Origin: Treponema sp. | Lineage (GTDB): Bacteria; Spirochaetota; Spirochaetia; Treponematales; Treponemataceae | DNA: 40,328 nt | Assembly (NCBI GenBank): GCA_024695475.1 | Contig: JAILIC010000032.1 | Location: forward strand, 1 to 40,328 | Reading direction: 5' to 3' | Shown: in pieces, positions 1 to 40,328 of the stretch | How the letters are laid out: each line of letters begins with the position of its first letter | Numbering within the stretch: the stretch's first letter is position 1 | The notes under the pieces: model-generated | Databases searched by the model: none | Told to the model about the DNA's origin: nothing | What the model saw: only the letters and a program-made list of their open reading frames with translations | Program-made: the position numbers and the translations under genes

Positions 1-748
1 CATCAAGATTATAGGTTCGGTCTACAAATTTGACTAGCTTTATATTATGGTCAAGAAAAATCTGGAGTTCATCACAGGTACGCTCAAGGCTCTTGAATCG
101 TACCTGCTTATCTACTGAAGAAAGACAGTAGGCACAACCAAAGGGGCAACCTCGGCTTGATTCGTAATAATATATTTTATGATCTGGATCAGCCTCACTC
201 CGAAGTATTTCTGGGTAGGGAAAGGGAATGTCGTCTAAATCTTTTATTAATGCTCGATTTCCAGTATAAGCGACATCGTTTGTACTCGTTCTATAATAAA
301 GACCAGGTATTTCTTTTAAATGTTCTAATACGTTTTTTGCAGAACCCTTGCTTTTTTCTATCATATCGGTAAAGGTTAATTCACCTTCTCCAAATATGAT
401 AAAATCTAAATCGGGTATAGTAGATACATACTTTTTTGCACTGTAACCAAACTCGGGACCGCCAGCTCCCAGTACACAATTGGGGAGTACTTTTTTAATT
501 TCTGGCATGAGTTTGCATACGTATTCTGCATTCCAAATATAGGTTGAAAATAAAATCCAGTCTGCCTGAGAAAAAGCTATTCCCCTTAAAACTTCTCCTA
601 TAGGCTGATTGATGGTGTACTCAGCAAGCTCAATGAGCGGCTTATCAGCTTTGGTTTCAAAATAGCTATCTGCATAGTTTTTTAAATCACGTATAGCTAT
701 GTTTGTATGCATGTAGCTTGCATTTACTGAAACAAGGAGTATTTTCAT
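1..748 (-). CDS. B12-binding radical SAM protein, N-terminal part (runs off the left edge)
   Basis: The minus frame is open from ATG at 748 to the window edge, giving about 249 residues. It starts MKILLVSVNASYMHTN, typical of the cobalamin-binding Rossmann domain of B12-dependent radical SAM proteins. That domain fills roughly residues 1-140 and includes a GAGGPEFGY segment. The radical SAM cluster motif follows as C201-x3-C205-x2-C208 (CPFGCAYC), which binds the 4Fe-4S cluster and cleaves S-adenosylmethionine. The layout fits the DUF4080-type family often annotated simply as B12-binding radical SAM protein; the substrate is unknown. The start codon lies one base after the stop of the DUF3737 gene, so the two are probably co-transcribed. 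An AGGAG-like site (complement of 731-742) precedes the ATG. The C-terminal half lies outside the window. Confidence 0.85.
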   Translation of the reverse strand, partial: MKILLVSVNASYMHTNIAIRDLKNYADSYFETKADKPLIELAEYTINQPIGEVLRGIAFSQADWILFSTYIWNAEYVCKLMPEIKKVLPNCVLGAGGPEFGYSAKKYVSTIPDLDFIIFGEGELTFTDMIEKSKGSAKNVLEHLKEIPGLYYRTSTNDVAYTGNRALIKDLDDIPFPYPEILRSEADPDHKIYYYESSRGCPFGCAYCLSSVDKQVRFKSLERTCDELQIFLDHNIKLVKFVDRTYNLD

Positions 749-749
749 T

Positions 750-1592
750 CTATTTGCAAATAATCTCGGTCTTTGTTTTATCGACGATGTTTTCTTCTAT
801 TATAATTGAAGCGATATGGTCTGCAATGATTTTTCCCGATAGCGGATTTTTAACACTGTCGATGGTACCGTTGATGGTTGCCTGTACGGAGCTACGCTCA
901 AAGGCAAGGTCACAGTTTTCCATAGTACAGTTTTCGAGTACAAGGTTTTTACAGTAGCAGAATGGCTGTGTGCCGATGATCTTGCAGTTGATGAGTGTCA
1001 GGTTTTCTGAATACCAGGCAAGATATTCCCCTTTTATCGTGCTGTTACGGACTGTTACATTTTTAGTATGCCAAAAAGCATCTTTTGTATCCAAATTGGA
1101 ATCTGCAATTTCGATGTTTGTTCCATATTGAAATGAATATTTACCCTTCATGGTAAGATTCTTTATTTTGGAGTCAGAGATTTCAAAAAAAGGATACTCG
1201 GAGTTTTCGATCGTTACATTTTCGATTGTCAGATTATGGCATTTCCAGATAAACTCTTGTGAGTTTACGATACTGTTTTTAAGATTTATATCTTCACATT
1301 CGCGTAAGGCTTTGATGCCACCAAGCTTACAATTATCTATAGTGATATTTTTATCATACCAAAGGGCTGCTCTGCAATTTTCGGTAAGAGTTGTGTCGGT
1401 GATTGTAGCATTTGTAACATGCCAAAAGGGGTAACGAAGGTTCATGTAACAAGAGCGAACTTGAATGTCTGAAGTTTCTTTGAGGGCAGATTCACCATCA
1501 GCAGGTCCGTCAAAATTGCAGTGGTCGATTATGGCATTTTTGATTCCATATAACGCACGTTCTTGATCATAAGTTTGGTTGGTATATTCCAT
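750..1592 (-). CDS. DUF3737 family right-handed beta-helix protein
   Basis: The product has 280 residues. It opens with MEYTNQTYDQERALYGIKN and continues as about ten imperfect repeats of the kind 'x-I-x-N-C/S-x-(I/L)', for example TLTENCRAALWYDKNITIDN. This is the signature of a parallel beta-helix and matches my memory of the DUF3737 family in gut bacteria, whose role is unknown. No signal peptide is visible, so it is probably cytoplasmic. A good ribosome site (AGGAG, complement near 1600-1605) lies seven bases before the ATG. The stop codon at 750-752 almost abuts the start of the radical SAM gene, suggesting one operon from the promoter at 1626-1655. The fold is called with confidence; no function is claimed. 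Confidence 0.85.
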   Translation of the reverse strand: MEYTNQTYDQERALYGIKNAIIDHCNFDGPADGESALKETSDIQVRSCYMNLRYPFWHVTNATITDTTLTENCRAALWYDKNITIDNCKLGGIKALRECEDINLKNSIVNSQEFIWKCHNLTIENVTIENSEYPFFEISDSKIKNLTMKGKYSFQYGTNIEIADSNLDTKDAFWHTKNVTVRNSTIKGEYLAWYSENLTLINCKIIGTQPFCYCKNLVLENCTMENCDLAFERSSVQATINGTIDSVKNPLSGKIIADHIASIIIEENIVDKTKTEIICK

Positions 1593-1625
1593 AAATAACT
1601 CCTGTTGTACCTTTCTGTTGTATTA

Positions 1626-1655
1626 AATATACTAATACTGCAAGTAAAAAGTCAA
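1626..1655 (-). promoter_or_regulatory. Promoter for the DUF3737-radical SAM pair
   Basis: Read on the minus strand, TTGACT (1655-1650), an 18-base spacer and TATATT (1631-1626) form a near-consensus sigma-70-type promoter about 34 bases before the DUF3737 start. Confidence 0.6.
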
Positions 1656-1715
1656 ATATATTACATTTAAAAAGAAGTTTATTAGATTGTGTACAAAAGA
1701 GTACAATTATGCTTG

Positions 1716-2219
1716 TTATTCTTCTCCTTTATTCAAATACATACGGATAAGCATATCTTTTCCACTTTTTGTTTTATAGAATGTATCAAAAGCATTTTTG
1801 ATAGCCTCTTTGCTCATGGAATGCCCGTCAGCGTTGATGATAAAATCAGCTTCTAATAATATCTGATAATCGAGGCCATCAACGTTTGAGTATGTATGAT
1901 GGTGACTTACGATATAGGTAACACGATCCACTATATCTTGAGGTACATCAAGGTTTTTAAAAAACGCTTTGACAAGAGGTGCACTTTCGGCTTCTTGATG
2001 AGAATATCCCGTGTTTCCGTATTTTTTGCGACAGAGTGGACAAGAAATATCATGTACGATGGCTGCTAGTTCCAGTGTATATTGAGTTGTTGGATCAAGA
2101 TTTTCAAGTTCGCCTATGTTTTTTGCAAATCCCCAGACTTTTATAAAATGCTTGATGTCATGCATATTGCCGTTTGCCTGTGCAATCATTTTTGCAACTA
2201 CGTCACATACTGGTGTCAT
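1716..2219 (-). CDS. HD-domain metal-dependent hydrolase
   Basis: This is a 167-residue single-domain protein of the HD superfamily. The metal ligands are visible: H20 (in NMHDIKH), H56-D57 (IVHDISC), the H106-H108 cluster (SHHHTY) and D125 (LLEADFI). Small stand-alone HD proteins of this type act on phosphate esters or nucleotides; the substrate cannot be told from sequence. A cysteine pair (SCPLC, residues 59-63) next to the HD motif is unusual. The likely -10 box, TATAAT (2231-2226 on the minus strand), lies so close to the ATG that the mRNA would start at or almost at the start codon. No ribosome site is visible upstream, so leaderless translation is plausible. The gene is divergent from the ArsC-like gene. 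Confidence 0.85.
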   Translation of the reverse strand: MTPVCDVVAKMIAQANGNMHDIKHFIKVWGFAKNIGELENLDPTTQYTLELAAIVHDISCPLCRKKYGNTGYSHQEAESAPLVKAFFKNLDVPQDIVDRVTYIVSHHHTYSNVDGLDYQILLEADFIINADGHSMSKEAIKNAFDTFYKTKSGKDMLIRMYLNKGEE

Positions 2220-2225
2220 AGTACC

Positions 2226-2253
2226 ATTATACTATGAAAAATCAATATGTAAC
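2226..2253 (-). promoter_or_regulatory. Promoter of the HD-domain gene
   Basis: Minus-strand -10 box TATAAT at 2231-2226 with a weaker TTGTTA-like -35 around 2255-2250. Transcription would begin near 2219, which is the first base of the ATG. Confidence 0.45.
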
Positions 2254-2267
2254 AACGCTGTTTTTTG

Positions 2268-2276
2268 TGATACAAT
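2268..2276 (+). promoter_or_regulatory. Extended -10 promoter of the ArsC/Spx-like gene
   Basis: TGATACAAT is an extended -10 element (TGnTAtAAT pattern). It ends six bases before the ATG at 2283, leaving no room for a leader or ribosome site. No good -35 box is visible. Confidence 0.5.
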
Positions 2277-2282
2277 CGTTGT

Positions 2283-2642
2283 ATGATTCAGATTTTTGGT
2301 ACAAACAAATCATTTGATTGTAAAGCAGCACAACGTTTTTTTAAGGAAAGGGGAATACCTTTCCAGTTCATAGACTTAAAAGAAAAAGAAATGTCACAGG
2401 GCGAGTTTGACTCTGTAGTTCAGGCTCTTGCCAAAAAAGAAGGCGGCAGAGCAGGTGCGGTAGAGGTATTGATAGACTCAAAAGCCAAAGACTATGCAAG
2501 TATTGCCTATCTTGATGACAGTGAAAAAGAGTCTAAACTTTTTGAAAATCAGGTAAAGTTATTAAAGCAACCCGTGTGCCGTAACGGTAAAACCGATGCT
2601 ACGGTCGGCATGGCACAGGAAGTGTGGAAAAGCTGGAAGTAA
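2283..2642 (+). CDS. ArsC/Spx-family thioredoxin-fold protein
   Basis: The protein has 119 residues, the normal size for the ArsC/Spx family. The N-terminus IQIFGTNKSFDCKAAQRFF has the beta-strand, loop, cysteine and helix arrangement of the family, with Cys13 at the active-site position. The other half of the CxxC found in Spx is missing (Ser10 instead). The later LLKQPVCRNGK segment gives the conserved cis-proline (Pro96) and the arginine (Arg99) used by arsenate reductases. It could be a glutathione/thioredoxin-coupled reductase or a redox regulator; no arsenic-resistance genes are nearby, so arsenate reduction is not assumed. It is monocistronic, divergent from the HD gene, and appears to be leaderless. 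Confidence 0.8.
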   Translation: MIQIFGTNKSFDCKAAQRFFKERGIPFQFIDLKEKEMSQGEFDSVVQALAKKEGGRAGAVEVLIDSKAKDYASIAYLDDSEKESKLFENQVKLLKQPVCRNGKTDATVGMAQEVWKSWK

Positions 2643-2747
2643 GCCCTGACTCTGATACATGTTATTAACCAATACCACATATTTTTCTTGTGTATTAAAT
2701 AAATATGGTTTAAAATAAGTTTAACTAAGCTACGGAGGAAGTACACA

Positions 2748-3060
2748 ATGAAAAAACTGGTGACAATGATAGTTGTCCTAACGGTGTTTGCTTGGATTTG
2801 ATTACGAGTACTATAAGATAACCAACACAGTAAGAAACATTGACATTGATCATGAGTGGACCATGTTGTCTTTTAACCTCGGTACGGATTTATTTGTTTC
2901 ATATCGTATAAAACCACACTTTGGTTTTTATGGTAATCTTGGATTATACTGGCTACCGGGTGGAACTATGAAATATAAGAATAACCTCGGTTCCCAAACA
3001 AAAGATTTAGATGGAAAATACTGTATAACACCATCACTGGGTGTTATCTGGAATTTCTAA
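2748..3060 (+). pseudogene. Remnant of an outer-membrane beta-barrel protein gene
   Basis: A strong ribosome site (GGAGGA, 2733-2738) precedes ATG at 2748. The frame encodes only MKKLVTMIVVLTVFAWI and then stops (TGA 2799-2801). This is a signal-peptide start. One base out of frame, from 2788, about 90 codons continue with alternating hydrophobic strands (LFVSYRIKPHFGFYGNLGLYW) and end in a terminal aromatic (GVIWNF), as outer-membrane barrels do. The simplest reading is that a deletion joined the signal peptide to the C-terminal strands and shifted the frame. A barrel of this kind would normally need about 150-250 residues, so most of the gene is gone. The upstream translation signal is intact, so the loss may be recent. 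Confidence 0.65.
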
Positions 3061-3094
3061 AATTTTACGACACTCCTCAATCATATATGCCTCT

Positions 3095-3121
3095 AGAGCC
3101 GTCACCTTCTGTGGCGGCTCT
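3095..3121. terminator. Stem-loop between the OMP remnant and pdxR
   Basis: GAGCCGTCAC (3096-3105), loop CTTCT and GTGGCGGCTC (3111-3120) pair with one G-T wobble, extended by an A-T pair. The stem lies between convergent genes and probably terminates both ways, though the T tracts are weak. Confidence 0.6.
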
Positions 3122-3134
3122 CTCCGTAAGTGCT

Positions 3135-4538
3135 CTACAAAACTTCCTTTATTGTACCCAATGCCCAGGTAAGCCGCTCCATGTCGATTGCCGAATAATT
3201 TAAGATAAACTGGTGTTTATTAGTGTTTGTATCAAGCATTTCAAAATCGCTTACGGGGCGTATGAGGATGCCTTTATCTTGCAATGCTTGTTTTATGCAC
3301 TGATCAGATTTGTCTGTCATAAACTCAAGAATAAAATGCAGTCCTGAGTCATTTTCGATAATCGTGCATTCCTTTTCGCTAAAACATTTTTTGATAGTCG
3401 CAATGACGCGCTCTCTTTTGCGTCCATAGTGGAGACGCATTCGATTGATATGTTTTTCAAAATAGCCCTGACTGATAAAAGAAGCAAGTGTGTACTGCTC
3501 AAATGTTGATACCGTACAGGAATAAAAGGCAAGTGTCTGGTAAAAGCGGTTTGCAAGTTTTTCGGGTAGTATCATGTAGCTGATACGGATGGTTGATGTA
3601 AGTGACTTTGAAAAGGTATTCATGTAAATGACTTTGTCAAACACATCAAGACTAAAGAGTGGCGGTATCGGTTTACCTTTGAGGCGAAACTCACTGTCAT
3701 AATCGTCTTCTATTATATAGTTGTCTTCTTTTTCGTTTGCCCACGCGAGCATCTCATAACGACGACTTGCCAGCATACAGATTCCTGTAGGAAAGTGGTG
3801 GGTAGGGCTGATATGAGCTATCTGTCCCTGTACGTTTCGTAACTCATTGATAGACAGGCCTTTGTCATCCATAGCAACAGGAATGCATGTGACACCATTG
3901 CTCTCATAAATCTGTTTAAGCTTTTTGTATCCCGGATTTTCGATACAGTATATTTTGTCATTGCCCAGGAGTTTTATTAAAAGGCCATACAGGTATTCCG
4001 TCCCGGCTCCTACGATAATCTGGTCAGGATTGACGGTCATGCCCCTAAAGGACTCCAGATGATGAGCGATAGCTTGACGTAAGTCTCGTACTCCGCCACA
4101 AGGAGACAGCTCCAAAAGTTCTTCTTCTTTGGTAGAGATGGTTTCACGGATGAGTTTTGCCCAAATAGAAAAAGGAAAATTGACATTTTCGATACGGTTT
4201 GACGAAAAAGTAAAATACTCAGATTCAGCCTTTTTTTCTTGTGTTTTGATATGTACGGCGGCTTTTGGTATGGTCTTTATGTTGAGCTGGTCGATGTTTT
4301 CAATCGCAGAGACAAAGTACCCTTTTTTAGGCAGCGTATATATATAGCCCTCACTGATTAACTGGTCATATGCATTTTCAATCGAAATGGTACTTATTCC
4401 GAGGTTTTGTGCAAGGCTTCGTTTGGAAGGGAGCTTTTGATGTGCTTTGAGCTTTCCATTTTGTATATCTTTGAGAATAAAGTTATAAAGTGACTTATAA
4501 ATAGGTCCATTTGTTTGTGATAGGTCATAGCTCAACAT
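3135..4538 (-). CDS. pdxR: PdxR-type MocR transcription regulator (GntR HTH plus aminotransferase-like domain)
   Basis: The protein combines an N-terminal GntR winged helix (about residues 1-75: [20 protein letters not shown], then [14 protein letters not shown]) with a fold-type I aminotransferase domain. The PLP-binding lysine is in the [10 protein letters not shown] segment. Regulators of this type sense PLP and control pyridoxal phosphate synthesis. This gene is divergent from pdxS-pdxT, the classical arrangement. The frame is open to ATG 4559, but I prefer ATG 4538 (467 residues): AGAGGTG lies about eight bases before it, and the extra seven residues are not GntR-like. A known family variation is loss of transaminase activity with retention of PLP binding. 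I see no damaged motif. It probably acts on sites between 4552 and 4610. Confidence 0.88.
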
Positions 4539-4551
4539 TTTGTATTGCACC

Positions 4552-4610
4552 TCTGGCATATTAAAAAAGATTAATTTGAATATTTTACTAATACCAGATT
4601 ATATATACCA
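4552..4610 (+). promoter_or_regulatory. pdxST promoter with probable PdxR sites
   Basis: A -35 box TTGAAT (4576-4581), an 18-base spacer and a -10 box TATATA (4600-4605) precede pdxS. TCTGGCAT (4552-4559) and ATACCAGA (4591-4598) form an inverted repeat with one mismatch, and a third ATACCA lies at 4605-4610. One copy sits inside the spacer and one over the pdxR start region, so they could serve auto-regulation and control of pdxS. PdxR binding is inferred from position only. Confidence 0.5.
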
Positions 4611-4632
4611 TATTTTTAATTTTGGAGGAACC

Positions 4633-5508
4633 ATGAAAAATACACAATATGAGTTAAATAAAGGTCTTGCCCAGATGTTAAAAGGCGGTGTCATTATGGA
4701 TGTTACCACACCTGAGCAGGCAGTGATTGCAGAAAAGGCTGGTGCCTGTGCCGTTATGGCTTTGGAACGTATTCCTGCTGATATTAGAGCTGCAGGTGGC
4801 GTCTCCCGTATGAGCGATCCAAAAATGATAAAGGGAATTCAGGCTGCAGTTTCGATTCCGGTCATGGCAAAATGCCGCATCGGTCACTTTGTAGAAGCAC
4901 AGGTACTTGAGGCTATCGAAATTGATTATATCGATGAGTCAGAGGTCCTTTCGCCTGCTGATGATCTGTATCATATCAACAAAAGAGACTTTAAGGTACC
5001 ATTTGTATGTGGTGCTCGGGATTTGGGCGAGGCTTTACGAAGAATCAATGAGGGTGCTTCAATGATTCGTACCAAAGGTGAGCCTGGTACTGGAGACGTC
5101 GTACAGGCTGTCCGCCACATGCGAAAAATGAATGCGGAAATTGCAAAAATTGGCTCGATGCGAGAGGACGAGCTGTTTGAAGCTACAAAGGCATTGCAGG
5201 TTCCCTATGAATTAGTCCTTTATGTCCATGAAAACAAAAAGCTGCCTGTTGTCAATTTTGCCGCCGGTGGTGTAGCAACCCCTGCAGACGCTGCTTTGAT
5301 GATGCAGCTTGGTGCTGAAGGTGTTTTTGTTGGCTCTGGTATTTTTAAGTCCGGTAATCCTGAAAAAAGAGCTCAGGCAATCGTAAAGGCAGTAACTAAT
5401 TATAAAGATGCAAAGCTTATTGCAGAGCTGTCTGAAGACCTTGGTGAGGCTATGGTTGGCATCAACGAAAACGAAATCAAACTGATTATGGAAGCCCGAG
5501 GTCAATAA
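4633..5508 (+). CDS. pdxS: Pyridoxal 5'-phosphate synthase, synthase subunit PdxS
   Basis: PdxS builds PLP from ribose 5-phosphate, glyceraldehyde 3-phosphate and ammonia delivered by PdxT. The 291-residue protein has the usual length and all key residues: Asp23 (VIMDVTT), the first catalytic lysine Lys80 (VMAKCRIGH) and the second lysine Lys148 ([11 protein letters not shown]). The start at 4633 is fixed by a strong GGAGG site (4624-4628) four bases upstream. An in-frame extension to 4540 has no ribosome site and would run over the promoter. The stop is directly followed by the pdxT start codon, so the two are co-translated. The context with divergent pdxR is the DXP-independent vitamin B6 pathway. 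Confidence 0.97.
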
Positions 5509-6084
5509 ATGAAAGTTGGTGTTGTAGCGGTACAGGGCGCGTTTATCGAGCATCAAAAAATGCTTGAGAGCCTCGGTGTTGAGTGTGTACAGTTGCGTAA
5601 AAAATCGGATATTACTGATAACCACTTGGATGGATTAGTCTTTCCTGGTGGAGAGAGTACGGTACAGGGTAAGCTTTTACGGGAACTTGATATGTTTGAG
5701 CCGATAAAAACACTTATCGACTCTGGCACTCCTGCTCTGGCAACGTGTGCAGGGTTGATTTTGTTGGCACGACATATTAGTGATGATGACACTGTCCACT
5801 TTGGTACGTTGCCTGTTACGGTAAAACGCAATGCCTACGGTCGTCAGCTGGGAAGCTTTGTAACAAAGAGTGACTTTGACGGTCTTGGCAGTTTTGAGAT
5901 GACCTTTATCCGTGCGCCGTATGTAACACAGGTGGAAGATGCCCATGTACAGACACTTGCTGTTGTTGATGGCAAGATAGTTGCTGTCCGATATAACAAT
6001 CAGCTGGCGATGGCTTTTCATCCGGAAATGGGGGAAGATACACGTATCCATCAGTTGTTTGTGGATATGATACAGACAAACTGA
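5509..6084 (+). CDS. pdxT: Pyridoxal 5'-phosphate synthase, glutaminase subunit PdxT
   Basis: PdxT hydrolyses glutamine and channels ammonia to PdxS. The product has 191 residues and is complete. The class I glutaminase triad is visible: Cys80 in ATCAGLILLA, His171 and Glu173 in AFHPEMGED. The oxyanion region FPGGEST (residues 45-51) is also conserved. The start ATG begins at the base after the pdxS stop, with no gap. The ribosome site would lie inside the end of pdxS (GCCCGAGG), so translational coupling is likely. No strong terminator is visible between this gene and the SDR gene, but a separate promoter precedes the latter. Confidence 0.97.
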   Translation: MKVGVVAVQGAFIEHQKMLESLGVECVQLRKKSDITDNHLDGLVFPGGESTVQGKLLRELDMFEPIKTLIDSGTPALATCAGLILLARHISDDDTVHFGTLPVTVKRNAYGRQLGSFVTKSDFDGLGSFEMTFIRAPYVTQVEDAHVQTLAVVDGKIVAVRYNNQLAMAFHPEMGEDTRIHQLFVDMIQTN

Positions 6085-6106
6085 ATTTTTTTTACGAATT
6101 TTATGG

Positions 6107-6135
6107 TTATCGATGGAATTTGGCGGTATTATAAT
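6107..6135 (+). promoter_or_regulatory. Promoter of the SDR gene
   Basis: TTATCG (6107-6112), a 17-base spacer and a consensus TATAAT (6130-6135) lie about 35 bases before the SDR start. Confidence 0.5.
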
Positions 6136-6170
6136 TATATAAAGATTATTTATACCAAAGGAGGATATTG

Positions 6171-6959
6171 ATGGATCTTAAATTAAAAGATAAGGTCGTT
6201 GTTATCAATGCCGTTACAGGCGGTATTGGTAAAGCTATTGCAAAGGCATTTGCCGCAGAAGGAGCAAAACTTGCAGTTTCTTCAACAAGTCAGGCAAAAC
6301 TGGATGCATTACTGCCGGAATTGGGAGCTGCTCCAGATCATGTAAAAACATTTATTTGTGATGTTACAAAACCAGAACAGATTAAAGCTTTTATTGATGG
6401 TGCCGCTGCAGCTTATGGTGGCATTGATTCTCTCATTATTAATGCGGGATATGAAGGTCAGCACGCTTTAATCCAGGACAGCAATCCTGAAGAATTTGAC
6501 ACTGTGTATAAAATCAATGTATTTGGTCCTATGTACATGATGAAATATGCAACCCCATATTTATTAAAGAAAGGTAAGGGCTCAATCGTTATCATTGCTT
6601 CTGATGGTTCGTTTATAGGAGCACCTGGAATGAGTGCATATGTATCATCAAAGCATGCTGTAGCTGGTATGGCAAAATGTGTTTCAATGGAGCTTGGTCC
6701 ACAGGGAATTCATGTTAACTATGTATGTCCTGGTGCTGTTGATACTCCAATGATGCGTCGTATTGAAAAAAAGACCTTTGGTGATACCAAAACTCCTGAA
6801 GAAGCCGAAAAAATCATTGCAAGTGCATACTTTGACAAGCGCTACTGCAAGCCAGAAGAAGTTGCTTATGCAACACTGTATCTTGCCTCTGAAGTATCTG
6901 CTCATATAATGTCAGAAAGTATCAGACTTGATGCTGGTCTTGGATCAACTTCAAGATAA
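6171..6959 (+). CDS. Short-chain dehydrogenase/reductase (SDR) family protein
   Basis: This is a 262-residue classical SDR. It has NAG (residues 91-93), Asn116 (KINVFG), the catalytic Ser144 (IIASDGS) and Tyr157-x3-Lys161 (AYVSSK), followed by the PG motif (NYVCPGAVDTP). The closest general class is 3-oxoacyl-ACP reductase or sugar-alcohol dehydrogenase-like enzymes; the substrate cannot be told. The nucleotide-binding motif is atypical: NAVTGGIG replaces the usual TGxxxGIG, so the first TG pair is NA. GGAGGA (6160-6165) sets the start at ATG 6171 rather than the TTG three bases before it. The gene has its own promoter and a strong terminator, so it appears monocistronic. Confidence 0.88.
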   Translation: MDLKLKDKVVVINAVTGGIGKAIAKAFAAEGAKLAVSSTSQAKLDALLPELGAAPDHVKTFICDVTKPEQIKAFIDGAAAAYGGIDSLIINAGYEGQHALIQDSNPEEFDTVYKINVFGPMYMMKYATPYLLKKGKGSIVIIASDGSFIGAPGMSAYVSSKHAVAGMAKCVSMELGPQGIHVNYVCPGAVDTPMMRRIEKKTFGDTKTPEEAEKIIASAYFDKRYCKPEEVAYATLYLASEVSAHIMSESIRLDAGLGSTSR

Positions 6960-6968
6960 TGTTGTTTC

Positions 6969-7003
6969 AGCGGTTCAGTCTTTGTACTGATCCGCTTTTT
7001 TTT
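6969..7003 (+). terminator. Rho-independent terminator of the SDR gene
   Basis: AGCGGTTCAGT and ACTGATCCGCT pair with one internal T-T mismatch around a six-base loop and are followed by eight T residues. Confidence 0.9.
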
Positions 7004-7083
7004 ATGTACGTTAGGGGAGTGAATGGTGTTTTTGGTTACAATCTCCCTATTCTAACATTCAAAGACATAGAGTGTCTGAATCT

Positions 7084-7196
7084 CGCCCAGACCCCCTGGG
7101 CAAGTCGTACCCATGGTCACACACACGGCTTACCCATGGTCACACACATGGCTTACCCACGGTCACACACATCGCCGCCCCAGACACCATGGGCGG
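7084..7196. repeat. Three tandem 23-bp repeats between two hairpins (left repeat block)
   Basis: Three 23-bp units start at 7108, 7131 and 7154 with the core TACCCAyGGTCACACACA. The array is bounded by hairpin GCCCAG/CTGGGC (7085-7101) on the left and CCGCCC/GGGCGG (7175-7196) on the right. It is GC- and C-rich compared with its surroundings. A related degenerate block occurs at 10507-10573, on the other side of the restriction and MntA genes. An open frame crosses it, but its residues merely follow the repeat and I do not call it a gene. Confidence 0.8.
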
Positions 7197-7275
7197 AAGT
7201 GAGTAATGATAATGATAACTTGACATGTCATTTAGTACTTGTCTACAATTAAGTATATACAAAAAGGACTACTAT

Positions 7276-10062
7276 ATGACCCAGGTTGAGCAACAAAAAG
7301 CGGCAAAAAGATTTAGCGAAGAATGGAACGGCAAAGGATACGAAAAAGGTGAAAGTCAAAAGTTCTGGCTTGATTTGCTCTGTAACGTTTTTGGCGTACA
7401 GGATTTTGCCACCTTTATCAGTTTTGAAGATCAAGTAAAACTAGACCACACCTCTTTTATTGATGGATACATTCCACAAACAAAAGTTCTTATAGAACAA
7501 AAAAGTCTTGATAAAGATTTACGTGCTCCCATTAAGCAGTCTGACGGCACAATGTTAAATCCTTTTCAGCAGGCAAAACGCTATATAACGGAACTGCCGG
7601 TGTCAAAACATCCACGCTGGGTAGTAACCTGCAACTTTAAGAGTTTTCTGGTATACGATATGGAGCAACCCAACGGTGAGCCAGAAGAAATCCTTTTGGA
7701 AAACCTCGAAAAAGAGTATTACCGGCTTTCGTTTATTACCGATACTGGCAGTCAGCATCTAAAAAAAGAAATGGAACTATCCATTAAAGCCGGTGATATT
7801 GTAGGTTGTATTTATGACTTGCTGCTAGCACAGTACAAGCTTGCAAAGAATCTCGATATAAAAACATGTCTTAAAAGCCTTAATATGCTCTGTGTTCGTC
7901 TGGTATTCTGCTTATATGCAGAAGATGCTGGTATTTTTGGTCATAAGTCCATGTTTGGAGATTACCTCAAACAGTACGAAGCTAAAAATCTCAAAGGTGC
8001 GCTTATAAATCTCTTTAAGATATTGGATCAAAAACCAGAGGAACGAGACCCATTTCTTGAAGAAGACTTGGCAGCCTTTCCGTATGTAAATGGTGGTTTG
8101 TTTACAGAAGAAGATTTGCTTATTCCTAATTTTACTGACGAGCTTAAAGACCTGCTTATAAACAAAGCCAGTGCTGATTTTAATTGGTCAGAAATTTCTC
8201 CGACTATTTTTGGTGCTGTATTTGAGTCTACTTTAAACCCCGAAACAAGACGTTCTGGTGGTATGCACTATACATCCATCGAAAATATCCATAAAGTTAT
8301 CGATCCGCTTTTTATGGATGCCCTTAATGCGGAATATGAGGAAATCAAAAGTATAAAGACTGTCGCTGCAAGGAATGAAAAACTCTTACGCTTCCAGACT
8401 AAGTTGGGCAGTCTGAAGTTTTTGGATCCAGCATGTGGTTCCGGTAACTTTTTAACAGAAACATATCTGTCTTTACGTCGACTGGAAAACAAATGTCTCC
8501 AGCTTATGATAGGTGGAAACGAAAGTCAGGGTACTCTTACCGAGTTGTTCGGGTATAGCTTTGTAAAAGTCCATATACAGCAGTTCTACGGTATCGAAAT
8601 CAATGATTTTGCCTGTGTTGTTGCAAAAACAGCCCTCTGGATAGCAGAGTGCCAGATGTTGCAGGAAACAAACTCCATTACCAATTCAGCAGCTTCATTT
8701 TTACCGCTTGATAATTATACAAACATAATCGAAGGCAATGCACTGCGAGTTGATTGGCAAAGCGTTATTCCAAAAACCGAGTTGAATTACATTATGGGTA
8801 ATCCTCCGTTTGTAGGGTATGCATATCAGTCAAAAGCACAGAAAGATGATCTTGAAGCAATACTAAAAGGATTTGGTAAAAATATCGATTATGTTGCTGG
8901 TTGGTATTATAAAGCAGCTCAATTAATGCAAGGTACGCAAATACATGCGGCTCTTGTATCTACAAACTCAATTACTCAAGGTGAGCAAGTTACTGCTATC
9001 TGGAAACCGCTGTTTGAAAGATTTGCTATGCATTTTGATTTTGCCTATCGTACATTCAGATGGGATAGCGAGGCAAACCTCAAGGCTCATGTACATTGTG
9101 TAATCCTTGGTTTTAGTTGTTATGAAAACAAAAAGACTAAGACGATTTATCTCAATGAGTCTCAATCTATAACAGCAACGAATATTAATGGTTATCTTTT
9201 GGATGCACCTGATATCTTTATTGAAAAGAATACTAAACCTCTTAGCAGTGTACCACCAATGATTCGTGGAAGTTCTCCAATAGACGATGGTAATCTTCTT
9301 TTAACTATTGAAGAAAAAAATGAATATCTTAAAAAAGAACCACAAGGCGGTAAATTCCTACGTCCATTTATGATGGGAAAAGATTTTATTGATCGTAAAC
9401 CTCGTTGGTGTTTTTGGTTATTGGGGGCAAATCCTGTTGAACTCAAAAAATGTCCAATTCTAATAAGAAGAATTGAAGCCGTTCGTGATTTTCGTTTAAA
9501 AAGCTCAAAAGATGCAACTGTTCAACTTGCACAAACTCCTACCGTATTTGGCGAAATGCGTCCTTGTGAAAGTGATTATATTGCCATTCCAAAAGTTAGT
9601 TCTGAAAACAGAAGGTATATTCCAATTGATTATCTAAATGCGGAAATTCTTGCTGGCGATAAATTGTTTCAAATGCCTAATGCCTCTCTCTATCATTTTG
9701 GTGTGCTTACCTCAAACGTACACATGGCTTGGATGCGTGCTGTTTGTGGTAGATTAAAGAGCGACTATAGCTACTCAAATACAATCGTCTATAACAACTT
9801 CCCGTGGTGTACTCCAACCGATGAGCAAAAAGCAAAAATAGAGCAGACCGCACAGGCAATACTTGACGCCCGTGCACTCTATCCAGATAGTTCTCTTGCA
9901 GATTTGTACAACGAAACGCTTATGCCACCGGAGCTCCGTAAAGCACATCAAGCTAATGACAAAGCGGTAATGCAAGCCTACGGTTTTTCTACCAAAATGA
10001 CCGAGTCAGAATGTGTCGCTCAACTGTTTGCGCTGTACGAAAAACTAACAGCAAAATCTTAA
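7276..10062 (+). CDS. MmeI-like type IIG/IIL restriction endonuclease-methyltransferase
   Basis: The 928-residue protein combines cleavage and methylation. The N-terminal PD-(D/E)xK nuclease site is Asp63-x10-Glu74-Gln-Lys76 (FIDGYIPQTKVLIEQKS), close to the D-x9-ExK of MmeI. A helical spacer follows. The gamma-class N6-adenine methyltransferase has motif I DPACGSG (from Asp384) and motif IV NPPF (from Asn509). The part after about residue 600 should be the target-recognition domain and C-terminal helices (FLRPFMMGKDFI, then ALYPDSSLADLYNETLMP, family-typical). Enzymes of this family methylate one strand and cut a fixed distance away. All catalytic residues look intact. The start at 7276 is set by AAGGA (7264-7268). 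The gene is flanked by related repeat blocks and followed by a MntA gene, suggesting a defence island. Confidence 0.9.
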   Translation: MTQVEQQKAAKRFSEEWNGKGYEKGESQKFWLDLLCNVFGVQDFATFISFEDQVKLDHTSFIDGYIPQTKVLIEQKSLDKDLRAPIKQSDGTMLNPFQQAKRYITELPVSKHPRWVVTCNFKSFLVYDMEQPNGEPEEILLENLEKEYYRLSFITDTGSQHLKKEMELSIKAGDIVGCIYDLLLAQYKLAKNLDIKTCLKSLNMLCVRLVFCLYAEDAGIFGHKSMFGDYLKQYEAKNLKGALINLFKILDQKPEERDPFLEEDLAAFPYVNGGLFTEEDLLIPNFTDELKDLLINKASADFNWSEISPTIFGAVFESTLNPETRRSGGMHYTSIENIHKVIDPLFMDALNAEYEEIKSIKTVAARNEKLLRFQTKLGSLKFLDPACGSGNFLTETYLSLRRLENKCLQLMIGGNESQGTLTELFGYSFVKVHIQQFYGIEINDFACVVAKTALWIAECQMLQETNSITNSAASFLPLDNYTNIIEGNALRVDWQSVIPKTELNYIMGNPPFVGYAYQSKAQKDDLEAILKGFGKNIDYVAGWYYKAAQLMQGTQIHAALVSTNSITQGEQVTAIWKPLFERFAMHFDFAYRTFRWDSEANLKAHVHCVILGFSCYENKKTKTIYLNESQSITATNINGYLLDAPDIFIEKNTKPLSSVPPMIRGSSPIDDGNLLLTIEEKNEYLKKEPQGGKFLRPFMMGKDFIDRKPRWCFWLLGANPVELKKCPILIRRIEAVRDFRLKSSKDATVQLAQTPTVFGEMRPCESDYIAIPKVSSENRRYIPIDYLNAEILAGDKLFQMPNASLYHFGVLTSNVHMAWMRAVCGRLKSDYSYSNTIVYNNFPWCTPTDEQKAKIEQTAQAILDARALYPDSSLADLYNETLMPPELRKAHQANDKAVMQAYGFSTKMTESECVAQLFALYEKLTAKS

Positions 10063-10070
10063 AACTATGA

Positions 10071-10076
10071 TATAAT
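10071..10076 (+). promoter_or_regulatory. Possible -10 box before mntA
   Basis: ATAATAC-type box (TATAAT at about 10070-10076) lies in the short gap between the restriction gene and the nucleotidyltransferase gene. No clear -35 box is visible because the upstream bases are coding. Confidence 0.3.
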
Positions 10077-10093
10077 ACAAATGGGGGTAGAAT

Positions 10094-10408
10094 ATGCTTA
10101 CAGAGGAAGCAAAACTTATAAACGAACGGCTTAAGACATGTCTGAATCCTAATCGTATTTATCTCTTTGGTTCCTATGCTAAAAACACGCAGCATGAAGG
10201 TAGTGATTATGACTTTTATATCGTTATGCCTGATGATGCTGGTAATGAAATTTTACTTGGACAAAAAGCGTATCGTGCACTTCGTGGAATTAGAAAAACC
10301 CCTGTAGATATAGTTGTTGGGCATGAAAGTGCTTTTGAAAGATTGAAAACACAGCCAACTATTGAGCGTGAAGTAGCAAGAGATGGAGTCCTTTTATATG
10401 AAAAATGA
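10094..10408 (+). CDS. mntA: MntA-type minimal nucleotidyltransferase (antitoxin-like)
   Basis: The 104-residue protein has the full minimal nucleotidyltransferase site: Gly26-Ser27 (LFGSYAK), Ser37-Asp38-x-Asp40 (GSDYDFYIVM) and a third carboxylate at Asp72 (PVDIVV). In HepT/MntA systems such proteins AMPylate and so silence a HEPN ribonuclease encoded next door. Here the next gene starts inside the end of this one, as is usual for HEPN partners, but it is cut short. The active site is intact, so the enzyme may still work or may act on another partner. The ribosome site is a G-rich GGGGGTAG stretch at 10082-10089. Confidence 0.88.
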   Translation: MLTEEAKLINERLKTCLNPNRIYLFGSYAKNTQHEGSDYDFYIVMPDDAGNEILLGQKAYRALRGIRKTPVDIVVGHESAFERLKTQPTIEREVARDGVLLYEK

Positions 10409-10601
10409 AGTTCTTGTAAAGAGCTGGCTTGAATTCGCTGATATGGATTCTAGCCTTGCTGACTTTACTGATAAGAAGGATATCGTGCCTAATCACTTGA
10501 GACTTCCGTACCCCGAGTCACGCTTACCGCATACCCAGCATCACACATGGCGCCACACCCCGAGTCCATGGGCAAAAACGGATTTGCATAACGAAAAGTG
10601 A
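10398..10601 (+). pseudogene. HEPN (HepT-type) toxin gene truncated by a repeat block
   Basis: ATG at 10398 overlaps the mntA stop by eleven bases, the normal arrangement for a HEPN partner. The first 30 or so residues (MKNEVLVKSWLEFADMDSSL) look like the start of a HEPN helical bundle. After about residue 35 the frame runs into the C-rich repeat block (10507-10573) and becomes a proline/histidine-rich string unlike HEPN, ending at 10601. The catalytic R-x4-6-H motif is absent. The toxin has therefore been lost, leaving an antitoxin-like gene without a partner here. Confidence 0.7.
10507..10573. repeat. Degenerate right repeat block, related to the block at 7084-7196
   Basis: GTACCCCGAGTCACGCTTAC, then CATACCCAGCATCACACATGGC and a closing CCATGGGC share the order TACCC...TCACrC...GCTTACC...CACACATGGC...CCATGGGC with the left block. 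No exact tandem unit is kept. It interrupts the HEPN gene. Confidence 0.55.
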
Positions 10602-11545
10602 TGAGTTTGAATAAAAACATTTGTCCGGAATGTTACAGTGAATACTCACGAATATCCCCATTGTATAATGCAGAATACTGCTTAAAAAATCATAAGCAGT
10701 ATATATGTCGTACTTGTGGTAGGGTAATCTGTATCGATGAAAATACAGAAGTTTCTATTCACGCAAAATTTACTTCAGAAAACGTTGCGCGATATCTATT
10801 GCGTGGAGCAGAATCCTATTATAAAGAAGAATGTGCCGTTTTTAAGCATAATGACAATGGAAAGTTCTATTTTTACATCCGACCTATATATGGCACGCTC
10901 TCAAAAAAAAGACCCGCACATTTTATTCCTGAGTCATACAGGCAACCGGTTAAAAAGCAAACTGGATATCTGTCAAAAGAGCAGTGTGAGCAATACCTTT
11001 TGGAGCAAAATGAGGAACGGAAAACTTCCGATTATGCAGAACTTCTTTTATGTGATGATCCGCAGAGTCAACGTTTTGATTTTGAGTTTCTTTCCTGTAA
11101 AGCTGGTTGTATAACGCTTTGTTTTAAAACCAAGTTTGAAAGCTTTGTTCATGCATTTTATGATGACGAAAACAAATCTATAGAAGAATCTGACTTTGTT
11201 ATTCTTGCAAAATGGCTTTGTGCGGTTTCCATAAACAGCGATGTCATGCCTAAAGTGCTTACCTTGTACTCCGACTATGAAAGCCATATCTGCTTAAAGG
11301 CAGAAAAAGGTTTTCTCAAGTTGTACGAGCATGCTGTTGAAGATGAAGAAAATCTCAGGATTTCATATTTTGGTTCACTTACAGAGATATACGAAAACTT
11401 TAGAAACGCATTAAAAACTTTTATAGAAACTAAGTATAATCCTGCTGAATGGGAAGCGGCGCAAGAGGATTCAGATGATGAAGGTTGTTGCGATGCTTAC
11501 GAAGGTGTCAGCCTTGTAAAAATATATGACTATTTATATCGTTAG
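10601..11545 (+). CDS. Zinc-ribbon protein of unknown function
   Basis: I do not recognise the 314-residue product beyond its N-terminus. Residues 8-44 hold CPEC (8-11) and CRTCGRVIC (36-44), a likely zinc ribbon. The remainder is soluble, with acidic stretches (AAQEDSDDEG near the C-terminus) and no membrane segment. The start ATG 10601 overlaps the stop of the truncated HEPN frame, and no good ribosome site is visible. A GTG three bases upstream is an alternative. The last codons (VSLVKIYDYL) are duplicated exactly 727 bases downstream (12233-12260), suggesting that a paralogue once followed. A role in the defence island is possible but unsupported. Confidence 0.7.
   Translation: MSLNKNICPECYSEYSRISPLYNAEYCLKNHKQYICRTCGRVICIDENTEVSIHAKFTSENVARYLLRGAESYYKEECAVFKHNDNGKFYFYIRPIYGTLSKKRPAHFIPESYRQPVKKQTGYLSKEQCEQYLLEQNEERKTSDYAELLLCDDPQSQRFDFEFLSCKAGCITLCFKTKFESFVHAFYDDENKSIEESDFVILAKWLCAVSINSDVMPKVLTLYSDYESHICLKAEKGFLKLYEHAVEDEENLRISYFGSLTEIYENFRNALKTFIETKYNPAEWEAAQEDSDDEGCCDAYEGVSLVKIYDYLYR
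11506..11533. repeat. 28-bp direct repeat, left copy (end of zinc-ribbon gene)
   Basis: These 28 bases, TGTCAGCC through GACTAT, recur without mismatch at 12233-12260. This copy encodes the C-terminal VSLVKIYDY of the zinc-ribbon protein. The two copies bracket the toxin-antitoxin-like locus and a small broken gene. Confidence 0.9.
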
Positions 11546-11568
11546 GTAAAATATTTTATACAGATAGC

Positions 11569-11598
11569 TTGTTTTTTACACAAAAATTGTAATATAGT
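11569..11598 (+). promoter_or_regulatory. Promoter of the small hydrophobic peptide mRNA
   Basis: TTGTTT (11569-11574), an 18-base spacer and TATAGT (11593-11598) would start transcription near 11605, just before the left arm of the inverted repeat. Confidence 0.5.
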
Positions 11599-11608
11599 AT
11601 TTCTCATT

Positions 11609-11639
11609 GGAACACCGTGGTATAGGGTGGCTGTCTCCT
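11609..11639. repeat. Left arm of an inverted repeat around the small toxin-like gene
   Basis: The blocks GGAACACCG (11609-11617) and GTGGCTGTCTCCT (11627-11639) are perfectly complementary to the blocks at 11839-11847 and 11819-11831. In RNA the UCUCC part could instead pair with the GGGAGA ribosome site at 11654-11659. Confidence 0.85.
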
Positions 11640-11671
11640 AATCTTAAATGAAAGGGAGATTTCGTGCAGAT

Positions 11672-11758
11672 ATGACAAAATACGAAAAAGCAATGCTTGT
11701 CATTGCAATTCTTACTTTGCTTATAGACGCACTCGCTCTCTTCAAGTATTTCTTGTAA
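11672..11758 (+). CDS. Small hydrophobic peptide, candidate type I toxin (holin-like)
   Basis: A 28-codon frame encodes MTKYEKAMLVIA, a hydrophobic helix (about residues 8-25) and a basic-aromatic end FKYFL. The layout resembles the 'putative holin-like toxin' peptides of the TxpA/BsrG kind, which insert in the membrane. A ribosome site GGGAGA lies at 11654-11659, a somewhat long 12 bases away. An in-frame ATG at 11648 would give 36 residues but has no such site. The gene sits between long inverted repeats and ahead of a convergent antisense RNA gene. That arrangement is typical of type I toxin-antitoxin loci. Toxicity is inferred, not shown. Confidence 0.65.
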   Translation: MTKYEKAMLVIAILTLLIDALALFKYFL

Positions 11759-11768
11759 GGGCAAAAAT

Positions 11769-11805
11769 AAAGCCTACCCAAGTGTTGCAGCTCTGAGTAG
11801 GCTTT
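11769..11805. terminator. Bidirectional terminator shared by peptide gene and antisense RNA
   Basis: AGCCTACCCA (11771-11780) pairs with TGAGTAGGCT (11794-11803) with one mismatch. TTTT follows on the plus side and TTATTTTT on the minus side. Confidence 0.8.
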
Positions 11806-11818
11806 TCAAAATAGCTTA

Positions 11819-11847
11819 AGGAGACAGCCACACCACTGCGGTGTTCC
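11819..11847. repeat. Right arm of the inverted repeat around the small toxin-like gene
   Basis: AGGAGACAGCCAC (11819-11831) and CGGTGTTCC (11839-11847) are the exact complements of the two blocks of the left arm. It forms the 5' end of the antisense RNA. Confidence 0.85.
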
Positions 11848-11859
11848 CCTATGTATTCA

Positions 11860-11888
11860 AATATACCCTTGCTTTTTACTACCGTCAA
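11860..11888 (-). promoter_or_regulatory. Consensus promoter of the antisense RNA
   Basis: On the minus strand TTGACG (11888-11883), a 17-base spacer and TATATT (11865-11860) form a near-ideal promoter, followed by TGAATACA. The equivalent element at 24656-24628 reads TTGACG, 17 bases, TATCTT, TGAATTACA. Confidence 0.75.
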
Positions 11889-11967
11889 GTGCTTGGATTT
11901 GGAAATCTTGAAGCTTCAACTTGTTTAGCACATGGTAGGGCTGTGACATACTGCAGCAGAAGGTAAA

Positions 11968-12209
11968 ATGAAAAAACATATCGACCTTATGAAAATCTTT
12001 GTTCAGTGAGCGTTTTTTGGGATAATGCGATAAAGCGATGCGTTTTGACATTGGCGGTTGATGGAAATGGAACCTGGGAAGAGCTTACATTTGTCGGAAG
12101 AGAATCATTCAACATGGATTGGTATTCTGATGAGTTTGCGGACCTGACTTACCGCGAATATTGTGAAAAAGTGTTTGATGCATTGGGAATAGAGAATCTT
12201 GCTGATTGA
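11968..12209 (+). pseudogene. Small soluble protein gene with an apparent frameshift
   Basis: ATG at 11968, with AAGG four bases before it, encodes MKKHIDLMKIFVQ and stops at 12007-12009. The neighbouring frame continues without a gap as VFWDNAIKRCVLTLAVDGNG and on to stop 12207-12209, about 67 residues from a GTG at 12006. The two pieces read as one small protein of about 80 residues broken near 12000. It could also be an intact 67-residue gene starting with GTG, but no ribosome site precedes that codon. The family was not recognised. It lies within the 28-bp direct repeats, next to the toxin-like locus. Confidence 0.5.
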
Positions 12210-12227
12210 GCAAAAATTTGCGGTGAA

Positions 12228-12290
12228 TAAGTTGTCAGCCTTGTAAAAATATATGACTATCTATACACTAAGGCTACTATAAAATGAAAA
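12228..12290 (+). pseudogene. 3' remnant of a second zinc-ribbon protein gene
   Basis: The bases 12231-12284 encode VVSLVKIYDYLYTKATIK then stop, matching the C-terminus of the zinc-ribbon protein. The frame is closed just upstream (TAA at 12228-12230). Only the tail survives, so this marks a former tandem copy or a recombination scar. Confidence 0.5.
12233..12260. repeat. 28-bp direct repeat, right copy
   Basis: Identical to 11506-11533. The two copies are 727 bases apart and could have arisen by duplication or allowed a cassette to be gained or lost by recombination. Confidence 0.9.
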
Positions 12291-13456
12291 AAACTATTTT
12301 TATCGTATTGATCTTGCTTTTACAAAACACGCTGGCTATTTTTGCACAAGTGCCAGATATGGAATATTTTTTGCCGACTGAGTACCAGTTTATGACCGAG
12401 CTGCACCAAAACGACGCTCAGGACTTTATCCAAAACAAACCAGATTTCCTTAAAAAATGTGAGTATACGAATACACGCGTTCTTGACGGTAGGGAATACC
12501 CCGAGCAAAAAATAGTGTACGACCGAGCACGTGTTTTTTTTGAGAACGTAAACAATGAAAAATACATCTGGGTGCTCCTGCCTATTACACGAAACGAATA
12601 TGACGCAGAATGGCAAAAAAGAAATGACTGGATTCCTGAATATAAATATATTATTGCACTGTTCAGAGGAGATGAGTCTCAAAGTGAGTTACTTTTTATC
12701 GCTCCGACATATTATTTTGGTGTCGTTTTTTACACGGTAAATACTTTTCAAATTGTAAAGGGTAAAGACAAAAACAAAGGTATTATCCATTATCGCAATG
12801 TGTTGAGATTCAGTATTCGGAGCGATAACGTCATTGAGGGCAGAAAGACAAAAGGGCAGTCTGAAGGAACCGTTTTGGCTTATTATTATCTTCTTGACGA
12901 ACAATCCAAGTCCGTTGAGTTTGAAAAAGAGGACGCTCATCCCGATTTTATCTACCGCCCGATAAACTGGAATACATTTCCTATTAATGCGAGCGCGTTT
13001 TTGTGGGATTTAAAAAAGCCACTGAAATATGCTTTACAGAATGCATTTGACCAGAACCCTGCAACCAGTTTTGTGGAAAATACTGAAGACGATTTGATTA
13101 CGATAGAGATTCCGATTGCAAATGCAAAAAATGGAAAACCGTTTGAAAAACTTGCTGTCATCAACGGTTATGCCGCAAACAAAGATTTATACAGTGCAAA
13201 CAATTCTATAAAAGAAATTGGCATGTATGCTTTTAAGCCTGTGGTCGTGGACGGAGAAAATTTCGTTGATCTGTCTAAAAAGCAAACTGTTTTATGCGCG
13301 GGCAACAACTTTGGTTATCAGGTATTTGCGCTTTCGGACACGTTTTATACAGTAAAAGTTGATTCGTTTTACAAAGGCACAAAATACAACGACACTTGCC
13401 TTGCCGAGTTGAATTTCTTTTATAATGGCGAGTGGCTCTTTGGCAATGTCGAGTAG
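12284..13456 (+). CDS. Exported protein with NADase-type glycan-binding domain
   Basis: The 390-residue product starts with a signal peptide (MKKTIFIVLILLLQNTLAIF, cleavage near AQ at 21-22). The middle is a soluble region of unknown fold. The C-terminal 150 residues contain AFDQNPATSFVEN, a discoidin-like stretch with INGYA.N..LY..NNSIKEI, the pattern of the NADase-type glycan-binding domain common in Treponema exported proteins. No lipobox is present, so it is probably periplasmic or secreted. It is monocistronic; no obvious partner lies nearby. Its role, perhaps host-glycan binding, is inferred only from that domain. Confidence 0.72.
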   Translation: MKKTIFIVLILLLQNTLAIFAQVPDMEYFLPTEYQFMTELHQNDAQDFIQNKPDFLKKCEYTNTRVLDGREYPEQKIVYDRARVFFENVNNEKYIWVLLPITRNEYDAEWQKRNDWIPEYKYIIALFRGDESQSELLFIAPTYYFGVVFYTVNTFQIVKGKDKNKGIIHYRNVLRFSIRSDNVIEGRKTKGQSEGTVLAYYYLLDEQSKSVEFEKEDAHPDFIYRPINWNTFPINASAFLWDLKKPLKYALQNAFDQNPATSFVENTEDDLITIEIPIANAKNGKPFEKLAVINGYAANKDLYSANNSIKEIGMYAFKPVVVDGENFVDLSKKQTVLCAGNNFGYQVFALSDTFYTVKVDSFYKGTKYNDTCLAELNFFYNGEWLFGNVE

Positions 13457-13619
13457 GTTGAGCGTGGTATAAAAAACACACAGTAAACAGATGATTCTTC
13501 ATATTTATTTTTACTATATTATGTGATAAAATAAAAAGATCTTAAAAATGCGTTTTTGAATAAAAACTGTATTTAAAGAGTATTATTTAAATTATGTTCT
13601 TTTTCTTATGGAGGAAAAT

Positions 13620-14639
13620 ATGAAAAAGTTTGCTGTGCTTGCTGCAGTCCTTTCTGCGGCATCTCTCGTTTTTGCAGGTGGTGCTAAAGAAGCATCATCA
13701 GACAAACCTCTGGAATTGATTGTTGCTCATAACCAGACTTCTCTTGAAAATCCGTATGCTTTTGCAATCAACAAGTTTAAAGAAGTTGTTGAAGCAGAAT
13801 CAGGTGGAAAGATTAAGGTTGTTTGCCACCACGGAACAATGGGCGAAAACGAAAACGAATTAGTAGAAAAACTTGATATGGGCGCTTTGCAGCTCTGTGT
13901 TGCATCTCCTGGATTTATGGCTGCTATTGGTGTACCAGAAGTAAATATTTTTGCTCTTCCTTATTTGTTTGACAGCTTTGACCACTGGGAAAAATGTCTT
14001 GATGGCGAGTTTGGTACTGCTTTGAAGGATGTCGTTCTTAAAAAGACATCAAACCGCTACAGAATCATGGGATACTGGACATCATCAGTACGTGACTACT
14101 ATGGTAAAAAGCCAATTACAAAGCCAGCTGATTTGAAGGGTATGACAATCCGTACACAGAACTCTCAGGTTCAGCTTGACTTCTGGAAAGGTTGTGGTGC
14201 AATTCCTACCAGTGTTGCATGGGGCGAGCTGTATCAGGCTTTGCAGCAGGGTGTTGTTGACTCAGCTGAAAATGACTATACAAACTTCATGCTCAAAGAG
14301 CATCACAAGACACCTAACGGCAAGTACATTGCTGAAACTCACCATGACTTTACTACACGCTTGTTCCTTATGAATGGTAACTTCTATAACAAACTTACTG
14401 AAGAACAGAAAGCTTGGATCAACAAAGCTGCAGAAGCTGCTACCGCAGAAGACCGCAAGGTTACTTACGGTATGTTTGACTCATCAAAGGCAAAAGTTAT
14501 TGCTGATGGTGCAATCGTTACTGAGTTTAAGGACATTGATATTGATGCATTTAAAGCTATTGCTATCCCAATTCAGGATAAATTTGCTAAAGACAACAAT
14601 ATGACACAGTACATCGATATGGTACGTAACACAAAGTAA
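13620..14639 (+). CDS. dctP: TRAP transporter substrate-binding protein DctP
   Basis: This periplasmic receptor captures an organic acid for the DctQM permease. The 339-residue protein has a signal peptide (MKKFAVLAAVLSAASLVFAG). After it come the DctP-family features: an N-terminal AHNQTSLENP lobe, the conserved arginine Arg178 in LKGMTIRTQNS that binds the substrate carboxylate, and WGELYQALQQGVVDSAEN. There is no lipobox cysteine. ATG 13620 is chosen over an in-frame ATG at 13608 because GGAGG (13610-13614) lies just before it. The ligand cannot be told; DctP family members take dicarboxylates, sialic acid or sugar acids. A hairpin separates it from dctQ, possibly to keep the receptor in excess. 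Confidence 0.93.
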   Translation: MKKFAVLAAVLSAASLVFAGGAKEASSDKPLELIVAHNQTSLENPYAFAINKFKEVVEAESGGKIKVVCHHGTMGENENELVEKLDMGALQLCVASPGFMAAIGVPEVNIFALPYLFDSFDHWEKCLDGEFGTALKDVVLKKTSNRYRIMGYWTSSVRDYYGKKPITKPADLKGMTIRTQNSQVQLDFWKGCGAIPTSVAWGELYQALQQGVVDSAENDYTNFMLKEHHKTPNGKYIAETHHDFTTRLFLMNGNFYNKLTEEQKAWINKAAEAATAEDRKVTYGMFDSSKAKVIADGAIVTEFKDIDIDAFKAIAIPIQDKFAKDNNMTQYIDMVRNTK

Positions 14640-14658
14640 AAAAATAGATGCTATAGTC

Positions 14659-14713
14659 AGCAACTGCATGTGTATATAAACGACAGGTGCAGTTGCTGCT
14701 AGATACTTTTTTA
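14659..14713 (+). terminator. Hairpin between dctP and dctQ (attenuator or mRNA stabiliser)
   Basis: AGCAACTGCA (14659-14668) and TGCAGTTGCT (14688-14697) pair perfectly. A run of T lies ten bases later. Partial termination here would give more DctP than DctQM. Confidence 0.65.
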
Positions 14714-14721
14714 GGTTATTT

Positions 14722-15216
14722 ATGAAAAAGATTATTGCTGGCATCCAGAGAGTACAGATACTTGCTGGAGGCTTTTTTTTATTAGTTTTTCTTCTGACCG
14801 TTGTTACCCAGATGTTTACGCGCTATGTAGGCATCGTAGCTACCTGGACAGAAGACGTTGAAATGTATTCTTTTATATGGGCTGTCTTTATGGGCGCAAG
14901 TGCCATGGTATACGAAAAAAGGCATTTTGCATTTACCGCTTTAAATGACTCCTTTAAGGATAATGTACCGGCATCAAAAAAGCTGTCCATAGTTATTTCT
15001 CTTGTAATGCTGATTTTTTGTGTACTCATGGTCTTTTACGGGGTACAACTTACTAAACAATTTTGGAATTATACTTGGGTTAATATTCCCAAATTTAAGC
15101 GTGGGGTAACATGGATTTGTGTACCTATTGCAGGTGTCACTTCTGCTTTGTATCTCATTGATAGTATAGTAACAGATGTAAGTTCATTAAAAAAAAGTAA
15201 AAATGGAGCAAACTGA
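14722..15216 (+). CDS. dctQ: TRAP transporter small permease subunit DctQ
   Basis: The product is a 164-residue inner-membrane protein with four hydrophobic segments (about residues 13-32, 47-65, 85-105 and 127-147), the DctQ arrangement. MFTRYVG and W..DVEMYSFIWAVFMGAS are family-typical. It is thought to help the large subunit couple substrate uptake to the sodium gradient. Its stop TGA (15214-15216) overlaps the start of dctM by one base, so the two are translated together. The ribosome site is weak (AGG before ATG 14722). Confidence 0.92.
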   Translation: MKKIIAGIQRVQILAGGFFLLVFLLTVVTQMFTRYVGIVATWTEDVEMYSFIWAVFMGASAMVYEKRHFAFTALNDSFKDNVPASKKLSIVISLVMLIFCVLMVFYGVQLTKQFWNYTWVNIPKFKRGVTWICVPIAGVTSALYLIDSIVTDVSSLKKSKNGAN

Positions 15217-16502
15217 TGGCACTGATCTTAGTTATTTTATTTATCGGACTTATAGCAATTGGTGTTCCTATTTCTTTTTCATTAGGGCTTGTTTCATTTA
15301 CCGGTATTTTTGCACTTCCTCAGATTCCAAATGCTGTTGTATTTAGTAAGATGTTCAACGGCTTAAATAGTTTTACACTGCTTGCTGTTCCTCTTTTTAT
15401 TTTGGCTGCAAACCTTATGAACGAGGGGGCTATTACAGATAAGTTGATTGACAGCTGTACAGCTCTTGTAGGTCGTTTTAGAGGTGGGCTGGCATATGCA
15501 AACATTCTTGTTTCCATGATTTTTGCAGGTATTTCTGGATCATCACAGGCTGATACCGCAGGTGTTGGTAAGGTTTTTATCCCTGCCATGGAAAAGCAAG
15601 GTTATGATATGGGAACTACTGTTGGTGTTACGGCTACTTCTTCTACTTTAGGGTCAATTATCCCGCCAAGCATTATCATGGTTGTCTATGCTGGTGTTGC
15701 CAATGTCAGTACGGGCGCTTTGTTTATGACAGGGCTTGTTCCAGGTGTGCTGTTAGGACTTGCCATGATGGCCGTTGTTAAGATGTATTCTAAAAAGAAG
15801 AATTTTCCTGTTGGCGAAAAAGTACCATTGCTACAGGTAGCAAAACAGACAGCAATATCTTTGCCAGCTTTGTTTACACCGGTACTTCTTATCGGAGGTA
15901 TTGTCAGTGGTTGGTTTACTCCTACAGAGTCAGCTGCATTTGCTTGTATCTATGCATTGATTATTGGAATCTTCTTTTATAAATCAATAAAAATAAGCAG
16001 ACTTCCTGCAATCCTGATTGAAACAATGAAGCTGTCATCATTATCACTGTTTGCACTTGCCTCTGCAAATGCTCTTGGTGAGCTGTTAAGCTATTATCAG
16101 CTTAATATGATTGTACGTGATTTCTTTATTGCTCTCCCTGGCGGAAAACTCTTCTTTATTTTTATTGTAATCGTTTTCTTCCTGTTTGTAGGAACCTTTA
16201 TGGATGCAGTCCCTGCAGAAATTCTTTTTGTTCCGATTGTTCTTCCTGCAGCGGTAAGTCTTGGTATTAGTCCTATTATGCTCGGTCTTATTACGGTATG
16301 TACCCTGTCGTTAGGTTTGGTAACACCTCCGTATGGTTTGTGCTTGTTGCTTGCGTCTTCGATAGGCAATCTGAGTATAGAAAAGTCATTTAAGGGATGT
16401 CTCCCTTATTTTATTTCTTCATTGATTATTCTTATTCTGCTTGCTGTATTCCCGGACTTTTGGCTGATGATACCTCAGACATTGTTCCCGAATTTGTTTT
16501 AA
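15216..16502 (+). CDS. dctM: TRAP transporter large permease subunit DctM
   Basis: The 428-residue integral membrane protein carries about eleven to twelve hydrophobic segments. Family motifs include GVPISFSLG, FILAANLMNEG, SGSSQADTAGVGKVFIPAM and GVTATSSTLGSIIPPSIIMVVYAG. The last contains the conserved proline pair at the sodium/substrate site. It forms the transport channel of the dctPQM set. GGAG lies 12 bases before the ATG inside dctQ. A strong terminator closes the operon. Confidence 0.96.
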   Translation: MALILVILFIGLIAIGVPISFSLGLVSFTGIFALPQIPNAVVFSKMFNGLNSFTLLAVPLFILAANLMNEGAITDKLIDSCTALVGRFRGGLAYANILVSMIFAGISGSSQADTAGVGKVFIPAMEKQGYDMGTTVGVTATSSTLGSIIPPSIIMVVYAGVANVSTGALFMTGLVPGVLLGLAMMAVVKMYSKKKNFPVGEKVPLLQVAKQTAISLPALFTPVLLIGGIVSGWFTPTESAAFACIYALIIGIFFYKSIKISRLPAILIETMKLSSLSLFALASANALGELLSYYQLNMIVRDFFIALPGGKLFFIFIVIVFFLFVGTFMDAVPAEILFVPIVLPAAVSLGISPIMLGLITVCTLSLGLVTPPYGLCLLLASSIGNLSIEKSFKGCLPYFISSLIILILLAVFPDFWLMIPQTLFPNLF

Positions 16503-16507
16503 AAGTA

Positions 16508-16549
16508 AAAGCTGACTGCTTTTAATTGCAAAAGTAGTCAGCTTTTTTT
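16508..16549 (+). terminator. Rho-independent terminator of dctPQM
   Basis: AAAGCTGACTGCTTTT and AAAAGTAGTCAGCTTT pair around AATTGC with one mismatch, followed by seven T residues. Confidence 0.92.
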
Positions 16550-16563
16550 GTAACGAGGTTTTT

Positions 16564-17529
16564 ATGTATCTTTTAGTTGCAAAACAACTGGTAATAATGT
16601 CCTTTTTGGCAATAGTCAGCTTTATCTTTGCTAAAAAAAATCACTATGGTGAGCGAGAGTCAGAGTTTTTAAGTCGTCTGCTGCTCTTTGTTATTTCGCC
16701 CTGTATGCTGTTTAATGCATTTAACATCCCTTTTAGTAGTCAAAAACTTTCTATTTTAAAATACTCAAATGGTATCGGTTTTTTAAGTCTTGCACTGATG
16801 ATACTTGTGGCAGTGGCTGTCATACACTCAAAAACAGAGGATGACAAACGGCGTGACTGCCTCGATAAGATGGCGTTTGTATTTTCAAATTCTGGATTTA
16901 TTGGGATTCCTCTTATTACTGGTGTGTATGGAGAAGAGGGAATTTTCCCTCTTATGGGATACCTCGCCATATACAATATTTTAATGTGGACTTTTGGCTA
17001 CTATAGCGTTAATAAAAAGCTGGGGTTTAAGCAGATACTGCTCAATCCAAATATTATTGCTATTGTGTTTGGCATCATCTTTTTTTTGTTGCCTGTACAA
17101 TTGCCACATGTGCTTAGTCAGACCATACGGTATTTTGGCGGTATGAATACTCCGGTTTCTATGGTGGTGCTCGGTTTGCTCTTTGCAGATTTTAAACGAC
17201 CGCAAAATCTGGGGAATGCTCTTTTATGGCGTGTGGCACGGACTATTGTATTTAGGCAGATTATCCTGCCCTGTTTGGTGCTGGCTCTGTTTAAGTTGAT
17301 ATTGCTTACACTGGTGTCAGTGATGGCTTTGCAGGTAGAAACAGTACAGCAAGTGATGATGATTATTTTTATTGCTGCAAGTTGTCCGGTAGGTATGAAT
17401 GTAGCAAACTTTGCGGTTATTTATAATAAAGATGAGTCTTATGCAAGCTTGTTGGTTTCTATTTCTTCCGTACTGTGTGTGGTGACGGTGCCGCTTATGG
17501 TACGTCTGGCAGAAATTGTGTTGTTTTAA
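16564..17529 (+). CDS. AEC-family (auxin efflux carrier-like) permease
   Basis: The 321-residue protein has about ten hydrophobic segments. Family features are NFSRLLLFV-type motifs near the start (FLSRLLLFVISPCMLFNAF), FSNSGFIGIPLITGVYGEEG in the middle, and an MNTPVSMVVLG segment before the second half. Bacterial AEC proteins (PF03547) export or take up malonate, malate or amino acids. The position after the TRAP operon suggests organic-acid traffic, but the terminator between them argues against one operon. GAGG lies six bases before the ATG. Confidence 0.88.
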   Translation: MYLLVAKQLVIMSFLAIVSFIFAKKNHYGERESEFLSRLLLFVISPCMLFNAFNIPFSSQKLSILKYSNGIGFLSLALMILVAVAVIHSKTEDDKRRDCLDKMAFVFSNSGFIGIPLITGVYGEEGIFPLMGYLAIYNILMWTFGYYSVNKKLGFKQILLNPNIIAIVFGIIFFLLPVQLPHVLSQTIRYFGGMNTPVSMVVLGLLFADFKRPQNLGNALLWRVARTIVFRQIILPCLVLALFKLILLTLVSVMALQVETVQQVMMIIFIAASCPVGMNVANFAVIYNKDESYASLLVSISSVLCVVTVPLMVRLAEIVLF

Positions 17530-17574
17530 TCTTATCTGTAAAGAATATAAACAAATGAAACAATTTATGTATCG

Positions 17575-17602
17575 TTGACTTTGTAACCGTATATGCTATA
17601 CT
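17575..17602 (+). promoter_or_regulatory. Strong promoter of the 41-residue membrane peptide gene
   Basis: TTGACT (17575-17580), a 16-base spacer and TATACT (17597-17602) lie about 47 bases before ATG 17650. Confidence 0.75.
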
Positions 17603-17649
17603 TGATATTATATAAAAATAGAATCTGCATGTAATTCTCTGGAGCATTT

Positions 17650-17775
17650 ATGAAACAGATTCGTTTTATTCTTCTTGGCATTTTTTGCTTGTGTGTAGCT
17701 ATGTGCATTATTGTATTTGGATCACATTTTTTATTTGTACGTGCTATGGATGCACATCTTGGTGATATTGCGTGA
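17650..17775 (+). CDS. 41-residue single-span membrane peptide upstream of feoAB
   Basis: This small frame starts MKQIRFILLGIFCLCVAMCI, forms one hydrophobic helix with three cysteines (about residues 6-30), and ends in a short polar tail. GGAG (17641-17644) lies five bases before the ATG. A strong promoter precedes it and a terminator follows within 60 bases, so it appears to be a self-contained transcript. Its position just before feoAB suggests a link to ferrous iron transport, perhaps as a small accessory subunit. Read-through at the terminator could also join the two. It could also be an uncoupled lipid-associated peptide. No family was recognised. Confidence 0.6.
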   Translation: MKQIRFILLGIFCLCVAMCIIVFGSHFLFVRAMDAHLGDIA

Positions 17776-17799
17776 GTAGAATATCATAATTTGCAACAT

Positions 17800-17831
17800 G
17801 CCTCTAGAAACTCGTGTTTTTAGAGGCTTTT
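17800..17831 (+). terminator. Terminator between the small peptide gene and feoAB
   Basis: GCCTCTAGAAAC and GTTTTTAGAGGC form a 12-bp stem with one mismatch and a 4-base loop, followed by TTTT. No clear separate promoter was found for feoAB, so partial read-through is possible. Confidence 0.8.
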
Positions 17832-17861
17832 GTATACATAACGGGTGGATAGTAGGCTGGT

Positions 17862-20207
17862 ATGAATCTTCATCACATAAAAATTGGGGAAACCGTTTGC
17901 GTTAAAAAACTTGGTGGTAACGGTGAACTGAGACAACACTTTCTTGATATGGGTATTATTCCTGGAGCAAAGATTACACTGGTAAAGTATGCTCCCTTGG
18001 GTGACCCTATGGAATTTCGCTTGCATGGCTATGAACTTACGCTTCGTATAAATGATGCAGAGAAAATAGAAGTTGAGCCTGTTGCTGAGAACGTACAACC
18101 TAAAAGTGGTACTCCGATTTTAGAAGCTTCTTCCACTGCTGAGCATCCAGGACTTGGTGAAGGTGGCAAATATCATGATAAAAAAGAAGAAAAGCCACTT
18201 CCCGATGGCATTACTCTTTCGTTTGCCTTAGTAGGCAATCAAAATTGTGGTAAGACGACACTGTTTAATAAACTTACTGGATCTAACCAACACGTTGGTA
18301 ATTTTCCTGGGGTAACCGTTGATAGAAAAACAGGAGTAATCAAAGGACACCCCGATACGCTTATAACTGATCTCCCTGGCATTTATTCCATGTCGCCATA
18401 TACAAGCGAGGAACTTATTTCTCGTGATTTTGTATTGACTGAAAAGCCTCATGCAATCATCAATATCGTTGATGCAACTAACATCGAGCGTAATTTGTAT
18501 CTGACGATGCAACTATTGGAACTACATATTCCAATGGTCATTGCCTTAAATATGATGGATGAGGTAAGTGCAAACGGTGGATCAATTGATGTAAACAAAA
18601 TGGAGCAAATCATTGGTGTACCTGTTGTTCCTATTTCTGCCAAAAAGGGGCAGGGAATCGAGGAGCTTGTATCTCATGCACTGCATGTGGCTAAGTTTCA
18701 GGAGCAACCGCTTCGTCAAGATTTTTGTGATAAAGAAGATAATGGTGGCGCGGTACATCGTGCGCTTCATGGCACAATACATCTTATTGAAGACCATGCG
18801 GAAAAAGCTGACGTGCCTATCCGTTTTGCGGCAACAAAATTGTTGGAAGATGATAAACGTATTCTCCATATGCTTAATCTTGATGTAAATGAAAAAGAAA
18901 TGCTTGAACACATTATTTTGCAGATGGAAAAGGAGCGTGGTCTTGATCGTAGTGCGGCAATTGCCGATATGCGTTTTAGCTTTGTCTATCGTCTTTGTGA
19001 TCTCTGTGTAAAAAAGCCTCATGAAAGTAAGGAACGGACTCGTAGTAAACAGATTGACCGGGTACTTACTGGAAAATGGACAGCTATACCTTGTTTTATC
19101 GGCATTATGGCTTGTGTGTTTTATCTCACGTTTAATGTGATTGGTGCATGGCTCCAAGGTCTGCTTGAATGGGGAATTGATGCTTTAACAGGTGTTTGTG
19201 ATTCAGCTCTCGCTAATGCAGGTGTAAACGAAGTGTTGCACGGACTTATCATCGATGGCATTTTTGCTGGTGTAGGAAGTGTCCTTTCTTTTTTGCCGAT
19301 AATCGTGACCTTGTTTTTTTTCTTGTCCATGCTCGAAGACTCTGGTTATATCGCTCGTGTTGCATTTTTTATGGATAAGTTGCTGCGCAAGATCGGACTC
19401 TCAGGACGAAGTATAGTTCCTCTTTTAATTGGATTTGGTTGTTCTGTTCCTGCCATTATGTCAACAAGAACATTACCAAGTGAGCGAGACAGAAAAATGA
19501 CCATTCTTCTTACTCCATTTATGAGTTGTACGGCAAAACTTCCTATATATGCTTTTTTTGTTAATGCATTTTTCCCTAAGCAGGGTGGTGTATTGATGAC
19601 AGGACTATATTTCTTGGGTATTATCGTAGGCATTGTGATTGCCCTTTTGTATAAACGGACATTATTTAAGGGCGAGGCTGTTCCTTTTGTGATGGAGTTA
19701 CCAAATTATCGGATGCCAGGCTTACATAATACTGTCCAACTGTTGTGGGAAAAAGCAAAGGACTTTTTACAGCGTGCTTTTACGGTCATCTTTATTGCAA
19801 CGATTGTCGTCTGGTTTTTACAGAGCTTTACCTGGAAAATGCAGCTTACGGGTGATGCTGAGTTAAGTATGCTAGCTTCAATTGCACGGTTGATTTCGCC
19901 TGTGATGAAGCCTTTAGGACTTGGTGATTGGCAAATTTCAGTTGCATTGGTAAGCGGTTTTATAGCAAAAGAAAGTGTTGTATCGACTTTGGAGATTTTG
20001 TTTGCAGGTGGCGTTGAGACCATGCTTACTTCGTTAGGTGCTGCAAGCCTTTTGGTATTTAGTTTGCTCTATACTCCTTGTGTTGCAGCTATTGCAGCGG
20101 TCAAACGCGAGCTTGGTGTTAAGTGGGCAGCTGGAGTAGTTGTCTGGCAGTGGCTGCTTGCATGGCTTTGTGCCTTTGTTGTGTATGTGATTGGACGGAT
20201 TATATAG
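17862..20207 (+). CDS. feoB: Ferrous iron transporter, FeoA-FeoB fusion
   Basis: FeoB imports Fe(II) across the inner membrane. In this 781-residue protein a complete FeoA SH3-like domain (residues 1-75, LGGNGELRQHFLDMGIIPGA) is fused through a polar linker (about 76-115) to FeoB. The G-protein motifs are intact: G1 GNQNCGKT (125-132), G2 Thr152 (NFPGVTVDRKTG), G3 DLPG (170-173) and G4 NMMD (230-233). The membrane part has the two Gate regions, including GFGCSVPAIMSTRTL and TPFMSCTAKLPIYAFFV. FeoA normally acts as a separate partner; fusion ensures equal amounts. The ribosome site before ATG 17862 is poor. No FeoC or Fur gene is in view. Confidence 0.96.
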   Translation: MNLHHIKIGETVCVKKLGGNGELRQHFLDMGIIPGAKITLVKYAPLGDPMEFRLHGYELTLRINDAEKIEVEPVAENVQPKSGTPILEASSTAEHPGLGEGGKYHDKKEEKPLPDGITLSFALVGNQNCGKTTLFNKLTGSNQHVGNFPGVTVDRKTGVIKGHPDTLITDLPGIYSMSPYTSEELISRDFVLTEKPHAIINIVDATNIERNLYLTMQLLELHIPMVIALNMMDEVSANGGSIDVNKMEQIIGVPVVPISAKKGQGIEELVSHALHVAKFQEQPLRQDFCDKEDNGGAVHRALHGTIHLIEDHAEKADVPIRFAATKLLEDDKRILHMLNLDVNEKEMLEHIILQMEKERGLDRSAAIADMRFSFVYRLCDLCVKKPHESKERTRSKQIDRVLTGKWTAIPCFIGIMACVFYLTFNVIGAWLQGLLEWGIDALTGVCDSALANAGVNEVLHGLIIDGIFAGVGSVLSFLPIIVTLFFFLSMLEDSGYIARVAFFMDKLLRKIGLSGRSIVPLLIGFGCSVPAIMSTRTLPSERDRKMTILLTPFMSCTAKLPIYAFFVNAFFPKQGGVLMTGLYFLGIIVGIVIALLYKRTLFKGEAVPFVMELPNYRMPGLHNTVQLLWEKAKDFLQRAFTVIFIATIVVWFLQSFTWKMQLTGDAELSMLASIARLISPVMKPLGLGDWQISVALVSGFIAKESVVSTLEILFAGGVETMLTSLGAASLLVFSLLYTPCVAAIAAVKRELGVKWAAGVVVWQWLLAWLCAFVVYVIGRII

Positions 20208-20256
20208 TCACATTTTTTAATGGTGAAAAGCGTAGTGTCATGATAGAATAGAATTA

Positions 20257-20292
20257 AAGTACTTTTAAATATTGTCGCTTTTTGAAGTACTT
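20257..20292. promoter_or_regulatory. Paired AAGTACTT palindromes upstream of preA
   Basis: The palindrome AAGTACTT occurs at 20257-20264 and 20285-20292, start to start 28 bases apart, in the 116-base gap before preA. The spacing suggests a dimeric regulator binding two sites, but none is known. RNA hairpin formation by the two copies is also possible. Confidence 0.35.
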
Positions 20293-20323
20293 ATTTTCGA
20301 CTGCTTCATCTGAGGAGTATATT

Positions 20324-21508
20324 ATGGCAACGCTAGAGACAACTGTTTTAGGAATTAAGTTTGAAAATCCTTTTTTATTGGCATCTGCCCCGCCAACAGC
20401 TTCAATAAAAAGTATTGATAAAGCATTTGAGTTAGGCTGGGGTGGTGCTGTTCTAAAAACGATAACGCCTGATGATCTTGTCATGGAAGAAGCAAGTCCC
20501 CGCTATGCGGTAATGAAAAACGGCAGCAAGGTGATTGGGTTTCAAAATATTGAGTTGTTAAGTCATGAAACAATACAATATTGGTGTGATGGTATCCAGT
20601 ATCTTAAAAAGAAGCACCCGACAAAAGTAATCATCGCAAGTATCATGGCTCCAGTTGAGCGGACTGCATGGCAGGATATTGTAAAAACACTGAACAAGGT
20701 ACCTATTGATGCCTTTGAGTTAAACTTTTCTTGTCCTCATGGTATGCCGGAGCGTAATATCGGCATGGCTATCGGCACCAGTGCTGAGATTTCCATTTTG
20801 ATTACCTCATGGGTAAAGGCTGTCGCTGAAAAACCTGTGTTTGTTAAATTGACGCCAAATGTAACTGATATTACTTGGATTGCAAAGGCGGTCGAGCGGG
20901 CCGGTACTGATGGTTTTGCTGCCATCAATACGGTACAAGGCTTTTTGGGTATGAATCTCGATACCCTCGAACCAAATCTCAATATAGATGGTTGCTCAAC
21001 GTATGGTGGCTGTTCTGGCCAGTTTGTAAGACCAATTGGCTTGCGCTGTGTCAGTCAAATGAGAAATGTGTCAAATCTGCCTATTTTGGGAATGGGTGGA
21101 ATTTCTACCTGGCAGGATGCTGCACAGTATATCCTTGCAGGTTCTGATGTAGTCCAGGTATGTACTGAAGTCATGCTTAATGGATATGGTATCATTGACG
21201 GCTTAAAGTCTGGATTGCTTGCATACCTAGAATCAAAAGGAATGAACAGCATTGCTGACTTAAAAGGACTGGCTGTTTCAAAGATAAATGCTCATAATGC
21301 TCTTAATAAATCATATCGCGTTTACCCGGTAATTGATGCTGCAACCTGTGTTGCCTGTTCCAAGTGTGTGCGTATCTGTGATGAATCAGAGTATCAGGCA
21401 TTATCATTACAAGATGGCAAGATAGTGGTGGATATGAAAAAGTGCAGTGGCTGTACATTGTGCAGCTTTGTATGCCCTAAAAATGCAATTTCTGTACAGA
21501 AAAAATAG
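20324..21508 (+). CDS. preA: NAD-dependent dihydropyrimidine dehydrogenase subunit PreA-like
   Basis: The 394-residue protein is a flavin (FMN) dihydroorotate dehydrogenase-like barrel with two 4Fe-4S clusters. The catalytic cysteine Cys137 lies in LNFSCPHGMPERNIGMA. The barrel ends about residue 320. The C-terminus has two cluster motifs, CVACSKCVRICDE and CSGCTLCSFVCPKN. PreA reduces uracil or thymine together with PreT, which supplies electrons from NADH. No preT is in the window, so its partner must lie elsewhere or the enzyme has another donor. GAGGAG (20312-20317) marks ATG 20324 as the start, not the in-frame codon at 20282. Confidence 0.9.
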   Translation: MATLETTVLGIKFENPFLLASAPPTASIKSIDKAFELGWGGAVLKTITPDDLVMEEASPRYAVMKNGSKVIGFQNIELLSHETIQYWCDGIQYLKKKHPTKVIIASIMAPVERTAWQDIVKTLNKVPIDAFELNFSCPHGMPERNIGMAIGTSAEISILITSWVKAVAEKPVFVKLTPNVTDITWIAKAVERAGTDGFAAINTVQGFLGMNLDTLEPNLNIDGCSTYGGCSGQFVRPIGLRCVSQMRNVSNLPILGMGGISTWQDAAQYILAGSDVVQVCTEVMLNGYGIIDGLKSGLLAYLESKGMNSIADLKGLAVSKINAHNALNKSYRVYPVIDAATCVACSKCVRICDESEYQALSLQDGKIVVDMKKCSGCTLCSFVCPKNAISVQKK

Positions 21509-21549
21509 CTATACTAGAGGACTGTGTATTCATCAATGGACTGACATAC

Positions 21550-22542
21550 TCACGGTAAGCAGGCATTCCGAATTGCCAGCTCCATAACTTGGGCTGCGAG
21601 CGTACCTGCAACGTTTATGTCTGCGTTTATTTTTTCTTTTGCACAAGAAAAAGCGTAGATAGTGTCGCCATCTGCCATGGTACCTACAGGACGGATACAT
21701 CTGTCATAAGCAGCTCTTGTCATGTTGGCGATTTTTTTTAACTGGGATTTTGAAAAGTCTCCGTTGGTAAAAATGGCACCTATGGTAGTGTTTGTCCTGC
21801 CGGTAAACATATCGGTCGGCTTTTGGATTTTATAGAGTTCCTGTACACTGTCGACAAAATCTGTACCTTGCTCATTCAAAAGTCCTGCAATTTTTTGACC
21901 ATGAAAATAGATGTCTCCGAGTGCATTGACGACTACAACGGCACCTATTTTGAGCTGTTCAATTTGTAAAGCAGCATATCCTATGCCGGCTTTTTGAGAA
22001 CGGGCCATTCCACAGAGTTTACCAACGGTTGCACCACAGCCAGCTCCAATACTGCCACTGCTTGGCTCATTCTTTTGTAGTGCATTGGAACACGCTTCAT
22101 AACCCATTTTTGCATCTGGCCGCACATCAGCTCTGCCATACGATAGGTCATATATATCGCTTTGGCATACGAGCGGAACCAACGCAAAGCCGGTATCATA
22201 GCCGATTTTGTTATCTTCAAGACATTTGAGTACGCCGTCACTTGCAGCTAGTCCGTATGCAGAGCCACCTGCTAAGACCAGAGCGTTAATGGGAGCATCG
22301 CTCCGTTCTGGATCAAGGAGAGGCGTTTCCCTTGATGCGGGACCGCCACCAGAAATGTCTACACCACCAATTGCCGTATGCGGAAAGTAAAAGACCGTTA
22401 GTCCTGTTTTTGCTTCATCATTTTGACAGTTCCCTACAGAAACTCCTTCAATATCGATAAATGCGATTTCTTTTTCTAAACTCATATACGTATTAGCCTC
22501 GTCCTTTAGTTTATTATACGACGGAAATAGCAATCGTGCCAT
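21550..22542 (-). CDS. P1-family / NylC-like N-terminal nucleophile hydrolase
   Basis: This is a 330-residue member of the P1 (DmpA/NylC, S58-like) family of self-processing amidases and peptidases. Recognisable are LDPERSDAPINALVLAGGSA, then GSIGAGCGATVGKL and the RTNTTIGAIFTN site. Autocleavage before Thr252 would give the N-terminal nucleophile, as in NylC. Family members hydrolyse amide bonds in D-amino acid, beta-peptide or oligoamide substrates; the substrate is unknown. The start may be Met20 (22485, MSLEKEIAFIDIEG), because homologues usually begin there; ribosome sites do not settle it. It is convergent with preA and divergent from creD. Confidence 0.82.
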   Translation of the reverse strand: MARLLFPSYNKLKDEANTYMSLEKEIAFIDIEGVSVGNCQNDEAKTGLTVFYFPHTAIGGVDISGGGPASRETPLLDPERSDAPINALVLAGGSAYGLAASDGVLKCLEDNKIGYDTGFALVPLVCQSDIYDLSYGRADVRPDAKMGYEACSNALQKNEPSSGSIGAGCGATVGKLCGMARSQKAGIGYAALQIEQLKIGAVVVVNALGDIYFHGQKIAGLLNEQGTDFVDSVQELYKIQKPTDMFTGRTNTTIGAIFTNGDFSKSQLKKIANMTRAAYDRCIRPVGTMADGDTIYAFSCAKEKINADINVAGTLAAQVMELAIRNACLP

Positions 22543-22568
22543 ATAACTTGCTGTAACCTTAAGTGTGC

Positions 22569-22597
22569 TTGTGTTTTTATGTAGATATACGTATGCT
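22569..22597 (+). promoter_or_regulatory. Promoter of creD
   Basis: TTGTGT (22569-22574), a 17-base spacer and TATGCT (22592-22597) lie 33 bases before the creD start. Confidence 0.5.
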
Positions 22598-22629
22598 AGA
22601 CTACATTGTGCTGAAAAGTGGAGTAAGAC

Positions 22630-23967
22630 ATGAAAAATATTTTTGAAATAAATAAGTCTTCAATTAAGTTTATACTGATATTTGTACTGATCCTGCTGTT
22701 TATGATTCCTATTTCGTTAATCAAGAACCTTATCTATGATCGAAAAATGTACCAGAGAGAAGCTGTCGAATCGATTATAGAGCCAGTGGGGAGCAAGGCA
22801 GACATACAGGGGCTTGTTATAGCTGTTCCTTATAAGCTTTATCAGGAAAAAGTTGATGCTAAAGGGAATAAGCTTACTGAGTGTGAAATAAAATACATTG
22901 TATTTGCTCCTGATGTATACAAGTTGGATGTACGTGCTGATCCGTATTACTTACACCGAGGTATTTTTAAGGTACCTGTTTTTAACGGACAGATTGATGT
23001 AACGGCAGATTTTGACGGCTTTAGCTTTACCCATTTTACTATTCCGAAAGAAAATATACTGATAAACGAGGCTGTTTTAATAATTGGACTTTCCAATACA
23101 AAAACCATTACTGCCCAGCCAAAACTGGATATTAATGGAGAGACATTGGCGCTATCGCCGATAAAGTATGATTCTATTTCACCATTTACGAATTCCATCT
23201 ATTATAATCTATCGCTTACAGCAATGACTGAGAATGTACATCTTACTGGTACCTTGGACTTTCAAGGTGGTGAGGACATACAGCTACGTCCTATAGCAGC
23301 TGACAATGTGTTTACTATGCAGTCAAACTGGAGTTCTCCCAGTTTTTCTGGTGGTTGGCTCCCTAAAGAACGGAATGTTTCTGAAGATGGATTTACAGCG
23401 CTTTGGAGTATTGCTGGTTTGAGTACGGTATATCCTAAAAGCTGGAATGCAGAAAAGACTTTTAAGCCGGAGTCGATTACGGTTTCGTTTATTGTTCCTG
23501 TTAATGCGTATAAAAAGACTGAGCGCAGTGTCAAATATGCGTTGCTGTTTTTGATTATTCCCTTTATAGCCTTGTTGATTTCTGAAATATTTTCAAAGAG
23601 CCGGATTCATCCTATACAGTATTGTCTCATTGGATTTGCTGATGTCCTTTTTTATTTATTGTTGCTTTCTATTTCGGAACATCTGCCATTTGATTTTGCA
23701 TATCTGATTTGTTCTGTAAGTGTCTGTCTGGCTACAATGCTGTATGCTGCGGCTATTTTTAAGAGTTTTAAGTGGGGCTCGCTTTTATGTGGCGTTCAGT
23801 TTACTTCGTATATCTTTTTATATGGAACCTTACAGGCAGAAGATTATGCGCTGCTTATTGGTAGCATAGGTCTGTTTGTTGTTACCATATTGCTTATGTT
23901 TATTACTCGCAAGATTGACTGGTACCAGTTGATTGAAAGTAATGGAAGTGAAGAAAAAGTGCTTTAG
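22630..23967 (+). CDS. creD: CreD-like inner-membrane protein
   Basis: The 445-residue product has the CreD layout. There is an N-terminal helix (about residues 10-34), a large exported domain of beta character (about 40-305) and five to six hydrophobic segments in the last third (310-430). Family motifs are LIKNLIYDRKMYQREAVESI near the start and SEIFSKSRIHPIQYCLIGFADVLFYLLLLSISEH. In other bacteria CreD is linked to envelope integrity and resistance to colicins and beta-lactams. It is usually encoded with creBC or alone; here it is alone. The match is by family motifs. Confidence 0.85.
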   Translation: MKNIFEINKSSIKFILIFVLILLFMIPISLIKNLIYDRKMYQREAVESIIEPVGSKADIQGLVIAVPYKLYQEKVDAKGNKLTECEIKYIVFAPDVYKLDVRADPYYLHRGIFKVPVFNGQIDVTADFDGFSFTHFTIPKENILINEAVLIIGLSNTKTITAQPKLDINGETLALSPIKYDSISPFTNSIYYNLSLTAMTENVHLTGTLDFQGGEDIQLRPIAADNVFTMQSNWSSPSFSGGWLPKERNVSEDGFTALWSIAGLSTVYPKSWNAEKTFKPESITVSFIVPVNAYKKTERSVKYALLFLIIPFIALLISEIFSKSRIHPIQYCLIGFADVLFYLLLLSISEHLPFDFAYLICSVSVCLATMLYAAAIFKSFKWGSLLCGVQFTSYIFLYGTLQAEDYALLIGSIGLFVVTILLMFITRKIDWYQLIESNGSEEKVL

Positions 23968-24063
23968 CAACGTCGAGCTGAAGTATACAGTATCTTTCTG
24001 ATAGTCTCTATGCATACCTTTTTATGCCTAAAAGGAGTCTCCATAGAGACCATATTGAAAGCA

Positions 24064-24176
24064 AATATGTACGCAATTGAGAATCAATATGTACACGATT
24101 GAGTCTAAATATGTAAACTATTGAGTCTTAATATGTAAACTATTGAGTCTTAATATGTACGTAAAATAGTCTTTGG
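24064..24176. repeat. Five tandem 22-bp repeats
   Basis: Units begin with AATATGT at 24064, 24086, 24108, 24130 and 24152, spaced exactly 22 bp. The consensus is AATATGTAaACtATTGAGTC; units 3 and 4 are the most alike. Two helical turns per unit would place all copies on one face of the DNA, like iterons or arrayed operator sites. They may also be a leftover end of an IS21-type element, whose ends carry such repeats. There are no unique spacers, so it is not CRISPR. Confidence 0.85.
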
Positions 24177-24337
24177 AAAGACATAATTGATTATATGTCT
24201 TAAGCTATGGAAAGCGTCGAGATTAAAAAAACTCGTAAAAGACTGCTGTTTTTCATTTTTTTTCATATTTTTTCCCAAAAAATGTCCTATTCTTTTAAGT
24301 TCCTTCCTATTTATTAGTAGGAGGTTAAAAATACCGA

Positions 24338-24448
24338 ATGGGTACCAAAGACATTACAGAAAAACAGCTGGAAGAATGGAACGATGTGTTTGCAGATATC
24401 GTGAACATCCTGCTGTTTAACGGCGACCGGTTGGTCAAAGAAAAATAG
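24338..24448 (+). pseudogene. N-terminal fragment of an Rpn/PD-(D/E)XK transposase-like nuclease gene
   Basis: AGGAGG (24319-24324) precedes ATG 24338. The 36 codons begin MGTKDITEKQLEEWNDVFAD, the hallmark start of the Rpn family of recombination-promoting nuclease / putative transposase proteins. The frame stops at 24446-24448. An off-frame trace (ADTVPAQA, from about 24449) resembles the next stretch of that family. The remaining 250 or so residues are missing. Codon use is richer in G/C than nearby genes, consistent with a transferred element. It lies just before the second antisense RNA gene. Confidence 0.7.
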
Positions 24449-24544
24449 CTGATACAGTACCGGCCCAAGCGTAAATATATTTCTAGTTACAAAATGGAGT
24501 ATATTCATATCTGAACTGATGTAAAAAAACAAAGGCTTGAAGAA

Positions 24545-24621
24545 GCAAAAAAGCCTACTCGCGTTGTGACCAACTCCGAGTAGGCTTAAGGAGAAACATT
24601 TATGTTTCACATCAAAACTGT
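24545..24621 (-). ncRNA. Second copy of the antisense RNA gene (no peptide gene)
   Basis: A minus-strand promoter (24656-24628: TTGACG, 17 bases, TATCTT) is followed by AAGCCTACTCGG, a 15-base loop, CGAGTAGGCTT and a T run, matching the layout at 11.76-11.89 kb. The RNA would be about 75-80 bases. The peptide frame and the long inverted repeat are not present, so this looks like an orphan antitoxin RNA. Confidence 0.55.
24551..24587 (-). terminator. Rho-independent terminator of the second antisense RNA
   Basis: AAGCCTACTCG and CGAGTAGGCTT form a perfect 11-bp stem. On the minus strand the stem is followed by TTTTTTG. The stem core is the same as that at 11769-11805, including the neighbouring TTAAGGAGA on the right side. 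Confidence 0.85.
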
Positions 24622-24627
24622 AATTCA

Positions 24628-24656
24628 AAGATACTTAGATTTTCTTCTATCGTCAA
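24628..24656 (-). promoter_or_regulatory. Promoter of the second antisense RNA
   Basis: TTGACG (24656-24651), a 17-base spacer and TATCTT (24633-24628) on the minus strand, followed by TGAATTACA. Spacing and flank match the promoter at 11888-11860. Confidence 0.6.
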
Positions 24657-24878
24657 GTTTTAATAATAGAGTCTGTAGTCAGGTAGAAAGGTTGTCTACC
24701 ACATTCATACCAAAGACTACATCCACTGCATCAGCGCAATCGATATTTTGTCAATTGGAAGTCCGCTAAGAACGTCGTACCTTTGTGTTGCCGGATGATT
24801 GTGAAAAATAGTTTTCTTGTTTTATCTTGACGCAACCACTAAAGAAAGTCACAATAGGACACATTCGGAGAGAACGAC
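24657..24878. other. Intergenic region with no recognised gene
   Basis: No open frame of note and no clear riboswitch fold was seen before the MFS gene. A possible promoter TTGACG (about 24828-24833), 17 bases, CACAAT is weak. A short reading of RYFVNWKSAKNVV near 24750-24790 may be debris of a lost gene, which I could not identify. Confidence 0.4.
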
Positions 24879-26063
24879 ATGACAAAATTGACAAATGTAT
24901 TTCGTACAGAATCAAAATTCCGTGAATTCTTTATTTCAATGCTGACATTTGCCTTTGCCTATGGTTTGTATAAAGGCATAATCGATAATTACCTTGCAGA
25001 AATAGTCGGCATGAGTGAGTTTGATAAAGGCGTATCAGAGTTTTTTAGGGAATTACCAGGGCTCTTACTCGTATTTTTACTTGCTGTCTTATATATACTT
25101 TCAGCAGAAAATATCTATAAAATAGGAGCAGTGCTCATGCTTGTCGGCATGACCATGCAAAGTGCCGTCCCCGCAACACGCCTTTTAGTTACGCTCTCAA
25201 TATTTGTCTACTCACTTGGTGAGCATATACAACTTGGTATGCGAAACACCCTTTCACTTGAATATGCACAAAAAGGCATGGGCGGAACTGCACTTGGTAT
25301 ACAAAACTCGATCTATCAGGCGGGAACACTGGCTGGCTTCATCGCTGTCATTGCAGTGTTTTTCTTCTGCAATAAAGATACTTCGTTATTCCGACCTATT
25401 TTTGCCATAAGTGCAGCTATTCTTGCTTTAGGTGCTCTTTTTTCGCTTCGTATGACTGGTAGCAACACATCAGGCAAGGCAAAGCATAGGTTTTATTTTC
25501 GCCGTAAGTTTTCAAAGTACTACATGCTCGAAGTATTTTACGGTGCTCGTAAGCAGATCTTTTTTACCTTTGGACCTTATGTACTCGTCCTTTTTTACGG
25601 TGCAAATGCAATGATCATTAGCATTCTGTTTGCAGTAAGTGCTGTTTGCTGCTTTTTTGCTTCGCCAATTGTTGGTAAAATTATCGACAGATGGGGCTAT
25701 AAGATAGTCATGATTTCAGACACTCTGATTCTTGTTGTTGTCTGCTTTTTTTATGGCTTTGCTCATCATATTTTTCCTCGTAATATTGCCTTCTTTATTT
25801 GTTCGGTAAATTATATTTTAGACTCAGTTATATCATTGGCTTCAATGGCGTCTAACGTATATGTACAAGACCTTGCAGAAAATGCAGAGGAAGTCCGTGC
25901 CACTATTTCAACAGGTGTTTCCGTAAATCATATGATTACTATTTTAATAGCACTTTTTGGCGGATGGATCTGGCATACACTTGGTATTGAAACTCTTTTT
26001 GTGCTTTCTGCAATTTTGGGACTATGCAACAGTGCCTATGCGGCAACGATAAAAACGAGGTAA
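24879..26063 (+). CDS. MFS-type membrane transporter
   Basis: The 394-residue protein has about twelve hydrophobic segments. The short loop after helix 8 contains GKIIDRWGYKIVM, similar to the MFS motif A repeat, and an inner segment reads GIQNSIYQAGTLAG. The substrate is not clear. The stop TAA overlaps the start of thiD by one base (TAATG), so the pair is probably co-translated. That suggests transport of thiamine precursors or B6 vitamers, but this is inference. GGAGAG lies about nine bases before ATG 24879. Confidence 0.85.
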   Translation: MTKLTNVFRTESKFREFFISMLTFAFAYGLYKGIIDNYLAEIVGMSEFDKGVSEFFRELPGLLLVFLLAVLYILSAENIYKIGAVLMLVGMTMQSAVPATRLLVTLSIFVYSLGEHIQLGMRNTLSLEYAQKGMGGTALGIQNSIYQAGTLAGFIAVIAVFFFCNKDTSLFRPIFAISAAILALGALFSLRMTGSNTSGKAKHRFYFRRKFSKYYMLEVFYGARKQIFFTFGPYVLVLFYGANAMIISILFAVSAVCCFFASPIVGKIIDRWGYKIVMISDTLILVVVCFFYGFAHHIFPRNIAFFICSVNYILDSVISLASMASNVYVQDLAENAEEVRATISTGVSVNHMITILIALFGGWIWHTLGIETLFVLSAILGLCNSAYAATIKTR

Positions 26064-26854
26064 TGATGCATACTGCGTTAACAATAGCAGGTAGTGATTG
26101 TAGCGGTGGAGCAGGGATCCAGGCTGATCTTAAGACAATGCTTGCTCATCATGTATATGGTATGAGTGCCATTACTGCACTGACGGCTCAAAATACTACT
26201 GGTGTACAGGGTATTATGGAAGTGACCCCAGAATTCCTTGGGCAGCAACTTGACAGTATATGTACGGATATTTTTCCTGATGCGGTAAAGATTGGCATGG
26301 TCTCATCTGCTGCATTAATTGCAGTGATTGCTACAAAAATAGACTACTATGCACTAAAAAACATAGTAGTTGATCCAGTCATGATTGCCTCGACAGGATC
26401 CCGATTGCTCAGTGATGCAGCGCTTAGTGTGTTGCAGCAACGATTGCTGCCTTTTGCGACCGTAATTACTCCAAACATTCCAGAAGCTGAAGTTTTAGCT
26501 GATATGAAAGTACTCACCAAACAGGATATGCTTGTCGCAGCTCATAAGATTGCTCATCTGTTTCCTCATACGGCGGTATTGCTAAAAGGAGGACATGCCA
26601 TAAGTGATGCAAATGATTTGTTGATTGAAAAAGATGAAGAAATCTGGTTTTGTGGGGCTCGGATACACAATCCTAATACTCATGGTACTGGGTGTACACT
26701 CTCATCGGCCATTACATCAAATCTTGCAAAAGGATATTCTCTTAAGGACTCTGTACAACGGGCAAAAAATTATATCTCTGGAGCTTTGGCTGCAGGACTT
26801 GATTTAGGAAAGGGAAGTGGTCCCCTTGATCATGGTTTTGGAATCAAGGAATGA
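26063..26854 (+). CDS. thiD: Hydroxymethylpyrimidine / phosphomethylpyrimidine kinase ThiD
   Basis: ThiD phosphorylates HMP and HMP-P in thiamine synthesis. The 263-residue product has LTIAGSDCSGGAGIQADLK at the N-terminus, DPVMIASTG in the middle, TPNIPEAE and VLLKGGHA, and the ATP-site motif NTHGTGCTLSSAIT. It is a complete ribokinase-fold enzyme. Two adjacent ATG codons (26063 and 26066) are possible; GAGG at 26057-26060 favours 26066 by spacing, a difference of one residue. It follows the MFS permease with a one-base overlap. Family members also phosphorylate pyridoxal in some bacteria, and the PLP synthase is in the same window. Confidence 0.94.
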   Translation: MMHTALTIAGSDCSGGAGIQADLKTMLAHHVYGMSAITALTAQNTTGVQGIMEVTPEFLGQQLDSICTDIFPDAVKIGMVSSAALIAVIATKIDYYALKNIVVDPVMIASTGSRLLSDAALSVLQQRLLPFATVITPNIPEAEVLADMKVLTKQDMLVAAHKIAHLFPHTAVLLKGGHAISDANDLLIEKDEEIWFCGARIHNPNTHGTGCTLSSAITSNLAKGYSLKDSVQRAKNYISGALAAGLDLGKGSGPLDHGFGIKE

Positions 26855-26875
26855 CGGAGTTTTTTCACTATTCTT

Positions 26876-28273
26876 CTATATTAATCGTAAAAGTTTTGCA
26901 TTCCATATTGCCTGAAGTGGTGAATGTGCCTCCAGTTTTGCATACAGATTTTTGAGATGATACTTTACGGTATTTATGCTAATAAAGTAATACTCTCCAA
27001 TTTCCTGTTTTGTTTTACCCTGCTCCAATAGTTTGAGGATTTCAATTTCTGTTGGTGTAAAGATTTGGTTGTTTTTATACTGCGCTTTGAGATAGAGCGG
27101 ATACTGTACTGCCATATTTCTGCTTAGTTTTATCAGTTCCATCAAAAATGAAGTTGCGTCATATGTATTTACATAAGCCAGTAAGACTTGGAGTATGGCA
27201 TCTCCCTCATCAGCAATTAATCGGTAATAGGAATAGCGTTTTGCAAGTTTTAAGGCTCTCTCTAGTGCTTCAAAAGCAAGTTCTTCTTTATTAGCCCGAT
27301 GCAAGGCTATTGCTAAAAGCACATCAATTTCGCATAAGTCCATAAAGCGTTTGCCAGCTTCAAGAAGTGGCCGGAGTTTTTCTACCAGGGCAATGACAGC
27401 TGTATATTTTTCTGTGACGATATAGCAACGCATCTTAACCATATACCGATAGAGATCGAGCATGTTAAAGTCTACAAACTCATTGGGAGCTGTATTTTCG
27501 AGCCAGTCATAGACGAGATTGTATTTGTTTTCATACAAGGCACCTAAGATTTCTGCAGCATCAAGGTTATATGAAAACTCTGCTTGTCCTGTTTCTTTGA
27601 TATAGTTGCGTATGCTGTTGATATAGTTTTTTGACTTTACTGAGATTGCCTGTACCAAAAGAATACGTGACTGTAAATAGAGAGCTACAAATAAAAGTCT
27701 GTGTTCGCTTCGTTTGTCTAAGTCTTTTATTGTTTGGCTGACAAGTACTTCAGACTCGACAAGTTTGTTTTTTTGATAGTAGTACTCAGCAAGACATAAT
27801 TTATGAATAAATGTGGTACATTCTGCTCCATAGAGATAGCTGCAACACTCTATAAATTTGTCCTTGTGACTTTCAAGAAAAGGACCTATCCGTGAAAAAT
27901 CATTAAATCCATTTAAAAGAAACGGTCTGCCAGCAGTGAGGGTAACACAATCGATTGGCTGATTGGTGATTTGCAATGTTTTGATAACATCAATAAATTG
28001 TTTCCAGGTAACTTCTGGGTGTACCAGAATACAACCGAGTTTTAAGATACTTTTTTGCGGCATGTTGTCTATAAGTTGCCAAGCTTCTGCCAGTTTACCT
28101 TCCAATATTTTATTGACAAAAATGCCAGAGATACATGCGATGTTTTCTTTTAAGTCTTCTGGTGTAAGTGCATAATAGGAGTCTTTATCATTCCACATAT
28201 CTATAAGAAAATATGAGGATGAAAACTGCATTAATTTATTTTGTAACTCTTTTGCTGATAATAGTTTTTTCAT
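26876..28273 (-). CDS. LuxR-type HTH regulator with MalT-like helical repeats
   Basis: The 465-residue protein ends in a LuxR/GerE helix-turn-helix (residues 405-450, FTPTEIEILKLLEQGKTKQE then SINTVKYHLKNLYAKL). The remaining 400 residues are helical with TPR-like repeats (LAEYYYQKNKLVESEVLV, ALHRANKEELAFEALERALKLAKRYS). It resembles the C-terminal half of MalT/LAL regulators but lacks the P-loop ATPase domain. No receiver domain is present, so it is not an obvious target of the adjacent phosphorelay. It is divergent from that operon, and a 20-bp dyad lies between them, so it may control the operon. It has no ligand-binding motif that I recognise. Confidence 0.85.
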   Translation of the reverse strand: MKKLLSAKELQNKLMQFSSSYFLIDMWNDKDSYYALTPEDLKENIACISGIFVNKILEGKLAEAWQLIDNMPQKSILKLGCILVHPEVTWKQFIDVIKTLQITNQPIDCVTLTAGRPFLLNGFNDFSRIGPFLESHKDKFIECCSYLYGAECTTFIHKLCLAEYYYQKNKLVESEVLVSQTIKDLDKRSEHRLLFVALYLQSRILLVQAISVKSKNYINSIRNYIKETGQAEFSYNLDAAEILGALYENKYNLVYDWLENTAPNEFVDFNMLDLYRYMVKMRCYIVTEKYTAVIALVEKLRPLLEAGKRFMDLCEIDVLLAIALHRANKEELAFEALERALKLAKRYSYYRLIADEGDAILQVLLAYVNTYDATSFLMELIKLSRNMAVQYPLYLKAQYKNNQIFTPTEIEILKLLEQGKTKQEIGEYYFISINTVKYHLKNLYAKLEAHSPLQAIWNAKLLRLI

Positions 28274-28340
28274 GGATCTTATTCTAGTCTAGCAATAGAC
28301 TGTAGAGTTGTCCAGTTTTAAAATAGATATTTTTGTATAA

Positions 28341-28360
28341 AACTACCTGTTTGGGTAGTT
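28341..28360. promoter_or_regulatory. 20-bp dyad between the LuxR-type gene and the phosphorelay operon
   Basis: AACTACC and GGTAGTT flank a 6-base centre and form a perfect 7-bp inverted repeat of 20 bp in total, the usual size for a LuxR-type operator. A second, weaker inverted repeat (AGTCTA/TAGACT) lies at about 28295-28312. Binding by the adjacent regulator is inferred. Confidence 0.5.
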
Positions 28361-28460
28361 CCATTTTTTGTAAACTATAACATACTATGTACGCCTGTAA
28401 TAAAGCTTACTGAATGCTCAAACAACAGAAATTATTTATTAATAAAGGTGATGATTAGAC

Positions 28461-29477
28461 ATGGCTGCTGCCTATCGAGTCTTAATTATTGATGAAAATG
28501 TAGAGGAATTACGCTCATTGACGGACATGCTGGTTTTACACAACATGGAGGTTAGTTCATCAAAAGCAGAGCATGCAGCACTTCGTTTTTTACAGACTAA
28601 CATCCCTGATGCAATCGTTATAAAGGGATGTGACGCGCATTTTAAGCTTCTAGAAACACTCGTCGCAGATGAACGCTTTGTTGCTGTTCCTCTCTTATAC
28701 ATTTTGGAAAGTGATGCTGTTGGCAGCGGTGCTGTAGCATTGGAGGCCGGTGCATTTGACGTATTTACATTACCGTTGCATGATGCTGTTTTTTCTAATC
28801 GTATAATCCATAGCATAGAGTATGTACGTTGTCATCATCGTTGTATCAAAGAAAGTCAAACACCTTTTTCTATTGATATATCGAAAATTGAAGGTATTGA
28901 TTATCATGCTGGAGTACGCAATTGTGCGGGGCTGGATACATTTAAAGAAGCTCTTGCTGAGTTTTATAGGCGCCTTGATGAAAACTATACAAAAATACAA
29001 AAAACGCTCGAGCAAAGCGATTGGAAAAACTTTAGAATCTATGTCCACTCATTAAAGAGCTCTGCACGTCTAATCGGTGCACTGGGATTATCCGATTTGG
29101 CAATGCGACTGGAACATGCTGCAGATACAGAAGATGTATCTGTGATACACGAATTAACCCCAGAGTTACTTTCCTTGTACAAAAGCTATCAAGAAAAATT
29201 ATTGCCTTTTTATACAGAGCAGACAACGGGTGGTGTTGCTCATAATCAGGATAAGCCTCTTATTGATGATGATATGTTACAGTCGGCTCTTGCTGATTTA
29301 AAGGAGTGTGTGGGAATTGCAGATTTTGACAGTGCAGACTTTATCATGCGTTCCTTGAGTGAGTATCAGATTCCTGCTGATAAAAAAGACTATGTGGAAA
29401 AAATAAAAGCAGCTGTGTCAGATGTTAATAAAGAAGAAATAATAAAATTGTTAGAAAAAGGGGAATGGAGTACATGA
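28461..29477 (+). CDS. Degenerate receiver fused to an HPt phosphotransfer domain
   Basis: Residues 1-125 fold like a response-regulator receiver: acidic start IIDENVEEL (Asp11-Glu12) and ending DVFTLPLHDAV. The phosphoacceptor position (IPDAIVIKG) has Lys55 instead of Asp, and the conserved Lys is Leu104, so it cannot be phosphorylated in the usual way. Residues 160-250 are an HPt domain with the phosphohistidine His196 in YVHSLKSSARLIG. The last 65 residues are helical. It is a likely phosphotransfer hub for the kinases and receivers encoded downstream. The stop overlaps the next start (ATGA). No good ribosome site other than AAGGTGA before ATG 28461. Confidence 0.88.
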   Translation: MAAAYRVLIIDENVEELRSLTDMLVLHNMEVSSSKAEHAALRFLQTNIPDAIVIKGCDAHFKLLETLVADERFVAVPLLYILESDAVGSGAVALEAGAFDVFTLPLHDAVFSNRIIHSIEYVRCHHRCIKESQTPFSIDISKIEGIDYHAGVRNCAGLDTFKEALAEFYRRLDENYTKIQKTLEQSDWKNFRIYVHSLKSSARLIGALGLSDLAMRLEHAADTEDVSVIHELTPELLSLYKSYQEKLLPFYTEQTTGGVAHNQDKPLIDDDMLQSALADLKECVGIADFDSADFIMRSLSEYQIPADKKDYVEKIKAAVSDVNKEEIIKLLEKGEWST

Positions 29478-30241
29478 TTAATAATGTGGTCTTTGTAAGT
29501 AATGAGGTTGGTTTTTTAGCAAAGGCGTTAATCAAGAGAGTTGCAGATACAGGATTCAGAATTAAAACGACAGGAGTTGACCTTACAGACTTGCTGGCAA
29601 GTGGATCAATTCCTTCAAGTGTGTTTATCGTGTATTTTGATGGCTTTGTTCAGGATTACGAATTTGTCCTTAAAAAGCTTGGAAAGATCATAATGGAGGC
29701 TTCGTCCCAGTACTTTTTGTATTTGATAGGAACCCCTGCAGAACTAGACTATGCGTATGAAGTTATCCCACATACGATGATTACGAGAGTTTTTAAAAGA
29801 CCTGTTGATCCAAATGATATTATCAATGCTCTGTTAAAAGCAAATCCTGTTGATGCGGTACAACGCAAACGAATCTTGGTGGTTGATGATGATCCTCAGA
29901 TGTTACGTTTGATGAAAACGTGGCTTTCAGATGCCTATGATGTCTATATGGCAAATTCTGGAAAGGCTGCCTTGTCTTTTTTTGAAAAAGAGGGACGTTC
30001 TGTTGATTTAATATTGCTTGATTATGAGATGCCTGAGATATCGGGATTGCAAACCTTTGAAATGTTTAAGAATGACATATACGCATCTGCGATTCCTGTT
30101 ATGTTTTTGACTGCAAAAGATGATCGAGATACAGTTTTAAAAGTACTTGCAGTGCATCCTGAAAAGTATATTTTAAAATCAATGCCCAAGAGAGAAATCC
30201 TAAAAATTGTGAGTGAGTTTTTCTGGAAGAATGCCAATTAG
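29474..30241 (+). CDS. Tandem receiver protein (one degenerate, one intact)
   Basis: The 255-residue protein has two receiver-like domains and no output domain. Domain 1 (residues 1-125) lacks the acidic pair (VVFVSNEVGF) but keeps a lysine at VFKRPVD (Lys108). Domain 2 (130-255) is intact: Asp138-Asp139-Asp140 (LVVDDDP), phosphoacceptor Asp183 (LLDYEMPEISG), Thr213 and Lys235 (YILKSMP). It is a stand-alone phosphate acceptor, CheY- or Spo0F-like, that could take phosphate from HPt His196. I chose ATG 29474, which overlaps the previous stop (ATGA), over ATG 29465. Its neighbours suggest the same relay. Confidence 0.85.
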   Translation: MINNVVFVSNEVGFLAKALIKRVADTGFRIKTTGVDLTDLLASGSIPSSVFIVYFDGFVQDYEFVLKKLGKIIMEASSQYFLYLIGTPAELDYAYEVIPHTMITRVFKRPVDPNDIINALLKANPVDAVQRKRILVVDDDPQMLRLMKTWLSDAYDVYMANSGKAALSFFEKEGRSVDLILLDYEMPEISGLQTFEMFKNDIYASAIPVMFLTAKDDRDTVLKVLAVHPEKYILKSMPKREILKIVSEFFWKNAN

Positions 30242-30256
30242 GAGAAGATAAAGCTG

Positions 30257-33200
30257 ATGGGTACTAAATCTGTTCTACGTGCAGTTCTTTTTTTTCTGTT
30301 GGTTGGTGTATGTGCCATTTGTGGGCTTACTCAGTCCGCTTTTGCTGAAGATTTATCGGCAGAGTATCAGGCTGTATATTTTGATAAGAGTACTGGACTT
30401 GTTGCCTCTGAGATTAATACGATAATACAGACTGCTGATGGCTATATTTGGATAGGTACTTATTCTGGTTTATATCGCTATAATGGTTTCCGTTTTGAAA
30501 AGATTTCGCTTGATAAACGGCTGAGCAGTATAATGACCATGTTTGTAGATAGCAAAAACTATTTATGGATTGGTACAAATGACAGTGGGCTAGCGCGTTA
30601 TAATCTTGAGACACATGAGTTGGTGTTTTATACAAAAAATACTGGTCTGGGAGCAAACTCCGTCCGTACGCTTTGCGAAGATGCATCTGGTAATATTTTT
30701 GTTGGTACTGTTTCCTGGATGTCAGAAATAACTGCTGATGGCAGAATGATAACTTTTTCTGACTGGAAAGATATAAATTATGTAAAGTCAATTGTAGAGG
30801 GCGATGATGGTATTGTCGCGGGGGTTACTAATGGCGGTGTCCTCTTTTTTATGCGTAACGGTAAAATTATTGCCCGTGACTATTATGATGCAAAAGGTGG
30901 TGTGTATTATACTACGATAGCTCGCAATGAATTTGGCGATTATCTTGTGGGTACTTCTACCAATATCATGCTCCGTATGCAATTTATTGATGGCAAAGTG
31001 GTGCGACGGGAGGCTTTTGAAAGCCAAAACCTTATGTATCATCATAAGATATCCTACAATTATGATTTAAAAGGGTACTACTTTTGTGCAGAAAATGGGA
31101 TGGGATTTATTACCAATGATGGTATCTGTAGTACTTTTTCGAATGTAAAAGTTTGTAATTCCATTACTGATATACTGATTGACTATCAAAATAATATTTG
31201 GGTGGTATCAAGTAAACAGGGCATAATGGAGTTGACCAAAAGCCCATTTGTCGATGTGTTTAAAAAGTCAGGTATTGCCTCATCTGTAGTTAATGCCTTG
31301 CAGTTTCATAATAATGATTTGTATATAGGAATGGATACAGGGCTGTATGCAGTCGATAAAGAAACATTCCGTCTGCGTCAGTATGATTTTTTACAACAAT
31401 TTAATGGTGTCCGTGTTAGACATATTTTAGAAGATTCCCACAAAAATGTATGGGTTTGTACCTATGGCAAAATGGGACTTTCAAAAATTGATCCATCTGG
31501 TAAAGTTACTGTATTTAACGAAGCTCTTAAGCAGACGTTGGGTGGACGTTTTCGTGTAGCGACAGAACTGGCTGATGGTACAATACTTGTTGCAAGTAAT
31601 ATCGGTTTAAATTACATACAAAATGATACGGTGATACATACGTTGGGCGAGTCTGATGGTATGAATACACCGCAAATTTTGACTATTGTGCAAAAGCCAG
31701 ACGGCAGTATTCTTGCAGGTAGTGATGGTGATGGTATTTACGTAATAAAAGATAAAAAAATTGTCCGTACGATAGGCATGGAAGATGGTTTGGAAAATCT
31801 GGTTGTTTTACGTATTGTACCTGGCAGCTCAGGATATTTTTACATCACTAGCAGTGCCATCTTTTATGATGATGAAAATACCATACGGCGTCTTGATAAT
31901 TTTCCGTATAATAATAATTTTGACATGCGTATTTTTGATTATGGGGATGCCTGGATTACATCGAGTGCAGGTATCTATGTCGTACGCGAAAAAGATATGA
32001 TCCAGGATGATCAGTATGGATATACCTTACTTGATTATAACAGAGGGTTTGATACTTCTCCTGTCTCAAACTCTTGGAATGTAGTAGATAGTCAAAATAT
32101 ATTGTATTTGTGCTGTAATGATGGGGTACGTTGTGTAGATCCTAAAAAATGTAATAACGTCGATACCCATTATGGCATACAGGTACATTCTTTTGAGGCT
32201 GATGGTAGTTCGGTACCTCAAATAAATGGTATCTATCATATTCCTGCAAAAGCAAAACGTGTAACGATCCAACCGGCAGTGCTTAATTTTGCGCTTACTA
32301 ATCCATTGGTTCATGTCTATTTAGATGGTTCTGGTGATTCTGGAATACAGCAACACCAAAAGGAATTGACTCCGCTTTCATTTACAAATTTACCCTTTGG
32401 TAAATATACGTTACGAGTACAGATCCTTGATGTGCCATCTAATAAAGTATTGCGGGAAGAACTTTTTTCTATTGAAAAGCCTGCCCGTTTCTATGAAAAA
32501 ATATATTTTAAGATGTTACTAGTCATCATTTTGATGGCCCTTGTTGCATTTTGTACTTGGATGATCGTCAAGATAAAAAGTATGGCGATTATCAATAAAC
32601 AGTATGAACAGATTCGTGATGCAAAAGACGAGGCCGAAAAGGCAAATAAATCAAAAACACAATTTCTTGAAAATATATCGTACGAGATTCGTACTCCATT
32701 GACAACTGTTATTGGTATGAATGAGCTTGTACTACGCGAAAGTACTCAAGAGCTGGTTCGTCAATATGCATCTCATACGATTCATGCTGGATATGTGCTA
32801 CAAAATTTGGTTTCGGATATTGTTGATTTTGCCAATATTGATTCCGGATCTATTGAAATCCTTGAACGTGAATATTCCTTGGGGCAGCTCTTGTGTGACG
32901 TTGAGCTTTTATGTATAGAAAAAGCAAAACAGAAAAAACTTGATTTTGATATTGTTGTTGATAAATCACTCCCTGATGCATTGTATGGTGATGGAACCCG
33001 CCTGCGGCAGGTGATTACCAATGTGCTTTATTACGGTATTGAGCATACTGTCGAAGGAGCCGTGGAACTGTCGGTTCTTATGCAAAGTTCTGAGAATGAT
33101 ATTTTGACTTTACGGTTTGAAGTTAGTTATACGGGAGTGATGGTAAAGGATGAAGCTAATTTGGGATTATCATTGTCTGATAGTTTGGTCAAAATCATGC

Positions 33201-33736
33201 ATGGCACATTTGCCTGTGATAGGACATACATCAAAGGCAGTAGATTTATCATTACGATACCACAACAGGTACGGGGTAATATTGCTGTAGGCGATTATCG
33301 TAATCATAAAGAGTTATTGCCTGAAGAAAACTCTTTTGAAAAAATTTCGGTTCCCTCTGGAACACGTATACTTGTCGTTGATGATAACGAAATGAACCGT
33401 GTTATTTTACGAGAAATGCTGACAAAGTCTGGTATTGCCGTTGTAGAGGCAGACAGTGGTATAAAAGCTTTACAATTGGTTGGTGAAGAACATTTTGACA
33501 TAATCTTTTTGGATCACGTAATGCCAGAAATGGATGGTTTGGAAACGTTTGAGCGCATGCGTGCTATGGAAAGTAATAAATGTTCCAACGCTCCTGTAAT
33601 TGCTTTAACTGCTAATGATCTAGACGGTAGTGAGGCTTTTTATCTCAGTAAAGGTTTTAGTGATTACTTGAGCAAACCAGTTTCGTATGATCTCGTTATT
33701 GCAATAATAAAAAAGTATTTAGTCCCCAGAGGGTAA
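30257..33736 (+). CDS. Propeller-type hybrid sensor with inactive kinase core and intact receiver
   Basis: The 1159-residue protein starts with a signal peptide (cleavage near Ala30). A large exported region follows, with two-component propeller repeats (about 35-640; IIQTADGYIWIGTYSGLYRYNG, then further W-I-G-T blades) and a Y_Y_Y-like domain (650-750). One membrane span is at about 757-775. The dimerisation segment SKTQFLENISYEIRTPL has Tyr809 in place of the phosphoacceptor His. The ATP-binding domain is also damaged: Tyr926 replaces the Mg-binding Asn, and Tyr958 and Met962 replace residues of the DxGxG box. The C-terminal receiver is intact (Asp1042, Asp1086 in FLDHVMPEMDG). It probably acts as a sensor/scaffold whose receiver is phosphorylated by others. 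Confidence 0.9.
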   Translation: MGTKSVLRAVLFFLLVGVCAICGLTQSAFAEDLSAEYQAVYFDKSTGLVASEINTIIQTADGYIWIGTYSGLYRYNGFRFEKISLDKRLSSIMTMFVDSKNYLWIGTNDSGLARYNLETHELVFYTKNTGLGANSVRTLCEDASGNIFVGTVSWMSEITADGRMITFSDWKDINYVKSIVEGDDGIVAGVTNGGVLFFMRNGKIIARDYYDAKGGVYYTTIARNEFGDYLVGTSTNIMLRMQFIDGKVVRREAFESQNLMYHHKISYNYDLKGYYFCAENGMGFITNDGICSTFSNVKVCNSITDILIDYQNNIWVVSSKQGIMELTKSPFVDVFKKSGIASSVVNALQFHNNDLYIGMDTGLYAVDKETFRLRQYDFLQQFNGVRVRHILEDSHKNVWVCTYGKMGLSKIDPSGKVTVFNEALKQTLGGRFRVATELADGTILVASNIGLNYIQNDTVIHTLGESDGMNTPQILTIVQKPDGSILAGSDGDGIYVIKDKKIVRTIGMEDGLENLVVLRIVPGSSGYFYITSSAIFYDDENTIRRLDNFPYNNNFDMRIFDYGDAWITSSAGIYVVREKDMIQDDQYGYTLLDYNRGFDTSPVSNSWNVVDSQNILYLCCNDGVRCVDPKKCNNVDTHYGIQVHSFEADGSSVPQINGIYHIPAKAKRVTIQPAVLNFALTNPLVHVYLDGSGDSGIQQHQKELTPLSFTNLPFGKYTLRVQILDVPSNKVLREELFSIEKPARFYEKIYFKMLLVIILMALVAFCTWMIVKIKSMAIINKQYEQIRDAKDEAEKANKSKTQFLENISYEIRTPLTTVIGMNELVLRESTQELVRQYASHTIHAGYVLQNLVSDIVDFANIDSGSIEILEREYSLGQLLCDVELLCIEKAKQKKLDFDIVVDKSLPDALYGDGTRLRQVITNVLYYGIEHTVEGAVELSVLMQSSENDILTLRFEVSYTGVMVKDEANLGLSLSDSLVKIMHGTFACDRTYIKGSRFIITIPQQVRGNIAVGDYRNHKELLPEENSFEKISVPSGTRILVVDDNEMNRVILREMLTKSGIAVVEADSGIKALQLVGEEHFDIIFLDHVMPEMDGLETFERMRAMESNKCSNAPVIALTANDLDGSEAFYLSKGFSDYLSKPVSYDLVIAIIKKYLVPRG

Positions 33737-33739
33737 CCA

Positions 33740-36064
33740 ATGAATTCAATAAGTAATACAAATGAATGGGAATGGTCGCGTGATGCACAACTTGAAGTTG
33801 TTATGTCTGTAACCATTTTTTCAATCGCGCTCATAGTACAGATTGTTTTGTTGAGCTGGGAAGTATGGGTTATTCCTTTTTTGGTGGGCGAAATTATTCT
33901 TTTTTGGACATTACATGTTATCGATATATTGCCACAAAAGTATAAGATTGCGTTATATAGTGCTTTGATATTACTGGAACTGTTTTACTATGGTATTCAT
34001 CCAACGGCTCTATTTGATACACCAATGATAATCATCATTTGTCTTGCACTCTTTTTGTCGATGGATACCCTTTATGCCATTTATATTTGTGGCTTAGAAT
34101 ATATAGTACTTGTGTGCTGGCATAGTTTTGTACTTAAAACAGTTACTTTCCCAATGTCGAGTTCTGATTTTTCGCATCTGTCAGCAGGGGCTATTGCGGT
34201 AGCATTGACCGTCATTTCTAAACGTAATGGTTGTCTTCGTCGTATACATGCGATTGCAAAAAACCGAAGTATTGTCGAAAAAATGGCTGATATAAATCGC
34301 CGTACTGAAGATTTTCTGACGAATGTGACTCATGAGTTACGTACTCCGATAAATGCAGTTATGGGATTAACGAGTTCCTTGTTAAAAACTGAAACTGATG
34401 AGCAAAAACGTTCTGAGTTGTCAGCAATTCAGAAGGCTGGTCATAGGTTGTTTAATCAAATACGTGATATTCTTGATTATTCGGAAATCGGGCTCGGTAA
34501 GATCAAGATATTACATGAGACATATAGCATGCCCTTATTGGTCAGTGAAATAAAGCATGAGATACAAGTATTGAACCAAAATCCTGAAGTAGATTTTATT
34601 TTTGATGTTGATATTCATTTACCGACAGCGTGTGTCGGAGATATCGAAAAAATAAAAACTATTATTCGTCATGTATTGGGAAATGCCGTAAAGTTTACTA
34701 CAACAGGTTGTATCTATGTGCGTCTGTATGCTATCCAGACTTCCTATGGCATTAATCTCTGTGTTTCTGTAAGGGATACTGGAATTGGTATGACTGAGGA
34801 ACAAAAACAGAACATGGATACCCTTTTTTATCAAGGTATGTCAGACCGTACGAGAAAGGCTGGTGGTATAGGTTTGGGTTTTACGGTTGTATCGGGTCTT
34901 ATACAAGTAATGAATGGCTTTTTTCGTATTTCCAGTGAATTGGATAAAGGTACGGAAGTGCATATTAGTATACCGCAGGGGGTCTCTGATGCATTGCCAT
35001 TTTTACTTGATAGTACCAAAGAAATCCGTAGTAAATTATGTATAGCATATCATTTTTCTGTCTATTCAAATGTTTTGGCACGGCCATTTTACAGTCAGAT
35101 GATTGCACATGTGTCAGAAGGCTTGCGCGAGAAAGTTATTGGCATGAGATCCTTGCAGGAAATCCAACAGCTTGCACAGACATATTCATTGACCCATATA
35201 TTTACTACTAAAATCGATTTTGAAAAGAATAGAGATTTGTTTCTTGCAATTGATAAGAATATAAAGATTGTTGTCATTGGTAATGGAAGTTTACTTGGTG
35301 TACAAGCAGATAATATCTTATTCTTTCCAAAGCCTCTTGATACACCGGCACTTATCGAAGTTATTACTGGCAAAAATACAGTCCCTACCTATAACTCTCC
35401 TGATGATCAATTTATTTGTCCGGAAGTAAAAGTATTGAGCGTCGATGATGATCCTATGAATCTGATGGTGGCTAAGAACATATTTAACCAGTATCACATG
35501 GATGTCGTTGAAGCTCATAATGGATTAGAGGCTATTGAATTATGTAAGAAGCAGAATTTTGATATTGTATTCTTGGATCATATGATGCCAGAAATGGATG
35601 GAGTAGAGTGTTTACATCATTTGCGAAGTCTTAATACTCATGCAGAAAAGGATATGATCGTGGTAGCTCTTACTGCCAATGCGGTAAGTGGAGCAAGAGA
35701 AATGTTCCTTAATAATGGTTTTGATGAGTTTATATCAAAACCTCTAGAATTGCCTGTATTAAACCGTGTTTTGAAAAAGTTATTGCCAGTTTCTAAAATA
35801 ACGTATGTTACTAAAGCAGGTGTTGATGGTGGAACTGTGCTGCCTGTTGATGCTTCAAGCGAGCAAAAACTTGATTGTTTGTTACGATCCCTTAAAAAGC
35901 TTGACTATGTTCATTCTTACGATATTTTAAAAAACTTATCTTCTGATGAATTACCTGATATGAGTAAGGTGGTTGAAGCAGTTGAACAGTTTGATTTTGA
36001 GGAAATTATACCAGTAGTTGAAACAGCACTTGTGTCATGTCGAGATAACTCGAGAGGAATATAA
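33740..36064 (+). CDS. Membrane hybrid histidine kinase with degenerate and intact receivers
   Basis: The 774-residue protein begins with five to six hydrophobic segments (residues 19-165), a membrane-embedded sensor. The kinase core is complete: His198 in TNVTHELRTPINAV, the N box RHVLGNAVKFT, DTGIGM and GGIGLGFTVV. Residues about 435-550 form a receiver-like domain without acceptor aspartate (SKLCIAYHFSVYS...). The following receiver is intact (Asp569-Asp571, Asp613 in FLDHMMPEMDG). The last 110 residues are a helical tail, not an HPt (no HxxKG). It starts three bases after the previous stop and is in the same operon. It should be able to phosphorylate the relay. Confidence 0.92.
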   Translation: MNSISNTNEWEWSRDAQLEVVMSVTIFSIALIVQIVLLSWEVWVIPFLVGEIILFWTLHVIDILPQKYKIALYSALILLELFYYGIHPTALFDTPMIIIICLALFLSMDTLYAIYICGLEYIVLVCWHSFVLKTVTFPMSSSDFSHLSAGAIAVALTVISKRNGCLRRIHAIAKNRSIVEKMADINRRTEDFLTNVTHELRTPINAVMGLTSSLLKTETDEQKRSELSAIQKAGHRLFNQIRDILDYSEIGLGKIKILHETYSMPLLVSEIKHEIQVLNQNPEVDFIFDVDIHLPTACVGDIEKIKTIIRHVLGNAVKFTTTGCIYVRLYAIQTSYGINLCVSVRDTGIGMTEEQKQNMDTLFYQGMSDRTRKAGGIGLGFTVVSGLIQVMNGFFRISSELDKGTEVHISIPQGVSDALPFLLDSTKEIRSKLCIAYHFSVYSNVLARPFYSQMIAHVSEGLREKVIGMRSLQEIQQLAQTYSLTHIFTTKIDFEKNRDLFLAIDKNIKIVVIGNGSLLGVQADNILFFPKPLDTPALIEVITGKNTVPTYNSPDDQFICPEVKVLSVDDDPMNLMVAKNIFNQYHMDVVEAHNGLEAIELCKKQNFDIVFLDHMMPEMDGVECLHHLRSLNTHAEKDMIVVALTANAVSGAREMFLNNGFDEFISKPLELPVLNRVLKKLLPVSKITYVTKAGVDGGTVLPVDASSEQKLDCLLRSLKKLDYVHSYDILKNLSSDELPDMSKVVEAVEQFDFEEIIPVVETALVSCRDNSRGI

Positions 36065-39000
36065 ATGATGAGACTACATTTCAATATGTCAATAAAGCAA
36101 AAAAGTATAGTTGTTCTTGTAGCTATTGTATGTGTAGTAGGTGTCGCATTAGGGACACATAGTATTTTTCATTATATGACACGAAGGCAGCTGGTAAATG
36201 ATGTTAATGCTCGTATTCTTGAACTAAAAAGAGATTTGAATAGAGAAATTGTACTTGCGTTGCAAATGGCATTTTCTCCTGCAGTCGTTGATTATTTAAG
36301 TGATCCTTCAAATGAAGAAAAAGAAGCATTAGCATTTAATGAGTTTAAAGAGTTTGAAAATTCATTCTTATCACATATAACCTTTTGGATTTCTGATAAA
36401 GATTTACGGTATCACTCGAATGGTGAGTATCTGTATACGTTGGATAAATCTCTAGCTAATAGTTACTGGTATGAGCGTGCGTTTGCTAAAGAAACCTACT
36501 TGTTCAATGTAAACTATGACCCAGGATTGCAAAAGGTTTTTTTATGGATTGATATACCCGTCTATGATAAGCTAAAACAGCGAGCTGGTATTACAGGAAC
36601 CGGTATCCCTATCAGAGACTTTGTCAATGCTTTGTATGATCGTGTCGATGAAGATGAAACAATGTACCTGTATAATGATCTACAAGAAGTCGTTGGTGCG
36701 ACTGATATTGCTTATCTCGAAGAAAAATGTAATATTTTGACATTGCTCCCTGATCTCAAAAAATTTAACTGTAATCTTATGTCTGATACGATGCAGTTTT
36801 ATTCTTCTTTAAAAGGGGAATATGTCATTGCACCTATCGAGGAATTGGATTGGTATCTGGTGTTATTTATTCCATTTACTCCCAAGGCCTTTATTGAACA
36901 TTCTGCTTTTCCGATTGTACTCCTATTAGTATTTGTTGTTTTCTTCCTCATTGAACGACAAAATCGAATGTATCATAACGAAAATACGATTATACGTATT
37001 CAAAAGCAAGAAATTGAAAAGTTGAATGAAAGCCAGACTCGTTTTTTTGCAAGTATGAGTCATGAGATTCGTACTCCGATTAATACGATTATTGGTCTTG
37101 ATGAAATGATATTACGCGAGAATATCTCTGATGAGGTTGCAGAAGATGCTCGTAATATTGCTGGTGCCAGTAAGATGCTTCTATCGCTTATTAATGATAT
37201 TCTTGATATGTCAAAGATTGAGAGCGATAAGATGGAACTAGTTTCTGCACCATATGAGACGAAGTCAATGTTCCTTGACCTGGTCAATATGGTATGGATA
37301 CGTGCAAAAGAAAAAGCTTTAGTGCTTCATGTGCAAATTGATCCTTCATTGCCATCGGTCTTAAAAGGTGATGAAGTCCGCATTAAGCAAATTTTACTTA
37401 ACTTATTGAATAATGCAATAAAGTATACAAGGGAAGGATCTGTTTCGTTTGCTGTACGATGTGAGATGTGTGGTGATCAAAAGACGCGTCTTATTTGTTC
37501 TGTTAGCGATACGGGTATTGGTATAAAAAAAGAGAATATTCCTTATTTGTTTGATGCATTTAAACGTGTAGAAAACCAAAATAATCATTTGATCGAAGGT
37601 ACGGGGCTTGGATTAACGATTGTAAAGCAACTTATTACTCTTATGAAGGGAACTATCACTGTAGATAGTATTTATACAAAGGGCTCTACATTTACGGTTA
37701 CTATTGATCAAGATATCATAGAAGCAATTCCTGTTGGAGATCTCAAGATTGCTGTTGGTCATGCAATGTATGAGCGACGCTTGCACGAAAAAGTTTTTGA
37801 GGCGCCTTTAGCACAGGTTCTTATTGTTGATGATAATAGTATGAATCTTATGGTTGCTAAAAAACTGCTGCGTGAAACAAAAATGCAGATAGATACTGCT
37901 CCAAGTGCAGCTGTAGCATTAAGCCTTACACTTAACAAATGCTACAATGTGATCTTGATGGACCATCTTATGCCAGAGATGGACGGAATTGAGTGTCTTC
38001 ATGAAATTCGTAAGCAAATTGGCGGAGCTAATCATGATACGCCTGTCATAGTATTAACTGCTAACGCTGGTGAAAAAGAACGGTTGCTATATGAACGTGA
38101 AGGCTTTGACGGCTATTTAACAAAGCCTGTAAGTGGCTTACAGCTGGAAAATGCTGTTGTTGATTTTTTGCCTCCCGAAATAGTACAGTATCAGACTCTT
38201 CAGTCTGATGGCAGTAAACTGTTGATTTCGGGAAATTATAATCGGATAAAAAAAGTACCCGTCATTATATCGACTGACAGTGTGTGTGATTTGCCACAGG
38301 AACTTATTAAGAAATATGATATACCGATTTTGCCGTATAGGGTACGAACTAAAGATGGTATTTTTCTTGATGGTATAGAAATTGATGCTGCTGGTATGTT
38401 ATTTTATCTTGACCACAATGGTATAACGGCTTTTTCTGATTGTCCATCGGTACAAGATTATGAGCGCTTTTTTGCCCAATTGCTTGAAAGGGCTCAATCA
38501 GTTGTGCATATAACGATGTCACGTAAAGTTAGTGAAGGATATAACCATGCTTGTACCGCTGCACAATCATTTAACAATATAAAAATAATAGACTCTGAAC
38601 AGGTATCGAGCAGTACGGGACTTCAAGTATTATGGGCTATTGATTGTCTAAAACAATATGGTTCAGTAGATATGGTGCTACAAGAGTTGCAAGCCAATAA
38701 GAAAATATTCTCGACACTTTTTTTAGTTGATTCTCTTGCATTCCTAAGCGGTACAGGTAGAATCTCGCGTGTGCTGGCAGGTCTGTGTGACTCGTTATTA
38801 CTTAGACCTGCAGTGGAAATGCGGAATGGACGTATTTCTTTAGGTGGCTTTTATTTTGGTCCTCAAAACTTCGTACGCGAACGATATATTCATTCTTTGT
38901 TGGCTCATCCTTCTACTATTGATGACTCAATACTCTTTATTGTGCATGTTGGTTTATCCGAGAGTGAGCTTGATGCTATTAAAAAGCAGGTATTGAAGTA

Positions 39001-39103
39001 TGTGGCATTTAAACAGATATACTTTCAAAGTGCTTGTCCTGCGATAGCAAGTAATGCTGGTAGAGGTGCTTTTGGATTGTTGTTTATGAAAAAAACGAAA
39101 TAA
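36065..39103 (+). CDS. Cache-type hybrid histidine kinase fused to a DegV/FakB-like domain
   Basis: The 1012-residue protein has a span at about 14-33, a periplasmic Cache-like domain (40-275; FWISDKDLRYHSNGEYLYT), and a second span at 279-300. The kinase core is complete: His333 in MSHEIRTPINTI, NLLNNAIKYT, DTGIGI and GTGLGLTIV. The receiver is intact (Asp589-Asp590, Asp633 in LMDHLMPEMDG). From about 730 to the end is a full-length DegV/EDD domain: VIISTDSVCDLPQELIKKYD, PYRVRTKDGIFLDG, a serine-containing SRKVSEGYNHA and GTGRISRVLAG. DegV proteins bind fatty acids, and FakB presents them to a kinase. I know of no characterised kinase carrying this domain. It starts at the base after the previous stop. 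Confidence 0.9.
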   Translation: MMRLHFNMSIKQKSIVVLVAIVCVVGVALGTHSIFHYMTRRQLVNDVNARILELKRDLNREIVLALQMAFSPAVVDYLSDPSNEEKEALAFNEFKEFENSFLSHITFWISDKDLRYHSNGEYLYTLDKSLANSYWYERAFAKETYLFNVNYDPGLQKVFLWIDIPVYDKLKQRAGITGTGIPIRDFVNALYDRVDEDETMYLYNDLQEVVGATDIAYLEEKCNILTLLPDLKKFNCNLMSDTMQFYSSLKGEYVIAPIEELDWYLVLFIPFTPKAFIEHSAFPIVLLLVFVVFFLIERQNRMYHNENTIIRIQKQEIEKLNESQTRFFASMSHEIRTPINTIIGLDEMILRENISDEVAEDARNIAGASKMLLSLINDILDMSKIESDKMELVSAPYETKSMFLDLVNMVWIRAKEKALVLHVQIDPSLPSVLKGDEVRIKQILLNLLNNAIKYTREGSVSFAVRCEMCGDQKTRLICSVSDTGIGIKKENIPYLFDAFKRVENQNNHLIEGTGLGLTIVKQLITLMKGTITVDSIYTKGSTFTVTIDQDIIEAIPVGDLKIAVGHAMYERRLHEKVFEAPLAQVLIVDDNSMNLMVAKKLLRETKMQIDTAPSAAVALSLTLNKCYNVILMDHLMPEMDGIECLHEIRKQIGGANHDTPVIVLTANAGEKERLLYEREGFDGYLTKPVSGLQLENAVVDFLPPEIVQYQTLQSDGSKLLISGNYNRIKKVPVIISTDSVCDLPQELIKKYDIPILPYRVRTKDGIFLDGIEIDAAGMLFYLDHNGITAFSDCPSVQDYERFFAQLLERAQSVVHITMSRKVSEGYNHACTAAQSFNNIKIIDSEQVSSSTGLQVLWAIDCLKQYGSVDMVLQELQANKKIFSTLFLVDSLAFLSGTGRISRVLAGLCDSLLLRPAVEMRNGRISLGGFYFGPQNFVRERYIHSLLAHPSTIDDSILFIVHVGLSESELDAIKKQVLKYVAFKQIYFQSACPAIASNAGRGAFGLLFMKKTK

Positions 39104-39144
39104 AACTCTATTGCAGTACTATGACAGCTGCTTGCGCTGAATAA

Positions 39145-39179
39145 TTGACGATGAGTTTTATAATAGTTATGATAACTAT
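39145..39179 (+). promoter_or_regulatory. Promoter with overlapping palindrome before the exported TPR-like gene
   Basis: TTGACG (39145-39150), a 17-base spacer and TATGAT (39168-39173) form a good promoter. A palindrome ATAGTTAT-g-ATAACTAT covers the -10 box at about 39163-39179, a typical operator position. Transcription would begin near 39180, just before the start codon. Confidence 0.6.
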
Positions 39180-39183
39180 AATT

Positions 39184-40092
39184 ATGAAAATGCAACGTTG
39201 TGTTTGTACTTTGTTTATGACTGTTTTATGTTGTGCTTCAGTGTTTGCTGGTGAAGCAATTTCGCGCTTTACCAGTGATACAATTGATACATTCATGAAT
39301 TTGAGAATTGGATTATCTTCATTTTCAAATTATGAAGCACTTGAAAAAATAGATGCCTTTGAGGCCGCGTCATTTCAAGAGTTGCCTGACAAAGCTTTGG
39401 ATTTTGATCAAGAAAAATTGATTCTTGAAAGTCTGTATGCGATGGAGCGTTATAATTATCTTTTTGATTATGAAGATAAACGTCCTGGTCTGCGGGTCAT
39501 GATGAAAGAACAGATGAAAAAGAATGAAGCTTGGTTTGAAGCTAGTGGCAATGCAACAGGAGCAAACAAGTGGATGTATATGTTGACGGGAGATGTTACT
39601 TCCTGTTATATGACGTATTCCGTTCCTTGTACCTTATTGTATGGTTTACATGTAAAAAAGCTCTATCAGAATGCGCTTAAGCAGGATTCCTTGTATTCGT
39701 ATGGTTGTATAAACTGGGGGCAGTGGCTCTTTTTTGCTCCTCGTATATTTGGGGGCGGTAAGAATAAAGCCTTAAAGAGCTTTGAAAACGCTCTAAAGGG
39801 TGCCCGAAATGATGGTGAGCGATATTTTGCTTTAATATTTTTATCACAATTGTGGTATGACAAAGGAAATACTACAAAGTATATGTCATATCTTAATCAG
39901 GCAGCTACATATAATCCTACAAGTCGTTTTATTGAGACTATCAGACGTTGCAATGAAGAAGATATATCGTTATTTCAATATAATCGAGAGAGGTCTGGTG
40001 TCGACACACATATGAGCGATTCTGAAATGGGGGAAGCTCAGACTAAGGCAATTGCCGGTACTGCAGCGCTGTATAATAAAAACAAAGACTGA
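39184..40092 (+). CDS. Exported helical (TPR-like) protein of unknown function
   Basis: From ATG 39184 the product has 302 residues. It starts with a signal peptide (MKMQRCVCTLFMTVLCCASV, cleavage near AGEA). The mature part is helical with TPR-like stretches (NKALKSFENALKGARND, YFALIFLSQLWYDKGNTTKYMSYLNQAA) and resembles the exported TPR proteins of treponemes, possibly TatT-like, though that is weak. An open frame reaches back to a TTG at 39145, but that codon is part of the -35 box. No ribosome site precedes 39184, and the mRNA would be nearly leaderless. It lies after the phosphorelay operon with its own promoter. Confidence 0.7.
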   Translation: MKMQRCVCTLFMTVLCCASVFAGEAISRFTSDTIDTFMNLRIGLSSFSNYEALEKIDAFEAASFQELPDKALDFDQEKLILESLYAMERYNYLFDYEDKRPGLRVMMKEQMKKNEAWFEASGNATGANKWMYMLTGDVTSCYMTYSVPCTLLYGLHVKKLYQNALKQDSLYSYGCINWGQWLFFAPRIFGGGKNKALKSFENALKGARNDGERYFALIFLSQLWYDKGNTTKYMSYLNQAATYNPTSRFIETIRRCNEEDISLFQYNRERSGVDTHMSDSEMGEAQTKAIAGTAALYNKNKD

Positions 40093-40118
40093 TAGGTAAA
40101 AGACTGTAGTGTATCAAT

Positions 40119-40154
40119 GTTTTAAGACGTGCTGATGTATGCACGTCTTAAAAC
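40119..40154. terminator. Bidirectional terminator
   Basis: GTTTTAAGACGTGC and GCACGTCTTAAAAC form a perfect 14-bp stem around an 8-base loop. It lies between convergent genes and has T-rich flanks in both directions. Confidence 0.85.
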
Positions 40155-40169
40155 CGTAAATCGCTTAGA

Positions 40170-40328
40170 CTATGATTGTTTTGAATTGTCCATTTGTCTG
40201 ATTTTTGCGCGCTGGATTTTTCCGCTAATGGTTTTTGGCAACGAAGAGACAAAGTCTATTATACGAGGAATCTTATATACAGCAAGATTTTGCTTTGCAA
40301 ATGTTTTGATTTGGAGTTCCAATTCTTT
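40170..40328 (-). CDS. Acyl-CoA synthetase / AMP-binding enzyme, C-terminal end (runs off the right edge)
   Basis: The minus frame is open from the window edge to TAG at 40172-40170, giving 52 residues. The segment VYKIPRIIDFVSSLPKTISGKIQR is the end of the C-terminal domain of adenylate-forming enzymes. The lysine in TISGK (A10 motif) completes adenylation of the fatty or short-chain acid. The chain length preferred cannot be told. Its 3' end faces the exported TPR-like gene across the shared terminator. Confidence 0.82.
   Translation of the reverse strand, partial: KELELQIKTFAKQNLAVYKIPRIIDFVSSLPKTISGKIQRAKIRQMDNSKQS

Follow-up and report, generated by a model that had tools for sequence, protein, structure and literature searches.

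What does a DegV domain of the FakB type do when it is found at the end of a hybrid histidine kinase? This question is raised by a gene of a Treponema sp. that lies in a stretch of 40,328 nucleotides, hereafter referred to as the window (GenBank assembly GCA_024695475.1, contig JAILIC010000032.1). The window is an entire contig (C13) of a 3.17-Mb genome, which is 96% complete. The original prediction described one protein with a Cache-type sensor, a kinase core, a receiver and a complete DegV domain, and it offered two roles for the latter: phosphorylation-gated fatty-acid handling, or cytoplasmic fatty-acid sensing that acts on the kinase. Here, these roles are weighed using the domain composition of the protein, the binding-site residues of its DegV domain, its gene neighborhood and its distribution.

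A hybrid kinase and a DegV domain in one reading frame

The fusion gene encodes 1012 amino acids in one frame with no internal stops, and an AGAGG-type ribosome-binding site precedes its ATG. The protein can be described as composed of an input region, a HisKA-HATPase core, a receiver and a DegV domain (Table 1). Pfam matches to HisKA, HATPase_c, Response_reg and DegV each lie over the curated cut-off, and the HisKA histidine, the N and G boxes and the receiver aspartate that define a hybrid histidine kinase are all intact. Of the full-length kinase models listed from NCBIfam, none reached its cut-off. The DegV domain scored 141.6 bits with Pfam PF02645 (cut-off 27, E 3.9e-41) and 158.6 bits with NCBIfam TIGR00762 (cut-off 99.7), and the profile match, which places it in the DegV family, spans the whole domain.

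Table 1 Features of the fusion gene and of the gene cluster that it ends.
Feature	Coordinates	Strand	Basis or remark
Hpt protein, 338 aa, HSLKSS motif, His196	28461..29477	+	overlaps receiver gene
Receiver protein, 258 aa, degenerate N-terminal part and REC (ILLDYEMP)	29465..30241	+	
Two-component-propeller hybrid kinase, 1159 aa	30257..33736	+	inside same gene run
Partner hybrid kinase, 774 aa: multi-TM, HisKA (His198), HATPase, middle region, REC	33740..36064	+	
HK-REC-DegV fusion gene	36065..39103	+	single ORF; Pfam/NCBIfam; 34 further fused homologues
N-terminal membrane/input region, about residues 1-300	36065..36964	+	AF2 secondary structure
HisKA, residues 324-387; phospho-acceptor His333, codon 37061-37063	37034..37225	+	Pfam
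HATPase_c, residues 435-549	37367..37711	+	Pfam
Receiver (Response_reg 585-698); phospho-acceptor Asp633, codon 37961-37963	37817..38158	+	Pfam
REC-DegV linker, 29-33 residues in 35/35 homologues	38171..38263	+	alignment
DegV/FakB-fold domain, residues 735-1009	38267..39091	+	Pfam, NCBIfam

The protein was aligned with its fused homologues in a set of 35 fusions, 13 from the genus of the window and 22 from Lachnospiraceae loci. The genus fusions share 44-48% identity with the window protein and retain all kinase and receiver signatures. His333 is a histidine in 35 of 35 sequences, and the HATPase residues N446, N450, D482, G484 and G514 and the receiver residues D589, D590, D633, T665 and K687 are invariant in the same set. 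Together with the Pfam matches, this invariance bears out the claim that the kinase core, the receiver and a complete DegV domain reside in one protein. The same single frame is found in 12 other genus genomes and at the 22 Lachnospiraceae loci examined, of which one (L098) is possibly split; these 34 other fused homologues, and the intact frame of the window gene, rule out a frame error or gene misjoin. At L098 (8035-10813, G764), the membrane part and the kinase part lie in different frames, by a sequencing frameshift or in a genuinely split gene.

The input region is more variable. It is Cache-like in nine genus members and a short multi-TM region in four, and the N-terminal region is similarly short in most Lachnospiraceae members. 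In the window protein, the secondary structure of the full-length AF2 model predicts two long helices that flank a probable Cache-like extracytoplasmic domain; the confidence of this model in the N-terminal domain is no more than moderate. Three orthologues match dCache_1 weakly, under the gathering score, and the window protein has no Cache match at E 0.001. The predicted Cache-type sensor is thus plausible from these weak matches, and it is not proven for the window protein.

The DegV fold and its altered binding site

The DegV domain was modeled by AF2 with a pLDDT of 95.9 and a pTM of 0.92. Compared with DegV structures, the model aligned over the full length with VIA Z values of 28.7-34.1, and with TM values of 0.82-0.90 to the ligand-loaded ones. 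It aligned to fatty-acid-loaded 2dt8 with TM 0.88/0.90 and Z 34.1, to 5uto (FakB1 with palmitate) with TM 0.86/0.86 and Z 32.0, and to 4x9x with Z 33.0. Profiles and model therefore agree that this hybrid kinase ends in a FakB-type fold, as had been predicted.

In FakB1 from S. aureus (SaFakB1), Thr62, Ser95, Ser171 and His270 hold the carboxylate of the fatty acid, phosphorylation depends on Arg173, and docking to FakA and the membrane on Arg205 (PMC8892158, PMC9136124). Arg173 and Arg205 have been described as completely conserved in the family, and SaFakB mutants in the carboxylate network are unstable (PMC8892158). The residues of the window protein equivalent to T62, S95, R173, R205 and H270 are S791, S823, R899, F931 and N997, so that the window copy itself retains R899 and S823; its carboxylate network at the positions of Thr62, Ser95, Ser171 and His270 consists of Ser, Ser, Thr and Asn. 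Among the 35 fusions, the T62 position is Ser or Thr in 33, and the S95 position is Ser in 24 and Gly, Val or Asp in 11. The position of Arg173 has kept its arginine in 19 and lost it in 16, that of Arg205 is Arg in a single fusion, and that of His270 is Asn in 33 and His in only one. For comparison, 17 other DegV sequences of Bacillota and Mycoplasmatota, which include a few duplicates, have Thr/Ser in 17, Ser in 17, Arg173 in 17, Arg205 in 15 and His270 in 15. Arg173 is also kept in 54 of 55 stand-alone or FakA-linked DegV sequences of the genus and the phylum. The two other changes are not specific to the fusions: Arg205 is absent too from most FakA-FakB fusions, and the His270 position is Ser in most stand-alone DegV of the genus.

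With such replacements, the pocket may be empty, altered or collapsed in some fused DegV domains. The main rival explanation is that the domain binds no ligand and is a structural or dimerisation/docking module, which assembles the kinase with its partner kinase or with Hpt. The S95 and Arg173 positions vary and yet the DegV domain is always retained, the fusion is nearly always found beside a partner kinase, and carboxylate-network mutants of FakB are, as noted, unstable. However, Ser or Thr at the T62 position and the near invariance of N997 are expected of a site that was changed, not abandoned, and we regard this explanation as rather unlikely.

FakA (Dak2) is encoded in seven other fusion-bearing members of the genus, and no Dak2 was found in the window genome (G000) and in five other fusion-bearing genomes. 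PlsX was found in none of 9 fusion-bearing genomes, the window genome included, and phospholipid synthesis in the tested genus members probably proceeds without acyl phosphate made by PlsX. The window genome is one of six genus members whose sole DegV protein is the fusion. Since FakB residues are lost and FakA and PlsX are absent, serving as a carrier for FakA is not the conserved role of the fused DegV domain.

The gene neighborhood and a candidate phosphorelay

The fusion gene closes a run of five genes on one strand, with overlaps or gaps of no more than 15 bases between neighbors, and its ATG is abutted by the stop codon of the partner-kinase gene (Table 1). The phosphotransfer residues checked in the cluster are intact, namely His196 of Hpt, the Asp motifs of the receivers, His198 of the partner kinase and His333/Asp633 of the fusion, and judging from their sequences the parts look like one phosphorelay. 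An orthologue of the partner kinase lies immediately upstream of the fusion at 7 genus loci and at nearly all Lachnospiraceae loci with enough contig. Orthologues of the Hpt protein are found at L037, L042, L043, L045, L047 and L098, and those of the 258-aa receiver protein, a possible output of the relay, at L040, L045, L097, L098, L135 and L137-L139. No orthologue of the propeller kinase is present at most of the relatives' loci. Elsewhere in the window, the segment 7225-10062 encodes a complete MmeI-type restriction-modification enzyme of 945 aa with all five MmeI domains.

HD-GYP and GGDEF proteins are enzymes that break and make the second messenger cyclic di-GMP. No cyclic-di-GMP gene adjoins the window's own cluster. 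In relatives, an output candidate sits upstream of the partner kinase or downstream of the fusion. It is a REC-HD-GYP protein with the motif present at L039, L041, L046, L122, L125, L129, L131 and L136, a REC-GGDEF-REC-HD-GYP protein at L126, and a REC-GGDEF protein at L135, L139, L140 and L141; single or double receivers are found at the remaining loci. Whole genomes contain 7-22 HD-GYP matches in 2.8-4.1 Mb, and by this yardstick, which is the genome-wide count and not the neighbors of other hybrid kinases, the repeated direct adjacency of HD-GYP is unlikely to be due to chance.

Hpt occurs in three placements: as a stand-alone protein, C-terminally in the partner kinase (L039, L046), and at the end of the fusion after DegV, where Pfam recognised it in L135. 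Tails of 228-272 residues follow DegV in the subclade of L097, L135, L137, L138, L139 and L140. Because Hpt comes after DegV in one subclade, DegV is not the terminal element of the relay.

This placement bears on the proposal that DegV is a true output, in which phosphorylation of the receiver gates a FakB-like carrier in the release, capture or delivery of fatty acid to FakA, PlsX or PlsY. DegV follows the receiver, which is the usual position of an output domain, and it has the full FakB fold; the window copy retains R899, the Arg173 equivalent, together with two carboxylate-binding hydroxyls, and FakA is at hand in the seven genus members named above. Against this stand the missing FakA and PlsX, the loss of the catalytic arginine in 16 of the 35 fusions and the change of His270 to Asn in 33, the Hpt domain after DegV in one subclade and the fixed length of the REC-DegV linker. 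Phosphorylation-gated fatty-acid handling, the first of the two predicted roles, is accordingly disfavored, and we consider it improbable. Sensing or regulation is favored over output because the linker is fixed in length while the N-terminus varies, and because residues for making acyl phosphate are lost. The second predicted role, cytoplasmic sensing, therefore fits better as regards regulation; its fatty-acid ligand is suggested by the fold.

Our preferred reading, to which we give slightly better than even chances, is that the fusion is a sensor or regulator kinase of a multi-gene phosphorelay, in which the FakB-derived DegV domain is a non-enzymatic ligand-binding module. The N-terminal domain would sense a signal from the outside or from the membrane. 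DegV would take up a lipid from the membrane, most likely a fatty acid or else a relative of one with another head group, and its occupancy would alter the phosphorylation of the receiver or kinase, so that lipid status and the first signal would be brought together in one protein. Phosphoryl groups would pass from His333 to Asp633, to Hpt and to receiver proteins, which in relatives would set cyclic-di-GMP levels where such enzymes adjoin. The fused DegV would not serve FakA as a carrier. A fatty acid as the ligand is inferred from the modeled fold only, and the coupling of DegV to kinase and receiver is likewise proposed with a full-length AF2 model that has a pTM of 0.36 and no reliable domain arrangement. 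Precedents exist for the control of kinases by fatty acids: they inhibit the SaeS kinase (PMC5539427), and RpfC, a hybrid kinase, is activated when it binds the fatty acid DSF (PMC5391125).

Distribution, origin and relation to known systems

Among 196 genomes of the window's genus, DegV is found in 40 and the fusion in 13. Within the spirochaetes, the order HisKA-HATPase-REC-DegV thus recurs in this genus, and restriction to spirochaetes is ruled out by fusions in Lachnospiraceae, where about 44 of 299 genomes, counted by hand, have DegV frames of at least 850 residues. The distribution is centered on Lachnospiraceae, which the original prediction did not foresee, any more than the multi-gene phosphorelay or the cyclic-di-GMP enzymes that adjoin it in relatives. 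The examined long frames of this family are kinase fusions of the window type, except two. The exceptions (L142:3790-6375 and L143:4951-7560) represent a second, more divergent kinase-DegV type, in which HATPase and DegV are recognised and HisKA and REC are not; in L142, REC-Hpt and receiver genes lie upstream. When 398 Bacillota genomes were searched with a profile of the fused DegV, the best matches were two long fused frames, both from this family. Outside the genus, the long DegV frames read from 393 genomes of the phylum were Dak2-DegV or over-extended frames, and none were kinases. L073-L078 were considered as further DegV kinases and rejected, as their DegV-bearing frames are Dak2-DegV or over-extended at high GC. 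A similarity search with the DegV domain alone returned only three stand-alone DegV proteins, and plasmid searches returned only generic kinases or ordinary DegV. Single DegV-Dak2 chains of about 600 aa are common in Spirochaetota (L049-L064, L078, L080; within the genus L035:4961-6898), and two Bacillota loci (L146:2913-4085 and L099:4820-6226) encode DegV with an N-terminal extension of 100-190 unrecognised residues.

In the tree, the 35 fused DegV domains group together in a single clade (100/100), which lies beside stand-alone DegV of Bacillota; descent from the genus's own FakB is ruled out by this position. As they form one clade, a single fusion event followed by lateral spread across two phyla is indicated. 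The spirochaete domains are not cleanly separated from those of Lachnospiraceae. We favor Bacillota as the source, to which the sister group and the larger diversity point, while the direction is not proven. It is a tentative proposal, somewhat short of an even chance, that a single conversion turned a FakB carrier into a cytosolic receptor for lipid built into a hybrid kinase, and that its phosphorelay, with interchangeable cyclic-di-GMP outputs, spread among Lachnospiraceae and spirochaetes.

The kinase-DegV system is probably a lipid-responsive signaling system that was previously undescribed. No description of an HK-DegV fusion was found in the full-text literature searched, a scope outside which lie subscription journals and domain-architecture databases; the original claim that no such system is described holds for that literature, and the bare architecture may be listed somewhere. 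The hybrid kinase is of a known kind; its regulatory domain is new and its gene context conserved. The fusion is present in about one in seven of the sampled genomes of Lachnospiraceae, a family prominent in gut and rumen. Cyclic-di-GMP enzymes usually control motility and attachment. Should DegV bind fatty acids, the histidine-kinase protein would contain a cytosolic lipid receptor, derived from a metabolic carrier of known structure and coupled to cyclic-di-GMP enzymes, and would offer a testable link from gut lipids to bacterial behavior. A converted FakB in a phosphorelay would, if true, represent a new class of lipid-to-second-messenger signaling. The fusion also offers a route to study the change from enzyme subunit to receptor, for which the altered residues are known and few.

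Comparison with known systems shows both shared and diverged parts. With FakB/DegV proteins (PF02645, TIGR00762; S. aureus FakB1 and FakB2), the fused domain shares the complete fold and the profile scores; it differs in being joined to a kinase-receiver and in that the Arg173, Arg205 and His270 positions are not kept clade-wide. With hybrid kinases of the BarA/ArcB/TorS layout, the fusion shares the HisKA-HATPase-REC core, all phosphorylation residues and an Hpt, which is present in trans or, in the subclade, in cis behind DegV; it differs in having DegV after the receiver.

The likeness to RpfC/RpfG of Xanthomonas raises another explanation, that the system is a variant of DSF quorum sensing in which DegV senses a fatty-acid signal of neighbors or of the cell itself. 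Several orthologous loci share a multi-TM hybrid kinase and a REC-HD-GYP output, and a fatty acid is the expected class of signal on both sides, as direct fatty-acid binding activates RpfC. RpfC has a DSF-binding N-terminus of 22 residues. At L039 and L046, but not at the window locus, the partner kinase matches RpfC in layout (multi-TM, HisKA, HATPase, REC, Hpt) and lies beside a REC-HD-GYP protein; REC-HD-GYP lies beside the partner kinase also in L041 and at six Lachnospiraceae loci. However, no RpfF-type DSF synthase (PF00378, ECH_1) was matched in 12 genus genomes, in a search where the controls matched, and the layout, in which the likeness consists, is common among tripartite kinases. 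Unlike RpfC/RpfG, the fusion loci have a second kinase with DegV and use GGDEF or plain receivers as alternative outputs, and no HD-GYP gene adjoins the cluster of the window. We judge this explanation to be quite improbable.

The FakA-FakB (Dak2-DegV) proteins of Spirochaetota are likewise covalent DegV fusions, in which the Arg205 position is also not kept. There, the partner is FakA, the enzyme's own partner, and not a histidine kinase, and Arg173 is present in 25 of 25 sequences of the phylum. DhaQ, the Dha-operon coactivator, binds a transcription factor. Its fold (2iu4/2iu6) is of the same class and only distantly related, with a VIA Z of 15 that is far weaker than those of DegV structures. 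DhaQ is a stand-alone protein, unlike the kinase-fused DegV, and it is titled co-activator in its structure entry, a case of a kinase-subunit fold that was reused as a regulator.
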